Positions 1 through 64,000 of a DNA stretch of 64,000 nt are shown one piece after another. Below the pieces are notes generated by a model that worked only from the letters and a program-made list of their open reading frames with translations, had not been told where the DNA came from and searched no databases. Numbering within the stretch: position 1 is the first letter of the stretch; every line of letters starts with the position of its first letter. Position numbers and translations under genes: made by a program. Origin of the DNA: a virus. The stretch covers positions 1-64,000 of the IMG/VR virus record IMGVR_UViG_3300025467_000007; one strand, 5' to 3'.

Positions 1-1358
1 GCACCACCCGCGTTTGTCCCTGCACCGCTGTTACCGTTTGATCCACCTGTACATGTTAGGAAACTACCAAACGTTGTCGTACCAGCTGGTCCACCCACAG
101 TTATAGCAGTGATAGTAGATAGCACGTTTGACATGATCTTCTTGATCGCCATACCACCTCCACCTCCACCACCTCCACCATAGTATGCGGATCCTGCTGT
201 GGTACCGTTTCCACCATTACCGCCTCCACCTACAGTGTGTACTACGATATAACCTGGGTTATTAACCGTCTTATCATATCCTGTTGCACCAGCAGTATTG
301 AATGATGTTATACCTATTAAGATACCACTTAAACCTTGTGGGCCTGTCGCTCCACTTGCTCCTGTAATCCCTGTTGCACCCGTATAACCAGTCGCTCCTG
401 TAGCTCCTGTAAACCCTGTTGCACCTGATGCACCGTCAATACCTTGTGGACCTGTAGAACCTTGTGGTCCTGTTGCTCCTTGATAACCAGTAGCACCACT
501 TGCACCTGTGTCTCCTTGAAGACCACTTGCACCTATAGGACCTGTTGCTCCTGTATAACCAGTAGCTCCGCTTGCTCCATCTATACCAGTGGCACCGCTC
601 GCGCCTTGGTATCCTGTAGCACCTGTATAACCTGTTGCACCTGTATATCCTGTCGCTCCAGTAGAACCATCATATCCACTAGCACCTGTTAACCCGGTAG
701 AACCGCTTGCTCCTTGATAACCAGTGGCACCTTGTGGACCTGTAGCTCCTGTGTAACCTGTCGCACCCGTTGCTCCACTATATCCTGTAGCACCTGTTGA
801 ACCCGTATAACCTGTCGCACCTGTTGCACCAAACCCTGTAGCACCTGTCGCTCCTGGACCACCCGTTGCACCTGTTGCACCAGAAGGACCAACTGTTGAT
901 ACTACTAACCATTGTGAACCGTCAAAGGTAAAGTATACTAGCACTCTAGCTATGTTGATGAGTAAGTCGTCATCATACCCATCGATGTTATGTCCATTAC
1001 GTAGTATGGTTAATGGGTTTTGTTGCCAATTACCACCATCTTGTAATAGTATTGACATACCAGTCGTTGGTGTTGCTGGTAGTGTTATGCTAAAAGAACC
1101 ACCGCTTGTATCAGCTATGATCTGGTCATACGCATACAAGGATGGGTCTAATACGATTGAATTCGTAACCCTCTGCCAATGTAGACCTGGTTGTACCCAA
1201 CTCCTTGTACCATCAACGTTTGATGCTAGTACATAGCCGCTGTACGCTGGTAGTCCTAAGTTAGGTTCTGCTTCTGATAGTTGTAAAAACTCATACCTGT
1301 CTGGTGATACACCAGATGGCGGTATGACTTTAACTTTACCAGATAATATTCTAGCCAT
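1..1358 (-). CDS. Collagen-like tail fibre or adhesin, C-terminus outside the window
   Basis: The frame opens at ATG 1358 ([11 protein letters not shown]) and has no stop down to base 1, so the gene is cut at its 3' end. About 150 N-terminal residues form a globular part, followed by roughly 190 residues of Gly-X-Y triplets (mostly GAT/GAS, bases 895-330), then a glycine-rich stretch near base 165 and the start of another domain. Collagen-like repeats in phage fibres form trimeric stalks, so a distal fibre binding the host surface is likely. It overlaps the upstream 110-residue gene by 8 bases. Its architecture parallels the second collagen-like fibre at 1683-4154, with an unrelated N-terminus. 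Which receptor it binds cannot be told. Confidence 0.8.
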
Positions 1359-1682
1359 TTACTGATTCCAAGATACTTAATGTTATTTTAAATTTACTGT
1401 TATCACTCGCTGATACTGATATTGAGTGACCGGTTTCAAGTACTAGTTTACCCGTAATTGCAGAAGCTGAATCATTGCCAGGTATAAGAAAGTCTTTGAT
1501 AAGCTCTGTAGTAGTTGAATTAAATTGATGTGTAAACGTTACTGTGCCAGAAGTACCAGAGACGTTAGCTATCTGCGCCATCAATATGATAGATGATTTA
1601 CCAGCTGGTGCAGTATAGATGACTGTATCAGCTGTGGTTATTTCTGCTGTCGTGGTTTTAAATACGTTTAATGCTATAGCCA

Positions 1683-1683
<1 letters not shown>
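1351..1683 (-). CDS. Small tail-associated protein, unknown function
   Basis: A 110-residue protein between two fibre genes; its ATG overlaps the stop of the upstream fibre (TAATG). The sequence is rich in Thr, Ser and Ile with alternating hydrophobic residues, suggesting a compact beta-sandwich. No signal peptide or catalytic motif is seen. Position and overlap suggest a fibre or baseplate accessory protein; the family is not recognised with certainty. Confidence 0.7.
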
Positions 1684-4347
<2,664 letters not shown>

Positions 4348-4351
<4 letters not shown>

Positions 4352-4926
4352 AGTAGTAAGTTATTCTCCCAATCTACGGAGTCCAGTAGTTTGTTTATCC
4401 AGCCAACTTTATCTTTATTATTATTTATCCATTCTACCAGGATCTTTTGCTGATATCTGGTTAAATGAGTGAATTTAATTAGTTGGTTCCGGCCAGTCTG
4501 CCAGTTGTTCTCTACAACTATAGTATACGTTTGCTGCTCATTATTTGCCTTAGCTATATAGCTATAAGTCTTGCTTACAGTAGGGTCTGCATGGTAGTAG
4601 TATACTTCTGATAGTGTACCATCAGCCACAGCCATGACTATATCACTCCAATGTGATACCGTCTTAAACTTATCATCAACAGTCCTATAATGGATCTCGT
4701 TATTGAACGCATCCGTATAGTAACCAGTGATGGTATTACCCGATACATTAATAGTCGTGTTAGGTTCTACTGCAGTGATAGTCACAGGGTATGCTTGTCC
4801 TCCTGTGGATACACCCACACCTGTAGCTCCATAAGTCGGTGTAGTACTAGCAACGTAAGTTACGTTTTGTTTTACGTTCTCAAGCTCATGGACTGTAGTT
4901 AGTCTTGTAGGTACTGGTGAAAACAT
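4348..4926 (-). CDS. Conserved tail-region protein, unknown
   Basis: A 192-residue protein just downstream of gp5. The first half is Gly/Thr/Val-rich and probably beta-structured, containing a Gly-Gly turn region near residue 42; the C-terminal 60 residues are Trp/Asn-rich and probably helical (LVEWINNN, NKLLDSVDW). No enzyme motif is seen. Context suggests a baseplate or tail structural part. It starts at the base where gp5 stops. Confidence 0.7.
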
Positions 4927-7286
4927 TATTGAATCAGTAAGTACTGTCCTATGTTACCTACACGCGCATGATCCCTCATAGTAAACGACTGCTTCCTGTT
5001 ATTTGTATATGAGAACGATACATGGATCCATACAGTCGATGCACCTGAATACTCAAGTAATAGTTGGTCATATGGTATGATCTGCTGTATAGCTTGGATA
5101 GCTTCATAATGTTTTTGCCTATCAAATCCTGGTATGACTAAGTCCGCAGCTTGACCCAAATAATGCTGTGAAGTAGGCGAAGACTGAGCTACATCACCAG
5201 GTCTCCTGAATCCAGAAGTTATTTGGATATTAGGGTACAAACCAATGATTGCTTCAAGGCAGTTCTCTGCAAGCCCTTTAAGGTTGCATACGATCTGTTG
5301 TGGTGTTAACCCTTGTTGGGCAACGGGCATACGGGTACCGTTCTGTGTAAACGTTGCAAGCTTAAAGTGTGTTGATAACTGTAGGTCTGGACTAAAGTCA
5401 CTCATACCGTTTATGATGTTACAGCTTTGTGGTAATGGTGCCACATCATTTGGTTTGACATCAGTCGTACCGTTAGTAGTACCAGAGTTAACTTCATTAG
5501 CGTCAAGCGTACCATCGCTGATTTGTTTTGCTATGTAGTCTGCAGGGTCACCTTCGTCAGGCGTCTCAAACACTGATGCAGCTTCAAGACCTCGTGTCAC
5601 AACGACAAGGTTTGGAAACTCTGGTTCACCTTCTACAGTTGGTATAGATAATCCAGTCTTGTTAGCAGAACCTGCACGACCATCGCCCAAGTCTAGACGC
5701 ACACCGTCCATGTTAAGTGTTGCACCAGCTAGTACGTTCGTAGAAGCAGATGACTCAAGGTTTAAACTGTTACCAGAGTATATGTTTGTGGCTCCAGTAG
5801 ATTCGATGTTGACTGATCCAGCCATGAGGTTGAATGCACCAGCCACAGCAACGTTCATGTTGTTATTGACTTGTAAGTTAACATCACCTTCTACAGTAAC
5901 GTTGAGTGCGCCCTTGATATGTACAAAGCCGTTACGCTCCATTATCTCATACCCATCACCAACTATACGGTTAACTTGTGTACCGTTTGCGTCTATCTCT
6001 GTAAATGTACCTGACTTATGGTAAGTATGGATACGTTCGGATCCTTTTGTATCATCAAACTCCATAACATGGCCAGACTCGGTCATCATTACATGGTTAA
6101 ACGGGTACTTGGCATTGTACGGTATCTGTGATTGGTCCCATGTAACACCAACAGACTTGACTCCCTTATCTCGCGTTTGCTCTTTAGTGTATACGATGGT
6201 CTTACGGATGTCTTCAGCTCTCGCTAACTTATTGGTGTCTGCTTCATTGATGTATAGAGGGTACTTACCGTTTGGGTCTTTAAATCCTATAACTGAAGCT
6301 GAAGCAGTATTACTTAACCCTGATGCATTTGGAGTAGAGTCTACTGGTGGGTTTACAGGTGTATTGACAGGGGATAGATCACCTGATACAGTTGGCACGC
6401 CATCCTTCAAGAATAGTTGTGACTCTGCAGATCTGCGCTTTGTTAATCCTGCTAACACTTGTCCACCAGCTTTATTATAGTTTGAGAACTGGTTTGCACA
6501 CCCCATATAATCGGGTATGTTTAGTGTTGATAGAAGCGTTGACTTAGAGTATGTACCAGAACCAAGGTTATACACGAATGAACACATAGAATCAAACATC
6601 GATTGGGTTATTGGTGCTTTCGTTGCAGAGTATAGTATTGGGTATACAGACTTAGTGAAGTGTGCTAGTAAGTATTCGTTTGCTTGGCTTTCAGTTATAG
6701 TCATACCTGCTGTTACAGGTGATCCATTGATTGTGGTAGTACCATAACCAATCGTCCATACACCCACAGAGTCTTGATAAGAAGTTAGTCTCAACCCTTC
6801 AAACTGCTTGATGAGTGATATAGCATCTGATGAAGCTGTATACGTATTTGCTGGGTTTAATCCTGGTGTATCTGTAGGAGGGTTTGAGTCAGTATTAGCA
6901 ACTATATTACCGTTTACGTCTGTAGTGGTTTGCTGTGATGTAGGAGCAAGAAAACCATCTGACTTTAATATCATTTGGTTATTGTCTTGATCTATAGATC
7001 CTTGTGCTTGAGGGATACCACCGATGACACCAAGCATGATAGGCTGTTGTTCTGCCTCGTCCCTGAACATGATGATCACCCATGTGCCTTCGACTGGACC
7101 TAACGGTGTGGTACCAATACCAGATATACCAGCAGAGGTGACTGGTTGCATTGGGAATGCCCATGGTAGTTCATAAGTTGGTAGTACACTAGCATCGTAG
7201 TTATGTAGACCTACGACACGAACTTGACACCTACCAAGTTTTAATGGGTCTTGTCTATTCTCAACGCATCCTGTATACAACTTCAT
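4926..7286 (-). CDS. gp5: Baseplate hub gp5: OB-fold, lysozyme, beta-helix needle and M15 peptidase
   Basis: The central spike protein that punctures the outer membrane and digests peptidoglycan during infection. Residues 1-100 are the gp5 OB-fold. Residues 152-295 are a T4-type lysozyme (GH24) with the full catalytic triad: E163, D172 and T178, spaced exactly as E11, D20 and T26 in T4 lysozyme. Residues 455-530 are the VxGxxx-type beta-helix. Unlike T4 gp5 (575 residues) it continues to 786 residues with a peptidase M15-like domain: SQHYLGQAAD and WIHVS supply zinc ligands H708, D715 and H755. The spike therefore probably cuts both glycan and peptide bonds. It is coupled to the gp27-like hub gene. 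Confidence 0.9.
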   Translation of the reverse strand: MKLYTGCVENRQDPLKLGRCQVRVVGLHNYDASVLPTYELPWAFPMQPVTSAGISGIGTTPLGPVEGTWVIIMFRDEAEQQPIMLGVIGGIPQAQGSIDQDNNQMILKSDGFLAPTSQQTTTDVNGNIVANTDSNPPTDTPGLNPANTYTASSDAISLIKQFEGLRLTSYQDSVGVWTIGYGTTTINGSPVTAGMTITESQANEYLLAHFTKSVYPILYSATKAPITQSMFDSMCSFVYNLGSGTYSKSTLLSTLNIPDYMGCANQFSNYNKAGGQVLAGLTKRRSAESQLFLKDGVPTVSGDLSPVNTPVNPPVDSTPNASGLSNTASASVIGFKDPNGKYPLYINEADTNKLARAEDIRKTIVYTKEQTRDKGVKSVGVTWDQSQIPYNAKYPFNHVMMTESGHVMEFDDTKGSERIHTYHKSGTFTEIDANGTQVNRIVGDGYEIMERNGFVHIKGALNVTVEGDVNLQVNNNMNVAVAGAFNLMAGSVNIESTGATNIYSGNSLNLESSASTNVLAGATLNMDGVRLDLGDGRAGSANKTGLSIPTVEGEPEFPNLVVVTRGLEAASVFETPDEGDPADYIAKQISDGTLDANEVNSGTTNGTTDVKPNDVAPLPQSCNIINGMSDFSPDLQLSTHFKLATFTQNGTRMPVAQQGLTPQQIVCNLKGLAENCLEAIIGLYPNIQITSGFRRPGDVAQSSPTSQHYLGQAADLVIPGFDRQKHYEAIQAIQQIIPYDQLLLEYSGASTVWIHVSFSYTNNRKQSFTMRDHARVGNIGQYLLIQ

Positions 7287-8581
7287 TATTGTCCACCTTT
7301 ATTCAAATCAACTATAAACGAATCTTTAATTAGTTCCATCTTACATTGATGTGCATCCCTATCTATCGAATGGTTGATAGCTGATATCACATAGTTACCT
7401 GAGAACATCTTATCTTGTATATCTTTTGATGAGTCAGATGATTGTATTGGATTAAACTTATTTAAGTTAAGGAATACCTTTTGTCCTACTGTATAATCTG
7501 TCCTACCAGGAACCAAGATCTCAACCCTTGTAGCCATAGCTTGCTGCATCAATGACATCCTTTGTTGTATGCCAGCAGTGTTGGTCGTATCAGTATAGCT
7601 GTTAAAGCTGCCGTAGTATTTACTGTAGTCAAACACTGTGGATGCAGACCTACGAACAGAGGCGTTAGAAGCAACAGGATAATCGTTTAAGTGTTTGTTG
7701 TTCTTAAAGTCTGTAAGCATATCATAGTTCTTTACGACGAACTTCTTAGTAGTCACATCAAAGGTAATCATCTTAGAAGCATACATACCAGACCTTGCTC
7801 TGTCAAGGTAATCAAAAGCTTTTGGTATACTTATCTCAATGATACGTTGGTACTCTGCAGGTATATCACGATAGCTTCGACCATCTGGTGTAAACGTACG
7901 CATGAAGTTATCTGATATAAATGTTTGTACTACATTAGAAGTATATAGGTTTTCAAGAGATACGAAGTTTAAACCTTTCCTGCTCTCAAAGAATAGGTAC
8001 GATAAGGAATTGTTTTGGTTTAAAGAATACTCTGCCACATGGTTGATACTCTTTACAGGAGACCAATAGTTTGCGATGAACTTTGTACTATTCGCTGTGT
8101 CTTCTATGTTAATGTTTTTCTTTGACTCTAAGCCATTGACAGTATCTTTAATGATAGTCTTTATTATGTCAGAACACTTGCCTTTATACGGTACACTGAC
8201 TTTCTTATTAACATCGACTAAAGCTTCCCTTGATATGAAGTGTAGTTCATAGATAGCATTCCTATTACCCTGTGTCTCTCTGTTTGTCATCTTATAGATG
8301 TAGAACTGGTCATTGATGACGTTAGCTGGTCCTGTCATAGAAGGGGTATGGATAGCTATATTAACATACTCTTCACCAACAAATGGGAATAAGTTAGCAA
8401 GGTCTAATGAGTCTTTAAACGCCATTACACCAGATATGAACGGAGAGAATAAGTCTTCATAGATCTCAAGAGCTATGACTTGGTTGGTGACTTCCTGACC
8501 ATACCCGTTTGCAGATATGATCTGTATCTTGTCTATGCTGACGTCGCCAGCAAACCGTATGACTTCAGCGGTCGCGCTCAT
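7286..8581 (-). CDS. gp27: Baseplate hub protein, gp27-like
   Basis: A 431-residue protein immediately upstream of gp5 and downstream of gp53. Its N-terminus (VSIDKIQIISANGYGQEV, then LEIYEDLFSPFISGVM) resembles the hub protein family in T4-like marine phages, and its length is near T4 gp27 (391). In T4, gp27 forms the trimeric cup holding gp5, which fits the gene order. Assignment rests on context and general similarity; no single diagnostic motif is present. Confidence 0.7.
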   Translation of the reverse strand: MSATAEVIRFAGDVSIDKIQIISANGYGQEVTNQVIALEIYEDLFSPFISGVMAFKDSLDLANLFPFVGEEYVNIAIHTPSMTGPANVINDQFYIYKMTNRETQGNRNAIYELHFISREALVDVNKKVSVPYKGKCSDIIKTIIKDTVNGLESKKNINIEDTANSTKFIANYWSPVKSINHVAEYSLNQNNSLSYLFFESRKGLNFVSLENLYTSNVVQTFISDNFMRTFTPDGRSYRDIPAEYQRIIEISIPKAFDYLDRARSGMYASKMITFDVTTKKFVVKNYDMLTDFKNNKHLNDYPVASNASVRRSASTVFDYSKYYGSFNSYTDTTNTAGIQQRMSLMQQAMATRVEILVPGRTDYTVGQKVFLNLNKFNPIQSSDSSKDIQDKMFSGNYVISAINHSIDRDAHQCKMELIKDSFIVDLNKGGQ

Positions 8582-9075
8582 TATATAATGTCTTGGAAGT
8601 TTTGTAAGATTGTATTAAGTAGCGAAGGAGAGATTAGTTTGATTCGTCGTTTACTTTCATTGACAGATATTTCATAATCAAAGTTACTTACCGATGCTGC
8701 ACCCTCTGCGTTTGAGTTAACTACATATCCATTACGATCTACATAATGATGGGTGTTATACTCATTACCTGCACCATACTTGTTTGTTACGTATTGACTT
8801 AGTTCTTGCTGTGGTAGTGGAAAGTCGTTTATATAGTCAAAGTTTTCATTGCATAGCATGACTACCCAATGATAGTATGGGCTACCATATACTTTCTCAG
8901 CTATGATCTCAGGAGTCTCACCATCCACAACGTCATATTGATCATATAGTGTAACGTTTGAAAGGATAGCAGTCCTTACCCTAACGTTTGTAGTTACGTC
9001 AGTGACTAATTTATAGACAGTCTTACCATTGATCTGGTAGGGATATAAGAACGTTGGAAATTGATCGAAGTACAT
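8581..9075 (-). CDS. gp53: Baseplate wedge protein gp53
   Basis: A 164-residue protein with the gp53 signature near residues 55-80: PEIIAEKVYGSPYYHWVVML, followed by the NDFPLPQ region. Gp53 joins the six baseplate wedges around the hub. The length is close to T4 gp53 (196). It lies between gp48 and the gp27-like hub, all on one strand with almost no spacing. Confidence 0.88.
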   Translation of the reverse strand: MYFDQFPTFLYPYQINGKTVYKLVTDVTTNVRVRTAILSNVTLYDQYDVVDGETPEIIAEKVYGSPYYHWVVMLCNENFDYINDFPLPQQELSQYVTNKYGAGNEYNTHHYVDRNGYVVNSNAEGAASVSNFDYEISVNESKRRIKLISPSLLNTILQNFQDII

Positions 9076-9078
9076 ATA

Positions 9079-10095
9079 TTATAGACCGTCCTGAATCTTC
9101 TCTTTTGTAAGGGTTGCAAGTTCTTTAAACACAAGAGTTATGTTGATTTGTGTAGGGTTACCATTATCAAACGAAGTAAACTGACCGTTTGGTGAATAGT
9201 CAACTGTCATGTCTGTAAGTACACATGATGTATGTCTATTGATGTATAAGTTTTCCTGTGTACCATTATAGTAGAATATATCAAACTCAGAAGGATAGAC
9301 GTATAAGAAGTTCTGTGCATCTTTAAACTCAGGATGCATATGAAGCTTAAACTGGTAGATGATGTTCTGTACATTTGCTGCTTCTTGAGCGTTTCTTGGA
9401 TAGAATTGGTACTCAAACGTAAAGTCTCGGAACTCTACGCCTTTAAATATCTGTTCTTTCCTTGGATTTGGTGCTAGTCCAGTAAGCTTAGAGAACCCAC
9501 CTGTACCAGGTATACTTAATCCAGCAGCAATAGCTGCAGCAGTTCCTTGGTTTGCTGCATCTTTTGAGATGTTAGATCCGCCTTTCTTCTCAGAGGCTTT
9601 CTTGAGTGCAGCTGTACCAGCTATGATACCTCCAATGATCTCATTATTTTCTGGTTCATAGTTAATAGTATACTTTGTAGACATCGTATTAGGATTGTGT
9701 AAAGCTATGGCTGTAGCTAATCGTCTTGTTTGTGCTGAGAACGAAGCTCCAAGTTTTTGTTCAGCTTCAGCTATTGGACCTGATGCACCTTGTGTAGCAG
9801 TAGCTTGTCTTACTTGAGCAGCAAGGTCACTGTTATCTCGTGGAGTTAAGTCTTGTACTGTCTGTACTTGACCGTCTTTGATTAGCTTTGAGTCTGCTTG
9901 AGCGTTGATATAGAATATAACGTAGTTATTACCATACTCACCCAATGAACCCATTAAGTCTAAAGGATAAGAGAATGAATCTACTTTATACTTGTTACTA
10001 TCAAATGTAGCTGGTCCACCTCTAGCTGCATAAGTACTACTTCCAGAGTAATCACCTAACTTAACAGGGGTACCAGTAGTTTGGGTCGTTGCCAT
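9079..10095 (-). CDS. gp48: Baseplate tube cap gp48
   Basis: A 338-residue protein. The C-terminal half carries the gp48/gp54-type pattern FRDFTFEYQFYPRN, then LHMHPEF, YPSEFDIFYYNG, CVLTDMTVDYSPNGQF and LVFKELATLTKEKI. Gp48 binds the hub and starts tail-tube polymerisation. The middle is Ala/Gly-rich. The gene is first in the minus-strand tail operon, with TAGGA as a ribosome binding site and a late box at 10120-10127. Confidence 0.82.
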   Translation of the reverse strand: MATTQTTGTPVKLGDYSGSSTYAARGGPATFDSNKYKVDSFSYPLDLMGSLGEYGNNYVIFYINAQADSKLIKDGQVQTVQDLTPRDNSDLAAQVRQATATQGASGPIAEAEQKLGASFSAQTRRLATAIALHNPNTMSTKYTINYEPENNEIIGGIIAGTAALKKASEKKGGSNISKDAANQGTAAAIAAGLSIPGTGGFSKLTGLAPNPRKEQIFKGVEFRDFTFEYQFYPRNAQEAANVQNIIYQFKLHMHPEFKDAQNFLYVYPSEFDIFYYNGTQENLYINRHTSCVLTDMTVDYSPNGQFTSFDNGNPTQINITLVFKELATLTKEKIQDGL

Positions 10096-10119
10096 TTATA
10101 ATCCTAAACGTTTATTGTT

Positions 10120-10127
10120 TATTTATA
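10120..10127 (-). promoter_or_regulatory. T4-type late promoter box for the gp48-gp5-fibre operon
   Basis: TATAAATA on the minus strand, 24 bases upstream of the gp48 start, leaving a short leader that contains TAGGA. The box is the T4 late -10 sequence recognised by a gp55-type sigma with gp33. Confidence 0.7.
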
Positions 10128-10134
10128 ATAAATA
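10127..10134 (+). promoter_or_regulatory. Late-like box AATAAATA for the plus-strand operon
   Basis: AATAAATA differs from the late consensus by one base and lies back to back with the minus-strand box, 6 bases before the ATG of gp4. It would serve the plus-strand operon and make a nearly leaderless transcript. The mismatch lowers certainty. Confidence 0.4.
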
Positions 10135-10140
10135 CCATAG

Positions 10141-10578
10141 ATGTTCCATAAACGAATGTACAAGCCAATGTTTCCTGAGAAGTACGAGGGAGACCCCACT
10201 AATATAGTGATGAGATCAAGCTGGGAGACCCGCTTTGCATCATGGTGTGATAAGAACCCATCAGTAGTCAAGTGGCTGTCAGAGGAGACAATCATACCTT
10301 ATAGGTGTCCCACTGATAACAGGATCCACAGGTACTTTGTAGACTTTAAGATAAAGGTTCGTACGAAAGATAACCAGATCAAGACATACCTCGTTGAGGT
10401 TAAACCTGCCAAACAAACCCAACCACCAGAGTTTCCAGGTCGTCAGACCAAAAGATACCTCACAGAGTCACTCACGTTCATGAAGAACCAAGCAAAGTGG
10501 AGAGCTGCAAACGAATGGTGTAAAGACCGGAATTGGGAATTCATCATCATAACCGAGAACGAACTAGGTCTAAATTAG
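10141..10578 (+). CDS. gp4: Head completion protein gp4
   Basis: A 145-residue protein matching the T4 gp4 family (about 150 residues): MRSSWETRFASWCDKNPSV, EETIIPY, RYFVDFKI, YLVEVKPAKQT. The pattern with E, then D and ExK resembles a PD-(D/E)XK nuclease fold of the TnsA type, which fits a role in finishing the packaged DNA end. It is first in the plus-strand operon. The ATG at 10141 follows a late-like box by 6 bases with no clear ribosome binding site. Confidence 0.88.
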   Translation: MFHKRMYKPMFPEKYEGDPTNIVMRSSWETRFASWCDKNPSVVKWLSEETIIPYRCPTDNRIHRYFVDFKIKVRTKDNQIKTYLVEVKPAKQTQPPEFPGRQTKRYLTESLTFMKNQAKWRAANEWCKDRNWEFIIITENELGLN

Positions 10579-10580
10579 CA

Positions 10581-10588
10581 TATAAATA
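10581..10588 (+). promoter_or_regulatory. T4-type late promoter box, plus strand
   Basis: A perfect TATAAATA lies 4 bases before the ATG at 10593 in the short gap after gp4. If used, initiation would fall at or inside the start codon of the next gene, so it may serve a leaderless mRNA or feed downstream genes. Confidence 0.45.
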
Positions 10589-10592
10589 ACAA

Positions 10593-11186
10593 ATGGCTAC
10601 AAAACAACAACTAAGAGATGTATTTGCTAAAAACCAATACGAGTTAAAAGACGCAGCAAAGAGATCTCGTACATGGTTCCAGCAGCAAGCTAGGTTATTA
10701 CAGACACAAGCTATAACTCCAAATAAAGTATTAAAGGGAGATGCAAGCGCTAACGTGACTTCTATACAACCTGGAAGCTTGTACATGTTCTTATATGATC
10801 CAAAGACAAAAGACGACCTACCATACTATGACGTGTTTCCTCTTGTATTCCCATATAAGAAGATAGGTAACAAAGGGTTTATTGGGTTAAACATGCATTA
10901 TCTACCATACTACCATCGTGTACAGCTATTACAAAGACTGATGGAGTATGCAAGTAATACAAAGATGAATGATACAACAAAGCTTAAGTATTCATGGAAC
11001 TTAATAAATGGGGTGTCTAGGTTTAAATGGGCAGAACCATGTATCCACCAGTATCTAAATAGTCATATTAAATCAAATATGAGGAAGATATCACCACAAG
11101 ACTGGACGACAGCTATGCTATTACCTGTAGAGCAGTTTGTAGGTGCAAATAAAGCAACAGTCTGGAAGGACTCAGTAGGAGCATAA
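10593..11186 (+). CDS. Conserved T4-like phage protein, unknown
   Basis: A 197-residue protein with a helical N-terminus (QLRDVFAKNQYELKDAAKRS) and a core GSLYMFLYDPKTKDDLPYYD followed by FIGLNMHYLPYYHRVQLL. The core is recalled as conserved in T4-like marine phages, but the product is not experimentally known to me. A DNA end protector (gp2) role was considered because T4 gene 2 adjoins gene 4, but no gp2 signature can be recognised. Its stop overlaps the next start (TAATG). Confidence 0.75.
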   Translation: MATKQQLRDVFAKNQYELKDAAKRSRTWFQQQARLLQTQAITPNKVLKGDASANVTSIQPGSLYMFLYDPKTKDDLPYYDVFPLVFPYKKIGNKGFIGLNMHYLPYYHRVQLLQRLMEYASNTKMNDTTKLKYSWNLINGVSRFKWAEPCIHQYLNSHIKSNMRKISPQDWTTAMLLPVEQFVGANKATVWKDSVGA

Positions 11187-11863
11187 TGGCTACTTTAAAC
11201 CAATTCATATCATCTATAGCTAATGAAGGCCTAATGAAGATGTCACGTTTCAACGTGACCTTTACTCCGCCTAATGCTATAGCTGATGGTCCTTACTTAA
11301 GGGATCTCAGGAAAATATTACTGTACTGTGATACTATCAGCTTACCAGGTTTATCATTAGCTACCACAGAAGCAAAGACGTTTGGTGAAATAAGAGAGAT
11401 GCCATATCAAAAGCTCTTTGAAACTACCAACATGACTTTCTATGTAGATAACGCTATGATAGTTAAACTTCTGTTTGATAATTGGATTGGAGCAGTACAA
11501 GATCCTGTAACAAGGTCTTTTAATTACTATGATGACTACATAACAGATATGTCAGTAGAAGTATTTGATGTCAATGAAAACAGTAGATACACACTAAACA
11601 TGTATCAGTGTTATCCTAAGGCCATAGGCGCTATACAAATGGACTATCAAAGTAAAGACCTAATGAAAGTAAGCGTTACGATGAACTATAAATACTGGAC
11701 TGCTGTAGGTTCTAAGAGCTCTATAAATGGAGATATATCTCCTGTACCTAATGCATACTTTACTAATTTTAATCAGTTCCAAACTGGAGTAAATCAAGGC
11801 ATGCCACCTCCGCCTCCTCCAATACAGAACGTAACTAATACAATACCAACGCCACAATTTTAA
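11186..11863 (+). CDS. Tail tube family protein (gp54- or gp19-like)
   Basis: A 225-residue protein with the tube-protein pattern: SRFNVTFTPP at the N-terminus, YCDTISLPGLSL, MTFYVDNAMIVKLLFDNW, NYYDDYITDMSVEVFD and YPKAIGAIQM. The tube fold is shared by gp19 (163 residues in T4) and by the initiator gp54. The extra Pro-rich tail (six Pro in a row near residue 208) is not part of the fold. Only one such gene is in the window, so gp19 and gp54 cannot be separated. Confidence 0.75.
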   Translation: MATLNQFISSIANEGLMKMSRFNVTFTPPNAIADGPYLRDLRKILLYCDTISLPGLSLATTEAKTFGEIREMPYQKLFETTNMTFYVDNAMIVKLLFDNWIGAVQDPVTRSFNYYDDYITDMSVEVFDVNENSRYTLNMYQCYPKAIGAIQMDYQSKDLMKVSVTMNYKYWTAVGSKSSINGDISPVPNAYFTNFNQFQTGVNQGMPPPPPPIQNVTNTIPTPQF

Positions 11864-11873
11864 GGAGAGAGAA

Positions 11874-12350
11874 ATGGCTGCAGCAAAAGAAGATTTTATG
11901 ACCACAAAATGGAGACCGATGATGGCTATGACATACATGGCTACTATCATATTTGACTTCATTGTAGGACCGATCATATTCAACGTATTACAATACTGGA
12001 ATCCAGGTCAGGCAGTTACAAGTTGGACACCACTAACACTACAAGGCGGTGGTCTATATCACCTTGCAATGGGTGCTATCCTTGGTATCTCAGCTCTTAC
12101 ACGCGGACAAGAGAAGATCGCTCAAATTAATGCAGGTGCAAATGATCCAGCACCACAAGCTCCTGTGATGAACTTACCAGTTGGTAATACACCACAACAA
12201 ACATGGGCACAAGATCCAGTACAACAACAATCAGTACAACAAGCTCCTGTGACAGTTGATGTCTCAGTTGGTGCTCCACCTCCAGCATTTGGTGCACCAC
12301 CAGTTGCAGATCCAACAGTAAGAGCAACACCTACACGTAAGATTACGTAA
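11874..12350 (+). CDS. Holin-like small membrane protein
   Basis: A 158-residue protein. Residues 12-80 carry two hydrophobic segments (MTYMATIIFDFIVGPIIFNVL and LYHLAMGAILGISAL) flanked by KWRP and RGQEK, resembling the phage and gene-transfer-agent 3TM holin family. The remaining half is Pro/Gln/Ala-rich and probably unstructured in the cytoplasm. A good AGGAGAG site precedes ATG 11874. The location among virion genes is unusual for a holin but known in marine myoviruses. Confidence 0.6.
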   Translation: MAAAKEDFMTTKWRPMMAMTYMATIIFDFIVGPIIFNVLQYWNPGQAVTSWTPLTLQGGGLYHLAMGAILGISALTRGQEKIAQINAGANDPAPQAPVMNLPVGNTPQQTWAQDPVQQQSVQQAPVTVDVSVGAPPPAFGAPPVADPTVRATPTRKIT

Positions 12351-12365
12351 TATAAAGGTATTATT

Positions 12366-12800
12366 ATGAAAGCTGATGAAAATTTATCAAAGATTTTTGA
12401 TGTAGAACCTCTTAAACAGGGTGAAGTTGCAAGCACGGGACAAGAGATTGTCCCAGCTTCAAACAAGATGGAAGAGAACGTGGATTATGACTATGACTCA
12501 GCTCGTAATAATCTACATAAATTATTGAATCAAGGACAAGATGCATTATATCATGCTTTGGAAATAGCCAAGCAATCTGAGCATCCAAGAGCCTTTGAGG
12601 TTGTAGGTAACTTAATGAAACAGTTAGCTGACACTAATGAACAACTGTTAACACTAAGTGAACGTAAGCAAAAACTAGATGCTCCTAAGCAGCAAGATGG
12701 AAATGCATCTGGTAAGCAAGTGACGAATAACAACGCGATATTCGTGGGATCTACTTCAGAACTATCTAAAATGATTAAAAACCTGAATAAAAATGATTAA
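12366..12800 (+). CDS. gp16: Terminase small subunit gp16
   Basis: A 144-residue protein with the gp16 core DYDSARNNLHKLLNQGQDAL and SEHPRAFEVVGNLMKQLADT followed by a short charged tail. Gp16 recognises phage DNA and activates the gp17 packaging motor. Length is close to T4 gp16 (164). Gp17 is not in this window; the next gene is a homing endonuclease whose ATG overlaps the gp16 stop by 8 bases. Confidence 0.85.
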   Translation: MKADENLSKIFDVEPLKQGEVASTGQEIVPASNKMEENVDYDYDSARNNLHKLLNQGQDALYHALEIAKQSEHPRAFEVVGNLMKQLADTNEQLLTLSERKQKLDAPKQQDGNASGKQVTNNNAIFVGSTSELSKMIKNLNKND

Positions 12801-13365
12801 ACCTACATATCTTTATATTAAACATCATACTATAACTGGAATGAATTATTTCGGTAAAACTACACGAAATGATATTGATAAGTATTTAGGATCTGGTAAA
12901 TATTGGATTAATCATATAAACAAGCATGGTAAAGAGCATGTTATAACTATGTGGGTTTCTGAGCCATTTATTGATAAAAGCAAATTAATTAAATATGCTA
13001 AGCTTATATCAGAAGAATTTAATATAGTTAACTCTGATAAATGGGCAAATTTAAGAGAAGAAAATGGAATTGATGGTGCACCTATAGGATACAGTCATTC
13101 AGACGAATCTAGAAAAATAATGTCTGAATCACACAAAGGTATTAGTAATAAAATCAGTGATGAAGCAAAAAAGAGAATGTCAGAAGCACAAAAGAAAAGA
13201 ATTATTACTAAGGAACACAGAGCTAAAATTGGACTTAGTATATCGCAAAACACAAAGGGCAAATTGAAACCTAAAACAATATGTCCAGTATGTGGTGTGA
13301 CAGGAGGAAACAACGTTATGAAACGTTGGCATTTTAATAATTGTAAAAATAATGTAGGAGAATAG
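12793..13365 (+). CDS. GIY-YIG type homing endonuclease with NUMOD3 repeats
   Basis: A 190-residue protein. The N-terminus has a degenerate GIY-YIG fold (YLYIKHHTITGMNYFGKTT, DKYLGSGKYW), then NUMOD3-like DNA-binding repeats (SDESRKIMSESHKG, SDEAKKRMSEAQKK), and a C-terminal CPVCG zinc motif with H and C further on. Such free-standing endonucleases cut intron-less alleles and spread themselves. It lies between gp16 and gp26, starting inside the last codons of gp16, and its base composition is richer in A than its neighbours, in line with acquisition. Confidence 0.8.
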   Translation: MIKPTYLYIKHHTITGMNYFGKTTRNDIDKYLGSGKYWINHINKHGKEHVITMWVSEPFIDKSKLIKYAKLISEEFNIVNSDKWANLREENGIDGAPIGYSHSDESRKIMSESHKGISNKISDEAKKRMSEAQKKRIITKEHRAKIGLSISQNTKGKLKPKTICPVCGVTGGNNVMKRWHFNNCKNNVGE

Positions 13366-13366
13366 T

Positions 13367-14080
13367 ATGGCATTACCAATTAATACCACGCCGGTATATA
13401 CGTTAACGTTACCTTCAACAGGTAAAGATATTAAGTATAGGCCATTTTTAGTAAAAGAAGAGAAAGCATTACTGATCGCTAATCAATCAGAAGACATTAA
13501 GGTCATGGTTGAGTCTCTTAAACAAGTCATCAAGGCTTGTATTAAGGATACAGTAGATGTCAATACATTCTCTACGTTTGACCTTGAATACGTGTTTACA
13601 CAGATTCGAGCAAAGTCTGTAGGTGAGATGGTTGACTTGTATCTTAAATGCGATACATGTGAAGATGAAAAAGCAGTAGCAAAGGTTACTATTGATCTTA
13701 CTACTCTAACTGTTGAAAAAGATCCAAGTCATACAAATAAGATAGGATTATTTAGTGATGTAGGTGTCATCATGAAATATCCTACAGTTGATGTAGTTAA
13801 TAGATTACAAAACATCGATCAAACCGACATGGATGAAGTATTTTCATTAGTGATTGATTGTATAGATTCAATTTATACATCTGACGAGATGTTTTCAACT
13901 AAAGATCAGACAAAAGCAGAATTAATGGAGTTCTTAAACAACCTTACTTCTGATCAGTTTGCAAAGATCCAGGCATTCTTTGAGACTATGCCTAAGTTGC
14001 AACACACTATTGATTATACATGCCCGGTATGTAACAAAGAGCATCATAAAGTATTAGAGGGACTCAACAGTTTTTTTTAA
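13367..14080 (+). CDS. gp26: Baseplate hub assembly protein gp26
   Basis: A 237-residue protein of the T4 gp26 family (208 in T4): YTLTLPSTGKDIKYRPFLVK EEKALLIA at the N-terminus and a C-terminal CxxC (YTCPVCNKEH) ending KVLEGLNSFF. It comes directly after the homing endonuclease and before gp51 and the tape measure. Its final codons run through eight T residues, and the gp51 frame is already open across this point, so a -1 shift would yield a gp26-gp51 fusion (see the slippery site). Confidence 0.85.
   Translation: MALPINTTPVYTLTLPSTGKDIKYRPFLVKEEKALLIANQSEDIKVMVESLKQVIKACIKDTVDVNTFSTFDLEYVFTQIRAKSVGEMVDLYLKCDTCEDEKAVAKVTIDLTTLTVEKDPSHTNKIGLFSDVGVIMKYPTVDVVNRLQNIDQTDMDEVFSLVIDCIDSIYTSDEMFSTKDQTKAELMEFLNNLTSDQFAKIQAFFETMPKLQHTIDYTCPVCNKEHHKVLEGLNSFF
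14071..14077 (+). other. Candidate -1 ribosomal frameshift site T TTT TTT
   Basis: The end of gp26 reads agt ttt ttt taa. The heptamer T TTT TTT is a canonical X XXY YYZ slippery site placed directly before the stop. A -1 slip enters an open frame that reads LINLSHESLHNYYKMNF and continues without a stop through gp51, giving about 297 residues. The gene order chaperone, shifted extension, tape measure copies the G/GT arrangement of many tailed phages. Confidence 0.6.
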
Positions 14081-14118
14081 TTAATCTCTCTCATGAGTCA
14101 TTGCATAATTACTATAAG

Positions 14119-14259
14119 ATGAATTTTGCACTGATGCAGTATCACCATTATGCACTAAGTGATATAGAAAACATGATACCATTTGAGAGAGAAATCTATG
14201 TGGCTATGTTGATTAAGTACTTAGAAGAAGAAAAGAAAAGGATAGAGAGTAGAAGGTAA
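14119..14259 (+). CDS. gp51: Baseplate hub assembly catalyst gp51-like, probably expressed by frameshift from gp26
   Basis: From the first ATG this is a 46-residue protein (MNFALMQYHHYALSDIENM, then IPFEREIYVAMLIKYLEEE). The same frame is open upstream to at least 14077, and the residues before the ATG (SHESLHNYYK) look coding, so the natural product is probably the C-terminal part of a gp26-gp51 fusion. No good ribosome binding site precedes the ATG. It overlaps the tape measure start (TAATG). T4 gp51 is much longer (249 residues), so gp51 naming rests on context and on the short gp51 forms in marine myoviruses. Confidence 0.65.
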   Translation: MNFALMQYHHYALSDIENMIPFEREIYVAMLIKYLEEEKKRIESRR

Positions 14260-15890
14260 TGGCAAAGAAACAAGATCCTAGTATGAACTTATCTTATATA
14301 CTTAAGAAGCAGGAAGAAGAAAAACTTTCTGGCTTAAGTGCTAATGTTGCGTCTCAGTTGACAGAAGCTGGAGTAAATCCTACAGCTACACCGAAAGAAG
14401 CTACTCGACAATCAACTAAAGAAAAGCCAACACCTCAACTTAATATAACTCCAGTATTAACTGAACTAAAATCACTTAACAATAATATGTTAAAAGTAGT
14501 AAAATCCATGGCAGAAAACAATGGATTACTTAAGACTCTTGTTAAGAATTCTAAGGAAGCTAAGTCATCTAAAAATAATCTTACTGAAGATAAACTTGAA
14601 GATCAAAACTTTAAAGACAAGTTAATGGATTTAATAATTGGTATCAAAGCTGGTACTGATAAGATTGAGAAGCCTAAGAAAGGTTTCTTTGATGATTTAG
14701 GTAAATGGGCTGCAGGACTTGCTTTAGCTCTTGGTGCACTTATTGGTTGGATTCAAGCTAAAGTTAAGTTCTTGTCTAGATTTATCCCAGATAACTTATT
14801 AGAATCAGTTAAAAAAAGGTTTGCAAATATTGGTAAGTTCTTTGAAGAACTAATAGCTCCACTTAAAGAAAGATTTGGTAAAGCATTTGGAAAAATAGCA
14901 GCATTCTTTGAACAAACTTTTAGTAAAATTAAGAAGTTACTTAGCTTTGATAAAGAGGCTAGTATTTTTGCAGAACTAGGTAAAGCTTTTAAAGCGTTCA
15001 TATCACCATTTAAAAATGCATTTAGGATCTTAAGAGTCTTAGTATCTGGCCCTATAAAAGAAGTTGAAGGCATATTTAGTGGTATAGCAAAGTTTGTTAA
15101 GACATTTAGCGGAGTTATAGGTAAAGTAGCATCAATAATAAAAATTATTGGAGAACCAATCCTAATCATCATGGCTATCTATGATACGGTAAAAGGTGCA
15201 ATTGAAGGGTTCAAAAAAGAAGGTATAGTTGGTGCAGTTAAAGGTGCATTAAAAGGATTATTCGATGCAACTATTGGAGGGTTCTTAGACTTAATTAAAG
15301 ATATAGGATCTTGGGTACTAGAAAAGATTGGGTTTAAATCAGCTGCTAAGTTTTTAGATTCATTCTCGTTTAAAGATTTATACAGTAAATTCTTGGACTT
15401 AATGTTTGCCCCAGCAAAATGGTTCCAAGATATGCTATTATCTTTATGGAATACTGTTAAGAGTATACAGATAGGACCATTTAGTATATTCGGTAAGAAA
15501 CTTGGTCCATGGAAACCTTTTGCATCTTTAGGTGGAAGTGATACATCGACACCGTCTGATAATACAAGTGCATCACCAACTTCTTCAGAATCATCTGATA
15601 ATACAAGTGCAACACCTACGCCGACACCTGCGACATCAGTAAGTCCAGCATCAAATAGTGTACAATCATCTGATCTAGCTCCATCAAGCAGACAAACAGC
15701 TGATACTGTTTATACAAGATCTGGAGAAAATGCTGGTATAGCACAAGCTTCTCCAGCTTCAGCACCAGTTTCAGTGGTTAATGCACCAACGACAATAACA
15801 AAACAAACATCTAATAACTTGATTAAGCTCCCGGTACGGGATGAAGATACTACTATCCAGCAGTATTATAGATCAAGGTTCGCATATTAA
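14259..15890 (+). CDS. gp29: Tail tape measure protein, gp29-like
   Basis: A 543-residue protein. The N-terminus is polar and probably coiled-coil (LTELKSLNNNMLKVVKSMAE); residues 145-390 contain several hydrophobic helices (WAAGLALALGALIGWI, IIKIIGEPILIIMAIYDTV), and the C-terminus is Ser/Thr/Pro-rich and low in complexity. This is the usual form of a tape measure, and T4 gp29 has 590 residues. It follows the gp26/gp51 pair as tape measures follow tail chaperones and is the last gene before a terminator. Confidence 0.78.
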   Translation: MAKKQDPSMNLSYILKKQEEEKLSGLSANVASQLTEAGVNPTATPKEATRQSTKEKPTPQLNITPVLTELKSLNNNMLKVVKSMAENNGLLKTLVKNSKEAKSSKNNLTEDKLEDQNFKDKLMDLIIGIKAGTDKIEKPKKGFFDDLGKWAAGLALALGALIGWIQAKVKFLSRFIPDNLLESVKKRFANIGKFFEELIAPLKERFGKAFGKIAAFFEQTFSKIKKLLSFDKEASIFAELGKAFKAFISPFKNAFRILRVLVSGPIKEVEGIFSGIAKFVKTFSGVIGKVASIIKIIGEPILIIMAIYDTVKGAIEGFKKEGIVGAVKGALKGLFDATIGGFLDLIKDIGSWVLEKIGFKSAAKFLDSFSFKDLYSKFLDLMFAPAKWFQDMLLSLWNTVKSIQIGPFSIFGKKLGPWKPFASLGGSDTSTPSDNTSASPTSSESSDNTSATPTPTPATSVSPASNSVQSSDLAPSSRQTADTVYTRSGENAGIAQASPASAPVSVVNAPTTITKQTSNNLIKLPVRDEDTTIQQYYRSRFAY

Positions 15891-15891
15891 A

Positions 15892-15913
15892 AAAGGGAGC
15901 TTTCGCTCCCTTT
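15892..15913. terminator. Bidirectional intrinsic terminator between tape measure and gp32
   Basis: A perfect 9-base stem (AAAGGGAGC / GCTCCCTTT) with the loop TTTC lies in the 26-base gap between two convergent genes. Both strands end in a short T-run, so it can stop transcription from both sides. Confidence 0.85.
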
Positions 15914-15916
15914 CTC

Positions 15917-16831
15917 TTATCCTTCGTCAGCTATCTTCTGAAAGAAACTCATATCGAATTCATCATCCGCATTGATCTCAGGCGCCTTTGATGCTATCGT
16001 AGGGGCTGGAGCCGATGGGTATGATGGAGGTGGAGCTACTGGCAACGGATCAGCTGATAGTTGTTCTGCTGTCGGTGTTGCTGTACCACCACTCAATACT
16101 GCATCTAACTTAGCTTTTAACTCGTCATATGACTTAAAGTTAGAAGCAGCAAGAAACTCTGACAGTTTGTGTTGAGCGTTTACTACTTCAAGGATACCTT
16201 CATCTGTAGATGCCACTGAAGTAGGTTCTGCAAACACTGATTGGTCATAGTTAGGATAACCTTCAACAGTACGCATACGGATCTTGAAGTTTGCACCTTC
16301 CCATAAGTCAAACACGTTGACTGGTTTTTCATCTTCAAACGTTGGTCTTGCTTTGTTCATGATCATATCAAATATCTTTTTACCATACTTGAATAGCATG
16401 ACTTTGCCATTGTTTTCTGGGTGTACAGGGTCTGATACAACTAAGATGTTTGAGATGAAGTTTAATCTACGTTTTTGTGTACGTGCGATCTCTTTGTTTG
16501 CATCTGAACCAGAGTTCCATAGCTTGGTGTTAAGTTCACCAACTGGATCGTTCTGACCTAGTGTCGTGAGTGAGTTCTCAATGTACCATTTACCTGTTGG
16601 TCCTTGGAATCCATGTGAGAAGATCTTTACCCATGGTAACTCATCACCTTCCACTCTTGGTAAGAAACGGATAACTGCAGCTGCATTACCTGCTTTATCT
16701 CTTTCTAATTTCCAAAAGCGATCGTCTGTGTAAGACTTAGTATCTGAGGAGGGGTTTACTGTCTTTTCGAATGCTGATGCTATAGCACCGAAGTCTTGAT
16801 TGCGCGAAGCGCGGAGTGTGTTAATGTCCAT
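15917..16831 (-). CDS. gp32: Single-stranded DNA-binding protein gp32
   Basis: A 304-residue protein equal in length to T4 gp32 (301). The basic N-terminus (MDINTLRASR) serves cooperativity, the core has the OB-fold (FLPRVEGDELPWVKIFSHGF, RRLNFISNILVV, NVFDLWEGANFKI), and the acidic tail ends NADDEFDMSFFQKIADEG, the site for partner binding. It coats ssDNA in replication, recombination and repair. Odd point: there is no cysteine at all, so the zinc site of T4 gp32 is absent. Starts at 16831 after AAAAGGAAAA; a late box lies upstream at 16889. Confidence 0.93.
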   Translation of the reverse strand: MDINTLRASRNQDFGAIASAFEKTVNPSSDTKSYTDDRFWKLERDKAGNAAAVIRFLPRVEGDELPWVKIFSHGFQGPTGKWYIENSLTTLGQNDPVGELNTKLWNSGSDANKEIARTQKRRLNFISNILVVSDPVHPENNGKVMLFKYGKKIFDMIMNKARPTFEDEKPVNVFDLWEGANFKIRMRTVEGYPNYDQSVFAEPTSVASTDEGILEVVNAQHKLSEFLAASNFKSYDELKAKLDAVLSGGTATPTAEQLSADPLPVAPPPSYPSAPAPTIASKAPEINADDEFDMSFFQKIADEG

Positions 16832-16888
16832 CGTATTTTCCTTTTAACGTTGTATTAATGTGTATAGAGCATGACTTCTGCTCAGCTT

Positions 16889-16896
16889 TATTTATA
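16889..16896 (-). promoter_or_regulatory. T4-type late promoter box upstream of gp32
   Basis: TATAAATA on the minus strand about 57 bases before the gp32 start, in the 92-base gap after gp33. The leader ends with AAAAGGAAAA as a ribosome binding site. No hairpin operator like that of T4 gene 32 was recognised. Confidence 0.65.
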
Positions 16897-16923
16897 CATC
16901 CACACATCACGAATGCAATAAAT

Positions 16924-17151
16924 TTATATATCAAGAGTACCTTTTTTGGGGAGGTAGTTATTCTCTATCATGTTCAATTCAATCTTTTGTTTGAGGTTCT
17001 TATTGATTAACTTACTGATATCTTCAGGATCAATGAAGTTCTTTTCACAGTATAGTAAGACTGCATCCATATGAGAGATTCGTTTATCTACCACTAGCTC
17101 TTCAATAAACAAAGCAAACTCATTTGTGGTCTTAAATATACGGCCTTCCAT
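16924..17151 (-). CDS. gp33: Late transcription co-activator gp33
   Basis: A 75-residue acidic protein with the short gp33 pattern of marine T4-like phages: FALFIEELVVDKRISHMDAV, LLYCEKNFIDPEDISKLI, and a C-terminus NYLPKKGTLDI. Gp33 bridges RNA polymerase, the gp55 sigma and the sliding clamp at TATAAATA promoters, which are frequent in this window. T4 gp33 has 112 residues, so this is the short form. It is coupled to the upstream gene by TAATG and lies next to gp32 as in T4. Confidence 0.75.
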   Translation of the reverse strand: MEGRIFKTTNEFALFIEELVVDKRISHMDAVLLYCEKNFIDPEDISKLINKNLKQKIELNMIENNYLPKKGTLDI

Positions 17152-17411
17152 TACAGCATACCTAGATAATAATCTGTCATCTTGATATTGTGCTTGATGT
17201 TCTCAAAAGCCTTATACTTATCGTTATATGCTTTCCAGACTGGCGATGTCTTATCTGTAGTAGCATTCATCTGATCATCGAATAATTCAAGGTACTCCTC
17301 GAAGAAAACGTTTAGTTCATTAAGATTCTTATTAAGTTCACCTTTTACCCTGATTAGTTCTGCTTTGTTACCTGTTTGGTAACTATGATTTATATGTTGA
17401 GCCACGTTCAT
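17151..17411 (-). CDS. Hypothetical helical protein next to gp33
   Basis: An 86-residue, probably all-helical protein (RVKGELNKNLNELNVFFEEY, LFDDQMNATTD, YNDKYKAFENIKHNIKMTDY). No family recognised. It is the first gene behind the promoter at 17436-17465 and is followed by gp33 with a one-base overlap, so it may be part of the replication or late-transcription module. Start is preceded by AGGAATAGGAC. Confidence 0.7.
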   Translation of the reverse strand: MNVAQHINHSYQTGNKAELIRVKGELNKNLNELNVFFEEYLELFDDQMNATTDKTSPVWKAYNDKYKAFENIKHNIKMTDYYLGML

Positions 17412-17435
17412 GTCCTATTCCTGATTTAAAATAAC

Positions 17436-17465
17436 ATTATACCATGATAAAGAATTAATGTACAT
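17436..17465 (-). promoter_or_regulatory. Phage promoter family member (ATGTAC-18-TATAAT)
   Basis: ATGTAC with the conserved extension ATTAATT, an 18-base spacer and TATAAT preceded by TGG (extended -10). Transcription runs towards 17411 with a leader of about 18 bases containing AGGA. One of ten such sites in the window. Confidence 0.75.
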
Positions 17466-17466
17466 G

Positions 17467-18144
17467 CTAATCTATTGAACCGTCTTCAACTTTAAGTTTT
17501 ATCTTTTTAGCTGGTTTTGGTTGGTCAACGATCTCATTTTGTTTTTCTGCTAACTTTTTAGATTGTTGGTCCACAGCCTCGAACCTCTTCTTAAGTCTTG
17601 GCTTGATGTCTTCTGAATTGAACCATAACTCGATGCCGTTTAGGACCTTCTGGATCTCATCAGCTGATAAGAAACCTTTATATGCATCCTTTAACAGCTT
17701 CTCACATTGGGCGATAGTGAAGTCTGTGTGTGCTTTAACTGTAGGAGTGTTACCGGCCGATCCGAATGATGCTGTGTGGATCATGATGTATGCTGTATCA
17801 TAGACATGGACAGCATGGCAATACATGGCGATAAGAGAGGCAGCAGAGTGACATGCACCCATAAGGAATGCAGTCACTTCTGCCTGAGATGAAAGGATGC
17901 CTGATATGATTGCTCCAGCAGAATCAAGGTTACCACCATTTGAGTTTATGTATAGGTGGATCTTGTCGTTCTCTGATGCATTTACAAGTAAAGAGATAAG
18001 CTCTCTATACTTTCCAGGTTCCTCTATCTCTTGATCTAGGAATACTTCATGTGTTCTATATACAGATTCAATCGTATTGATATGTACATTATTAAGTAAT
18101 CCACTAAATATACTAGGGACGTTTTCACCTGCAAGTTTGTTCAT
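17467..18144 (-). CDS. clpP: ClpP-like serine protease
   Basis: A 225-residue protein with the ClpP/crotonase fold: LYINSNGGNLDSAGAIISG forms the oxyanion region, MGACHSAASLIA carries the nucleophile S100, and YIMIHTASFG the catalytic H123. Length is close to bacterial ClpP (about 200), with a Lys-rich C-terminal extension. No Clp ATPase gene is in the window, so it may use a host unfoldase or act on prohead or host proteins. Ends close to a promoter for gp33; the downstream-coded SleB-like gene lies upstream. Confidence 0.82.
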   Translation of the reverse strand: MNKLAGENVPSIFSGLLNNVHINTIESVYRTHEVFLDQEIEEPGKYRELISLLVNASENDKIHLYINSNGGNLDSAGAIISGILSSQAEVTAFLMGACHSAASLIAMYCHAVHVYDTAYIMIHTASFGSAGNTPTVKAHTDFTIAQCEKLLKDAYKGFLSADEIQKVLNGIELWFNSEDIKPRLKKRFEAVDQQSKKLAEKQNEIVDQPKPAKKIKLKVEDGSID

Positions 18145-18146
18145 GA

Positions 18147-18674
18147 TTAACTCTTTCTATAAAATATATGATTCCCGATTACTGTTGTTATATGTACATT
18201 TTGCCATTGAGGATGTACTTCCTTTGTATGAAAGAACATGGCACCTTTTGTAACGTCTTCCATGTTCTTATAGTTCATGTATGCATATAAAGCTACGCTT
18301 CTTGCATGCTCAAATACTTCTTTCTCATGTCGTGTATACCTATAAGATATTGCTTTGATCCTCTTATAGTCATCACACCACCAAGAAAACTGACACGTCT
18401 CTTCTATCTTCTGTGTCATTGTACCACATATAGATGTTGGGTACTTTCCTGAGTGCACCCTGTTAAGGGTAACCATCGCGACAGCTATCTGTCCTTTTGT
18501 TGGTTCATATCCAGCTTCGTAGTATACGTTTTGTGCTAGACACTCGACTTGTTGTTTTTCAACCTTTGTTAGTCGTTTAGGTTGTTCGTACTTTGTAAAT
18601 AATGTTTGTGTTTGTGCTATGTTAAAGCAACACAGATAACACAGAGCCAATATTGCGGCGAAAGTCTTTCTCAT
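18147..18674 (-). CDS. Secreted cell-wall hydrolase, SleB/CwlJ type
   Basis: A 175-residue protein with an N-terminal signal peptide (MRKTFAAILALCYLCCFNIA). The mature part matches the Hydrolase_2 family: AQNVYYEAGYEPTKGQIAVA with the catalytic Glu, LNRVHSGKYP, TCQFSWWCD and a C-terminal FFHTKEVHPQW. These enzymes are lytic transglycosylase-like peptidoglycan hydrolases. Export by the Sec route suggests a lysis or wall-remodelling role independent of holin. A strong AAAAGGAGAA precedes the start, fed by the promoter at 18724. Confidence 0.85.
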   Translation of the reverse strand: MRKTFAAILALCYLCCFNIAQTQTLFTKYEQPKRLTKVEKQQVECLAQNVYYEAGYEPTKGQIAVAMVTLNRVHSGKYPTSICGTMTQKIEETCQFSWWCDDYKRIKAISYRYTRHEKEVFEHARSVALYAYMNYKNMEDVTKGAMFFHTKEVHPQWQNVHITTVIGNHIFYRKS

Positions 18675-18723
18675 GGGGATATTCTCCTTTTGATAGTACT
18701 TAGCTTTTTATGCGCTTAGTAGT

Positions 18724-18753
18724 ATTATACTTTAGTTATGAATTAAAGTAAAT
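18724..18753 (-). promoter_or_regulatory. Phage promoter family member (ATTTAC-18-TATAAT)
   Basis: ATTTAC plus TTTAATT, 18 bases, TATAAT; it overlaps the last codons of the exonuclease gene and drives the SleB-type gene at 18674 with a leader of about 43 bases carrying AAAAGGAGAA. Confidence 0.7.
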
Positions 18754-19393
18754 TTAATTTTTTGTATTGTTGACGGATATCAACTAATTGATTAATGAAG
18801 CCCTTACGCTTCTGTTGGAAGATTTGTGGTTTTGCATCGTCTACTCCTATGATTATCGTTAAGTCTGGAACTTTAATTCCTGTAAGTTCTTCGAACATAA
18901 CTGAATAAGCAGTTGCCTGTAAAAAGTAATGATCTATATTGTTAATATCTTTGGGGTTTTTGGATGTCTTAAAGTCTATTATACTTAATAACCCATCAAA
19001 CTCTCCGATACAGTCAACGGTTCCTGCCAATTGTAGTTTATCGGAATATAACTTGCTCTCTAGAGCATGTATATTGTCTATCTTATCCACCACTGGTTTT
19101 AAACTATTCCATAATTCAACGTCGAACATGTCGGGTTGAAGTGGCTTCCCTAACAGGAAATCCTCACATAGTGTATGGATACGAGTACCTCGGCTAGAAG
19201 CCTTTGCTGATACTCTATTTGCCTCTTCTTCACCTACTCGCTTACGCCATTCAGCGATGAATTGTCTATTCAAGAGGCCTGTTACTTGTGTTACGCTTGG
19301 ATATTTATCTCCAGATGGGGTTTGATATACTCGCCCCTCTGGAGAATCAATCCTTTGTAACACCGGAAACTCATGATATATAAAGTTCTTCAA
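18743..19393 (-). CDS. PD-(D/E)XK exonuclease, RecB-like
   Basis: A 216-residue nuclease. Motifs in order: a helical region with SSRGTRIHTLCEDFL (His motif), LAGTVDCIGEFDGLLSIIDF KTSK (Asp, then D-x-K), and QATAYSVMFEEL (QxxxY). This is the Cas4/RecB-type arrangement found in small phage exonucleases that process DNA ends for replication or recombination. Cas4 iron-sulfur cysteines are not seen. Confidence 0.8.
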   Translation of the reverse strand: MKNFIYHEFPVLQRIDSPEGRVYQTPSGDKYPSVTQVTGLLNRQFIAEWRKRVGEEEANRVSAKASSRGTRIHTLCEDFLLGKPLQPDMFDVELWNSLKPVVDKIDNIHALESKLYSDKLQLAGTVDCIGEFDGLLSIIDFKTSKNPKDINNIDHYFLQATAYSVMFEELTGIKVPDLTIIIGVDDAKPQIFQQKRKGFINQLVDIRQQYKKLNLL

Positions 19394-19609
19394 TTATTTT
19401 TTATCTGCGAACTTTGCCTTAAGAGTCGGTTTCTTTTTATGTTCTTTTTTAACTTCAGGCTTTGCTGCTTGTTTCTTTGCCGGTTCTGCCTTCTTAACCA
19501 CAGCAGGTTTTGCCTTAACTGGCTCTGCTGCACAAACATAAACAGTGTAACTAATTAAACCAAATGTAACTGCGATTGCTGTTAATTCTTTTGCATAATT
19601 TTTTAACAT
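19394..19609 (-). CDS. Small exported Lys/Ala-rich protein
   Basis: A 71-residue protein with one N-terminal hydrophobic segment (LTAIAVTFGLISYTVYVCAA), then a highly basic Lys/Ala/Pro tail (KKAEPAKKQAAKPEVKKEHKK). It could be a membrane anchor with a periplasmic basic tail or a signal-peptide protein. A cationic periplasmic tail could bind DNA or outer-membrane polyanions, possibly in lysis; this is inference. Promoter -10 lies 9 bases before its ATG. Confidence 0.65.
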   Translation of the reverse strand: MLKNYAKELTAIAVTFGLISYTVYVCAAEPVKAKPAVVKKAEPAKKQAAKPEVKKEHKKKPTLKAKFADKK

Positions 19610-19618
19610 GATAGTCCT

Positions 19619-19648
19619 ATTATATAATAAAAGTTAATAAAAGTACAA
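19619..19648 (-). promoter_or_regulatory. Phage promoter family member (TTGTAC-18-TATAAT)
   Basis: TTGTAC with TTTTATTAA, 18 bases, TATAAT; only 9 bases separate the -10 from ATG 19609, so the mRNA has at most a few leader bases. Confidence 0.75.
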
Positions 19649-20281
19649 TTAAGCTGTGAGTATAGCCAAAGCCTTATCATAGTGGGCTTGTCTCTCTTCG
19701 AGACCAAGATATCCACCATTAATAACCTTCGTCATACCTTTGATATCACCTGCATCAGCAAACCTGTTTAGGTTGTTCTTATTCCAAAACCATAGTGCTG
19801 AGTATAATGAAGTAGGTATATCATCTGTCACGAGGTCTGGATCATCCATCACTGTTTCTGGATCTTCGAAGAAGTCAGTAGCAAACTGTTTATAGTTTGC
19901 CTTACCAGTTAATTGGATTGGTCCTCTACCTCTATACTTCCAACCTTCACCTGATGATTCAGGACCATTACCCATCCTATTTTCATAGATACGGTTAGCG
20001 ATCTTTTCAGGTTGACGATGGTAGTTTGCTGCATCGCCATGAAAGTGTGTAGGGAAGAGTTTAACCAGTGCGTCTGAAGAGTAGTTTAGGTTCTCAGTCA
20101 ACTTTGTAAAATCTAATGACTCATGTGCACATTGAGCAATGAATGCTGTTACCCTTTGTGCAGTAGTTACTTCAAATTGAGGCAACTGTGTAACCATAGC
20201 GTTAAACCAATCATGCACGTTATGGTTACGTGTGATGATCTGACCTAACTTCTCTTCAGTGAAATCGAAATTAAAACTCAT
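19649..20281 (-). CDS. Endolysin, GH19 chitinase-like muramidase
   Basis: A 210-residue protein with the GH19 fold: AFIAQCAHESLDFTKLTENLNYS (catalytic E54 and E63), GPESSGEGWKYRGRGPIQLT, GKANYKQF and WFWNKNNLNRFADAGD. Phage GH19 enzymes cleave the peptidoglycan glycan strands at lysis. No signal peptide, so export needs a holin; the small membrane protein encoded directly upstream overlaps by one base (TAATG) and is a candidate. Confidence 0.9.
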   Translation of the reverse strand: MSFNFDFTEEKLGQIITRNHNVHDWFNAMVTQLPQFEVTTAQRVTAFIAQCAHESLDFTKLTENLNYSSDALVKLFPTHFHGDAANYHRQPEKIANRIYENRMGNGPESSGEGWKYRGRGPIQLTGKANYKQFATDFFEDPETVMDDPDLVTDDIPTSLYSALWFWNKNNLNRFADAGDIKGMTKVINGGYLGLEERQAHYDKALAILTA

Positions 20282-20523
20282 TATTGAGCTGTAGGTGTAT
20301 CAGTAGGTTGAGCTGCTGGAGCTGCAACTGGTGCTGCGTCAACTGCTGGAGCTGGAGCTGCTTTGTGTGTAAAGATGCCTTTTAAAGCATTCCATGCACC
20401 AACTACTGCACCGATAACTGTGTGTACAAGACCAACAACTTTTGCAATTACTAATTCGATTAAAGTTGCAAACTTGCTTTCTACGTATGCGCCTGCTAAA
20501 AATGCTAATGCTAATGTTAACAT
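20281..20523 (-). CDS. Small membrane protein next to endolysin, candidate holin
   Basis: An 80-residue protein with hydrophobic segments at residues 1-13 and 20-46 (LIELVIAKVVGLVHTVIGAVVG) and an Ala/Pro-rich hydrophilic tail. Size, topology and direct coupling to the GH19 endolysin suggest a holin or pinholin, but no family signature is recognised. Confidence 0.6.
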   Translation of the reverse strand: MLTLALAFLAGAYVESKFATLIELVIAKVVGLVHTVIGAVVGAWNALKGIFTHKAAPAPAVDAAPVAAPAAQPTDTPTAQ

Positions 20524-20583
20524 GTGTTTCTCCTTTATTAACTTGTCGATCTTATATTGCTATGGGGTCGACAGACCCATATT

Positions 20584-20829
20584 TTAAAAATAACTGCTTG
20601 TTTCTTTAAGACGGCTACCTGCTGTCTTTTCATCGATACGTTGTAACACTTCTTTGAATCCTTGATCTGGTCTATGTAGACCTAATCTAACCGGATCTAT
20701 AAGAGCATTCATACCTAACATTGACTCGATGTTAGGGTTTTCTTTTAAGTATTCCTCTTTTGCGGCGATACTCATCATCTTTTCAAACACCTCACCGGTA
20801 TCTTTATTACGAAAATCATACAATGGCAT
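20584..20829 (-). CDS. Conserved small protein with FmdB-like N-terminus
   Basis: An 81-residue protein that begins MPLYDFRNKDTGEVFEKMMS, like the FmdB regulator family, but lacks the CxxC zinc ribbon cysteines. The rest (EYLKENPNIE, DQGFKEVLQRIDE) is a pattern recalled as widespread in T4-like marine phages. Function unknown. CAGGAG precedes the start, with a late box at 20848. The 60 bases downstream hold a short hairpin (TATGGGTC/GACCCCATA) without a T-run. Confidence 0.75.
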   Translation of the reverse strand: MPLYDFRNKDTGEVFEKMMSIAAKEEYLKENPNIESMLGMNALIDPVRLGLHRPDQGFKEVLQRIDEKTAGSRLKETSSYF

Positions 20830-21391
20830 AGTTTTCTCCTGTAGTTTTATTTATAAACTCCGGGACTGACCTTTTCTTCCAAGAGAACATCCTTTGCTTC
20901 TCACCATTGTAGTAGTTACGATATGACTGTACTCCATCACCCGGTACTTTATATTGATCAGGCATGGCTGGAGTAGGATCCGTAAATTCTCCGTGTGGTA
21001 GATTATTAGGAAACCATTTTAATTTATCTACCAAACCAATCTCTTGACACTTATGAACCTTACCGTATCGATATGTATACTCGGTACATAATGCTTTAAG
21101 TAAACACCATAACCAATAATAGTTGTCTCTATTTTGTCTGCACCATACAGCTGATGGATGGTTAACATGTGTTGCACTATACAATACTTCGTTGCGATCA
21201 TCAGATAATATCCAACGTTTTACGTTACGACCAGTTGCTGTCTTACCCATAGTTTGGTCGCCGTCGAGTATACGATGCGCCGTAGACAATAGTTGACAAG
21301 ATTCAAGTATCATCTTGACACAGTGTTTATCTACATGGTATTCTGCGGCTTTGGTAGGGTTACGAGATAGGTAAAATATATTCATCTTCAA
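20816..21391 (-). CDS. Conserved phage protein, possibly of the pyrimidine-dimer glycosylase-like family
   Basis: A 191-residue protein: MNIFYLSRNPTKAAEYHVDK HCVKMILESCQLLSTAHRIL, then VNHPSAVWCRQNRDNYYWLW, and a C-terminal RNYYNGEKQRMFSWKKRSVP. The same pattern is recalled from many marine phages and has been linked loosely to the Pyr_excise family, but catalytic proof is lacking. Conserved His, Lys, Asp and Arg suggest an enzyme. It overlaps the downstream FmdB-like gene by 14 bases. Confidence 0.75.
   Translation of the reverse strand: MKMNIFYLSRNPTKAAEYHVDKHCVKMILESCQLLSTAHRILDGDQTMGKTATGRNVKRWILSDDRNEVLYSATHVNHPSAVWCRQNRDNYYWLWCLLKALCTEYTYRYGKVHKCQEIGLVDKLKWFPNNLPHGEFTDPTPAMPDQYKVPGDGVQSYRNYYNGEKQRMFSWKKRSVPEFINKTTGENYAIV
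20848..20855 (-). promoter_or_regulatory. T4-type late promoter box
   Basis: TATAAATA on the minus strand, 18 bases before ATG 20829 and inside the last codons of the upstream gene. The coding overlap means chance occurrence cannot be excluded. Confidence 0.4.
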
Positions 21392-21896
21392 TTTTTGGTA
21401 AGAAGCGCGGGTGATTTATTAACCACTTCTTAATCTTCAATGCACCTTTTTGTTCAAGTTTATAAGCTTCAATTTCCCATGGCTGACGGCGGTATATGTA
21501 TCTATGCTTATCGTCCTCATAAGTTAAGTATTTAATCCTAACGTCATACTTTAGTTGACCAGATATAAATTGCCTGGCATGAACTAACTCATGTGCTATA
21601 GTCTTGCATAAGTTAGTAGTATTCTTTGCGTTTAACTCGATAATGATATCATCATCATATTCTTGATCTGTAGTACCAAGTAACTCTTCAGACTTAAAGT
21701 TTTTAAACAGGAAAGTGTACTTTATGTCTTTAGATTTTTTAGGATATTTTTTGGATATGTCTTTGATCAGGGTCTTTTCAGCTGCAAGGCATTGCTTAAC
21801 AAACGTAGTAAGCCTGCGCGCAGAAAGCTTCCGTACAGCAGGTGTACAGTAGACCGAAATCTTATCTGTTTTATGAAGTAATATTTGTCTTATCAT
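21360..21896 (-). CDS. Zinc metalloprotease-like protein (HExxH)
   Basis: A 178-residue protein from ATG 21896. The motif TIAHELVHARQF gives HExxH, and the downstream PWEIEAYKLEQ supplies a glutamate that could be the third ligand. This is a small zincin of the SprT/IrrE kind common in phages; substrate unknown. The start was chosen because the promoter -10 lies just 7 bases upstream, and a longer frame would read through the promoter. Confidence 0.7.
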   Translation of the reverse strand: MIRQILLHKTDKISVYCTPAVRKLSARRLTTFVKQCLAAEKTLIKDISKKYPKKSKDIKYTFLFKNFKSEELLGTTDQEYDDDIIIELNAKNTTNLCKTIAHELVHARQFISGQLKYDVRIKYLTYEDDKHRYIYRRQPWEIEAYKLEQKGALKIKKWLINHPRFLPKIEDEYILPIS

Positions 21897-21903
21897 ACTA
21901 TAT

Positions 21904-21933
21904 AGTATACCACAACTCCTAATTAATGTACAT
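21904..21933 (-). promoter_or_regulatory. Phage promoter family member (ATGTAC-18-TATACT)
   Basis: ATGTAC plus ATTAATT, 18 bases, TGG-TATACT. Seven bases lie between the -10 and ATG 21896, so transcription should begin at the start codon itself (leaderless). Confidence 0.75.
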
Positions 21934-22025
21934 GCTAACATAAGTTGTTGATTATAAAGACAATTTAAAACTCACCTGGACTCACGAGTATCCAGACCTA
22001 TAGCTTACTATCTATTTATGTAAAA

Positions 22026-22445
22026 CTATGCTCCAGGAGCTTCAGGTGCGATGAATCCTGCTGCCTCTACAGCCTTACGAGTGATCTTTTTGTATAGCTT
22101 AGGAAGCTTTTGATCCTTGATAGCTATGATAAGCTTAGCCTCAGATGGATGTACTGACTCCAACAGAGATATGAATAACGCTTCACGCTTGATAGGTTTT
22201 AAGTCTTTCCTAAGGAACACATAGAAACGTCTAAGTTCCTGTGTAAGGATAGCTGGACTCATTCCAATGGGTGCAGCATCTGGTCTATACGGAGGTTCAT
22301 CCTCAGGAAGTAGGAACTTCTTCTCAGGTAGGAAAGCATACTCAAATATGATCTTGAGTGCTGAGTTACCTTTATATTTTGTTCCTAATAGCTTGGGATC
22401 TGCATTGATCTCATCTAATATTTCGGGTAAAAATCTAATTGCCAT
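22026..22445 (-). CDS. Conserved T4-like phage protein, unknown
   Basis: A 139-residue protein from ATG 22445, which lies 1 base after the RNase H stop and behind GAGGAC; an upstream in-frame TTG is less likely. Motifs: ALKIIFEYAFLPEKKFLLPE, GMSPAILTQELRRFYVFLRK, LFISLLESVHPSEAKLII. The pattern is recalled as conserved in cyanophage-like myoviruses. No enzyme signature. Its location next to rnh suggests a replication-associated role. Confidence 0.75.
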   Translation of the reverse strand: MAIRFLPEILDEINADPKLLGTKYKGNSALKIIFEYAFLPEKKFLLPEDEPPYRPDAAPIGMSPAILTQELRRFYVFLRKDLKPIKREALFISLLESVHPSEAKLIIAIKDQKLPKLYKKITRKAVEAAGFIAPEAPGA

Positions 22446-22446
22446 T

Positions 22447-23340
22447 TTAAAAGTCCTCAATTGAGTCGAGTAATAATCGACATTTGTTTTTTATAAGGTA
22501 ATTCATCACAGAATTCTTGTCACCTAGTGGGACAGTCTTCTCATATATATCTATAATACTTTTAGCTAGATCCTCGGGGATATAGTCAAAATTAACGAGA
22601 GTCTGGTTACGTTGATAGTTACGTCTCTCTTCGTCATTCTTACAAGCATCGATACCCTTCTCAAAGAATTCAGGTAAACGCTTTGCTGAGAATGGTTTTT
22701 GTCGATCACCCGATACGAACACATCGTCGTTACTTAGGATGTTTGGTATACCATCACCTGAGTCACCCTTAACTATGTGTGTTATCGTATATTCTTGTAT
22801 GTCCTTCTGAGATCCTTCTACGAACTTACGTTGCATAGGTGACCACTGACGGACGTTCTTGTTACGTTGTAGCTGTATGAAATCCTTATCAGATGATACT
22901 ATTAACACCTTTTGTGGTTCAGAGAATAGTCCTTGCTCCACTAATAAGTTTTCTTGTGTATACTCTGTTAGTACTGCAATGATATCATCTGCCTCCGCAG
23001 TGTCAATCAATAATAATTTATATGGAAAATAGTTTAATAAGTCTGTACGTAGCTCTGCAAGCGTATCAAATATGAAACCCCAATCAAGGTCGGACTTATC
23101 TCTGTTCGCCTTACGGTGTGCTTTATAATGAGGGAATATAGACTTACGCCAATAGTTACGACCATCACATGCGATGACCACCTCCCCATAGTCTTTGTAC
23201 TTCTTCTTATAAGACTGGATAGTAGATAGTGTCGTATGTCTGATTAGGTTCTTGATCTCTTCAGGAGTTTGATTCTTTATATCCTTCTGAAAGGGTAAGA
23301 TGTTACTTAATGCGATTTGACTGTAGTCTAAGATTATAAT
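22447..23340 (-). CDS. rnh: RNase H / 5'-3' exonuclease, probable AUU start
   Basis: A FEN-type nuclease removing RNA primers. Reading from 23340 gives (M)IILDYSQIALSNILPFQKD with the first catalytic Asp, then ACDGRNYWRKSIFPHYKAHR, DTAEADDIIAVL, IVSSDKDFIQLQ and a helix-hairpin region KGDSGDGIPN, 297 residues, like T4 RNase H (305). The conserved N-terminus has no ATG, GTG or TTG: between the in-frame TAA and ILDYSQ only ATT at 23340 lies at good distance (8 bases) from a perfect AAGGAG. The first ordinary start (GTG 23181) would remove the active-site Asp. AUU initiation or a lost base is therefore proposed. Confidence 0.85.
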   Translation of the reverse strand: MIILDYSQIALSNILPFQKDIKNQTPEEIKNLIRHTTLSTIQSYKKKYKDYGEVVIACDGRNYWRKSIFPHYKAHRKANRDKSDLDWGFIFDTLAELRTDLLNYFPYKLLLIDTAEADDIIAVLTEYTQENLLVEQGLFSEPQKVLIVSSDKDFIQLQRNKNVRQWSPMQRKFVEGSQKDIQEYTITHIVKGDSGDGIPNILSNDDVFVSGDRQKPFSAKRLPEFFEKGIDACKNDEERRNYQRNQTLVNFDYIPEDLAKSIIDIYEKTVPLGDKNSVMNYLIKNKCRLLLDSIEDF

Positions 23341-23415
23341 TTTGTTTTCTCCTTAATAAGAGTCCATTCTATAGTGTTGGCTCTTTTTTCACGTATTTTT
23401 ATATTTCCATAATCT

Positions 23416-23604
23416 CTAAATTTTGAAGATATACTGCCTACTGGATATCCAACGCATCTTCTTAGGTGAGTTCTTCTTCTTGTTTGATACGATCTCAGGG
23501 ATATCCACATCACTCTCATATACTGAGGTGACTTGATCTGAGTTGATAGCGATTTGTTTTGTTGCATTGCCATCGAATGCATTTTCAAATAATACGATTG
23601 GCAT
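23416..23604 (-). CDS. Small conserved protein, possibly frameshifted
   Basis: A 62-residue protein starting MPIVLFENAFDGNATKQIAI, coupled by TAATG to the upstream gene. It stops after SSRQYIFKI, leaving about 75 bases before RNase H. A second frame is open over that gap up to 23334, exactly at the RNase H start, so the original product may have been about 90 residues joined by a +1 shift. Function unknown. Confidence 0.55.
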   Translation of the reverse strand: MPIVLFENAFDGNATKQIAINSDQVTSVYESDVDIPEIVSNKKKNSPKKMRWISSRQYIFKI

Positions 23605-24698
23605 TAGAACGCTCCCAATAAAATAGTTTCTTCGTTGATCCGACCATTTGGAACTGTTGGCTTGGTCGTTAAAGCCTTTGCTGCTGTATTCAAATTCTTT
23701 TTACTTATAGATAAGTCTTTGAAGAACTTCTCAGGATTCCTAAGTGTCCATGACCATGACTTAGCTACACTGTAATTAATTATAGTTGTACCCTTAACTG
23801 ATAATAAGTCTGAGTCATCAGCTATATAAGCCACAAGTTTTCTATACTTGATATTATATGCCCATAACTCCTTAGCACCAACGATGTCTGTAGGATTACA
23901 TGACTTAAGATTCAATAGATCGTGCTTAAACATATACTTAAGTTTCTTAACTAATACTGCAGGAGGCTTAACCTTAACTACCCTTGGCTTCTTAACAGTA
24001 ACTTGATGTTGAGCACAGTCATCTACAATAGATTGGATCGCAGCTCTAAACTTTTTAAGTTCTGTCTTAGTAAGGAATGAATAGCCTTCTGTAAGTTGTT
24101 CATCTGTACCAGTCAATGCTTCATCTATCTCATCAACGTTAAGCTTATAGTAGTCACCGATACGTTTAGCGACCATGCCTGACACGTTGTTAGATAACAA
24201 GTGTGCTTTAGTATTGAAGTCCCACGTTTTAGAATGGATAAACTTATCAATAGCATAGTCGATGTCCTCAGAGGCAGCACGAGCTGCATCAGTCACACGT
24301 TGATCTATAGAGATGACTGGTGCCTTAGGACGATCGTCTACTATAGGTTGATTATAAGAATAGCACTCGTATAATGAGTCAAGCTTATCTTGTATACCCT
24401 TTTGATCCTTATCAGATAGATGCTCACCTTTATTGAGTATAGTAATAAGAGATCCTAATGATAGGAACTCATAATCTGGCGCCTTTGATAAGACATCATA
24501 ATATTTCTTATTAGTCTTCTTAAGATAATTATGTACGGCCTTAGCACGTTCACTGTTATCCATATTAAGGTTATAGTATCCTAAAGCTTTCATCAAAGAC
24601 GTACGATAGTCGTCTTGTGTTACCACAGGAGCGCCAGCACCTATGCCTTTAGCGATAGCCTTTTCTTGCCATTCTTTGGTTGGTTTTTTAGTTTTCAT
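23604..24698 (-). CDS. Large hypothetical protein of the replication region
   Basis: A 364-residue basic protein, probably helical, without recognised domain. Features: N-terminal KKPTKEWQEKAIAKGIGAGA, a middle part with Asp/Lys-rich helices, a Lys/Val/Pro stretch (VKKPRVVKVKPPAVLVKK), and a C-terminal segment with ELWAYNIKYRKLVAYIADDS and KSWSWTLRNPEKFF, which may be a beta-rich binding domain. It lies between DsbA and RNase H. Promoter -10 is 6 bases upstream of ATG 24698 (leaderless). Confidence 0.75.
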   Translation of the reverse strand: MKTKKPTKEWQEKAIAKGIGAGAPVVTQDDYRTSLMKALGYYNLNMDNSERAKAVHNYLKKTNKKYYDVLSKAPDYEFLSLGSLITILNKGEHLSDKDQKGIQDKLDSLYECYSYNQPIVDDRPKAPVISIDQRVTDAARAASEDIDYAIDKFIHSKTWDFNTKAHLLSNNVSGMVAKRIGDYYKLNVDEIDEALTGTDEQLTEGYSFLTKTELKKFRAAIQSIVDDCAQHQVTVKKPRVVKVKPPAVLVKKLKYMFKHDLLNLKSCNPTDIVGAKELWAYNIKYRKLVAYIADDSDLLSVKGTTIINYSVAKSWSWTLRNPEKFFKDLSISKKNLNTAAKALTTKPTVPNGRINEETILLGAF

Positions 24699-24704
24699 AT
24701 TGGC

Positions 24705-24734
24705 AGTATACCATAATTAATTATTAATGTACAA
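24705..24734 (-). promoter_or_regulatory. Phage promoter family member (TTGTAC-18-TATACT)
   Basis: TTGTAC plus ATTAAT, 18 bases, TGG-TATACT. Six bases separate it from ATG 24698, which implies a leaderless mRNA. Confidence 0.75.
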
Positions 24735-24992
24735 TTATTCAGCTTCTTGGTTTGTAACTGTTTGATAGATCGTCTCAAACTCATCGTTCAAAGCTACCTC
24801 TTCATTAAAGTTTTGCTTATGATACGTATTAGCAAGCTTAGCAAGCGTTTTCTTAGGGATCTTAAATTCGTCATAAAGGTTCTTAAGTACTTCTTTTACA
24901 AAGTCCTTCTCAGCCTCAACGCGTGTCATAGAATCAGAGATCTCGTTAAGAGCACCTTTGATTTTCTTTTTGTCTTCGTCTAATAATTGCAT
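24735..24992 (-). CDS. dsbA: DsbA-like dsDNA-binding protein for late transcription
   Basis: An 85-residue helical protein: MTRVEAEKDFVKEVLKNLYD EFKIPKKTLAKLANTYHKQN FNEEVALNDEFETIYQ. It agrees in length and pattern with T4 DsbA (89 residues), which binds DNA near late promoters. As in T4 it is in the rnh-33-32 neighbourhood. It follows a structured terminator-like RNA region. Confidence 0.75.
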   Translation of the reverse strand: MQLLDEDKKKIKGALNEISDSMTRVEAEKDFVKEVLKNLYDEFKIPKKTLAKLANTYHKQNFNEEVALNDEFETIYQTVTNQEAE

Positions 24993-25015
24993 AATATACC
25001 TTTCAAGTTAAAAAT

Positions 25016-25078
25016 AAAAACACACTAGACGAGGCGACCTCGTGGCCACAAGTTCCTGCTTATCTCTAATGTGTTTTT
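25016..25078 (-). ncRNA. Structured RNA or complex terminator with T-run
   Basis: Outer stem of 13 pairs in 14 (25016-25029 with 25065-25078) encloses a perfect hairpin CGAGG-CGA-CCTCG (25030-25042) and about 20 further bases. On the minus strand the outer stem is followed by TTTTTATTTT, as in an intrinsic terminator, but the enclosed hairpin and 35-base interior are more than a terminator needs. Confidence 0.5.
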
Positions 25079-25086
25079 ATATTTAG

Positions 25087-25213
25087 TAAGACTCTCGAAA
25101 CTACGAAGTGCACTCGTAGCTGACCCATCGGAAGCAGTGGCCCGCTGAGCATGCATACCCATTAAAGCACAGCCAGTGTCCGCATATATTTTATTGATTG
25201 GCTGAGAGTCTTA
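25087..25213 (-). ncRNA. Candidate structured RNA closed by a perfect 10-bp stem
   Basis: TAAGACTCTC (25087-25096) pairs perfectly with GAGAGTCTTA (25204-25213). Inside lies a 6-bp hairpin CTACGA/TCGTAG (25101-25119) and a GC-richer unpaired stretch; there is no open frame of note. The element begins inside the stop codon of the 44-residue gene and precedes the terminator-like element, so it would be the 3' part of that mRNA or a separate small RNA. It does not fold as a tRNA. Confidence 0.45.
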
Positions 25214-25345
25214 TTCGTCATAGCCAGGTCCCCAGAAGTGAGGGTCGATACCACCTAGATAGTTTAGGTCTTCGTTATCATCCTCTTCAATAGGATCTGG
25301 CACTGGTGTAATGTAACCGTCTTTTTTGTCTTTGACATTTAACAT
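25211..25345 (-). CDS. Small acidic protein, 44 residues, leaderless
   Basis: Starts MLNVKDKKDGYITPVPDPIE and continues with an acidic stretch EEDDNED and a C-terminus DPHFWGPGYDE. The ATG lies 6 bases after the -10 of the promoter at 25352, which supports a real gene despite its size. No family recognised; small acidic early proteins often bind host proteins, but this is only a possibility here. Confidence 0.6.
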   Translation of the reverse strand: MLNVKDKKDGYITPVPDPIEEDDNEDLNYLGGIDPHFWGPGYDE

Positions 25346-25351
25346 GATATC

Positions 25352-25381
25352 ATTATACCCTTTTTTTGGTTTATTGTACAT
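25352..25381 (-). promoter_or_regulatory. Phage promoter family member (ATGTAC-18-TATAAT)
   Basis: ATGTAC, 18-base spacer, GGG-TATAAT; the extension after GTAC is AATAAAC, a weaker match. ATG 25345 follows the -10 by 6 bases. Confidence 0.7.
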
Positions 25382-25387
25382 ATATTT

Positions 25388-25576
25388 TTAAGCCTTAACA
25401 CTGTCAACTGTTGCAAAGCCAGTCACCGCTGCTTTACTGTAACCCTTAGACCAAATGCTGCCAGTCCTATTTACAGGTACTTCACTGCCTCGTGGACCAT
25501 GATATGGCAACTGTTGAACCTTACCACCATTATCTAAAAATTCTTGAACTGCTTGTTGAAATTCTTGTTCTGTCAT
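25388..25576 (-). CDS. Small hypothetical protein
   Basis: A 62-residue protein from ATG 25576 (MTEQEFQQAVQEFLDNGGKV), chosen because AAGGAGAAAGCT stands just before it; the longer frame lacks a ribosome binding site. The second half contains YHGPRGSEVPVNRTGSIWSK. Unknown function; overlaps no promoter. Confidence 0.65.
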   Translation of the reverse strand: MTEQEFQQAVQEFLDNGGKVQQLPYHGPRGSEVPVNRTGSIWSKGYSKAAVTGFATVDSVKA

Positions 25577-25586
25577 AGCTTTCTCC

Positions 25587-25997
25587 TTACCAACTTGAAT
25601 TATAAAATACTTCTTCGCCTCTCGCAATTGCTTCGCGAGCTTTCTTGATGAACTCTAAGTCTGATGCTTTATCATCAGCATCGAACCTTGAGTCATAACC
25701 AAAGAAGAAACCTTCGGTCATAGGTAACTGGTTAGTCTTAACGCGGGCCTCGATATAATCAAGGTCTGCCTCTGTAAGTTGAAGCTCAACTCCGTTGAAG
25801 TCGATCTTTGAGTCTTCGCTGTACTCGTCAGGATACTCGTCGATCAACCATTGTGGAACCTTAGCTCCCTTATCATGCCATAACTCTTCCATAAGACCAT
25901 GAAGAGCGTTGTGTTTTCTCCAGTATTGAAGCTCCGTTGATGGTGCTTCAGCTGCAGATTCTTTAGCGCGGCTATACGCATACATATCTAAACCCAT
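25587..25997 (-). CDS. Conserved MGLDMYAY-type protein
   Basis: A 136-residue protein beginning MGLDMYAYSRAK, an N-terminus shared by a broad family of phage and bacterial proteins of unknown function that is sometimes mislabelled as phosphoglycerate kinase. Further features: YWRKHNALHGLMEELWHDKG and an acidic middle (IDEYPDEYSEDSKIDFNG), ending FIKKAREAIARGEEVFYNSS. It is coupled by TAATG to the 53-residue gene upstream. Confidence 0.75.
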   Translation of the reverse strand: MGLDMYAYSRAKESAAEAPSTELQYWRKHNALHGLMEELWHDKGAKVPQWLIDEYPDEYSEDSKIDFNGVELQLTEADLDYIEARVKTNQLPMTEGFFFGYDSRFDADDKASDLEFIKKAREAIARGEEVFYNSSW

Positions 25998-26158
25998 TAT
26001 CTAATCTCCTTGATAAATTTTGCTTTGAGTAAACTTTCAACTATACCATTATCATTATCTTGAGCGGTTAACATCCAACCTTCTAAAGTAGTACCTGAAA
26101 AGGCATATTGTGGGTTAACAAGGCATTTATAATAATGTCCATTGATTTTAAAAATCAT
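25997..26158 (-). CDS. Small hypothetical protein, 53 residues
   Basis: Starts MIFKINGHYYKCLVNPQYAF and ends SLLKAKFIKEIR. It fills the gap between two genes with one-base overlaps (TAATG) on both sides, the typical spacing of this genome, which supports translation. No family recognised; the pattern suggests a small beta-sheet protein. Confidence 0.65.
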   Translation of the reverse strand: MIFKINGHYYKCLVNPQYAFSGTTLEGWMLTAQDNDNGIVESLLKAKFIKEIR

Positions 26159-26445
26159 TATGCAGCCTCCCTTTCATCCTTCATTAAGCTAAACATGATG
26201 TGCTTAGCACGGTTGATGAATTGACGAGCTTCGTTAGCTTGTTGAGGTGATACCCAACCTTCGTTAGCACCGTTGAAGTCAGCACCGATAACTTCTTGTG
26301 CATCACTTAACATGCCTGCTGCGAACATCATTTCCTGACCTGGAAAAGCTTGCATTTTTACCATTTGGTCTAACTGAGCTTTAGTCATACCGTAAGCTTG
26401 TTTTTCCCATTCTAAATCTGATCCTATTGTCATTGCTGGTTTCAT
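26158..26445 (-). CDS. Hypothetical helical protein
   Basis: A 95-residue protein from ATG 26445 (MKPAMTIGSDLEWEKQAYGM), selected because GGAGAG lies before it, while the longer frame would start inside the promoter -10. Methionine-rich middle (MVKMQAFPGQEMMFAAGMLS) and a helical C-terminus. First gene of a small operon (26445 to 25388). Unknown function. Confidence 0.65.
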   Translation of the reverse strand: MKPAMTIGSDLEWEKQAYGMTKAQLDQMVKMQAFPGQEMMFAAGMLSDAQEVIGADFNGANEGWVSPQQANEARQFINRAKHIMFSLMKDEREAA

Positions 26446-26476
26446 ATATCTCTCCGTTTGTTGATTTAATATAACC

Positions 26477-26506
26477 ATTATACCGGAAAGTCTAATTAAT
26501 GTACAT
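26477..26506 (-). promoter_or_regulatory. Phage promoter family member (ATGTAC-18-TATAAT)
   Basis: ATGTAC plus ATTAATT, 18 bases, CGG-TATAAT. It drives the operon starting at 26445 with a leader of about 25 bases containing GGAGAG. Confidence 0.75.
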
Positions 26507-26536
26507 AGGCCCCCTTAAAATAAATAAGGTATACAG

Positions 26537-26569
26537 ATCAATAACTTACGTATTATGCAAGTTATTGAT
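26537..26569. repeat. 11-bp inverted repeat in the intergenic region before the cyclase island
   Basis: ATCAATAACTT and AAGTTATTGAT form a perfect 11-bp stem with an 11-base loop (ACGTATTATGC). It lies in the 190-base gap downstream of the cyclase (its transcripts would run into it) and upstream of a phage promoter. It has no T-run, so it may be an operator or a processing or stability hairpin. Confidence 0.5.
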
Positions 26570-26634
26570 TATATTGGACTTTAGTTTGGGTGTGCCCTGG
26601 AGCGCCTGGGACAGCGCGGGCTGGAGGATATATG

Positions 26635-28644
26635 CTACTTAGATTGTGCCCTAAAAGTGCCATCCCATTCAGCCGGGAGGCCCTCTTCCATACGTTCAAT
26701 CATGTTCATGTAGTACTGCTTGATGGTTACGCTGTCATCTTCGACCAAACCTTTGGCCCATTTGATAGCTTTATCCCAGTTTCCACGATAGTATTCTTTT
26801 ATGTATTCATTATGCGCGTGTTTAACTGTCTCACCGATCGTGTAGATCTTAATGCCTTCAGTCTTACCTTTCACTGCGATGTTATCTAGTTCAATAACGT
26901 TGTAATGGTCTTTAACTAGTTCTGCTGTGCGTGCACCTAAAACAAGCTTAACACCGTACGGCTTAGATTGTCCTTCAAGCCTTGACGCCAAATTGACTCC
27001 GTCACCGAGACAAGTATAGTCAAAACGCTGGCTAGAACCCATATTACCCACAACGACATCAGCAGTGTTAATACCAAGTCCCATCCCGAAAGCCGGTACG
27101 CCTTCTTTAGCAATCTCTTGATTGAACGCATCTAAGTCTCCTAACATTGATAGTGCAGTCTTAACTGCGTTGAGAGCATGATCTTTATCATCAAGTGGAG
27201 CATTCCAAAAAGCCATCTGTGCATCACCAATATACTTATCAAGTGTTCCGTTGTTCTCTATGATCTTAGCAGTCATAGCTGTCATGTAACGATTCATGAT
27301 CTTAGTTAAGCCTTGTACATCCTTACCATAGTGTTCTGATATGGTTGTGAAGCCTCTTACGTCTGTAAACATGATACTTAATTCTCTTGTTTCACCACCA
27401 AGCTTTAATAGTTCTGGGTTCTTTTGTAGTTTATCAACCATTGCTGGTGATAGGTATGTACCAAACTGTTTCTTGATCTGTAGTTTTTGGTTTAACTCGC
27501 TTACAAACTTAACAGTATATGTATGAGCATATACGATAGCCAAAGCAACGATAGGAAAAATCCCATCCAAAAGAACGCCGTAATGAGAGAAAACATAACT
27601 AGAAGCGTAATACAAAAAGCCAAGAAGAAGCAAAATAGGGATAATAGCATATTTCCACCTTGATAGGATAATGATAAAGATTGATAATAATATGACTGCT
27701 AATACTTCAGCGCCATCTGCCCAGCCAGGTCGTGATATGCTAGTACCTGATGTGAGCGTGTCTAGAACTGACGCTTGAAGGTAATGAGGAAAGAGTCCAC
27801 CTCGAGCTGTTGCAACTGGGTTGTTAAGTCCCTTTGCGGTAAGCCCAACAATGACGATACCTCCGTTAAATGATTCTGGGAGGTCCATAAGACTGTGTTC
27901 AATTGGAGTCGAGCTCCAGTCGACCCAGATACGACCGATTGGGTCGGTTGTAATTTTGGAGAAGCTTGGGATTCGAACAGCTTCGATTCCTGAAACGGAA
28001 GATTTGACTTGGAAACTTGGGTCTCCGACTGCGACACGCAAAGTTTCGAGAGTAATACTTGGGTAGAGCAAGCCTCCGCTTGATACGACCATAGGGATAC
28101 GACGAACAACACCATCAATTTCAGGTAAGACATTTACAACTCCTATTCCAGCAGCTTTGTTATTAAATAGTTCAATGTTAGGTTGGATCCCAGGGTAATC
28201 AATAGTGAAGTCATGAGCTGGTGATCCAATCTCAGAGACTCCCGGTCTAAATGCTTGTCTAACTTGTTTATCTGTCGATGCTACCTGAGGTAAGACGACA
28301 GGGTGTCCAGCAAGACTATCAACCAAGTTGGCATCGCGTCCAAAGCGATCAGAGTCAGGCATAAAGATATTAAAAACAACAAGACCAGCATGACGGTGAT
28401 AAAGATCCTCGATAATATTTGCATATTGACTCCTTGGAAATGGGAATTGACCAAGTCTTTCAATCGACTTATCATCGATGTTAACCACGTGGACTTGCTT
28501 GGAAACGGTCTGTGGTTTACTAGTAATTAGTGTATCAAAGTACCTTAGTCGAACTGACTGCACAAAAGATGGGTCAGATGCTCTAATACCTACTAGCAGA
28601 GCTAACGTTAACAGTGCAAACCAGGGTGATAATAATCTTTTCAT
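26635..28644 (-). CDS. CHASE2 sensor adenylate cyclase, class III
   Basis: A 669-residue membrane enzyme making cAMP. After an N-terminal membrane helix, residues 30-300 form an extracytoplasmic CHASE2 sensor (VVNIDDKSIERLGQFPFPRS, FNIFMPDSDRFGRD). Three further membrane helices (313-376) lead to a class III cyclase domain (420-610). Both metal aspartates are present (MFTDVRGF, D428; KYIGDAQMAFW, D474), K470 and T544 fit adenine recognition, and N551 and R555 in GDGVNLASRLE are the transition-state residues, so it should be active. In bacteria such enzymes often sit next to FecR proteins, and a FecR gene lies 2 kb upstream here. An origin by transfer from a host is likely. Confidence 0.9.
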   Translation of the reverse strand: MKRLLSPWFALLTLALLVGIRASDPSFVQSVRLRYFDTLITSKPQTVSKQVHVVNIDDKSIERLGQFPFPRSQYANIIEDLYHRHAGLVVFNIFMPDSDRFGRDANLVDSLAGHPVVLPQVASTDKQVRQAFRPGVSEIGSPAHDFTIDYPGIQPNIELFNNKAAGIGVVNVLPEIDGVVRRIPMVVSSGGLLYPSITLETLRVAVGDPSFQVKSSVSGIEAVRIPSFSKITTDPIGRIWVDWSSTPIEHSLMDLPESFNGGIVIVGLTAKGLNNPVATARGGLFPHYLQASVLDTLTSGTSISRPGWADGAEVLAVILLSIFIIILSRWKYAIIPILLLLGFLYYASSYVFSHYGVLLDGIFPIVALAIVYAHTYTVKFVSELNQKLQIKKQFGTYLSPAMVDKLQKNPELLKLGGETRELSIMFTDVRGFTTISEHYGKDVQGLTKIMNRYMTAMTAKIIENNGTLDKYIGDAQMAFWNAPLDDKDHALNAVKTALSMLGDLDAFNQEIAKEGVPAFGMGLGINTADVVVGNMGSSQRFDYTCLGDGVNLASRLEGQSKPYGVKLVLGARTAELVKDHYNVIELDNIAVKGKTEGIKIYTIGETVKHAHNEYIKEYYRGNWDKAIKWAKGLVEDDSVTIKQYYMNMIERMEEGLPAEWDGTFRAQSK

Positions 28645-28772
28645 TTGATAGCGTGTGTCTTGTTATGTTTTAAACTCTTCTTGATTGCTTTCTTCCAAAG
28701 CTTCTCTTCTTTTTTAGGCTTATGCTTAACGCATGCCTTATACATCTTCATTATTAGTTCTTTAACTTTCAT
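28641..28772 (-). CDS. Small basic protein coupled to the cyclase, 43 residues
   Basis: MKVKELIMKMYKACVKHKPK followed by more Lys-rich sequence (about 18 of 43 residues are Lys). AAGGAG precedes the start, and its stop overlaps the cyclase ATG (ATGA), so translation of the two is coupled. Probably a helical, nucleic-acid-binding or leader peptide; unknown. Confidence 0.6.
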   Translation of the reverse strand: MKVKELIMKMYKACVKHKPKKEEKLWKKAIKKSLKHNKTHAIK

Positions 28773-28773
28773 G

Positions 28774-29664
28774 CTATGCTCCTTGTATTTTAAACTTAAT
28801 ATACTCTGTTATCAAGTCAGCGACGTCAGTCTCACAATACTGTTCAAACCCTTTAAATCCTGGGTTTGAGTTAGCTTCGCATACTCTAAAGCCTCTTTTG
28901 TCGAATAGTAAATCCACACCTGCAATATCTAGCTTAAGTACTTTTGCAGTCTCTCTAGCTATATATTCAATCTCGTCTGTTATCTCGTAGTTATGACCAG
29001 TGCCACCATTAGTGATGTTAGCTCTGAAGTCACCCTCTGGTGCTGTACGTCTCATAGCTCCTACTACTTTACCACCTATGACAAGAACCCTTAAGTCCTC
29101 ACCTGGACGGTCACCAAGATATTCCTGTACTATCATCGTCTTCTTAGCGTTTAAGATATCGATGAACTCCATCATCTTTTTGTACTCTCTTATGGTCTCA
29201 CAGAGGTGTACACCTTCCCCATAAGAACCTGATACCAGCTTAACGACACACGGAAAGCCTATGTTATCAGTCACTAAGTCATCGTCTATAGGCAACCTTA
29301 CTAACATCGTGTTTGGTATAGGTAACCCGTTCTTACTTAATATCTGTGATGTCCTTAGCTTATCTTTTACTATCTCGACAGCAGAGCTTGAGTTAACACA
29401 CATCACGCCTGCTTGTTCAAAGTGTCTTATCACTGCTAGCTGGAAAGGTAGTATGCCTGCACCCAACCTAACCAATAATAACTTTGGTAACTCTATCGTC
29501 TCACCGTCGTACTTGATACCTTCACGTAGGTCTTTATCTACGATGATGTCAAAGTTATCAGGATGGCAGACACGAGCAGTTATACCTTTTGATGTAAAGC
29601 TTTCTACGAGCTTATTAGTCTCGTACTCGTTTCTTTCCTGCTTTGATAATATAATTACAGTCAT
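28774..29664 (-). CDS. rimK: RimK-like ATP-grasp ligase
   Basis: A 296-residue ATP-grasp enzyme. Order: substrate-binding N-domain (LLVRLGAGILPFQLAVIRHF), VKDKLRTSQILSKNGLPIPN, the ATP-grasp core FPCVVKLVSGSYGEGVHLCE, EYLGDRPGEDLRVLVIGGKV, and the metal motif FRVCEANSNPGF. RimK adds glutamates to the C-terminus of ribosomal protein S6; relatives modify other peptides. A phage copy could retune host ribosomes or tag a phage peptide. The -10 is 5 bases from ATG 29664, so the mRNA is leaderless. Confidence 0.85.
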   Translation of the reverse strand: MTVIILSKQERNEYETNKLVESFTSKGITARVCHPDNFDIIVDKDLREGIKYDGETIELPKLLLVRLGAGILPFQLAVIRHFEQAGVMCVNSSSAVEIVKDKLRTSQILSKNGLPIPNTMLVRLPIDDDLVTDNIGFPCVVKLVSGSYGEGVHLCETIREYKKMMEFIDILNAKKTMIVQEYLGDRPGEDLRVLVIGGKVVGAMRRTAPEGDFRANITNGGTGHNYEITDEIEYIARETAKVLKLDIAGVDLLFDKRGFRVCEANSNPGFKGFEQYCETDVADLITEYIKFKIQGA

Positions 29665-29669
29665 GACAC

Positions 29670-29699
29670 ATTATAACTTATTATTTAATTAATGTAAAA
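29670..29699 (-). promoter_or_regulatory. Phage promoter family member (TTTTAC-18-TATAAT)
   Basis: TTTTAC plus ATTAATT, 18 bases, TATAAT; 5 bases before ATG 29664 (leaderless). It gives the RimK, 43-residue protein and cyclase genes their own promoter, separate from the curli genes upstream. Confidence 0.75.
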
Positions 29700-30053
29700 T
29701 TATTCGAAGCCTTCGTTGCGTTTTACACGCCATACATAAGACATCTGTGTTCCATCTGGCCTATCATCATTGATAAGTATACGCTCACCGTTTGGTAAGT
29801 TAAAGATGATGTCGTCAAACCTAATATCATGTTTCTCTAAGAACTTTATAGTATGCTTCTTAAGATACTTTGGTCTAGCAGTAATTAAGATTATATGGTC
29901 CTTTTCAGGTATAGTATCCCAAAACTCTTTAACACCAGGCAATAACTTATCTTTACATACCGCAGACTTTAATAGGTTATACCTTAATATAGTCCCATCA
30001 AGATCGATAAACCAAGTCTTGCGATGTTTAGACTTTAAGTTAGTTAACTTCAT
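29700..30053 (-). CDS. HAD-superfamily phosphatase
   Basis: A 117-residue HAD protein: WFIDLDGTILRYN (nucleophile Asp and DxD), HIILITARPKYL (motif II Thr), a Lys region, and RILINDDRPDGTQ (motif IV DD). The small size with little cap resembles phosphatase halves of polynucleotide kinase or sugar-phosphate phosphatases. Substrate not known. Follows the DUF4337-type gene without spacing. Confidence 0.78.
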   Translation of the reverse strand: MKLTNLKSKHRKTWFIDLDGTILRYNLLKSAVCKDKLLPGVKEFWDTIPEKDHIILITARPKYLKKHTIKFLEKHDIRFDDIIFNLPNGERILINDDRPDGTQMSYVWRVKRNEGFE

Positions 30054-30617
30054 TTATAGTGGTAACCAGAGCCATAAACCTTGTGACATCAATACTACAC
30101 CAACCAAACATAATAGGAATGATGAGTAGAATAATGGCATTGATACAGCAAGGATAGACGCTGATAACAACACGATAGATAGCTGATAAGCTGTACCTGC
30201 ATAACCGATCCATGGAGATCTCTTCTTAGCATAGTCACGGTCAGCTTCTAACTTCTTAGCTGTATCATATAATGCAGGTTTTCCTTCTGGTCCTTCATCA
30301 TAGCTTTTAGCTTTTACTGCAAATTTCTTAGCTAGATCTGGGTTTGTAGCAGTCTGAGCTGAGATCTCATACTGTGTTTGCTTTACTGATTTAGCTTGGT
30401 AGAAGTTCCATAAGTCGTTTGCTTTGATCGTGTTGTTCATGATGAGTGAACCTAATGAACCTCCGAACCATACGTTAAATGCCAATAAAGCAGCAAATAT
30501 ATTAATGATTAAACCCGCATGTGATTTAATCTTAACCTCTTTTTCTGATCTTGAAGGTCCAATGTTCTTAGTCTCTTCCTTTGTTAATGTCTTAATGACC
30601 ATATCTTCTAAAGCCAT
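30054..30617 (-). CDS. DUF4337-like membrane protein
   Basis: A 187-residue protein with membrane helices near residues 36-60 (INIFAALLAFNVWFGGSLGSL) and two at 140-185, and between them a helical domain with NDLWNFYQAKSVKQTQYEIS, which is the hallmark of DUF4337 proteins found in bacterial genomes. Function unknown. It sits downstream of FecR in the curli cluster, so it may belong to the transferred unit. Confidence 0.7.
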   Translation of the reverse strand: MALEDMVIKTLTKEETKNIGPSRSEKEVKIKSHAGLIINIFAALLAFNVWFGGSLGSLIMNNTIKANDLWNFYQAKSVKQTQYEISAQTATNPDLAKKFAVKAKSYDEGPEGKPALYDTAKKLEADRDYAKKRSPWIGYAGTAYQLSIVLLSASILAVSMPLFYSSFLLCLVGVVLMSQGLWLWLPL

Positions 30618-30618
30618 G

Positions 30619-31683
30619 TTAGTTTCCTTTTTGATTGATGGTTATACTATTGGTCGTTTGGTCTTGATTTTTTAAATTTACCGTTACGCCATTTTGTATA
30701 ATATTTATATTGTATCCTTTATCTTTATCTATTAATACTGTAGCACTATCTTTAACTGTTCTTTGTATCATCCAATATGTTTGTTTGTCAAAAATATAAA
30801 CTTGATTTAGAGCATTATATCCTACAACAAAAGTAGCTAACAATGTATTATCAAGAGCATTTGTTAAATAGTTTGTATCAAGAGGATTAACATCTAGTTC
30901 ATTGAAACCCGCATATGGGTCTTTAAATACTTTTGAATCTAATGCATTTTGTTCCAATCCTGTAAACTCTAAAGCAGAACCAGATTTATTGGCTATTTCA
31001 GCTTGTATTCTTTCAACAACTTCTTTTGGAGGTTTAACGATAAGCATATTATCAATAGCTGATTCTGATAAAGCTAATAGAACAGGTTTAAGAGGTTTAA
31101 TTTCTGATGATTTTGTTACTGTAGCTTGAAATGCTTGGTTTAAAACAACTTTTCCCATAGCTGTGCTAACTTCAATTGAACCAACTGAACCATCTGGATT
31201 AGGTAATAAAATAATGAGAGATTGACCTATTTCATCTACTGTCATTGTGAATGCTGTACCACGAACAGCAACAGTTGCCGTTGGTGTATTAATAGCCACA
31301 TTTTTATTATTTTCATGGGCAATATTACCAGATGCATAACGAACAGTTCCCATTGTTACATTGAGAGCTAATTTACCTGCACCTTTTTTATTGGGGTCAT
31401 AGACAAAATCGTCTATAAGAAGTTTTGAATGTTCGGTAACACGAACTTGTGTGTTATCTTCAAATGTAATGCCTACTATTCCATTGCCTGTTTGAACAAT
31501 ATCATTACTATCTATATTTGATTTAGGTTTAGCCTCTATTACATCTTTATTTCTAGTAATAGAGGCTGGACCTTTTTGTTCAGTTATAGAACCAATTACC
31601 GCCCAACTAGTGTTGGATGACAGACACAGAAGCACCGCTACCAGTAAGGTTAACGATTGCACTATTTGGGTTGGTCGTACCAT
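30619..31683 (-). CDS. FecR-domain periplasmic protein with curlin-like C-terminal tail
   Basis: A 354-residue exported protein (signal peptide ending near SSNTSWA). Residues 30-190 are a FecR domain: VIGSITEQKGPASITRN, DIVQTGNGIVGITFEDNTQV, LNVTMGTVRY and the TPTATVAVRGTAF motif. The last 30 residues (INIIQNGVTVNLKNQD, SITINQKG) look like a curlin repeat (I-x-Q-x-G, N). FecR proteins relay surface signals, and in bacteria they often accompany CHASE2 cyclases. Its first 77 bases overlap the end of the curlin gene in another frame; no later start would keep the signal peptide. Confidence 0.82.
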   Translation of the reverse strand: MVRPTQIVQSLTLLVAVLLCLSSNTSWAVIGSITEQKGPASITRNKDVIEAKPKSNIDSNDIVQTGNGIVGITFEDNTQVRVTEHSKLLIDDFVYDPNKKGAGKLALNVTMGTVRYASGNIAHENNKNVAINTPTATVAVRGTAFTMTVDEIGQSLIILLPNPDGSVGSIEVSTAMGKVVLNQAFQATVTKSSEIKPLKPVLLALSESAIDNMLIVKPPKEVVERIQAEIANKSGSALEFTGLEQNALDSKVFKDPYAGFNELDVNPLDTNYLTNALDNTLLATFVVGYNALNQVYIFDKQTYWMIQRTVKDSATVLIDKDKGYNINIIQNGVTVNLKNQDQTTNSITINQKGN

Positions 31684-32314
31684 CTTGAGTCACACTTATA
31701 TTATTTGAATTACCAATGTTGTTAATACTAATACTATGGCCTGCACCAGCACCAGTACCATTTGCACCTGTTTGGCTTGTGGTGATACTGTTATTGTTAC
31801 CTGCAATTGCTATAGTATCTGTAACATTTTTACTGTTTATGGTACTTGTTATCGAATTACTATTTCCTACAGTAGTGATGCTATAGTTATAATTACTCGA
31901 ATCTCTCATTGTTCCTATATTCAATACAGAATTATTGTTACTACCTGAAAACGATAAATTTAAATTACCGTTATCAGTACCAAAGTTTCCGTAATTCAAT
32001 ACGATACCGTTACTATTACCATCTTGAGATATTACTCCTGTAGAACCACCACCAACAAAATTACCTGTGATAGAGTTGTTCATACCGTTTTGTGTGATAC
32101 CTAAATTAATACTGTTACCATCAATCACAAATGATGGACTACCAACATTAGTAGGATCTCCTACCGTGTTGTTAGAACCTGTTTGTGTTATGGTGACTGT
32201 AGAATTATCAGCGTTAGTTTGGTCAATATAAACACTATTACCTCCACTATCGACTGCCAAAGCACTAAATGCTAATAACAAACCCATCACAAAAGTGATA
32301 AGCTTACTTTTCAT
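31607..32314 (-). CDS. csgA: Curlin-repeat amyloid protein (CsgA/CsgB-like)
   Basis: A 235-residue exported protein from ATG 32314, placed behind AAGGAGAAAAAG; signal peptide MKSKLITFVMGLLLAFSALA. The mature part has about eight imperfect repeats with the curlin consensus of Gln-x-Gly-x-x-Asn ladders: VTITQTGSNNTV, LGITQNGMNNSI, GVISQDGNSNGI, SVTQDGTTNPN and a final VSVIQH. Curlins polymerise outside the cell into amyloid fibres after export through CsgG. It overlaps csgG upstream by 11 bases and fecR downstream by 77. Major and minor subunit types cannot be told apart. Confidence 0.83.
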   Translation of the reverse strand: MKSKLITFVMGLLLAFSALAVDSGGNSVYIDQTNADNSTVTITQTGSNNTVGDPTNVGSPSFVIDGNSINLGITQNGMNNSITGNFVGGGSTGVISQDGNSNGIVLNYGNFGTDNGNLNLSFSGSNNNSVLNIGTMRDSSNYNYSITTVGNSNSITSTINSKNVTDTIAIAGNNNSITTSQTGANGTGAGAGHSISINNIGNSNNISVTQDGTTNPNSAIVNLTGSGASVSVIQH

Positions 32315-33086
32315 TCTTTTTCTCCTTAAATTGCCACATACCTTTTTTTTCACCTTGAATAATCAATTGCTCTACCGCCAGGTCTGTAGCTGCTTTTATG
32401 GCGTGTATAGAAGCCTCTGTTTGAGATATTCCTATCTCTTGTTCAAAATTTTGTGTTCCATTATCAAAAAACTTAAATATAGCTACACCTGCTGTATAAC
32501 TCAATATGGTTTTTTGAGCGTTTACTGTTAATAGCACTTCACCTGTTTGTGTGCTAATTGCTCTTATGCTTACAGTTACAACATCTTCTTGATATTGTGT
32601 GTCTGGTCCAATTCCTAACCAACGAACACCAATACCACCTGTTCTTATGTTTGTATCGTAACTTATAATACCTCCTTCAATAATCATACCTGCATATAAC
32701 ATAGGTCTGATACCAGAAGGATCTTTTGCTTCATCTCTTGCTGAACGAATTAATTGTCTTTCTTTTAATAAATTATCAATACCAACTCGTTCTACTATTC
32801 TAAACCATTTTCCGTCACCAGCATCTTCTAATGACTTTAACAATACTGTTTCACCACCTTGTGTTACAGCGGATGATAACTTAGCAATCGTAGCAGAATC
32901 TTTTCTTTGACCAGTTTTATCAGCAAAGCTATAAACAGCTACAACTACTTTACCATTAACAGGTTCAGGTAACGGAGTCTTAGCCCATTTCATTGGCATA
33001 AGCTCTGGTTCTTTTTTAATAACATTCATTGGCGGTGTGCAACCAATTACTGCTATACACATAAGTGCTATTAATATTTTTTTCAT
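32304..33086 (-). CDS. csgG: Curli secretion channel lipoprotein CsgG
   Basis: A 260-residue lipoprotein with the lipobox VIGC (C16) and the CsgG core: KVVVAVYSFADKTGQRKD, SSAVTQGGETVLLKSLEDAG, WFRIVERVGIDNLLKERQLI, GMIIEGGIISYDTNIRTGG, VTVSIRAISTQTGEVLLTV. Near the E. coli length (277), with both transmembrane hairpin regions represented, so it should form the nonameric outer-membrane pore. It is encoded between CsgF and the curlin, as a compact operon. CsgE is missing. Confidence 0.9.
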   Translation of the reverse strand: MKKILIALMCIAVIGCTPPMNVIKKEPELMPMKWAKTPLPEPVNGKVVVAVYSFADKTGQRKDSATIAKLSSAVTQGGETVLLKSLEDAGDGKWFRIVERVGIDNLLKERQLIRSARDEAKDPSGIRPMLYAGMIIEGGIISYDTNIRTGGIGVRWLGIGPDTQYQEDVVTVSIRAISTQTGEVLLTVNAQKTILSYTAGVAIFKFFDNGTQNFEQEIGISQTEASIHAIKAATDLAVEQLIIQGEKKGMWQFKEKKNEK

Positions 33087-33087
33087 A

Positions 33088-33525
33088 TTAGAAACTTAAT
33101 GTTCCAATAGGAATACTAACTTGCGTCACATTACCATTTTGATCATTAACAGTCATGTTAATCATGTCAGCTGTTTTGGTGTATGTAATAGTATTACCTT
33201 CAATGGTAACAGTTCCACTATTTTGTGGATTCTCACCAAACAGATTATTAATTAATTGTGTAGATAATTGAGCATAGACTCTGCTCTCAAAGTTAGTCAA
33301 GAACTTGGCTAATATAGTATTATTAGCGGCATTTGCTGCATCAATGGCTGCCTGTTTCTGTGCCGCTTCTATTGCTTGCTTGCGTGTGTATTCTGTGTTC
33401 TCGATAGTCTGTACATGAGAACTATATCCTATCCCAGAGAAGGAAGGAGATTTAAACTGAAATACTTGTTCCGCATAAGCGTTACTGCTTATCAGTACTA
33501 CTGCTAGGATCCTGGCGAGCTTCAT
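33088..33525 (-). CDS. csgF: Curli assembly factor CsgF
   Basis: A 145-residue exported protein (signal peptide MKLARILAVVLISSNAYA). The mature N-terminus reads FQFKSPSFSGIGYSSHVQTI, matching the CsgF segment that plugs into the CsgG channel, followed by a helical Ala/Gln region and a beta C-terminus. CsgF couples secretion to nucleation at the cell surface. Starts inside the upstream membrane-protein gene (44-base overlap) and ends 1 base before csgG. Confidence 0.87.
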   Translation of the reverse strand: MKLARILAVVLISSNAYAEQVFQFKSPSFSGIGYSSHVQTIENTEYTRKQAIEAAQKQAAIDAANAANNTILAKFLTNFESRVYAQLSTQLINNLFGENPQNSGTVTIEGNTITYTKTADMINMTVNDQNGNVTQVSIPIGTLSF

Positions 33526-33763
33526 TCTTCTCTTTCTCTCTTAAAGACAGAATAACGTTCACCTTTTGATTGAGCCTAATAAGATCGTTGTCTAACATAC
33601 GAATACGATCTATCAGTTCAATCAATACCTTATTTGAATCACCTAAAACTGGTTTAATTTCTTCTGTTACCCACTTCCATACATAAAAGATTAGATAACC
33701 TAATCCTCCAGCAGCAATAATGGGAAACCCATATTTGTTAATTAAAAATGCTATATCACCCAT
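33482..33763 (-). CDS. Small membrane protein with coiled coil, holin-like (copy 2)
   Basis: A 93-residue protein: one N-terminal membrane helix (KYGFPIIAAGGLGYLIFYVW) followed by a heptad-like helix (LIELIDRIRMLDNDLIRLNQ). The GFPI helix plus short coiled coil resembles BhlA/UviB-type holins, and its neighbour at 33765 has the same plan, so the pair arose by duplication. Located directly before csgF. Confidence 0.65.
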   Translation of the reverse strand: MGDIAFLINKYGFPIIAAGGLGYLIFYVWKWVTEEIKPVLGDSNKVLIELIDRIRMLDNDLIRLNQKVNVILSLREKEKNEARQDPSSSTDKQ

Positions 33764-33764
33764 G

Positions 33765-34040
33765 TTAATCCCTTCGGGCGTCAGATTGTTCTGCTCTTGC
33801 TATTCTATCCAAATCAGGTGGGATACCTAAGGCATGACTTACTTTGGTATCTATACGAATGACGTCATGATTCATAGCTGCGACTCTTTTGTCAAGGGCT
33901 ATGATAATACCACTCATGCCTTTAACTCCAGATGTTACACCAGCTAAGATAAATTTGAGGGTTAAGAAAACGAAATATCCTCCAGCAAGAGCTGAGGCTA
34001 TGGGAAATCCTACCTCTCCGACTAACTTAAGAAAATCCAT
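33765..34040 (-). CDS. Small membrane protein with coiled coil, holin-like (copy 1)
   Basis: A 91-residue protein: EVGFPIASALAGGYFVFLTL membrane helix, then ALDKRVAAMNHDVIRIDTKV helix. Paralogous in layout to the next gene. The late box TATAAATA ends 5 bases before ATG 34040, so this gene is probably the first of a late, leaderless transcript through csgF, csgG, curlin and fecR. Confidence 0.65.
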   Translation of the reverse strand: MDFLKLVGEVGFPIASALAGGYFVFLTLKFILAGVTSGVKGMSGIIIALDKRVAAMNHDVIRIDTKVSHALGIPPDLDRIARAEQSDARRD

Positions 34041-34045
34041 ATAGC

Positions 34046-34053
34046 TATTTATA
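34046..34053 (-). promoter_or_regulatory. T4-type late promoter box in front of the curli cluster
   Basis: TATAAATA, minus strand, 5 bases before ATG 34040, in the 17-base gap after the upstream gene. It would place the small membrane proteins and the curli genes under late control. Confidence 0.6.
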
Positions 34054-34057
34054 TAGA

Positions 34058-35146
34058 TTATGTCTTAGTTTGGAGTTCGTCTATCTCTTGTTCTATAGTC
34101 TTATCAGGGTGTTCTGGGATATGATCTGCAGGCATCTTGGTTGGGTGCCAAGCTTCCTCAGTTGCTGGACTGATATACTCGTCAGGGTTAATACTATCCT
34201 CATAGTGCAAACCATGGTTGCCGTTCTGAGCTACAGTATCTATACGACTCTCATCCCAGTCTGCTTCTTCTGGGAGGGGTGTAGGATCTGGTTCAAGCCA
34301 CTTACGTTTACGAGGCTTTTTCTTTTTAGGAGGATCAATAGGGTAATTGAGCCAAGGTTCTAGGTCCTCAGGTTCTACTTTAGGTTGACTTTTTTTTAGC
34401 GACCAGTTGACTGCTACTAACATTAGCACGGCAAGTGGATCGAACACTAACACGATCATGATGATGACCCAACGGACAGCCTTTTCAAGCATGGTTTGGT
34501 CTAGAGTATCACCATAGATGAGTGCTGCGATGTACTTGATAGGACCAACCTCAGCCTCGATCTTACGGGCTTGAGATGCCACGGGCGCACGTTCACCTTG
34601 TAGCTTAACTATAGCTGCCTGAGCTGATGAGATATCGTTCTGTAGTCTCTTACGTTCTGCACCCTGTGATCGTCTAATCTGTACAGCTTTGTCTGCTCCT
34701 TGTTCGTCTGTAGATCTACTTAACTTCTGATCCACCTGAGCATCCATCTGAGCTAATGCTTTACGAGCTGCCTCGATGTTATCACGCTGTGTCTTGATCT
34801 TTTCATCAAAGATCTGTACTTGTGCTGATACGTCTCCAGCTGGGACAGCTTGGTCAAGGTGAGCTTTTGATAAGAAACCAAAAATACCCATAGATGTAAT
34901 CATCATGAGGATAATTACTGCTGTAGTAAAGTAGATCCTAAATGTATTAGGAACATCTTGCCAGTTTCTGTATAACCATGAGGCTACGACTAACTTAGAT
35001 ACTTCAAGTATCCCACCCATGATGATGATTGGAACTACGGCTGCAGCAAATATAGCTGTTAAGCCTGCAATAGAGTAGAACGCAGCGATACAACTCAGCG
35101 ATATTGCTGATACAAACATTATGCTCGTCATTACTTTATCGTTCAT
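34058..35146 (-). CDS. Membrane protein with coiled-coil domain, unknown
   Basis: A 362-residue protein. Three hydrophobic segments at residues 10-60 and 72-92 (SIAGLTAIFAAAVVPIIIMG; YFTTAVIILMMITSMGIFGF), then a long coiled coil (110-200, IFDEKIKTQRDNIEAARKAL), another membrane helix (WVIIMIVLVFDPLAVLMLVA), and a Pro/Lys-rich tail. Recalled as conserved in marine myoviruses; function unknown. It may assemble in the inner membrane with the small protein encoded just upstream (4-base overlap). Confidence 0.72.
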   Translation of the reverse strand: MNDKVMTSIMFVSAISLSCIAAFYSIAGLTAIFAAAVVPIIIMGGILEVSKLVVASWLYRNWQDVPNTFRIYFTTAVIILMMITSMGIFGFLSKAHLDQAVPAGDVSAQVQIFDEKIKTQRDNIEAARKALAQMDAQVDQKLSRSTDEQGADKAVQIRRSQGAERKRLQNDISSAQAAIVKLQGERAPVASQARKIEAEVGPIKYIAALIYGDTLDQTMLEKAVRWVIIMIVLVFDPLAVLMLVAVNWSLKKSQPKVEPEDLEPWLNYPIDPPKKKKPRKRKWLEPDPTPLPEEADWDESRIDTVAQNGNHGLHYEDSINPDEYISPATEEAWHPTKMPADHIPEHPDKTIEQEIDELQTKT

Positions 35147-35433
35147 TTTTTCTTTGTTCTAGCTCTTGTCTCTACAATAAGAGCATCTTGTATACGGATC
35201 TTATCGTCCTGTGCCTTAATTTGTTTCTTTAAATCTTCTATACGTTCGATCAATATTAGATCTTCTGAGTTTAGGTTATTCCATCTACTCGTTGCTTCAT
35301 CTATACGTTTATTTTGATAGACGATCTGCTCATGATAATCCACCATCTGGATATAACACATGAATGATGTATATAAACATGCAGCGCATAATAACGTTAA
35401 CATGAATCCAATTACTCTCAACTTAATTCTCAT
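35143..35433 (-). CDS. Small membrane-anchored coiled-coil protein
   Basis: A 96-residue protein with one N-terminal membrane helix (VIGFMLTLLCAACLYTSFMC) and a charged helix (EDLILIERIEDLKKQIKAQD). Overlaps both neighbours (ATGA to the 362-residue membrane protein). Likely a partner of that protein; unknown function. Confidence 0.65.
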   Translation of the reverse strand: MRIKLRVIGFMLTLLCAACLYTSFMCYIQMVDYHEQIVYQNKRIDEATSRWNNLNSEDLILIERIEDLKKQIKAQDDKIRIQDALIVETRARTKKK

Positions 35434-35854
35434 ACTTTATATGACTCCTATGTACACGACAGTTCACGATCCCATTATACCACTTATCTGGGTTTTCTAA
35501 TACTTCATTTTGCATTTGTAATTTTGCTTCAAAATAACTTGCGGTACCTTTGGATAAGCAAAACATTAGGATTTCCCGTTTGAACTTATCTTCTCCTAAT
35601 GCCTTGACATCATCTATTACTTCTTTTGATGAGGACCAATATGTCCTCCAATCTGATTCTATCTTGCTGCGGATTTTCTTTTTCTTTTTGTTACCGTTTT
35701 TAAGCGTAACTGTTCTTGTAGCAGTCTTAGAAAATTTAGTGAGTTTCTTACCAATATACTTTTTATTGGTAATGCAGTTAGTAATGATATATACAAACCC
35801 AACATATTTATCGTCAATAGTCTCAACGGGCACATTGTTGTACATCCATGTCAT
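35423..35854 (-). CDS. GIY-YIG nuclease, Seg-like
   Basis: A 143-residue protein with the complete N-terminal motif GFVYIITNCITNKKYIGKKL, a basic insert (KNGNKKKKKIRSK), WRTYWSSS, and the catalytic Glu region SKGTASYFEAKLQMQNEVL. No DNA-recognition extension such as NUMOD is present, so it may be a resident nuclease rather than a mobile homing enzyme. ATGA overlap with the zinc-ribbon gene upstream. Confidence 0.8.
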   Translation of the reverse strand: MTWMYNNVPVETIDDKYVGFVYIITNCITNKKYIGKKLTKFSKTATRTVTLKNGNKKKKKIRSKIESDWRTYWSSSKEVIDDVKALGEDKFKREILMFCLSKGTASYFEAKLQMQNEVLENPDKWYNGIVNCRVHRSHIKYEN

Positions 35855-35994
35855 TCATCATCCTCGTCTTCTTCAAATATATCTGCACCGCATACTGGAC
35901 AATACACAATATCTTCAATCGTAACATCGTTAGTCTTAACGGTCACCTTGCCTGTTGACTCACAGTTCTCGCAATGAAAATATTTTGTTGCCAT
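35851..35994 (-). CDS. Small zinc-ribbon protein, 47 residues
   Basis: MATKYFHCENCESTGKVTVK, then YCPVCGADIFEEDEDDE: two CxxC pairs 21 residues apart make a zinc ribbon, ending in an acidic tail. It is coupled to nrdB (TAATG) and to the GIY-YIG gene (ATGA). It could bind nucleic acid or RNA polymerase; no closer assignment. Confidence 0.7.
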   Translation of the reverse strand: MATKYFHCENCESTGKVTVKTNDVTIEDIVYCPVCGADIFEEDEDDE

Positions 35995-36974
35995 TATTGG
36001 GCTCCTCCCCATACATCTTCCCATGAACCTTTAAGTGCACCCTTCGCATAGTCGGTTACACGGTTCTCAAAGAAGTTACCATGAACTGGAGCATTGATCA
36101 TCTCCTCAACCCATGGTAGCGGGTTCTTTTTAACTTTAAAAATACCTTTTAATCCGAGTGAGATCAAACGCCTATCAGCGATGTAACGGATGTATTGTTT
36201 AACATCTACTGGCTCTAACTCTCTCATGTGTGTACCTGAGAATGATAAATCAATAAACTTATCTTCGAGTTGAACCATCTTCTCAGCTATAGTATATATG
36301 CGACCCTTCAAGTCATCATTCCATATCTCGTTGTTCTCTTTGATAAATGTTTTAAATAGCTTAATCATGTTCTCAGCGTGCATAGTTTCATCAACGATTG
36401 ACCATGTAACGATCTGACCCATACCTTTCATCAAACCATGACGAGGAAAATTAAGCAGCATGATAAAAGAACTAAAAAGCTGCATACCCTCCGTGAAAGC
36501 AGAGAATACTGCGATGTGCGTTGCAGTTGAAGATAAGTCACCGTTTTTCGAACTGAGTTCCGTAACATAGTCGTGTTTGTCCTTCATTTCTTGGTATTCA
36601 AGGAATTCATTATATGTAGATTCTGGCATACCTAACGTCTCAATCAAGTGAGAGTATGCTGCGATATGTAATGCTTCGCGAGCCGCAAAGCCCATAAGCA
36701 TCATTCGAACTTCTGGTTGAGGGAAGTATGGTAGGTAGTTCTTAACATAACCGCCGGCAACGTCGATGTCACCTTGCGTAAAGAACCTAAATATATTAGT
36801 AAGGAACTGCTTCTCTTCCTTTGTTAACTTCTTCTTCCAGTCCTTAACATCTTCTGCCATAGGAACTTCTGTATGTAACCAATGTGCCTGTTCATGTTTC
36901 AACCATGCGTCATATGCCCATGGATAATTGAATGGCTTAAAGTATTCTCTCGTATCGGTTAATTTGTCTGCCAT
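35994..36974 (-). CDS. nrdB: Ribonucleotide reductase class I beta subunit NrdB
   Basis: A 326-residue radical-generating subunit for dNTP synthesis. Metal ligands and radical Tyr are in place: FTQGDIDVAGG (Asp), REALHIAAYSHL (E100, H103, radical Y107), FTEGMQLF (E162), DETMHAENM (E196, H199). The C-terminus ends KGSWEDVWGGAQ rather than the usual alpha-binding acidic tail. It is separated from nrdA by four other genes. TAATG couples it to the genes on both sides. Confidence 0.93.
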   Translation of the reverse strand: MADKLTDTREYFKPFNYPWAYDAWLKHEQAHWLHTEVPMAEDVKDWKKKLTKEEKQFLTNIFRFFTQGDIDVAGGYVKNYLPYFPQPEVRMMLMGFAAREALHIAAYSHLIETLGMPESTYNEFLEYQEMKDKHDYVTELSSKNGDLSSTATHIAVFSAFTEGMQLFSSFIMLLNFPRHGLMKGMGQIVTWSIVDETMHAENMIKLFKTFIKENNEIWNDDLKGRIYTIAEKMVQLEDKFIDLSFSGTHMRELEPVDVKQYIRYIADRRLISLGLKGIFKVKKNPLPWVEEMINAPVHGNFFENRVTDYAKGALKGSWEDVWGGAQ

Positions 36975-37516
36975 TAGATGTTCAACTCTTTCTTTAGTTC
37001 GTTAAATAAATTCATACAATGATCAAATCCTGCTATTGCTTCGTCTAATAGATCTATACTTAACTTAGAGTCTATGTATGCAATGCATGCAGGTCTATCT
37101 TCAAATGCATAAGCATGACTGGGTCCTGGTACTAACTTACCTATCATCTTACCACCGTATAAATCACCCATATGTCTTACATATACATGAGCCATGATCT
37201 GGTCTGGTCGACTATCAGCTAAAGATAATAGATGAAACATGTAATTCTTTGTACTTATATAAGGTGCCACGATAGTTCCACCTAACTCTGCAATATCAAG
37301 TGATATCTTATGAGTACGTCTAAGGTCTTCCATACCTTCAAACAGCCCATGAACTGTAGCGCATGCTTCTAGTGTAGAGTATATATGCCACATCTGTTGA
37401 AGGTATGTAAGATAGTGTTCCTTAGTTATCTTACCAGTGAACATATACTGGACAAAATCAGATCCTTCGACCTCTTTGTGTTTTGCTCGAGTATGTTCTG
37501 TAAGTATCGTTGCCAT
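36974..37516 (-). CDS. ho: Heme oxygenase-like protein
   Basis: A 180-residue protein of the heme oxygenase fold: LTEHTRAKHKEVEG gives the proximal His (H13), YLQQMWHIYSTLEA the first helices, and HVYVRHMGDLYGGKMIGK the distal helix with its Gly-rich kink (GDLYGG). It would cleave heme to biliverdin, CO and iron. Cyanophages pair it with bilin reductases, none of which is seen here; iron release or heme signalling is an alternative. One-base overlaps with both neighbours. Confidence 0.82.
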   Translation of the reverse strand: MATILTEHTRAKHKEVEGSDFVQYMFTGKITKEHYLTYLQQMWHIYSTLEACATVHGLFEGMEDLRRTHKISLDIAELGGTIVAPYISTKNYMFHLLSLADSRPDQIMAHVYVRHMGDLYGGKMIGKLVPGPSHAYAFEDRPACIAYIDSKLSIDLLDEAIAGFDHCMNLFNELKKELNI

Positions 37517-38232
37517 TACTTAGCGATTGGTAAGTTAAACTTAATACCAGTTGCTTGCTCGATTGCTGGTACAGTTGTTTGATACTTAGGCAAGTCTTTA
37601 ACGGGTAATGCAGCGTTTGGCATTAACCATGCAGTAACTTTCTTACTATTCTTTTCATAAACGATCTTATATAAACGAGTAGGGATACCTAAACCACTAC
37701 CGATCTTTTGATAACCTTGATCCCAAATACCACCAGAGATAACATAGAAGTCTGTGTTTGGTGTTGCAACCCATTGACGTTCATATGTTTCTGCTTGTTT
37801 CCAAATACCACGATTGTTGTTAGCTACTTGTGGAACCATGTTTGATAAGTTAAAACTCTCACTCATGATCGCATCGCTCTGTGTGTTGTTACCTGCTGGT
37901 GCCATATGACCGCGGTCATGTGTTTTACCAACGATAGCATAGTCAGCTAGGGATGCTGAACAGTTAGGTGTTACTAATGCATCAGGGTGAAAATTATCTT
38001 TACGTTTTGCTGGTCCACTGATTGCTGCTTTTGTTAAATGCTCAAACACTGCTTCTGGAGCTTTAACATCACAACGATGGATTACTGCATAGTTTAAATG
38101 ACATAACTCTTGGTCACCTGCTTTTGCTGTATATGTTGGTAATGCTGCTTCAAACTGACTGCAGTCTTTTAAACCTGCAAATGCTGCTGTTGTTGCTGAT
38201 GCAAAAAATAATGCTGCTATAATCTTTTTCAT
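37516..38232 (-). CDS. Exported DNA/RNA non-specific endonuclease (NUC1 family)
   Basis: A 238-residue protein with signal peptide (MKKIIAALFFASATTAAFA) and the DRGHMAPAGN motif (catalytic H109), followed by NLSNMVPQVANNNRGIWKQA with the metal-binding Asn. Four cysteines may form disulfides. The nuclease would act in the periplasm or outside the cell, where it could destroy incoming DNA of competing phages or recycle nucleic acid; both are inference. Coupled to heme oxygenase (TAATG). Confidence 0.87.
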   Translation of the reverse strand: MKKIIAALFFASATTAAFAGLKDCSQFEAALPTYTAKAGDQELCHLNYAVIHRCDVKAPEAVFEHLTKAAISGPAKRKDNFHPDALVTPNCSASLADYAIVGKTHDRGHMAPAGNNTQSDAIMSESFNLSNMVPQVANNNRGIWKQAETYERQWVATPNTDFYVISGGIWDQGYQKIGSGLGIPTRLYKIVYEKNSKKVTAWLMPNAALPVKDLPKYQTTVPAIEQATGIKFNLPIAK

Positions 38233-38426
38233 TTATTGTCCTCGGTTTCTAAATATATATTACACTCACTTACTGTTATGTCTTTGATCTTCACTTTCTT
38301 ACCATCAATCCTCACAAAGACATGAGGTTCAACGTACTTCTTCTTTAAAGATGCTGCATTGTTTGTTGCTAAAAAGATATTACGTCCAGCATCTTTTAAT
38401 CTTTTAATCATTCCTTCGATATGCAT
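38229..38426 (-). CDS. Small hypothetical protein
   Basis: A 65-residue protein from ATG 38426 (MHIEGMIKRLKDAGRNIFLA), which follows the homospermidine synthase stop by one base; a longer frame would overlap that gene by 77 bases. It contains VFVRIDGKKVKIKDITVSEC NIYLE, suggesting a small beta domain. Its stop overlaps the nuclease start (ATGA). Function unknown. Confidence 0.6.
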   Translation of the reverse strand: MHIEGMIKRLKDAGRNIFLATNNAASLKKKYVEPHVFVRIDGKKVKIKDITVSECNIYLETEDNK

Positions 38427-38427
38427 G

Positions 38428-39867
38428 TTATGTCCAGACCCTATAGTTTTCGTAAGCACATGGATTTTTTGGATCCAACTCTCTGTAGAATAAACTGTTG
38501 ACATCTTTGAATGGTGTCCATTTTGTCTCGACGAATGGGACTTTACCTAGATATGGGTCAGCATACTTCAATACGAAGTCATATGGTATTGCTTCTGGCT
38601 CCACATAACCTTCATTAGGATTCTCTATTGCCCATATCATTGCACCTAACATTGATGCAACAACCTGTAATGATGTAGCGTTCTCTCCTGGTATTAGTCT
38701 CCTTGCTTCCTCGATAGTTAACTGTGAACCGTGCCACATACCAAAGTCATCCCCCAATAATAGCACACCTAATTCATCCATACCACCCACGATCTCATCC
38801 TTAGCGATGCGTAGTTTAGTATGTAGATCTAACTCTTTACCTCTCATCTCATGTACTGAAGCGATAGCTGCATCACATGGTTGATAGACGTAGTATACTG
38901 ATGGCCTAAACGATTTATCTTTAGTTTCAAAGTATTCTGATATCGTTACAGCTTCTGAGTGTTGGATATGGAAGCCATTGTATTGACCACCTAATGGAAC
39001 CCATGATCTTAGTAACACTGATACACCGGGTTGGAATAGGTATGCAGTGTTACCTTGTGCTTTACCATTCTCTGGGTTAGTATCTTCGTGTGTACCCCAA
39101 CCCATCTCAGCGGGAGCTCTACCTTCTGCCCAAAAACCTTCACATGACCATGTATTTACAAACTCATTCTTTTCTTTTGGTTCACCAAGGACTTGTGTGT
39201 CACGTTCTGCAACATGTACTACCTTAACACCAACCTTCTTCATCAACTGTGCCCAACCTTCTTTATCGGTTGGTACTACATACTTGATGCCTTTCTTTTC
39301 TGCTAACTTGAGTAACGCTCTCTTAGTAAGGTGTGTCACCAAACCAGGGTTTGCACCATGAGTTCCAACAACCGTTGCTGCACCTTTGTACTTCTCTGCC
39401 ATAGCACGAACTTCTTTATGAGTATGGTATAGTGTACGTTCTGCTAGTTTAGGGATAGTCTCGTCTGGTTCATCTTCCCATCTTTCAAGAGATGTATTGA
39501 TGTAATGAACACCATGTTTTAAACACCATTCAAGGATCTCAAGTGCACCGATGTTTAGTGATACATCGATAACAAACCCACCTTCATCTACATACTTTGA
39601 TAGTGTAGATTCTAAGTTATTCCTTAAGATCTCTTTCTTAATGTATGTGACTGCAGACTTACCATTACGTTCTTTAAAAGTTTTTTCGTTCTCACCCTTC
39701 TCAAGCACTATAATGTTAGATGCTTCAGATGTGATGTGTCTAAGGATTATTGGTAAGATCGCTTGACCTACAGATCCATAACCTAAGATCAAGATCTTCC
39801 TACCATCAAACTTTACATACTTCTTATTTTTATAGTCTATGAACTTACTAAAATTTTCTATTGCCAT
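38428..39867 (-). CDS. hss: Homospermidine synthase
   Basis: A 479-residue enzyme of the saccharopine dehydrogenase-like family, equal to bacterial homospermidine synthase in length (about 477). An NAD-binding motif is at residues 25-38 (ILILGYGSVGQAIL); later motifs include VSLNIGALEILEWCLKHGVH YINTSLERW, VVGTHGANPGLVTHLTKRAL, TWSCEGFWAEGRAPAEMGWG and YYVYQPCDAA. It makes homospermidine from putrescine and/or spermidine. Polyamines neutralise packaged DNA and support growth. The gene is inserted within the ribonucleotide reductase operon, next to nrdA. Confidence 0.87.
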   Translation of the reverse strand: MAIENFSKFIDYKNKKYVKFDGRKILILGYGSVGQAILPIILRHITSEASNIIVLEKGENEKTFKERNGKSAVTYIKKEILRNNLESTLSKYVDEGGFVIDVSLNIGALEILEWCLKHGVHYINTSLERWEDEPDETIPKLAERTLYHTHKEVRAMAEKYKGAATVVGTHGANPGLVTHLTKRALLKLAEKKGIKYVVPTDKEGWAQLMKKVGVKVVHVAERDTQVLGEPKEKNEFVNTWSCEGFWAEGRAPAEMGWGTHEDTNPENGKAQGNTAYLFQPGVSVLLRSWVPLGGQYNGFHIQHSEAVTISEYFETKDKSFRPSVYYVYQPCDAAIASVHEMRGKELDLHTKLRIAKDEIVGGMDELGVLLLGDDFGMWHGSQLTIEEARRLIPGENATSLQVVASMLGAMIWAIENPNEGYVEPEAIPYDFVLKYADPYLGKVPFVETKWTPFKDVNSLFYRELDPKNPCAYENYRVWT

Positions 39868-39900
39868 TTTAATCCCTATATTTTGTGAATAGTGTGAAGG

Positions 39901-41685
39901 TCATCCTTCACAGGCAAGACAAGTGTCTCCGTCTGTCATTGCTTTAAGGTTGATTTCCGCTATCACTTCACGTTCAATACGTTTAGATACTTTGTCTGCC
40001 TTAGCAATCTTATCCGAACGACAATAATACATAGTCTTTAATTTTTGTTTCCATGCCATAAAGTGTACTGCATGGACGTATTTGATGTTACTATCTGGTC
40101 TAAAGAATACGTTTAAGCTTTGTGCTTGGTCGATAAACTCTTGACGGTCTGCTGCATGCTGCACCACCCATCGTTGGTCAATCTCCATAGAAGTCTTGAA
40201 CACATCCTTGGTCCAATCGTCAAGTATATCCAAATGTTGAACTGAACCATCATTCGCAATAATTGAAGACCAAACCTCATCATATTTATCACCAGCTTTC
40301 TCCTTTATAATCTTGTCAAGGTACTGGTTCTTGTGTAGATGGGATCCTGATAAGGTATCTTGTCTATACGCATTTGCTCTAAATGGTTCGATTGAGGGTG
40401 ATGTATTTCCCATGAGGATCGAAGAACTAGCGTTAGGAGCAATAGCCATAAGATGACTAAAACGGTTACCCGTACCCACTGCGTCGGGTGCTTCACCTCG
40501 TTCTTTACCCAATTGCTGATTCGCTTTGTCCAAGCTTGATCTAATGTGTGCGAAGATCTGTTTATTAAGTCCCGTTGCCATTGCACTTTCCCAGGGAGTA
40601 TTTCTTCGCTGAAGGAGAGCATGCCAGCCAAGAGCACCAATGCCAATGCTCCGCTCACGAGAAGCAGAATACTTAGCACGCTTAATAGTGCTAGGAGCAT
40701 TGTCAATAAAATATTGCAAGACATTATCCAGCATTTCTGCAACATCTTTAAGAAAAAGTTTGTCATCTTTCCAATCATCATAATACTCCAAGTTTAAACT
40801 AGATAAGCAGCATACAGCTGTTCTCTTTTCATTAGTAGGTAAAATAATCTCGGAGCATAGGTTAGATTGATGTACTTTTAAACCTTTGTCCTTTAACCAT
40901 TGAGGCAACTTTCTATTAGACTCATCGATAAAGTGCAGGTATGGTTCACCTGTTTGCATACGTAATTCTAATAGCTTTTGCCATAATTCTTTTGCTGATA
41001 CCACTTCCCTTACTTCACCTGAGTGTGGATCTTTTAGTTCCCAATCATCGTTAGCTTCAGGATCCTTCATACAATTTTCAATAATCTCCATGAATGCATC
41101 AGGAATATTAACACCATGATGTAAGTTCAAGCATCGCATGTTTTGGTCACCTGTTGGCTTACGCATTTCCAAGAACATCATAATGTCCGGATGACTAATG
41201 TCAAGGTAAGCAGCGTAGCTACCCCTACGAGTACGACCTTGGCGGTATGCGAGAGAACTAGCGTCGTACATTTTAAGATGAGGCATAACACCAGTAGATT
41301 TGTCATCAGCACTACGAATACCAAAGCCGATGCCAACACCACCCCCAAGCATAGATAGCCAATTTGTTTCAGATAAGTTTTCAACTAAACCCTCCGCGGT
41401 GTCTTCAATAAAGTTAAGGAAGCAGGAAATTGGAAGACCTCGTTTGCTGCGGCCAAATGAAAGGATAGGAGTAGCATAGGATAACCAGTGCTTGCTGCTA
41501 TACTCATATAATCTTTGCGCATGGAATTTATCTGTTGCGAAGGCTGATGATACGAATGCAAACCTCTCTTGAGGACTTACTTCATTATCTGCCATGTATG
41601 ACTCTTTTAACCTAATCATTCCCAATTCATCGAACAATGAATCTCGTGAATAGTCTACCTTAATACCGTGGACTTCGTCAGTCAT
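39901..41685 (-). CDS. nrdA: Ribonucleotide reductase class I alpha subunit NrdA
   Basis: A 594-residue catalytic subunit without an ATP-cone, so overall activity control by dATP is probably missing. Active-site parts: GLPISCFLNF (redox Cys), SNLCSEIILP (N, C and E of the radical chemistry), CCLSSLNLEYY (second Cys), APNASSSILMGNTSPSIEPF, the tyrosine pair in MYYCRS, and the C-terminal CLACEG for reduction by thioredoxin or glutaredoxin. Shorter than E. coli NrdA (761). A late box lies at 41718. Confidence 0.93.
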   Translation of the reverse strand: MTDEVHGIKVDYSRDSLFDELGMIRLKESYMADNEVSPQERFAFVSSAFATDKFHAQRLYEYSSKHWLSYATPILSFGRSKRGLPISCFLNFIEDTAEGLVENLSETNWLSMLGGGVGIGFGIRSADDKSTGVMPHLKMYDASSLAYRQGRTRRGSYAAYLDISHPDIMMFLEMRKPTGDQNMRCLNLHHGVNIPDAFMEIIENCMKDPEANDDWELKDPHSGEVREVVSAKELWQKLLELRMQTGEPYLHFIDESNRKLPQWLKDKGLKVHQSNLCSEIILPTNEKRTAVCCLSSLNLEYYDDWKDDKLFLKDVAEMLDNVLQYFIDNAPSTIKRAKYSASRERSIGIGALGWHALLQRRNTPWESAMATGLNKQIFAHIRSSLDKANQQLGKERGEAPDAVGTGNRFSHLMAIAPNASSSILMGNTSPSIEPFRANAYRQDTLSGSHLHKNQYLDKIIKEKAGDKYDEVWSSIIANDGSVQHLDILDDWTKDVFKTSMEIDQRWVVQHAADRQEFIDQAQSLNVFFRPDSNIKYVHAVHFMAWKQKLKTMYYCRSDKIAKADKVSKRIEREVIAEINLKAMTDGDTCLACEG

Positions 41686-41717
41686 TTTAACTCCAATAAT
41701 TTAATTTAACTATTTTG

Positions 41718-41725
41718 TATTTATA
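41718..41725 (-). promoter_or_regulatory. T4-type late promoter box upstream of nrdA
   Basis: TATAAATA, minus strand, about 32 bases before ATG 41685; the leader contains TTGGAG as ribosome binding site. It overlaps the galE stop. Late expression of a nucleotide-synthesis gene would be unusual, so an extra early promoter may exist. Confidence 0.5.
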
Positions 41726-42593
41726 CTTGGGATTCTACTCGATAGGCTGATAGACACATATCTTTCAAACTATACTGTGGGTGTAACAGGTTGAATTGAT
41801 TAGTAATTGCTAGGGATGCTGGATCACCATCTCTTCGACCTGCCATTTTTACTTGAAAATCTATACCTGTGACCTCTTTCATGGTCTTAACGACTTCTTT
41901 GACTGAGTATCCATTTCCTGTTCCAATGCATTCATACGGCGTGTTAAAAGGACCATGCTTAATAGTATCACGAATAGCGTTAACAAGATCCACAACATGA
42001 ATATAGTCCCGCACGCAACTCCCATCACGTGTATCATAATCATCTCCATAAATTGACATATAATCTCTTTTACCTGCAGCTGTCTCTGCTGCTATCCTAA
42101 TTAGATGTGATGCTCGACCAACTTGTCTGTGTATACCATCAGAACCTGCAACGTTAAAGAACCTGAATATGGTATATGACCTTGATTGTTCTTTGATGAC
42201 GTCTTCTGCTGCCAACTTAGACCTTGCATAAGGTGACTGTGCATCAAATGCTCCAGCTGTAGACGCAAATATGAAGTGAGGTTCACCATTTATACGCTGC
42301 CTTAACATGTTTACAGTACCACCGAGGTTTGCTGAGTAGTACTTAGTTGGTCTTGCAACGCTTTCTTCTACTTGGATTAACCCTGCAAGGTGTACGATGA
42401 CATCATAGTCTTCATCAACCACATGCTTTGTTACATCTTTGATAAGGATTCGTTGACAGTATCTTGTAACATCATGATTATGTTTCTTCCATTCAATATC
42501 AAGACCGGTTATCTGGTGTCCAGCTTCAAATAAAACCTTTGCTAGATGAGATCCGATATAACCTGTAACACCTGTGATTAATACTTTCAACAT
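41721..42593 (-). CDS. galE: UDP-glucose 4-epimerase GalE-like
   Basis: A 290-residue short-chain dehydrogenase: NAD motif ITGVTGYIGSHL, VDEDYDVIVHLAGLIQVEES, catalytic YARSK (Tyr/Lys) with ASTAGAF, and DGSCVRDYIHVVDLVNAI. GalE interconverts UDP-glucose and UDP-galactose; a phage copy may alter host surface sugars or feed the glycosyltransferase at 44375. Start MLKVLITG was chosen because GGAG precedes it; an ATG at 42602 is possible. Overlaps the primase end. Confidence 0.85.
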   Translation of the reverse strand: MLKVLITGVTGYIGSHLAKVLFEAGHQITGLDIEWKKHNHDVTRYCQRILIKDVTKHVVDEDYDVIVHLAGLIQVEESVARPTKYYSANLGGTVNMLRQRINGEPHFIFASTAGAFDAQSPYARSKLAAEDVIKEQSRSYTIFRFFNVAGSDGIHRQVGRASHLIRIAAETAAGKRDYMSIYGDDYDTRDGSCVRDYIHVVDLVNAIRDTIKHGPFNTPYECIGTGNGYSVKEVVKTMKEVTGIDFQVKMAGRRDGDPASLAITNQFNLLHPQYSLKDMCLSAYRVESQV

Positions 42594-43594
42594 TTTCTCC
42601 ATTCAATAAACTTAAGCTTTGCTTCCATACCTTGGAATGTATTCGTATTTATCGTATCCATGATAGACTCAATAGATTTACCATGTAACACCATCTCATT
42701 AATATCTTTATATTCTATGGTTTCTGGCCATAGGCATACTGCGTAGTCCTCATCAATTAACTTCTCAATAAAGTTACAGATTTGTATGGATCTTGGTTCA
42801 TTATCCATGATAAGAGTTGCATTATCTTTGATTGCTTGTATGAACTTAGTATCAAACCCTGCACCAGCCACAGCTATTGCATTAGGGATAAACATAGAAT
42901 CTATTGGACCTTCTGTTACATAGATCCTCTTTATATGATCCATACGATCTATACCATAAATCTTTTCTTTCTTTTCATCTAACTTAATTGTGATGTACTT
43001 GGGTTGTTCTTTACCAAGTGCTCTACCTTGAAAAGCAATGCATTTACCATCTTCATCATAGAACGGGATGATTAACCTTGGTGTATCATATGTTGTATCT
43101 GTAAAACTATATTTTAGTTTATTGACAAACTCTTTAAACTTGGGTACATAGTAGAGATCTTTCCAACGATCTTGCGGTATCTTACGAGATATAACATATT
43201 GTAAAGCTTCTTGGTTAGATTGTAAAGGTTGTGCACCTGCCAAGATAAGGTCTGTACATATAGGCTGTGTGATCTCAGGTACGACTTCTTCGACCTTAGC
43301 ATGAGGTGTGTGCTTAGAAGTATTTTCTTTATACCGTTCTAGTACATACTCGCTATAGACAGCTGGGTCAAGGTGTTTAATGAGGTTACCAATGCTCATG
43401 GATATGCCACAGTTATGGCACTTATACACTAACCTGTCTTTGTTCTTATAGACAAAGCCTCGAGCCTTTAACTCGTTCTTTTTGGAATCACCACATATCG
43501 GACAACTAAAGTTCCAATAGTAGTCATTTTTCTTTTTAAAGTTACGGAGTTTGTAGGAGATTTGACCTACGAATCTTGCATCAATGTATAACAT
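42587..43594 (-). CDS. gp61: DNA primase gp61
   Basis: A 335-residue primase that makes RNA primers with the gp41 helicase. Zinc-binding domain: CPICGD (C31, C34) and CHNCG (C59, C62). Middle region binds template; TOPRIM domain: RIYVTEGPIDSMFIPNAIAV then LIMDNEPRS. Length matches T4 gp61 (342). The promoter -10 lies 6 bases before ATG 43594, giving a leaderless mRNA. Confidence 0.9.
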   Translation of the reverse strand: MLYIDARFVGQISYKLRNFKKKNDYYWNFSCPICGDSKKNELKARGFVYKNKDRLVYKCHNCGISMSIGNLIKHLDPAVYSEYVLERYKENTSKHTPHAKVEEVVPEITQPICTDLILAGAQPLQSNQEALQYVISRKIPQDRWKDLYYVPKFKEFVNKLKYSFTDTTYDTPRLIIPFYDEDGKCIAFQGRALGKEQPKYITIKLDEKKEKIYGIDRMDHIKRIYVTEGPIDSMFIPNAIAVAGAGFDTKFIQAIKDNATLIMDNEPRSIQICNFIEKLIDEDYAVCLWPETIEYKDINEMVLHGKSIESIMDTINTNTFQGMEAKLKFIEWRKC

Positions 43595-43600
43595 AGAACC

Positions 43601-43630
43601 ATTATATAATATAACTCAATTAAAGTACAT
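43601..43630 (-). promoter_or_regulatory. Phage promoter family member (ATGTAC-18-TATAAT)
   Basis: ATGTAC plus TTTAATT, 18 bases, TATAAT, 6 bases before the primase ATG. The -35 box touches the stop codon of the GroES-like gene. Confidence 0.75.
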
Positions 43631-43896
43631 TAATTTTCTAATACTGCTACGATGTTCTCTTCCAAGATCATGACACGTTGGGCACCATCCACGGTTGCCA
43701 GCTGAGCTTTTGACCAGTCCAATAGGATCTTGTCACCCACCTGCACTTCTGTCACCTCTGGGCCGATAGCCAGCACTGTACCTGTCTTTGATTCCCCATG
43801 ACGGTCTGAACCCTCGATTAATATGCCTGATGCAGTTTGGTTATCACGTTTGTTCTCTGCTACTAATACTTTCTTGCCTAATGGTCTTACTGCCAT
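43630..43896 (-). CDS. groES: GroES-like co-chaperonin (gp31 functional counterpart)
   Basis: An 88-residue protein from ATG 43896, preceded by AAAGGATAACATC. It aligns along its length with GroES: VRPLGKKVLVAENKRDNQTA SGILI (mobile loop), GTVLAIGPEV, VGDKILLDWSKAQ and MILEENIVAVLE. In T4, gp31 replaces GroES to let GroEL fold the large capsid protein. This one is closer to bacterial GroES than to T4 gp31 (111 residues). Confidence 0.85.
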   Translation of the reverse strand: MAVRPLGKKVLVAENKRDNQTASGILIEGSDRHGESKTGTVLAIGPEVTEVQVGDKILLDWSKAQLATVDGAQRVMILEENIVAVLEN

Positions 43897-43900
43897 GATG

Positions 43901-44134
43901 TTATCCTTTAATGAGCCAGATGTAGCTGGCAAATATGTTTAAGAAAAAGAAGTAAACATTTTGAATCAAGAGGGGTTTGTTTGGGTGGACCTTATGGAAA
44001 TGGTGCACAAGGATACCATGAGCTATGACAAAGCCTGGGAAAGCATACTTCATGAACGGCAGTTTTAATGCCACAGATGTACCGCATAGGATGAAAAGAG
44101 TCGTGGATAACCACTTAATATCAAAGTACTTCAT
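43901..44134 (-). CDS. Small membrane protein, two helices
   Basis: A 77-residue protein with two to three hydrophobic segments (LSTTLFILCGTSVALKLPFM; FPGFVIAHGILVHHF; VYFFFLNIFASYIWLI) and a His-rich turn. Leaderless: the -10 lies 5 bases before the ATG. Its end nearly touches the GroES-like gene. Unknown function. Confidence 0.65.
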   Translation of the reverse strand: MKYFDIKWLSTTLFILCGTSVALKLPFMKYAFPGFVIAHGILVHHFHKVHPNKPLLIQNVYFFFLNIFASYIWLIKG

Positions 44135-44139
44135 AATGT

Positions 44140-44169
44140 ATTATAATATAAACGTCAATTAATGTAAAA
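44140..44169 (-). promoter_or_regulatory. Phage promoter family member (TTTTAC-18-TATAAT)
   Basis: TTTTAC plus ATTAATT, 18 bases, TATAAT, 5 bases before ATG 44134 (leaderless). Confidence 0.75.
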
Positions 44170-44173
44170 TTAA

Positions 44174-44371
44174 TTAAGCGTAGTTAGGTGTTTCTGTGCC
44201 GTTAGCGATTGTAGTAACTAAGTTATTACTTTCATCATAGATCTTAATGTTATGATGAGTGTGTTTATGCTTATAAGCGTGCTCTTTAGCTTGATCTAAT
44301 GTTTCAAAGTCCATTGAATAGACTCTTAACATAGGACCTTGCCATTTTGTTAATTTAACTTTATGTGCCAT
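44174..44371 (-). CDS. Small hypothetical protein
   Basis: A 65-residue protein (MAHKVKLTKWQGPMLRVYSM, DQAKEHAYKHKHTHHNIKIY) with a compact alpha-beta pattern and a His/Lys-rich helix. CAGGAG precedes the start, behind a late box at 44410. Function unknown. Confidence 0.65.
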   Translation of the reverse strand: MAHKVKLTKWQGPMLRVYSMDFETLDQAKEHAYKHKHTHHNIKIYDESNNLVTTIANGTETPNYA

Positions 44372-44374
44372 GTC

Positions 44375-45424
44375 TTACTCCTGAAAATAATTTAACCAGA
44401 TTTCTCTACTATTTATACAATATTCATTTAGTAAAGCTTGATGAACTTTTACGTTATACTCTGGATACTGATGAGCCTGATCCAGTGTGTATGCAATATT
44501 GTTACTACTTGTTGGATCAGAGTGAAAGTCCTCATGCATCCATGGTATCTCGATACTTCCTATAACTGGTACACCTTGACTAACAAAGTCAGCAGCCACA
44601 ATATTAAATGTTTCAGAGAAGCTTACCTGCATACCTATATCCATTGTAGAACATAGTTGAATGAACTCTTCCCTTGGTGTCCATTCATGATTAACCAATC
44701 TATGACCACGATCATAGAGGTGTTCAAATAGTCCAATAAGGTTACTTAACACTGGACCACCATTCATTTCAAGTCTTGCCGTATTAATATGGAAGTTTAA
44801 TAGTTTACCAGATTCCTCAGCAAATTTTAAAGCACCGTACGCCTGTACGAGATGACTCTTTAATGGTCTTACCGCACCAAAGCAACCAATATCTATCGTA
44901 TCTTTATTTGATATGTATTCTTTTGTCTTATAGCCTGGTGGATAGTAGTTTGGTAGATATACAACCTTTTCGTTTACCTCATCGTCTGATAAACCAAAAG
45001 CTGTTTGTATATAGAACTGTACCTCATCAAGCATTCTAGGAGCGTTGCAGGATAATATAATGTTCTTATGCATGGCGTATTCAGCTATCCAATTCATAGC
45101 TGGTCCTTCACCCGCCATAAACGGCATCTCTGAATGGATTCTTATAATCCACTTAACGTTTGGATGAAGTTTTTGAAGGATTACAAATTTTTCTGGTACA
45201 ACCCATAGTGCCTCAATGATAACATGGGTTGGTCTAAATAGGGTTACTTCTCGATCGATCTTATTATTATCCTCAACAACAACGAGCTTTGATTCAATAC
45301 CAGCTGCCTGAAGCATGTCGTCCATGAATTTTGCGGAATTATAGAGACCAGTGGATACTCCTATATGGTCGTCTTGTTTTGCGTAGAAGTTTGTTTTACG
45401 CTTTAGGATGAATAATGTTTTCAT
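44375..45424 (-). CDS. GT-B glycosyltransferase
   Basis: A 349-residue protein with two Rossmann-like halves. N-half: THVIIEALWVVPEKFVILQK and IRIHSEMPFMAGEGPAMNWI. C-half: IGCFGAVRPLKSHLVQAYGA (donor-binding loop) and MQVSFSETFNIVAADFVSQG VPVIGS (the Glu motif of group 1 transferases). No membrane helix. It could modify phage DNA or virion proteins or host surface sugars; the nearby GalE might supply UDP-sugars. Confidence 0.78.
   Translation of the reverse strand: MKTLFILKRKTNFYAKQDDHIGVSTGLYNSAKFMDDMLQAAGIESKLVVVEDNNKIDREVTLFRPTHVIIEALWVVPEKFVILQKLHPNVKWIIRIHSEMPFMAGEGPAMNWIAEYAMHKNIILSCNAPRMLDEVQFYIQTAFGLSDDEVNEKVVYLPNYYPPGYKTKEYISNKDTIDIGCFGAVRPLKSHLVQAYGALKFAEESGKLLNFHINTARLEMNGGPVLSNLIGLFEHLYDRGHRLVNHEWTPREEFIQLCSTMDIGMQVSFSETFNIVAADFVSQGVPVIGSIEIPWMHEDFHSDPTSSNNIAYTLDQAHQYPEYNVKVHQALLNEYCINSREIWLNYFQE
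44410..44417 (-). promoter_or_regulatory. T4-type late promoter box
   Basis: TATAAATA, minus strand, within the last codons of the glycosyltransferase and 38 bases upstream of ATG 44371. Confidence 0.45.
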
Positions 45425-45458
45425 TGTTTAGTGTCAGTCAAGTCAGTTTTAATAATTG

Positions 45459-45466
45459 TATTTATA
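45459..45466 (-). promoter_or_regulatory. T4-type late promoter box upstream of the glycosyltransferase
   Basis: TATAAATA, minus strand, 34 bases before ATG 45424, at the stop codon of the upstream gene. Confidence 0.5.
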
Positions 45467-46178
45467 ACGACAGGGCTTGATCCTGTACATCTTTTTTGTA
45501 TCGAGCCATCTTGTCTAAGTAACCTTGATTACGTAGTTCCTTAAACACTAGGTTCTCGAATGAGAATTCACCACCTTTTAGGATGGCAGCGCCTCTCATG
45601 TCTCTTAGTTTATCCTTGAGGTTATTGAATGCTTCTACATCCATCTTGTTCTTGATCATATCATCGATCATATCCATATAGAACTTAATCTTCTTCTTAA
45701 GGTATGGGTTCTTTAGGAAATCATCACCAATGAATTCTGGCTTGGCGATCCATTCATCCTTTGTCAATGAATAGACACCTTGGTCTTTAGGGTATGCTAC
45801 TGACTCATCTTGTGCATAAGGCTCAAGACCATATCCAAGGATGGTGATCTTATGGGCCATAGTCCACATGACTTTCTTATCTTGTAAGTAGTCGTCTAGT
45901 AATGGGTTATCTTTGGCAATCTCGGACTTATTAACAACCAAGTGAACATCAATATCAGATAGATCAGTATAGTTGTAGTTGGCGTTGCCGCCGAGCATGA
46001 TAACTTCTTTAACTGCACTTTTAGGGATCTTAGCAAATTCTCTCCATGCTTCTGCAAACTGAAGTAGCTTGGCTCTTACTTCAGGCTTTAGTTGGTATTC
46101 GTTCCAGAGTTTTGGGTTTAGTTCGGTATGGTACTGTAGTTGAAGTTTTAACTCTGATATGTACTGAGCGTATTTCAT
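45462..46178 (-). CDS. Nucleotidyltransferase-like protein (Pol beta fold)
   Basis: A 238-residue protein with the motif MLGGNANYNYTDLSDIDVHL VV, i.e. GG-N-D-x-SDxD, the metal site of nucleotidyltransferases such as MNT and KNTase. The substrate is unknown. The N-terminus MKYAQYISEL resembles the capsid-targeting tag of the 49-61 kb block (Y-x-Q-Y-I-x-E), so it may be a packaged protein. Confidence 0.72.
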   Translation of the reverse strand: MKYAQYISELKLQLQYHTELNPKLWNEYQLKPEVRAKLLQFAEAWREFAKIPKSAVKEVIMLGGNANYNYTDLSDIDVHLVVNKSEIAKDNPLLDDYLQDKKVMWTMAHKITILGYGLEPYAQDESVAYPKDQGVYSLTKDEWIAKPEFIGDDFLKNPYLKKKIKFYMDMIDDMIKNKMDVEAFNNLKDKLRDMRGAAILKGGEFSFENLVFKELRNQGYLDKMARYKKDVQDQALSL

Positions 46179-46558
46179 TTGAAAGTTTTATTAATCAACC
46201 AACCAATAACAACAGCTCCGCCGATGACTACCCAGCGCCATACTTCAAGGACTTTAACACGAGCATCGATGCCTTTAAGCTTCTCTTCTATAGCAGATTG
46301 GATCTTAGCATGACCTTCTATGCTGTTAGCCATAGACTGGTCTAGCTTCTTATTGATCTCTTTAGCTATGTTATCTATCTTTACGTGTATGTCTCTTATG
46401 TCGTCTTCGTTACGCACAGTATCTTTCTCTATGACATTTATTCTTGTATCATGTACAGCTAATAGTTTACTAACATTATTACTAACTTCAGTAAGCTTAT
46501 CTATCGATAAATCAAGCTTCTCAACTATACGTTCTAATTGTTCGAAATCATTTGCCAT
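46175..46558 (-). CDS. Coiled-coil protein with C-terminal membrane helix, XhlA-like
   Basis: A 127-residue protein: a long coiled coil (LERIVEKLDLSIDKLTEVSN through IQSAIEEKLKGIDARV) then VLEVWRWVVIGGAVVIGWLI as a C-terminal membrane anchor. This is the XhlA/holin-associated plan. Placed beside a spanin-like gene, it probably belongs to a lysis set. Confidence 0.65.
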   Translation of the reverse strand: MANDFEQLERIVEKLDLSIDKLTEVSNNVSKLLAVHDTRINVIEKDTVRNEDDIRDIHVKIDNIAKEINKKLDQSMANSIEGHAKIQSAIEEKLKGIDARVKVLEVWRWVVIGGAVVIGWLINKTFK

Positions 46559-47147
46559 TATAGATCTTTTCCTGTGATGTTACCCAGTCTTGTAGTGCTT
46601 TTAGTTGCTCTGATAACTGATGGTAGTTGTTATAGTTGATGCTTATTGTTTCTCCGACGGCAGAGAGATTAACTCCGGAGGCGGATCCATCAATTCCTTT
46701 GGAGGTGTCGGGAACTTCATTTTTTGCGGCAGAATCGTGGAGCAAGACAAAAGACTTAGGCACACTGCACTTAGCATCAGACTCTTTAACATGTTGAGAT
46801 AACTTCTTGATTTCATTACCCTTCTCCTTGATTACCTTTGTTTGTGTTACATATTTCGTTACAATTTGTTTTGATCTCTTATCAGCTTCAGCAACCTTAC
46901 GATCCATGTCAGCCTGAAGCTTCTCAGCTTCAGCTCTCCATAACATATCCTTAGAGTATGCACCAGTAAAATAACAACCAACGCATAGTACTACTAATGA
47001 TACCCATTTAAGTATGATGGCTGATAGCTTAACACCTGGGATATTACCGAGTATGGTGAATATTACAAATCCAATCCCACCTACACCCACTAACATCGTT
47101 GTTGCTTTTAATAACCATGCATCTGGAATAAATGATAATAAGAACAT
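46548..47147 (-). CDS. Membrane-anchored coiled-coil protein, candidate inner-membrane spanin
   Basis: A 199-residue protein with two N-terminal membrane segments (residues 12-35 and 45-64), a coiled coil (AEAEKLQADMDRKVAEADKR), and a C-terminal part CSVPKSFVLLHDSAAKN ... NNYHQLSEQLKALQDWVTSQ, a pattern seen in Rz-like proteins. It would link inner and outer membranes during lysis. The lipoprotein at 57515 is a possible partner, but they are not adjacent. Confidence 0.6.
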   Translation of the reverse strand: MFLLSFIPDAWLLKATTMLVGVGGIGFVIFTILGNIPGVKLSAIILKWVSLVVLCVGCYFTGAYSKDMLWRAEAEKLQADMDRKVAEADKRSKQIVTKYVTQTKVIKEKGNEIKKLSQHVKESDAKCSVPKSFVLLHDSAAKNEVPDTSKGIDGSASGVNLSAVGETISINYNNYHQLSEQLKALQDWVTSQEKIYNGK

Positions 47148-47148
47148 A

Positions 47149-47736
47149 TTAAAATACCTTGTTGTTTCGGCGCGCCATACTTACTGCACCTTGATTTGTC
47201 TTCTTATACTTATCTATGTCTTTCTTCTTGAGTAATGGTGTAGTAGCTGCATCTGTAGATGTCATCACCCCTGTTGCATTAGCTGGAGCTGCACCTGCAC
47301 CACCTCCACCTGAAACACCACCACCTCCAGCACCACCATCTTCTTCAATGCTCTTGATGAACTTTTCAAGAAGGATAGTTTCCTCAGCAAAGTAAACACC
47401 CATACCCATCAAAGTATGGAATCTTTGTTCCATCATTGATGTCGTCCTATCATTCTTTTCATAATACTCTTTGATTAGGAAGTATGCTGTAACTAAACTC
47501 TTTAGCTTATTTTCTCCACCTGGCAGTTTGTTGATTATCTTCTTCATGTTAAAGACCAATCGATGTAGGAACGTGTACGCATTTCTTTGTTCACTCGTCG
47601 TGAAAAAAGATGGCTTTATGAGATTTTTTCCTTTTTTATCGATGATGCCAAGCTTAAAGGCATCAGTCTCACTGAAGGGCTTAACCAACATGGTAAGTAC
47701 TCTTAACGCTATTAAATTATCTATTACTTGTGACAT
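47149..47736 (-). CDS. Conserved T4-like phage protein, possibly virion-associated
   Basis: A 195-residue protein: RVLTMLVKPFSETDAFKLGI, YTFLHRLVFNMKKIINKLPG, then a Gly-rich linker (GGAGGGGVSGGGGAGA) and a basic tail. The N-terminal part is recalled as conserved in marine T4-like phages near structural genes. Overlaps the next gene by one base. No known function. Confidence 0.7.
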   Translation of the reverse strand: MSQVIDNLIALRVLTMLVKPFSETDAFKLGIIDKKGKNLIKPSFFTTSEQRNAYTFLHRLVFNMKKIINKLPGGENKLKSLVTAYFLIKEYYEKNDRTTSMMEQRFHTLMGMGVYFAEETILLEKFIKSIEEDGGAGGGGVSGGGGAGAAPANATGVMTSTDAATTPLLKKKDIDKYKKTNQGAVSMARRNNKVF

Positions 47737-48113
47737 TAAATCTTCCTAAGTATTTTTATTATGTGTTCATCTAGCTTGACATCAGACATCTTTAGCTTGT
47801 GTTCTGGTAACTCATCTGGCATCCTGTTAAGGAATATCAAAAACGTTACTAAGTAACTCCAATACTCTTCATCTATCTTAAAGAATAACATGTTTGTTGT
47901 TTGATCACCAAATAAGTTATATAGTACTATCAAGTGGTTAAGTATTAGGTTCTCTTTAAGATCCCCTTCGCTCTTATACCTATTGAATAGCTTCTTTAAG
48001 TATAGAAACCTCTTAAGATCATCATTAAACTCTTCCAACGAATAGCATTGGGTATTGTCATAATGATGCATCGCATAGGTTAAAAAATTATCATCTGTCA
48101 ACAATTGGTCCAT
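47736..48113 (-). CDS. Conserved T4-like phage protein, unknown
   Basis: A 125-residue helical protein (YSLEEFNDDLKRFLYLKKLF NRYK, LILNHLIVLYNLFG, LFFKIDEEYWSYLVTFLIFL). The LNHLIVLYNLFG region is typical of a small conserved protein in cyanophage-like myoviruses. Unknown role. A terminator lies just upstream. Confidence 0.7.
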   Translation of the reverse strand: MDQLLTDDNFLTYAMHHYDNTQCYSLEEFNDDLKRFLYLKKLFNRYKSEGDLKENLILNHLIVLYNLFGDQTTNMLFFKIDEEYWSYLVTFLIFLNRMPDELPEHKLKMSDVKLDEHIIKILRKI

Positions 48114-48116
48114 ATT

Positions 48117-48140
48117 AAAAGAGGGGAGTTAACCTCCCCC
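48117..48140 (-). terminator. Intrinsic terminator after the Ig-like structural gene
   Basis: On the minus strand GGGGAG-GTTAA-CTCCCC forms a GC-rich stem followed by TCTTTT, in the 33-base gap after the 314-residue structural gene. Confidence 0.8.
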
Positions 48141-48146
48141 ACTTAG

Positions 48147-49091
48147 TTAAGCTGTTACTGTTAATGTTACTGCGTTAGAGATAGCATTTGTATTAGCTGT
48201 ATCAGTACCACAGATTACACGGATCTTCATACCAGTATCACCTACAGCTAGATGGCCAGAATTAATACCTAATGTATTAGTATTATAGCCCTTCCATGCT
48301 GCACCGCTGATGTTAGTCCATGTAGTACCACCATCAGTACTTTGTTGCCATTGGTATGTTAAGCTATTATAAGCACCAGTTGCAGCAGAAGTTACTGTGA
48401 ATAATGCATCAACTCCAGCATTTGCTGCAGCTGTAGCGTTAACCGGTTGTGCAGTAATGATTGTAGTAGCATCAAGTAATACTGAATCGTCAGCTGTACC
48501 TGTTGCACCAGAAGCACCTTTAGCTGGGTTAGCATCACCTGTTACTGATTGTGTTTGTGCTGAGCCCATAGCTATTAAGATCTCTGATTTATGACGTACG
48601 TTACCGTTAGAGTCTGTATATGATACATACTCAACCCAACCTGGTGTCTTAAGACCACGACCACGGTTTTCAGCGTTTGAAGCTTCGTCTACGTCTTCGA
48701 AGTATAAACCTCTACCGTTGTAGTTATGGTCATTAACGTTAGCTTCACCAGTACGTTGTAGTGTTTGAACGCCAACACCAGCACCTGTTAAGTTAACTTT
48801 ACCTGTAGCACCACCCGCGATAGCATTAGCTTGTGTATCATAAAGACTGATAATACCTGATGTAGCTGTAAGACCTACATAGTAAGTTTTACCGTCTGTT
48901 AAGCCACCGATGACTGTACCACCATTGATTGAATATACAACACCGTCGCCCTTAGCGAAGTCAGTGTTTGCACCCGTTAAATCTATTGTTTCTGCTGTAG
49001 TATTAACAGTCGTTGCACTGTTAAAGTACGCAATCCTTGCGACATACTTAGGCTTTGAAGCCTGATTGTCGTGATTTCCCCATAAAGCCAT
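48147..49091 (-). CDS. Virion structural protein with Ig-like domain
   Basis: A 314-residue protein starting MALWGNHDNQASKPKYVARI, an N-terminus shared with structural proteins of marine T4-like phages. The middle contains a beta-rich repeat (FAKGDGVVYSINGGTVIGGL). The C-terminal 90 residues form an Ig-like domain (YQWQQSTDGGTTWTNISGAA). Ig-like domains decorate heads and tails for weak binding to surfaces; a head decoration (Hoc-like) role is plausible. It has its own late box and terminator, pointing to high late expression. Confidence 0.78.
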   Translation of the reverse strand: MALWGNHDNQASKPKYVARIAYFNSATTVNTTAETIDLTGANTDFAKGDGVVYSINGGTVIGGLTDGKTYYVGLTATSGIISLYDTQANAIAGGATGKVNLTGAGVGVQTLQRTGEANVNDHNYNGRGLYFEDVDEASNAENRGRGLKTPGWVEYVSYTDSNGNVRHKSEILIAMGSAQTQSVTGDANPAKGASGATGTADDSVLLDATTIITAQPVNATAAANAGVDALFTVTSAATGAYNSLTYQWQQSTDGGTTWTNISGAAWKGYNTNTLGINSGHLAVGDTGMKIRVICGTDTANTNAISNAVTLTVTA

Positions 49092-49116
49092 TTTATTACT
49101 CCTTAATTAGATTAGT

Positions 49117-49124
49117 TATTTATA
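49117..49124 (-). promoter_or_regulatory. T4-type late promoter box for the Ig-like structural gene
   Basis: TATAAATA, minus strand, 25 bases before ATG 49091; the leader has AAGGAG. Together with the terminator at 48117 it frames a monocistronic late unit. Confidence 0.7.
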
Positions 49125-51702
49125 CTCTAGCACCTGACTTAGATCCCGCTGGTCTGCCACGTCCGCGTTTCTCTTTTGTTTCATCATCAGGTTTCTCATC
49201 AGTCTCATCATCTTTTTGATTAGCACCACCATACGCTGTACCTTTAACTAGATTGATATGCGGATGGCTTGTATCTGGTTTAAACTTAGGATCATACGCT
49301 GATTGACTAGCTTGTCTTAACTTCTGAGCGTCTCTTAAGTCATCGATCTTACCTTCATCCATAACTGCTAAAGTACCTTTAACGTATGGAGACATTTCTT
49401 GTGAAACTTCTTCTTTAACACCAGAAGCTTTATGAATTTTCTCATGAGCTTTGCTTGATTGACGTAATGCAGCATCATCAGATCGAGAAGCTTTTCCATC
49501 ATCCATATTATCATAATGATATCTTTGTTTAAGATGATGAGCTACTGACTTTTCAACATCCTTACCAATGCCCTTATCACCTAGCTTTTTAGAAGCTCTT
49601 GCTAAACCTGTTAATCTATTTTGAAGTGGTTTATGACCATATTTTCCTTGATTATTTTTTCCACCTTGAATTTCAAGTTCATGTCTTGTAGGTGTTCCAC
49701 TATCATATGCATCATGTGCTTTATCTTGAGCATCATCCGTAGCTTTATGAGCATATGAACCTAAAGTCTTTTTAGATAATTCATCAATCTGTGTTAACTT
49801 TTCTTCGATGCGTTCTACTTCTTCTTTAGATAATGATTGCATACCACGTTGAGCTAAAGCTTTAGCACGATCCATACCTTTACCAGGTTCTACTGGTTTC
49901 TTGAAGTGAGTATCTGCTTGTTGTGCAGTCTTATGACCGGCAACAATAGCAAGTTCTTTACCTGAGATACCATGTTGTTTACCAACTGTCTCATAATCTG
50001 TAGGTGTAAACTGTTTATGACTTGAGTAACCCTTCTTGGTAGCATGATCCATCATGTCAGTATAGATGTCTTTCATCTTGCCTTCATCGATCTTACCTTC
50101 ATCCATAACTTGTAGTGTAGCTTTAAGGTATGGTGATATCTCTTGTGAAACTTCTTCTTTAACAGGGTTACCAGTCTTAGGATCTAACTTAGTAACTTTA
50201 CTAAAGTAATGTGAGTGTTGTTTCATTGCATCTGAAGATTTTACTGGTTTAGCCATTGAATCATTTTTAGACCAACCGTCTTTAGGAAAACGCATTTCGT
50301 CCTCACACATTTCGCCTTCGTTAACACCAGCTGCTTTCATGAACTTAGCATGATCGAAGCGTGGGTTTTGTTTAGCGAAGATACCTGCATGATGTGTAGC
50401 AAGTTCTTTACGTTTCTCTGCAGATTCGTGACCTTTAATAAGATCAGCAACCATTTGGAAGTCTTTACGTGTAGTAGCTTCTTCTAATTCTACTTCTTCT
50501 TTAGCAATCTTCTTGCCAGCTCTTTCTAAACCTGACATCCTGTTAGAAGCACGACGACCATGCTCTGATGCTTCTGGAGCATCATCATTTTCTTCTGCAT
50601 CACGCTCATTATGGATAGACGATGCTAAATCTGATGAAGCTTTCTTAACGTAGTTACCTAAAGTCTTATTAGATAACTCATCGATCTGTGTTAACTTCTC
50701 TTCGATGCGTTCTACTTCTTCTTTGGATAATGATTGCATGCCGCGTTGAGCTAAAGCTTTAGCACGATCCATTTCATGGCCTTTTTCTACTGGCTTCTTG
50801 AAATTTGTAGGATCGTAATGATGTTTAGGATGACCATAGTGTTTATGGAACTCGTCATGACCCATGTTTTGTAAGTCATAAGCAAGTTCTTTCATCTTAC
50901 CTTCATCTAACTGAACGTCTTCTTTTAATTTGTCAACAGCTTTATCATGGCCTTTCTCACGCTTCCATGCTTGAGATTGGTATTTGCCAGCAAGACTATC
51001 CCATGTTTCTTTCTTTCTTGGGTTTCTTGCATGTGCAGCTTTACTCTTAAAGTCTGCAGCTACATGTTGTTTGATACGTGCATCATGTGAAGCTTTCTTA
51101 GTATATGATGCTAATGTGTCTTTTGATAACTCATCGATCTGTTCTACTTCTTCTTTTTGTACTTTAACAGGGTATGTTTTACCTTGGAACTCAAACTCTT
51201 TCTTACCCTCTTTATGAGCTGCATGAGCTGCCATACGGAGACCTGATTCGTCTACGTCTGCCTCTGACATCTTAGCTTTACCAGCTTGTGCAGACCAAGA
51301 TTCTTTAACATGCTTTTTCTCTAATCTTTCAGCTTTTAATCTATGATACTCAGATGCTCTTTCATGACCAAAATATGAACCATGTTCTTCTTGATTAGCT
51401 GGACTTAAGTGATGTTCACCGGATTCTGATTCATGATGAAAAATTCGTGCTTCATCATGATGAGTCTCCATGTGTTTATGATAAGCATGCATGTCACCTT
51501 TTTTCTTTGCAGCTTCAGCTTTTTCTTTATGCTTAGTGATCTCATGAGCCCATTTATTAATGTCTTTAGCTTCACCATGTTCAGCACCGCTATCATAATC
51601 AGATCTCTTTGTAGATAAAGGTTCATGTTTCCAATGAGAATCTTTAATATTCTCCTCATTGAGCTGTACATTTTCCTTTAAAAAATCATTGAACTTTAAC
51701 AT
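49120..51702 (-). CDS. Giant His/Lys/Glu-rich repeat protein with capsid-targeting-like tag
   Basis: An 860-residue charged protein. The N-terminus MLKFNDFLKE resembles the T4 internal-protein tag MKTYQEFIAE. The body is modular: three copies of IDELSxxTLxxYxxKAxxD, two copies of MDRAKALAQRGMQSLSKEEV followed by ERIEEKLTQIDELS, and two of MSPYxKxTLxVMDEGKIDxx. Many modules begin right after I/L-x-E, the cleavage signal of the T4 prohead protease gp21, so the product may be cut into peptides inside the head. It ends in a basic tail (KEKRGRGRPAGSKSG), AT-hook-like. No enzymatic motif seen. Confidence 0.75.
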   Translation of the reverse strand: MLKFNDFLKENVQLNEENIKDSHWKHEPLSTKRSDYDSGAEHGEAKDINKWAHEITKHKEKAEAAKKKGDMHAYHKHMETHHDEARIFHHESESGEHHLSPANQEEHGSYFGHERASEYHRLKAERLEKKHVKESWSAQAGKAKMSEADVDESGLRMAAHAAHKEGKKEFEFQGKTYPVKVQKEEVEQIDELSKDTLASYTKKASHDARIKQHVAADFKSKAAHARNPRKKETWDSLAGKYQSQAWKREKGHDKAVDKLKEDVQLDEGKMKELAYDLQNMGHDEFHKHYGHPKHHYDPTNFKKPVEKGHEMDRAKALAQRGMQSLSKEEVERIEEKLTQIDELSNKTLGNYVKKASSDLASSIHNERDAEENDDAPEASEHGRRASNRMSGLERAGKKIAKEEVELEEATTRKDFQMVADLIKGHESAEKRKELATHHAGIFAKQNPRFDHAKFMKAAGVNEGEMCEDEMRFPKDGWSKNDSMAKPVKSSDAMKQHSHYFSKVTKLDPKTGNPVKEEVSQEISPYLKATLQVMDEGKIDEGKMKDIYTDMMDHATKKGYSSHKQFTPTDYETVGKQHGISGKELAIVAGHKTAQQADTHFKKPVEPGKGMDRAKALAQRGMQSLSKEEVERIEEKLTQIDELSKKTLGSYAHKATDDAQDKAHDAYDSGTPTRHELEIQGGKNNQGKYGHKPLQNRLTGLARASKKLGDKGIGKDVEKSVAHHLKQRYHYDNMDDGKASRSDDAALRQSSKAHEKIHKASGVKEEVSQEMSPYVKGTLAVMDEGKIDDLRDAQKLRQASQSAYDPKFKPDTSHPHINLVKGTAYGGANQKDDETDEKPDDETKEKRGRGRPAGSKSGARV
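49760..49905. repeat. 146-bp direct repeat, copy A
   Basis: Matches 50657-50802 over the same length, differing at scattered positions and most strongly conserved over the segment coding for the ALAQRGMQSLSKEEVERIEE module. A site for recombination or assembly collapse inside the 860-residue gene. Confidence 0.8.
50657..50802. repeat. 146-bp direct repeat, copy B
   Basis: Second copy of the repeat at 49760-49905; both are in the same reading frame, so deletion between them would remove 897 bases and leave an in-frame shorter protein. Confidence 0.8.
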
Positions 51703-51703
51703 A

Positions 51704-54427
51704 TTAATATCCCTCTCTTCTTAGTTTTTTAGCGGCATCAATGATGCGTTGGTTATGTTTTGAAATCTTGCCTTTAATGCCAGCTTTTTCTGCAGGATGT
51801 TCTGCTGCTGCATGTTGTTTATGAAGCTCATGAGCATGTGTCAATGACTTACCCATATAGTCTGTCCACTTTTCATCAGTAGGCATGTTTGCTTCTGCGA
51901 CTCTTTCTATGTCTGCAGTCCTGATACCAAACATCTTACGATGTTGAGATTTATGTTTACCATACTTCTTAAAGTATTTGAGGCTATCTAAGTTTTTCAT
52001 ATCGTCCTCAACGTTCTTTGTTAAGAAGCCTTCTTTCATACCCATCATCTTTTTCTTTTGTTCTGCATCCTTCTTAGGAGTCTCTATGCCTTTATCAGCA
52101 GGGTTGTTTTGACCTGTAAAAGCTCTCTGTGCAACTTCTCTATTCTTAAAAAAGTTAGCAAGTACTTTATGACCTCTTGACTCTTCAACTTCTTCCTTCT
52201 TCATGACTTTAGATTGTGTCTTAACTTGCATGGTTTTAGGTTTAACTTGTGATCCTGGAATACCATCATGATGATGGGCTTCTGTTAATGATTTATGCGG
52301 TACAGATGTCTTTTGTGTACCATATGAACCACCATGGAAGTGTACTGTATCATTGTCACGTGTAGCTTTCCATTTACGACCTGTCTCATCTTTAAATGAA
52401 TGAGATTCACCATGTTTTAACTTAGCGATTGGCTCATGGTGTTCAGGATGTAGTGGGATCGAGAATGATTTACCGTGGTTAACAGTCTTCATTGTACCCC
52501 AATCATACTTACGTGATGACACTGTTGCTTCTTCGATATGTTCTACCTCTTCTTTTTGTGTGCCAAGCTTCTTAGTAGCACGGTCAATACCAGCGATACG
52601 TTTGTTTGCTTTCTTAAAGTCTGCATAAGACTTCTTAGAGTGTTTCTCTGCAGCTTCCCAGTCACCAGCTCTTGTATAGTGTGATGCCCATTCTCCAGCT
52701 TCTTTACCTGCATAAGTATGGGAACCAACATCTCTTGATGCTTTAGGAATGTATCTCATAAGTGTTGACTTAGATACTTCATCGATCTGTACTGATTCAC
52801 CAATAGTATGAGCTAACTTATGTCTTTTAGCAAATTTTTGTGCTTGTTCAACATGATCTGCATGTCCATGAAATTTACCTGATTTATCAATATTATTTTT
52901 AATATGATTTAAATCGCGTGACATCACTTTAACATTAAAATTAGATTTGTTATGATCCAATTCTTTATCTACAGCATCATGAAATTTAGCAGGTTCATGA
53001 AATGTAATAGATTTTGCTTCATCGATCTGCTCTTCTTTAAGTGATCTCTCTGCACGCTCATCACCTTTAACTCTATTTGATAGCTTACGCATATCATCTT
53101 TAGCAGTCTTCTTATAAGGGCTTTGATGGATAGCATAAGCACGATTCACGTCCTTAGCAGCTTTATCTCTGTAAGATTGGTATGTGCTCTTCTTTAACTC
53201 GTCAAGGTTAACTACTTCTTCTTTAGTTAATTTTTGTTTAGGTGTAACTGTTTGTCCTGCAGTTGCAGCATCATAAGCTTGACGTATAGTCTTATACTTA
53301 GATGGGCCACCTTCAACTGGAACTCCATTTCGTGTTGCACCACCACCTGCTTGTACTTTAATTGGTTTAGTAGCGACCATCTTCTTAGTGATAGGATCGT
53401 ATACTTTAGATTCGTCTAACTCTACGTCTTCTTTAGCGAGTTTTTGTTTTGCTTTATAAACACCATCTGCACGATTAAGATACTTCTTATCAAGATGTTT
53501 CATTTCAGGTGTATCATCAGAGAATTTACCATGTGTTTTGTCTCTAATATCTCTGAGTTTAGAATAGTTTTGTTGATACTTATCTTCTTCCTTCTCAGCT
53601 TTCTTAACATAAGAACCTAAAGTCTTCTTTGAGATCTCGTCGATTTGTTCAACTTCTTCTTTTAATTTAGCTACTCTATGTTTGTGCATCTTAACTATAT
53701 CACCGCTAGCAGTTTTAATATGCCACATATCACCAGTACGTTCTTTTGATGAACCAACAACTGTGCCGTGTTTACCAGAATCAAGACCAGAACCAGCTAA
53801 TACAGCAGCTTTATGACCAACTGCTACTTTAGCATCACGATCGATAGGGCCATGTTCATATCCTTCTTTAAAATCTTTAACTTCTTTTTTCTTTTGTGTT
53901 AAAGGGATAGGAGGATTTAAAACCTTTTTCTTGTCAACTACATCTGTACCGATACCTTTATACTCAATAGCTTCTGAAAGGTGTGCATCACATGATTTAT
54001 GTGGACACTTATTAACATGATGCATGAAGTTTTGTGCATGTTCTTTTGATGGGAATTTAAAGAATACACCTTTATCAGATCCACCTGCATGTTCACCACC
54101 ATGTTGTTTAACACCAGCCATGACATGCTCTACATCTTTTTCATGTGGTTGTTCATCGTACTTAGAACCATCAGATACATGTACTAAATGCTCTTCTTTA
54201 GCTTCTCTCATGTCAACTTCTGCTGTAGAATTTTGTGATACTGCAGCTGACTCTTCTCTTTGTTTAGAATAGTATGCTGCGAGTGCCATTTGTTTACGCT
54301 TTGCAGCAGACTTACCTGCAAACTTAGGATTATCTGAGTGTACAAAGTCATCTATCCACTTACCAGCTGGTGTGGACTTGGTTAAGATCTCATCTAGTCT
54401 TTGTGTTAGGTCTTTGTACGACTTCAT
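51704..54427 (-). CDS. Second giant charged repeat protein with possible capsid tag
   Basis: A 907-residue protein. It starts MKSYKDLTQRLDEILTKSTP followed by KWIDDFVHSDNPKFAGKSAA KRKQMALAAYYSKQRE, a motif recalled from marine myovirus proteins. The modules QIDEISKKTLGSYVKKA, NLDELKKSTYQSYRDKAAKD and QIDEVSKSTLMRYIPKASRD are the same family as in the neighbouring 860-residue protein. Several I/L-D-E sites precede modules. Very rich in Lys, His and Glu, low in hydrophobic residues. It probably fills the head interior with the DNA; enzymatic function unlikely. Confidence 0.75.
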   Translation of the reverse strand: MKSYKDLTQRLDEILTKSTPAGKWIDDFVHSDNPKFAGKSAAKRKQMALAAYYSKQREESAAVSQNSTAEVDMREAKEEHLVHVSDGSKYDEQPHEKDVEHVMAGVKQHGGEHAGGSDKGVFFKFPSKEHAQNFMHHVNKCPHKSCDAHLSEAIEYKGIGTDVVDKKKVLNPPIPLTQKKKEVKDFKEGYEHGPIDRDAKVAVGHKAAVLAGSGLDSGKHGTVVGSSKERTGDMWHIKTASGDIVKMHKHRVAKLKEEVEQIDEISKKTLGSYVKKAEKEEDKYQQNYSKLRDIRDKTHGKFSDDTPEMKHLDKKYLNRADGVYKAKQKLAKEDVELDESKVYDPITKKMVATKPIKVQAGGGATRNGVPVEGGPSKYKTIRQAYDAATAGQTVTPKQKLTKEEVVNLDELKKSTYQSYRDKAAKDVNRAYAIHQSPYKKTAKDDMRKLSNRVKGDERAERSLKEEQIDEAKSITFHEPAKFHDAVDKELDHNKSNFNVKVMSRDLNHIKNNIDKSGKFHGHADHVEQAQKFAKRHKLAHTIGESVQIDEVSKSTLMRYIPKASRDVGSHTYAGKEAGEWASHYTRAGDWEAAEKHSKKSYADFKKANKRIAGIDRATKKLGTQKEEVEHIEEATVSSRKYDWGTMKTVNHGKSFSIPLHPEHHEPIAKLKHGESHSFKDETGRKWKATRDNDTVHFHGGSYGTQKTSVPHKSLTEAHHHDGIPGSQVKPKTMQVKTQSKVMKKEEVEESRGHKVLANFFKNREVAQRAFTGQNNPADKGIETPKKDAEQKKKMMGMKEGFLTKNVEDDMKNLDSLKYFKKYGKHKSQHRKMFGIRTADIERVAEANMPTDEKWTDYMGKSLTHAHELHKQHAAAEHPAEKAGIKGKISKHNQRIIDAAKKLRREGY

Positions 54428-54429
54428 TC

Positions 54430-54888
54430 TTATTCTCCGGGTTTCTTAATTTGTTTTAATGATGCGAGGATTTGCCATTCCCACATCTTATGTTTATCCA
54501 TACGGTCTGCTACAAAGTTAGCAAGGCCTTGTTGTTTTTCTCTTGTAGCATCATCAAATAGCTCTGTCAATACGTGTAGTATCTCTGTGTTTGCATGTAG
54601 TAAGTTAACTAACATCTCACTGATGTTTTCAGGCTTAACTTTATCTTCCTCTATAGTCTTATAGCTATGGATCTCTTCAAGGCTGATAGGTGCATACACA
54701 TCAAGCTTACGCAAGTTCTCTGCAAATGGGTCTACAGCTCCATAGGTGTCTTCATAGATCTTTTGGAAGAACTTATGGTACTGACTAAAGAACATCCCTT
54801 CCACGTTCCAATGGTATGAATGACTCTTGAAGTACATACAAAACGTATTACCCAATGCAACCTTCAACGTAGCGATTAGCTTTTCCAT
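54430..54888 (-). CDS. dps: Dps/ferritin-like protein
   Basis: A 152-residue four-helix protein from ATG 54888, two bases after the upstream stop. It carries the Dps signature: KSHSYHWNVEGMFFSQYHKF FQKIYEDTYGAVDPFAENLR KLDVYAP, with His, Asp and Glu of the intersubunit ferroxidase site. Dps stores iron and shields DNA from peroxide. It lies among presumed head-internal proteins but has no capsid tag of its own. DNA protection in host or in virion are both possible. Confidence 0.82.
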   Translation of the reverse strand: MEKLIATLKVALGNTFCMYFKSHSYHWNVEGMFFSQYHKFFQKIYEDTYGAVDPFAENLRKLDVYAPISLEEIHSYKTIEEDKVKPENISEMLVNLLHANTEILHVLTELFDDATREKQQGLANFVADRMDKHKMWEWQILASLKQIKKPGE

Positions 54889-54890
54889 AT

Positions 54891-56663
54891 TTATTTTCTC
54901 TCGGTTTGCTGTCTCATCCATGAATCATAATCTAGGAGAGTATTAAGGTTTTCTTTTTTAATCTTCTTTTCAAAGAAAGCACTAAAGCCTTTGCCTTTTT
55001 GTTTATTTGGTTCATCATCTGCTGGTGGTGCCATATTAGCTGGTAGTGGTACAACCTTAGTAACCTTTTGGCCTTCTACTTCACCGTCTGCCGACTCCTG
55101 TGTATACTCGCCGTCTTTTGTGATGTAGCATTCTTTACCGTACTTCTTACCAGCTGCTCCAGCTTCTCCTCTTGATTTATGAGGGCCAGATAAGATATCG
55201 TTTGACGCTGTACATCTTACGTAGTAACCAGCTTCGTGTTCAGGTTTGATCTGTACACCTGCTGTCTCGTTCTTTGTCATCACAGACTCAGTAGCATACA
55301 TGACTTTACGTCTACGTAGGTGACGATCTGTCTCTAGTGTATGACCAACTTCGGTATGTTTATGGAACGGGTACTTTTGTAAATCATCGATCTGCTGTGA
55401 GATGTTAGGGTCTAAGACTTGCTTGATCTCTTTGTCATCAGGTATGATGCCTTGGTTCATCTTATGTAGTTTCATGAAGTCAGAGTATCTTAATACGTCT
55501 TGAGCTATGTTATAGGTGTTAGATACGCCTTCCTTGATAGTCATCTTATCAAGCTCGGCTTTATGTTTTTCCCAATGTTCTTTGTGAGAATCAAAGCATC
55601 CTAGTTTCTCTAGTGATTCTCTTGACTTCTTATGAGCTTCTTGAGCATCCTTAACATGTTTAAAGCCATATAGTTCTGGCTTGGACGGGTCGAAGTCATA
55701 GATCTTAAGGTATGCATCAGTTGTCTTGATAGCATTTAACATAGCAACTGGATCTGTAGCTTTGTCCATAGTTAGTTTAAAGGCTTTTGAGCCTTGTGGA
55801 CAATGATGCATATTAGTTGTCGTGTAGCCTTTGTAGGAGATCTCATGACCTTCGTTGACCTCTACTTGCTCAGGCACACAGTTAGGGACTGTCTTACCAT
55901 TTTTCTTTTTAAGGCCGATAGCCTTGTAGCCTTTCCAACATGCTTTAGATAGGGACTTAGCTTCTACTAATGACACATCCTTCACCCATTTCCTATGTAA
56001 GGTGCCAGTGTTATCAACTACGACTAGGTAGTTTGATCCACGGTCCATGATCTCGTACTGATGACCAGCAGACTCAACGATGTCACCCACATGGTAGATC
56101 TCACCTTTAAAGTACTTCTCTCTAAGTATGTCTACTGAGAACTTGATATCTTCTTTGATTAGTTCAAGACCTTGGACTTGTCTCATCTCGTTCATGATCC
56201 TACGAGCGTCAAGTTCACGTACCATTGATGGCAGTTGTTTCTTAAACGATGTAAAGTCACCCTTGGTGACCATTGATTTGATCTTTGAGAAGTCAACGTC
56301 ATTGCCTGTGGTGACAACGTTCATTGACTCGTATAGCTTGGCTTTATCTTCTGAAGCAACTACGATGACATCCTTGTACCTCTTCTTAAGAGCTGTTAGT
56401 TCAGAAGCAAAGTTTGACTCGTTCAATGCCTTAAAGTTCATTGAACCAAACATCATCTCAAGGAAGTGTAGCTTACGATCTACTGGTAGGCTATCCTTGT
56501 CTTCTGTAACATAGATTATGTGGTCGGCAGAGTTTGACTCAACTAGCTTATGGACTAGCTTAAGAGTCATCTCAGTGACCGAGGTAGGCGGGTTAAAGCT
56601 TCCGACTGTCATGATGACGGTCTTAGAAGGCAATTCCCGTATGAGTTGTCTATAGTTCTTCAT
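54891..56663 (-). CDS. Nucleotidylyltransferase-like multidomain protein, presumed head-internal
   Basis: A 590-residue protein. Tag-like start MKNYRQLIRE. Residues 14-130 form a Rossmann-like fold beginning VIMTVGSFNPPTSVTEM, similar to cytidylyltransferase-like enzymes, but the second half of the HxGH motif is replaced (TSVTE), so catalysis is doubtful. Residues 236-270 (SLSKACWKGYKAIGLKKKNG, KTVPNCVPE) are a motif recurring in marine myovirus proteins. The C-terminal region is charged and ends with a helical domain. Internal I/L-x-E sites (QVEVNE, MTIKE) might be cleaved. Confidence 0.7.
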   Translation of the reverse strand: MKNYRQLIRELPSKTVIMTVGSFNPPTSVTEMTLKLVHKLVESNSADHIIYVTEDKDSLPVDRKLHFLEMMFGSMNFKALNESNFASELTALKKRYKDVIVVASEDKAKLYESMNVVTTGNDVDFSKIKSMVTKGDFTSFKKQLPSMVRELDARRIMNEMRQVQGLELIKEDIKFSVDILREKYFKGEIYHVGDIVESAGHQYEIMDRGSNYLVVVDNTGTLHRKWVKDVSLVEAKSLSKACWKGYKAIGLKKKNGKTVPNCVPEQVEVNEGHEISYKGYTTTNMHHCPQGSKAFKLTMDKATDPVAMLNAIKTTDAYLKIYDFDPSKPELYGFKHVKDAQEAHKKSRESLEKLGCFDSHKEHWEKHKAELDKMTIKEGVSNTYNIAQDVLRYSDFMKLHKMNQGIIPDDKEIKQVLDPNISQQIDDLQKYPFHKHTEVGHTLETDRHLRRRKVMYATESVMTKNETAGVQIKPEHEAGYYVRCTASNDILSGPHKSRGEAGAAGKKYGKECYITKDGEYTQESADGEVEGQKVTKVVPLPANMAPPADDEPNKQKGKGFSAFFEKKIKKENLNTLLDYDSWMRQQTERK

Positions 56664-57249
56664 TTTTTGTCGCCAGTTTTTTGCTTAATATTGTTGCTGC
56701 TATTTTAGCTTTAGTTTCTTCAGACCTTGGCACTCCTTTAAATGCTGCAGATATTTTAGCTTTAGTTTCTGCGGAACGTGGAGATCCTTTTACCCAAGGG
56801 CATGATTTACCTCTTTTAGCTTCTGACATTTTCTGTTTTGTTTGTTCAGCAATAATTTTGCCTTTAGCTGAATTAGACATATTTGTTCTTTGTTTTTCAG
56901 TATAAATTTTACCTAATTTAGCTTTAGATTGTTTTTCTCTTGTTAACTTAGTAACTATTATACCGCTAGTACCTTCTCCACCATCTGTCATATTATATAA
57001 TAACCCGGTTCCAAGATCTTTACGACCCCACCAACGGATCATACGACGTTCAAGAGCTAAAGCTCCAATCTCAGTAAGATTAGTTTCTAGTAGTATTATT
57101 TTATTCTTGTCTTTAGGCACTTTAATTCGGCCGTGTGTTTCATACGCACGATCGTTTTTACCCTTACCAATATAGTAAGGAATGCCTTTTTTACTTAGAT
57201 AGGCATATATGTAATATATAGTGCCTAATGGGCTGGGTTTATTCTTCAT
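56650..57249 (-). CDS. GIY-YIG homing endonuclease with NUMOD3 repeats
   Basis: A 199-residue protein: IYYIYAYLSKKGIPYYIGKG (GIY-YIG), catalytic Arg and Glu region (ALALERRMIRWWGRKD), GLLYNMTDGGEGTSG, then NUMOD3-type helices repeated four times (SKAKLGKIYTEKQRTNMSNS, AETKAKISAAFKGVPRSEET). It is typical of free-standing mobile endonucleases and interrupts the block of internal head proteins. Its late box is at 57279. Confidence 0.88.
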   Translation of the reverse strand: MKNKPSPLGTIYYIYAYLSKKGIPYYIGKGKNDRAYETHGRIKVPKDKNKIILLETNLTEIGALALERRMIRWWGRKDLGTGLLYNMTDGGEGTSGIIVTKLTREKQSKAKLGKIYTEKQRTNMSNSAKGKIIAEQTKQKMSEAKRGKSCPWVKGSPRSAETKAKISAAFKGVPRSEETKAKIAATILSKKLATKNEEL

Positions 57250-57278
57250 TTAAATCCATCTATATAAAAGTATATTAT

Positions 57279-57286
57279 TATTTATA
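57279..57286 (-). promoter_or_regulatory. T4-type late promoter box upstream of the homing endonuclease
   Basis: TATAAATA, minus strand, 29 bases before ATG 57249 and overlapping the stop of the upstream gene. Late control is typical for T4 homing endonucleases. Confidence 0.55.
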
Positions 57287-57518
57287 CTACAGAAAGTATC
57301 GTTTTTGTAATATTCACGACCCATCTTGCAGTTACCTCATCTTGTGCAAGCTCTGCGTTAGCTTGGACGTTACCAATCTCGGTAACTAGATCCTTATACT
57401 CTACGTCTGTAAGTATGCCATCATTGTATTGCTCTGTGATGTCATGTAACTGTTGAGCTAATGCGCCTTTGATTCCCGGCTCTGCCATGGCAGATCTTAA
57501 TTCGGTTAAAACACTCAT
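57282..57518 (-). CDS. Small conserved hypothetical protein
   Basis: A 78-residue helical protein from ATG 57518 (MSVLTELRSAMAEPGIKGAL), chosen since AAGGAAG precedes it. Contains QLHDITEQYNDGILTDVEYK, a helix-turn pattern also found in phage proteins close to lysis and head genes. Overlaps the lipoprotein stop (ATGA). Unknown function. Confidence 0.65.
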   Translation of the reverse strand: MSVLTELRSAMAEPGIKGALAQQLHDITEQYNDGILTDVEYKDLVTEIGNVQANAELAQDEVTARWVVNITKTILSVV

Positions 57519-57871
57519 GATCTTCCTTTCCATGCTGACTCAATCACTTGAAGACGAGTCCTATTAAGTTTAATGGTGGCTTCACAGTATGCTGGGCTTC
57601 CGTCTCTAGCTTTTTGTGCTGCGATGTAGAACTCAGTTACTGCCTTCTGTTGAGGGTCATCCCTCCATGCTGTATATACATCCAACCAACGGGCATCCTC
57701 AATAAGCTTTGCCCAGTCAACTTCTTTCTTATCATTGCAAGATACCTTCTCAATATCTACTTTAAGGTCTGTAAGCTTGGCTGCTTCTGCAGTATCATGA
57801 TGCTTGGGTAGTAGGTTAGTTATAGCACACCCATTCAATAGTAGTACACTTACTAATAGTAGTCTCTTCAT
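57515..57871 (-). CDS. Phage lipoprotein
   Basis: A 118-residue protein with a clear lipobox (LLLVSVLLLNGC, C15), then a helical soluble domain with one further Cys pair. It is predicted to be anchored in the outer membrane. An outer-membrane spanin or a superinfection-exclusion lipoprotein are both possible; it lacks the proline-rich form of Rz1. Confidence 0.72.
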   Translation of the reverse strand: MKRLLLVSVLLLNGCAITNLLPKHHDTAEAAKLTDLKVDIEKVSCNDKKEVDWAKLIEDARWLDVYTAWRDDPQQKAVTEFYIAAQKARDGSPAYCEATIKLNRTRLQVIESAWKGRS

Positions 57872-58482
57872 TACTTGCTCCCTTGTTGTACGTCATGCAT
57901 TAGTTCTTTTGCATGTTTATCTGATACATGCTCTGGTACACCCTTACGAAACTCATGGAAGTTACCTGATTTTGCATGCTCTCTTTGTTTAGTGCCTGAT
58001 ACGCCTGATGTACCCTCAGAATCTGGATCTCTATGACCAGCAGAGTGTACTGTTATCTTCTTAAAGTTATAATGCCCGTGTCCGGCTTTCTTGTTATTAT
58101 ACCTATTTAACAGCGTCGTCATCTCCTTCTTACGATCTGATCCTACCACAACATGTAGGTGAGTTACACCTTTCTTATGTAGATCAGCTGCATGGTGTAA
58201 TATGGTTGGATGCTCGGCAGATGATGCCTTAATGTTTGTCTTAGGTGAGAAGCGTTTAAGGTGTTTAAGCTTTTGCTCTGGTGATAGTGGGTTCTTTTTC
58301 TTATCATGGCTATGTGATGTCACCACTGTATGACCAGCTTCATGTTTATCAGCCACGTCATGGACCTTCTTGATAAGTGAAAGATGACCAGTCGTAGGAG
58401 GGTTCATACGACCATAAGTCAATACATGATGCTTAGCACCAGTATCCTCTGTGATAAAATCTTTTAGACTTAGCAATTCCAT
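57871..58482 (-). CDS. Nucleotidylyltransferase (NMNAT/cytidylyltransferase-like) with capsid-targeting-like tag
   Basis: A 203-residue protein. Start MELLSLKDFITE resembles an internal-protein tag ending at I-x-E. Then LTYGRMNPPTTGHLSLIKKV carries the intact T-x-G-H signature, GSDRKKEMTTLLNRY the substrate loop, and GTSGVSGTKQREHAKSGN the C-terminal S-G-T-x-x-R nucleotide motif. It likely transfers a nucleotide to a phosphate-bearing substrate such as NMN. If packaged, it could act on host metabolites right after injection. Confidence 0.8.
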   Translation of the reverse strand: MELLSLKDFITEDTGAKHHVLTYGRMNPPTTGHLSLIKKVHDVADKHEAGHTVVTSHSHDKKKNPLSPEQKLKHLKRFSPKTNIKASSAEHPTILHHAADLHKKGVTHLHVVVGSDRKKEMTTLLNRYNNKKAGHGHYNFKKITVHSAGHRDPDSEGTSGVSGTKQREHAKSGNFHEFRKGVPEHVSDKHAKELMHDVQQGSK

Positions 58483-58745
58483 TTTCTTAAAGCTAATGCC
58501 TTCCTTGTTGGTTTGCCATGTTCATCCTTCATAGGACCTTTAACTCCACCCATACGAGCGCAGAAAGACTTACGTCGTCCTGCAGCCTTACCACCTTTTT
58601 TAAGTTTGGATGGTGGTGTTGTTACAGCCATTTTTAAATGATGACCAGGATTCTCTCTGTTATACTTATCTACACCAGCACGGGTTAAACCACCGGTCTC
58701 TGACTTGTACTTGTCTTCTTTAAGGTACTCTTTAAACGTTAGCAT
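58470..58745 (-). CDS. Small basic protein with capsid-targeting-like tag
   Basis: A 91-residue protein: MLTFKEYLKE tag, then GGLTRAGVDKYNRENPGHHL KMAVTTPPSKLKKGGKAAGR RKSFCARMGGVKGPMKDEHG. The core is recalled as conserved in T4-like marine phages. Strongly basic, so it probably binds the packaged DNA. It overlaps both neighbours by 13-14 bases. Confidence 0.75.
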   Translation of the reverse strand: MLTFKEYLKEDKYKSETGGLTRAGVDKYNRENPGHHLKMAVTTPPSKLKKGGKAAGRRKSFCARMGGVKGPMKDEHGKPTRKALALRKWNC

Positions 58746-59922
58746 TTGGTTTACGGTTCCTCATTAAGTTTGCACGACTAAACTCAGCTCTATCTACAAG
58801 CTTTGTTGGTTCGTTCTTATGGTTAACTACATAGCCTTCTGGATGTGTCTCCTTACCTTCAATGTGATGGCTTAGAGTTCCAGGATGTTGGTTCAATGTC
58901 TTTACCAATACGTTCTTTGCTTTTTGGATATGCTGATGCATCTTCAATAAGTTCTCGTATGAGCTTGCATGCTTATTGATATGGTTAATTTCTTGCTGTG
59001 CACCGCGTTGCTTCTCTTCTGCAGCCTTTGTAGTCTTAAGCCTTGATTGGACGATCTGTGATTTGTCCATGACATGTTGCTGTAAGCCTCTTACTGTTGG
59101 CTTTGCGTTGTTTCGTACTGTTTGGTTGATGTATGTAGCTAGATGACCAGATGCACCTTGATGTGGCTCAGTAGCAGCATACATAGTCTTCTTATGTTCG
59201 TCATGGATCTTTTGTGCAGCATCCATATGTTTATGAAACTCTTGTTGAGCTTTGTCTCCATAGTTTATGATACGTGTATCATGCTCAGCAGTCTTATGCC
59301 ATACATCTGGATGCTGTCTGAACTTATGCTCGATCTCAGGGCTTGCCTTCATATCACCTATATCTCGACCATGATACTGCTGATGGACGACTACGCCAAC
59401 CTTTGCTTTCTTAACTTTATTAGCTTCTTGTCCATGAGCTGAGTAGGTAATGGTATTTGGAGTAAACGAAGTTGATCCGTTTGGATTATGAACCACATCA
59501 TGATGACTAAACATCATGTCGCCTTGATAGACACCTTTCTTAGGAGTTACCTTTGGTAGATGTGTTAATGCATCTTTAAGTTTTTGCACAAGACCTGGAG
59601 CATGACCATGATTTCTTTCAATGTCTTCAGGCGTATGGTTAATCTTAGGGTTCTTATTGAATGCAGACTTGGTAGCTACAAAGAACTTACCCGTCTTTGG
59701 ATGATGACCGAATACGATCGCTGGTGAGCCATCATACTTCATCGTTAGGCTTTTATCCTTCTTACCAGACTTGATATGCTCAGACGCTTGGTTCAATGCA
59801 CCCTTTGCATGCTCAAAACCTTTGGCTCCATTGATAAGAGGTCTATCCTCAGGATGGGCTATATGTGATACTTTGCCCTCTGTAGATATAGCTTCTGTTA
59901 AGTATTGTGAAAATGATATCAT
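58732..59922 (-). CDS. Ligase-superfamily nucleotidyltransferase-like protein with capsid-targeting-like tag
   Basis: A 396-residue protein. Tag MISFSQYLTE, then SLTMKYDGSPAIVFGHHPKT with K62-x-D-G, the adenylated lysine motif I of DNA/RNA ligases and capping enzymes, FFVATKSAFNKNPKI (motif-III-like), GVYQGDMMFSHHDVV and near the C-terminus EGYVVNHKNEPTKLVDRAEF (motif IV/V-like). Charged helices lie in the middle. It may seal or cap nucleic acid just after injection; activity needs proof. Confidence 0.75.
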   Translation of the reverse strand: MISFSQYLTEAISTEGKVSHIAHPEDRPLINGAKGFEHAKGALNQASEHIKSGKKDKSLTMKYDGSPAIVFGHHPKTGKFFVATKSAFNKNPKINHTPEDIERNHGHAPGLVQKLKDALTHLPKVTPKKGVYQGDMMFSHHDVVHNPNGSTSFTPNTITYSAHGQEANKVKKAKVGVVVHQQYHGRDIGDMKASPEIEHKFRQHPDVWHKTAEHDTRIINYGDKAQQEFHKHMDAAQKIHDEHKKTMYAATEPHQGASGHLATYINQTVRNNAKPTVRGLQQHVMDKSQIVQSRLKTTKAAEEKQRGAQQEINHINKHASSYENLLKMHQHIQKAKNVLVKTLNQHPGTLSHHIEGKETHPEGYVVNHKNEPTKLVDRAEFSRANLMRNRKPNANV

Positions 59923-59923
59923 A

Positions 59924-61015
59924 TTATCTTAATGTAAATGTTCCTGCAGTACCTTTATGCGGACCTGATGTTGATTTAAAAGTCTGTGTAGCTACAGCTT
60001 TAACTTTACCATGATCTTTATGACCAGGATTATGGTATGTACCATGGATCGTAGCGCTGATGCCACCATGTTTAACATGTAAGTTCTTAAAGTGTTTAAG
60101 GTGTTCGTCAGCTATGTGCTCTGAATCATGGACATGTGATGTAGCGGATCCATCATCATGTACATGGCTATGAGCTACAAGGTGCTTGAACTTAGTTGGA
60201 GGGGATACTTGATCTCTAATATGCTTCCTAAGTTCTGAATCAGACTTCTTAGATAATCCTTTTGCGTGCTCCTTAGCCATAGCCGTTCTTACAGCAATAG
60301 ATGATTGTTCAGCTTCATGGGCGCGCTTAGCATCTTTAGACTTTGGTTTAAATTCACCCGTACCTTTATGTGCTTTCTTTTCTGCTTCTAACTTAGCTTT
60401 ATCCATCTTATAGTGTTCGTGTCTTTGCTGTGTAGTACCGTGATAGCCAATAATTTGCATATTGTTTTCATGGGCTTTTTGGAGTTTAGTATAGATCCCA
60501 TGTTTACCTGAATGCTTTTCAAGTGATGCTAGTCCAGCATTCTTAAAATTAGGTTGAGCGTTTGAACCATACTTTGCTGATATCGGATGGAAATGTTTCT
60601 TACCTTTCTTATCATGAGAAGTTACTATCACGTCTGCGTTTGAGTTAACATCCTTATGACCTGTGGTCTTTTCATGATCTCCAGCTTTTTTCTCTGTGTC
60701 TCTGTTGGAAGTCCAATGAACTGCATGGATAGTATGACCTTTTGGGATATGTTTCTTTATCTCACCTGCAGTTTGCTTAGCATGTTTGTCTATCTCTTTG
60801 TATGCTGCATCACCAATCTTTTTCTTTAGTTTAGTGTGTACTTGTTCAGGTGTTCCAGAGTGTTCAGGGTTATCTGACACAGCTCTATGGTGTTCAGGGA
60901 GTTTACCTTTTGGATGGAGATGCTTAGCTAATAATAATTCATGCATCTTACCTTTATCATCAGCGGCCACTGAAGAGGTTGCAGATTCTACTAAAAAGTC
61001 ATTAAAGCTTAACAT
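59924..61015 (-). CDS. Possible nuclease-like internal protein with capsid-targeting-like tag
   Basis: A 363-residue protein. Tag MLSFNDFLVE, then a helical part, VNSNADVIVTSHDKKGKKHF HPISAKYGSNAQPNF, which has the spacing of a PD-(D/E)XK core (Asp, then S-x-K), and a Lys/His-rich remainder ending TFKSTSGPHKGTAGTFTL. The nuclease reading is inference. It belongs to the row of tagged proteins and shares their high His/Lys/Glu content. Confidence 0.7.
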   Translation of the reverse strand: MLSFNDFLVESATSSVAADDKGKMHELLLAKHLHPKGKLPEHHRAVSDNPEHSGTPEQVHTKLKKKIGDAAYKEIDKHAKQTAGEIKKHIPKGHTIHAVHWTSNRDTEKKAGDHEKTTGHKDVNSNADVIVTSHDKKGKKHFHPISAKYGSNAQPNFKNAGLASLEKHSGKHGIYTKLQKAHENNMQIIGYHGTTQQRHEHYKMDKAKLEAEKKAHKGTGEFKPKSKDAKRAHEAEQSSIAVRTAMAKEHAKGLSKKSDSELRKHIRDQVSPPTKFKHLVAHSHVHDDGSATSHVHDSEHIADEHLKHFKNLHVKHGGISATIHGTYHNPGHKDHGKVKAVATQTFKSTSGPHKGTAGTFTLR

Positions 61016-61024
61016 ACATCTTCC

Positions 61025-61624
61025 TTATTTTATCGTGGTAACAGAGCCATCTTCCTTGGCCATGTATGCCTCAAAAGTTATAGATGGGAACTCTTTCTTT
61101 AGTTTTAAAAATTCTTTTAGGTTACTCATACTGTCATCAAATAGTCTTACCCTTGAGAACTGTCTTGTCTTAAGGTAGTTCCTAATGATAATAGCTTTCT
61201 TAAAAGCTGGGATCATTTGCCCTTCGATCCTACCGGCTCTCTCGATCCTAACCTTATTTATTGGAAACCCATACTTACTAAAAGTAGCAAGTACTTTGTT
61301 CTTATCATCAAAGTTATTCCTAGCTGTGATGATGACTACTTTACTATTAGGTGTATTAGCTGCGTTCTTAGCGATGGCTCTAGCTTTGTTAAACATCTTA
61401 GAGATCGGTGTAGACTCTTTAAGAAACTTCTCGGAGCTAGCAAATTGGGTGAAGTCAAACTTCTCCCCTGGCTTCAACTTATAATCGTTGAACTGTTGGT
61501 TGGTGAGTGTCTTTACTACCTGCCCATTCTTGACCACTCCTACTTGTGCCGTAGTCTTGAATAAGGTATCATCTATATCAAATATAGTAAGACCACCATT
61601 TAGGTTTTGTAATTCTTCAGCCAT
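61025..61624 (-). CDS. HAD-superfamily phosphatase
   Basis: A 199-residue protein: GLTIFDIDDTLFKTTA (DxD nucleophile), KVVIITARNNFDDKNKVLAT (motif II), KKAIIIRNYL region and RVRLFDDSMSNLKEF (motif IV). The layout recalls the phosphatase domain of T4 polynucleotide kinase and related phage HADs. No capsid tag. Follows a late box at 61653. Confidence 0.78.
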   Translation of the reverse strand: MAEELQNLNGGLTIFDIDDTLFKTTAQVGVVKNGQVVKTLTNQQFNDYKLKPGEKFDFTQFASSEKFLKESTPISKMFNKARAIAKNAANTPNSKVVIITARNNFDDKNKVLATFSKYGFPINKVRIERAGRIEGQMIPAFKKAIIIRNYLKTRQFSRVRLFDDSMSNLKEFLKLKKEFPSITFEAYMAKEDGSVTTIK

Positions 61625-61652
61625 GATCCATCGATAAAAGTAAATTATTAAT

Positions 61653-61660
61653 TATTTATA
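61653..61660 (-). promoter_or_regulatory. T4-type late promoter box before the HAD and internal-protein genes
   Basis: TATAAATA, minus strand, 28 bases before ATG 61624, directly after the terminator of the helicase transcript. It could drive the whole tagged-protein block downstream. Confidence 0.65.
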
Positions 61661-61661
61661 A

Positions 61662-61690
61662 TAAAAAAAGGCTACCGAAGTAGCCCTTTG
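61662..61690 (-). terminator. Intrinsic terminator after gp41, TTCG loop
   Basis: On the minus strand AAAGGGCTAC-TTCG-GTAGCCTTTTTTT: a strong stem capped by the very stable cUUCGg loop and followed by seven or more T. It begins at the gp41 stop and separates the replication operon from the late internal-protein operon. Confidence 0.9.
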
Positions 61691-63085
61691 TTAGAACTTG
61701 AATCCCGAGAATTCCTCGGTGGCCACCCGTTTGCCAAAGTCGGACTTATCAAAGACTGGTCTATCATCTTGACCAGAGTCTGCTATGCCTTTCTGAGCTG
61801 TGACCTCTACATCATATAGCTTCATCTTAGACCTATCCACACCAATCACAAAACGTTTATAATATGATGGATCATTATATCGATTCTTAAGCTGCTTGAC
61901 CATGATCTGACCAAGGCCCTCAAGATCCTCTGTGGATATAAGAGCTAACATGAGATCAACAGTTGCTGGCAAACCAAAGGATTCGGATGTGTCCTCAAGA
62001 CCTGGGTCGGAGTTCGTAAAACCGGACCGAGTAGTCTGTGTGGCACTCACGATAGGTACATTATACTCAACTGCCAAACCCCTTAGTTCCTCAGCAATCG
62101 TCTTGACATAGGTATAACTGTTTACGTTAGCCCCATATCGAAGTCGTTGTGAACTACAAATATTTAGATAGTCAATGTAGATAATGTCAGGTTGAAACTC
62201 TTGTTTAAGTTTTAACTCTTCAAGTAATGCCCTAAAATGACCAGCATGGGCACCGGCAGTTGGGTATTCCTTGATGATCAACTTACCTTGAGACTTCTTC
62301 CTGACCTTATCTAAACGACTATCAAAGATGGGCTTATCGACCACCTTCAACTCATCCATAGAGAGGTTAAGTAAGTTTGCATCGACACGTTCTGCGATAC
62401 GTTCCTCTGCCATCTCCATGGTAATATACAACACGTTCTTATTATCAAGTAGGTTTGCTGCCGCACAATGACACATGAATAATGACTTACCCACGCCTGT
62501 ACCTGCTAACACTACGTTCAACGTCTTCTTACTTAGACCACCCTTAGTGATCTTATTAAGCATATCCAAGTCAAACTTAATCTTTTCTTCTACATGATGA
62601 TAAAACTCATACCTTTGATCAGAATCAGCAAGATAGGAATGCCCAACATGACTATCGAAACTAACGCCAAGAGCATCTGAAAGGAGGCTAGGGATAGCAT
62701 CCTCTGACCTATTTTTGTCTTTGCCATCGATGATACCGATCGCGTCGAGGATTGCATTATAGACTGCTTTCTTTTGGCAAAAGTTTTCTGTTTCATTTAA
62801 TAACCACTCCTCATTAGTGTCTTGTTGTTTCAGTTCAGAGATCAATTGCTGTTGATCTTTTAAATCGCTGTCAGAGATGTCCTTACGGTTGTTTACTTCT
62901 ATCGCAAGGATCTCTGGTGTTATTGGTTTGTTATACGTTTCAAAGAACTTAGATATCTCTTCGAATACGATTGCTTCTTTACGTTCAGAAAAGTACCTAC
63001 GTTTTAAGAATGGTATGACCTTACGGCTATACTCTTCATTGAATATAAGGTTACTTAGTATGGTTGTTTCAATCCTCATCGACAC
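61691..63085 (-). CDS. gp41: Replicative DNA helicase gp41
   Basis: A 464-residue DnaB-type helicase (T4 gp41 475). N-terminal helical domain (1-150), Walker A VVLAGTGVGKSLF (195-201), Walker B DIIYIDYLNI, motif H3 VPIVSATQTTRSGF and an arginine-finger region VKQLKNRYND. It unwinds the fork and partners with gp61. The end (EEFSGFKF) is acidic-aromatic. Overlaps the upstream conserved gene by 17 bases; a strong terminator follows. Confidence 0.93.
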   Translation of the reverse strand: MSMRIETTILSNLIFNEEYSRKVIPFLKRRYFSERKEAIVFEEISKFFETYNKPITPEILAIEVNNRKDISDSDLKDQQQLISELKQQDTNEEWLLNETENFCQKKAVYNAILDAIGIIDGKDKNRSEDAIPSLLSDALGVSFDSHVGHSYLADSDQRYEFYHHVEEKIKFDLDMLNKITKGGLSKKTLNVVLAGTGVGKSLFMCHCAAANLLDNKNVLYITMEMAEERIAERVDANLLNLSMDELKVVDKPIFDSRLDKVRKKSQGKLIIKEYPTAGAHAGHFRALLEELKLKQEFQPDIIYIDYLNICSSQRLRYGANVNSYTYVKTIAEELRGLAVEYNVPIVSATQTTRSGFTNSDPGLEDTSESFGLPATVDLMLALISTEDLEGLGQIMVKQLKNRYNDPSYYKRFVIGVDRSKMKLYDVEVTAQKGIADSGQDDRPVFDKSDFGKRVATEEFSGFKF

Positions 63086-63374
63086 CGCCTGTATAAATTA
63101 AATCATTCTTCTTTACACCATCATCAAGCATCTGCATCAATAGATCTCCCACAAACCGTTCAAACTGGTTTATTTCAGCTTGTGTTTGGAACTCTACTGG
63201 ATTCTCTATTATATCATAGTGGTACTTTAAAGTACAGTTATCTTGCTCAGGGTTTTCCTTAAGCTCAACTTTACCCATTAGGAACTTGATACCTTGATAT
63301 TGGCCCTCAGTGATCTCGATCCCATACTTGTCTACTGAGTATGGGAACTCTTCATATTGGATCTTATGCAACAA
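63069..63374 (-). CDS. Conserved protein between UvsX and gp41
   Basis: A 101-residue protein (MLHKIQYEEFPYSVDKYGIE, GIKFLMGKVELKENPEQDNC, FERFVGDLLMQMLDDGVKKN). In T4 gene 40 occupies this position, but similarity to gp40 is not evident. Pattern recalled as conserved in cyanophage-like myoviruses. Probably a replication accessory protein. Overlaps both neighbours. Confidence 0.72.
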   Translation of the reverse strand: MLHKIQYEEFPYSVDKYGIEITEGQYQGIKFLMGKVELKENPEQDNCTLKYHYDIIENPVEFQTQAEINQFERFVGDLLMQMLDDGVKKNDLIYTGGVDED

Positions 63375-64000
63375 GGTCTTCGTCCTCTATTGCTGCTAGA
63401 GATTCATCGATGTCTATATCCTCATCTCGAATGATAGCACCATGAGCGACTTGATACTTGTCTTTGACTGCATCTTGGAAAGTTTTATCAGTCAAGATGG
63501 GCAACCAAAACTCTTTAGAGTCTGTATCCTTGATTCGATACTTATCACCGATCTCACCAGTATCTTTGTTTAAGCGAGCAAACCAACCAACAGATGGCTT
63601 AACCACATGACCAGTTTCGAGAGCAATATCAAGAAGGCCAGACCACTTGCTAATACCGCCATCAAAACTAACAGTAACAGGTATCTTACTTTTTTCTCTG
63701 ACATATCTAGATTTCTCCACATTAATAATAAAGTTCCAACCAGTTAACTCTGTACCATCCTTATCTTGTTGACGACCAAGGATGTAGATGTTATCTGCTG
63801 AATAGTATGAGCCTGTACCACCACCAACTACTGGTTTAGAGTACATCTCCATAGTCATGTAAGTATGGTTAACAACAACCATCGGGATATCTTTAAGTGT
63901 AAGGTGCGGTGTAACCATACGGAATAATGACTTGATTTGTTTTGCTCTTGACATATCTGCAACAGATTTACCGTCAAGCGTATCTTCAACTTCCTTCTTA
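63364..64000 (-). CDS. uvsX: RecA-like recombinase UvsX, N-terminus outside the window
   Basis: The frame is open to base 64000, so the gene is cut at its 5' end; an internal ATG at 63954 is not the start. The visible part holds SLFRMVTPHLTLKDIPMVVV NHTYMTMEMYSKPVVGGGTG (Walker B and L2 region), then the C-terminal domain, ending in an acidic tail (DEDIDIDESLAAIEDEDLVA). UvsX performs strand exchange and recombination-dependent replication. UvsX-x-gp41 order is as in T4. Confidence 0.9.
   Translation of the reverse strand, partial: KKEVEDTLDGKSVADMSRAKQIKSLFRMVTPHLTLKDIPMVVVNHTYMTMEMYSKPVVGGGTGSYYSADNIYILGRQQDKDGTELTGWNFIINVEKSRYVREKSKIPVTVSFDGGISKWSGLLDIALETGHVVKPSVGWFARLNKDTGEIGDKYRIKDTDSKEFWLPILTDKTFQDAVKDKYQVAHGAIIRDEDIDIDESLAAIEDEDLVA

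Follow-up and report, generated by a model that had tools for sequence, protein, structure and literature searches.

Curli genes carried by phages have been described in three published studies. A curli cluster was reported from pelagimyophages in 2020, and 'sibling capture' was proposed for it (PMC7029224). The csgGF genes of phage Melnitz followed in 2022, with a culture that did not clump and a proposed role in lysis; the description in that paper is confined to csgF and csgG, and csgA and csgB are stated to be absent (PMC9004378). The annotation of the Melnitz record lists two curlin-repeat proteins. In the same year Wittmers et al. described the complete module, with curlins, FecR and a cyclase, in pelagiphage podoviruses and myoviruses worldwide, together with environmental transcripts, i.e. 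the module is transcribed at sea (PMC9599517). The published phage modules are without CsgE (PMC9599517), which in E. coli raises export but is not essential (PMC7029224). Because the curli cluster was published between 2020 and 2022, it is not new in itself, and the locus described here adds a member to a published module type. A first-pass annotation of this DNA, made from the sequence, had regarded a complete export-plus-substrate set in a phage as far less familiar than single csgG-like genes; that view does not stand, as such sets had already been published, including the curlin, FecR and the cyclase (PMC9599517, PMC7029224, PMC9004378).

The locus lies in a window of 64,000 nucleotides, positions 1 to 64,000 of the IMG/VR virus record IMGVR_UViG_3300025467_000007. 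On its gene content the 160,126-base record is a T4-like myophage, because it encodes a T4-type gp23, gp32, a DnaB-type helicase and baseplate proteins. The closest cultured relative of its major capsid protein is that of Melnitz (63%), with cyanophages close behind, and a tail protein is nearest to that of a Synechococcus phage (36%).

Results

Organization of the module

The first-pass annotation had placed a curli-like secretion cluster of csgF, csgG, curlin and fecR at 30619-33525. All four genes were recovered there in one minus-strand operon, each above its profile cut-off (Table 1), and we regard both the parts and the module as identified with virtual certainty. The interval is real as a module, but it is only the middle of a larger conserved unit. 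Transcribed from high to low coordinates, this unit begins with a T4-late box and two small paralogous membrane proteins, hA and hB, and ends with a CHASE2-adenylate cyclase. The two small upstream genes and the downstream cyclase gene did not figure in the annotation. The four genes had also been described as all overlapping, which holds for csgG-curlin (11 bp) and curlin-fecR (77 bp), but not for csgF and csgG, which are separated by a gap of 1 bp; hB and csgF overlap by 44 bp.

Table 1. Features of the curli unit and its late-promoter-type box, in order of position in the window (loci counts are searched loci that carry the gene)
Feature	Position	Strand	Basis
CHASE2-class III adenylate/guanylate cyclase	26635..28644	-	PF05226 3.7e-38, PF00211 1.5e-18, phrog_35576 6e-282
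RimK-type ATP-grasp ligase, accessory insertion	28774..29664	-	PF08443 2.9e-49; 2 loci
HAD-like phosphatase, accessory insertion	29700..30053	-	DLDGT motif alone; 3 loci
DUF4337 two-TM protein, accessory insertion of window sub-clade	30054..30617	-	PF14235 2.9e-24; 8 loci
Secreted FecR-domain protein, beta-rich C-terminal domain	30619..31683	-	PF04773, AF2, Foldseek
Curlin-repeat protein, 235 aa, signal peptide	31607..32314	-	PF07012, alignment, AF2
Lipoprotein of the CsgG family (Cys16), secretion pore of the outer membrane	32304..33086	-	PF03783, PDB CsgG
CsgF homologue, signal peptide and FQFKSPSFSGIG plug motif	33088..33525	-	PF10614
hB, 93-aa hA paralogue	33482..33763	-	PHROG search, family alignment
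hA, 91-aa membrane protein	33765..34040	-	phrog_18771 E=3e-34
TATAAATA, T4 late-promoter-type box	34046..34053	-	sequence match

In viral contigs, a scan found 92 CsgG relatives that could be confirmed, and 80 loci were kept from these. Where enough flank is available, the order hA-hB-CsgF-CsgG-curlin-FecR-(second curlin)-CHASE2 cyclase is near-universal among these loci, and the identical order is found in the cultured phages HTVC008M and Melnitz. The search for the same cluster in other phages that the annotation had suggested thus finds it in dozens of viral contigs and in cultured phages. In the window, fecR and the cyclase gene are separated by the DUF4337, HAD-like and RimK genes, all of them rare among the searched loci (8 loci for DUF4337, 3 for HAD-like and 2 for RimK). 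HTVC008M, Melnitz and, in the other clade, many loci have a second curlin gene between fecR and the cyclase gene; none was found in the window or in the rest of its clade. Curli genes are ordinarily bacterial, and an assembly chimera or host contamination would be one way to account for them in this record. The probability of this is negligible: a bacterial-phage chimera is ruled out because cultured phages and dozens of viral contigs, independent of one another, have the genes in the identical order, and the record carries gp23 and gp32, with phage genes flanking the module on both sides.

The box TATAAATA begins 13 nt upstream of the hA ATG and ends 5 bases before the start codon (34040), an arrangement that is near-leaderless. 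Among 54 distinct relatives, 32 have it in the 60 nt that precede hA, compared with 0.8% of random 60-mers, and often exactly at -13. Because of this recurrence far above the random level and at a preferred distance, late transcription of the operon, which the first reading had drawn from the box, is well supported by the sequence comparison. The window holds 13 TATAAATA boxes in total against 6.6 expected. Several of the others, too, are located a short distance before the start of a gene.

The export pore and its substrate

CsgG matched PF03783 with an E value of 1e-48, and its residues 4-257 matched the solved E. coli CsgG in the PDB (E 6.5e-45), a near end-to-end alignment. All 19 phage CsgGs that were aligned share the lipobox cysteine, Cys16. 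The protein is therefore a full-length CsgG with a lipobox, as had been read from the letters. CsgF matched PF10614 (E=9e-18, 65.1 bits, cut-off 25.8), and a phmmer search against the PDB gave no match. Its channel-plug motif, of the FxFKSPSFxGxG type, is conserved in 18 phage CsgFs with an invariant core.

Tyr51, Asn55 and Phe56 are the constriction residues of E. coli CsgG. This triad is not kept in the phage CsgG, where KDSATIAKLSSAV replaces FKPYPASNFSTAV in the alignment; position 56 is still hydrophobic, being Leu or Phe across the phages. The replacement points to a changed gate. A search for CsgE (PF10627) found no match in the whole 160-kb record, and the identical search detected CsgE in E. 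coli. CsgE is thus missing, and gating must therefore differ or is not needed.

The curlin matched PF07012 above the cut-off (E=2.5e-6) in four separate stretches. It has an N-terminal hydrophobic segment, at least seven GxxN repeat units and the C-terminus SVSVIQH, which bears out its reading as a signal-peptide protein with curlin repeats, and the repeats are conserved across the phage relatives in the alignment. The ATG at 32314, with AAGGAGA upstream, is a likelier start than the GTG at 32353. The AF2 model is an all-strand repeat with a pLDDT of 80.9. Foldseek with this model found nothing significant and matched no solved curli, and it is therefore the homology of the repeats that argues for amyloid formation.

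The FecR-domain protein

The FecR protein of the operon matched PF04773 with E=7e-9, the profile spanning residues 63-155. Its N-terminus is a short signal peptide, and neither a second TM segment nor an N-terminal cytoplasmic sigma-binding (anti-sigma) region was found. In fold the N-terminal part resembles PupR-type anti-sigma regulators, matching their extracytoplasmic signalling domain in Foldseek (5e-5). A weaker Foldseek match was to the 'cell surface anchoring domain' 5ix9 (E 8.8e-3, probability 1.00). These are matches of fold only, the sequence-profile search against solved structures having given none.

The C-terminal 70 residues are predicted to form a compact beta region (AF2, block pLDDT mostly 78-91), and the end of the protein, NSITINQKGN, resembles a curlin strand. 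A PhixPhixQ ending, a loose pattern, is present in 54 of 55 phage FecR copies, which share ancestry and are not independent counts, as compared with 8.3% of shuffled tails; both curlins end alike. Given this shared ancestry and so loose a pattern, the ending is suggestive of kinship with the curlins and does not prove a curlin repeat. Scored with a position matrix of the curlin repeat, the FecR tails were on average above segments from the body of the protein and far below real curlins; most fell within the range of shuffles, and only 16% exceeded the 95% level. On these weak scores we rejected a full curlin repeat for the tail, and therefore only the terminal PhixPhixQ strand is claimed as shared. 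Because FecR ends in this strand of the curlins, it is a probable secreted partner of the fibre. A role as secreted anchor or nucleator, similar to that of CsgB, is more likely than one as sigma-factor regulator; that FecR is a secreted component of the fibre is possible, at somewhat below even chances.

The small membrane proteins and the cyclase

hA and hB are paralogous (probability 98.5% by profile comparison). In each, a helical tail follows a single hydrophobic segment at the N-terminus, and each carries its own strictly conserved signature. In the family alignment, hA has one N-terminal TM segment (GFPIASALAGGYFVFLTLKFIL) and a soluble tail with a DARRD end, and hB has a conserved YGFP entry to the TM segment and a LIDRIRMLDNDLIRL helix. 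By module position we equate the two with the published 'histidine kinases' (PMC9599517). We rejected the kinase reading, as the proteins are of about 92 aa with one TM segment and none of 35 family members matched a Pfam kinase model (0/17 among hA members); HisKA and HATPase domains were not found in hA or hB. In size and topology hA and hB are holin-like, and hB had a weak, non-significant match to a holin PHROG (0.053). The YvrJ matches within the hA and hB families were also non-significant (0.16 and 0.4, respectively). No hA turned up when 289 alphaproteobacterial genomes were searched for it, without a positive control. The cyclase, the last gene of the conserved unit, has intact metal-binding, purine and transition-state motifs.

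Discussion

Taken as a whole, the unit is probably a phage-encoded type VIII (curli) secretion module that would export its own fibre late in infection, and we consider a working export of the curlin reasonably probable as well. The sequence lends good support to a curli-type export system that the phage encodes together with its substrate and places under a late promoter. In such a system the operon would be transcribed late; the curlin and FecR, as their signal peptides suggest, would cross the inner membrane through the host Sec system; and the CsgG-CsgF pore, operating without CsgE, would be the exit through the outer membrane. The curlin would then polymerise at the infected cell's surface, with FecR as a possible nucleator or anchor of the fibre. 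The CHASE2 cyclase may read the periplasm, possibly through FecR, and make a cyclic nucleotide, although a signalling loop of this kind is doubtful. As to the benefit to the phage, our guess is that neighbouring hosts are held close or competing phages are blocked. The clumping or tethering of cells and the aid to lysis considered in the first-pass annotation, like sibling capture, are further conjectures of this kind. The sole culture observation, that of Melnitz, was of no clumping (PMC9004378), and it counts against the fibre model, as do the missing CsgE, the replaced constriction triad of CsgG, the weak curlin-repeat scores of the FecR tail and the failure of the curlin model to match solved curli in Foldseek.

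A more specific proposal, which we put forward tentatively and regard as rather unlikely in full, is that the module is a phage-specific fusion of two cellular systems, curli export and a FecR-CHASE2-cyclase pair for envelope sensing. FecR, marked by the C-terminal strand it shares with the curlins, would be a third exported curli-type subunit that nucleates or anchors the fibre, the cyclase would report the surface state of FecR into the cell, and in the sub-clade of the window FecR would replace the lost second curlin.

Other readings of the module assign the pore a different task. It could be a device for lysis or its timing, with CsgG as a large envelope pore, hA and hB as holin-like partners and the curlin as secondary; a version with a pinholin-like CsgG was proposed for Melnitz, where lysis timing was argued (PMC9004378). 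The late box upstream agrees with this, as do the holin-like size, single N-terminal TM segment and soluble tail of hA and hB, together with the weak, non-significant matches of hB to a holin PHROG and of both families to YvrJ. However, CsgG is an outer-membrane lipoprotein whereas holins act in the inner membrane, and conservation of the curlin and FecR genes is almost as strict as that of the pore, with conserved curlin repeats for which a pure pore has no need. The argument made for Melnitz rested on missing substrates, yet its record annotates two curlin-repeat proteins. We therefore consider a lysis device unlikely. An uptake pore, in which an ungated CsgG admits large nutrients to the periplasm of infected oligotrophic cells, was proposed in PMC7029224 and PMC9599517. 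The lack of the CsgE gate and the altered constriction of CsgG would fit it, but CsgF, the conserved curlin or curlins and FecR are left unexplained and late timing is poor for feeding an infection, which makes this reading very unlikely.

The remaining alternative concerns control of the operon rather than the use of the pore. In PMC9599517 an iron-responsive FecR regulator, the upstream histidine kinases and the cyclase were taken to control the operon. The PupR-type cell-surface signalling fold in the N-terminal region of FecR and the intact cyclase speak for this. The putative kinases, however, have 91-93 aa and do not match kinase models, FecR has a signal peptide and is without the cytoplasmic sigma-binding region or second TM segment, and the alphaproteobacterial relatives are mostly long FecR-domain proteins. 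We hold this regulatory reading to be quite unlikely, and late export of a phage-encoded fibre is the interpretation that we favour. A phage curli module would matter for aggregation, for superinfection and for phage encounter rates. The present analysis contributes mainly a more precise account of those parts that had been less well understood, namely a FecR that is predicted to be secreted and is curlin-ended and an hA and hB that are not kinases, which may inform how export without CsgE works.

Comparison with known systems

The bacterial curli operons (csgBA/csgDEFG; CsgG, e.g. 4uv3) share with the phage record homologous CsgG, CsgF and curlin-repeat proteins. In contrast to them, the record is without CsgE and has hA, hB, FecR and the CHASE2 cyclase. 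The cellular curli loci nearest to the phage CsgG contain CsgG, mostly CsgF and often curlins, and none of hA/hB, FecR or the cyclase was found in those examined, including about 8 kb of flank at four alphaproteobacterial loci. Nine loci from the genome collection that do carry some of these genes are phage-looking MAG or bin contigs. The phage organization was said to resemble that of Alphaproteobacteria (PMC9599517); in the small sample examined here, the resemblance holds for csgF-csgG-curlin only. Genes for FecR-domain proteins and CHASE2 cyclases are adjacent in some Alphaproteobacteria (three loci), as they are in the phage unit, without curli genes there. The cellular FecR differs in being often far longer, with open frames of 500 to over 6,000 aa.

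The cultured phages are much closer. Melnitz has an equal module order, with a CsgG identity of 41% and two curlins. Pelagibacter phage HTVC008M and podophages of the HTVC023P type have the two small membrane-protein genes, csgF, csgG, curlin, fecR and the cyclase gene in equal order, and in HTVC008M, as here, the module adjoins T4-like core genes. The record differs from HTVC008M in its CsgG, which is 46% identical over the aligned 80%, and in the interval between fecR and the cyclase gene, where HTVC008M has its second curlin and the record has the DUF4337, HAD and RimK genes instead.

Late box and genes flanking the curli unit

The late box starts only 13 nt before the start codon of hA, the first of the two paralogous small membrane protein genes (hA and hB) that head the curli unit, so that a late transcript would have almost no leader. 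Many relatives share this spacing of −13, and longer leaders are found in others. In four of the loci compared (L016, L017, L018 and L024), a third member of the hA/hB family, of about 143-147 aa, precedes the usual pair. The 362-aa multi-TM gene adjoins the curli unit on its upstream side; relatives of its product were found in 21 loci, usually just ahead of hA. The RimK-type ligase exceeded the RimK subfamily cut-off and did not reach the S6-modification equivalog cut-off. The GIY-YIG-like ORF has the curli region on one side and ribonucleotide reductase on the other, and the ClpP-type protease gene lies close to gp32.

Features of the window
Feature	Position	Strand	Remarks
Late box to hA start codon	34040-34053	-	box begins 13 nt ahead of codon
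RimK-type ATP-grasp ligase	28774-29664	-	insertion between FecR and cyclase
Multi-TM protein, 362 aa	34058-35146	-	weak DUF4407 match, E=1e-3
GIY-YIG-like homing-endonuclease-type ORF	35423-35854	-	assigned by eye
NUMOD3 protein	56650-57249		
ClpP-type protease	17467-18144	-	PHROG ATP-dependent protease / head maturation protease

Phage-type curli genes in contigs filed as bacterial

Curli genes of the phage type, arranged as they are in the phages, were also present in loci L084, L085, L087-L092 and L094, all filed under bacterial genomes (MAGs and bins labelled Flavobacteriales, Rhodobacteraceae, Sphingobacteriales, Saprospirales, Synechococcus and Pelagibacter). These are probably phage contigs placed in the wrong bins.
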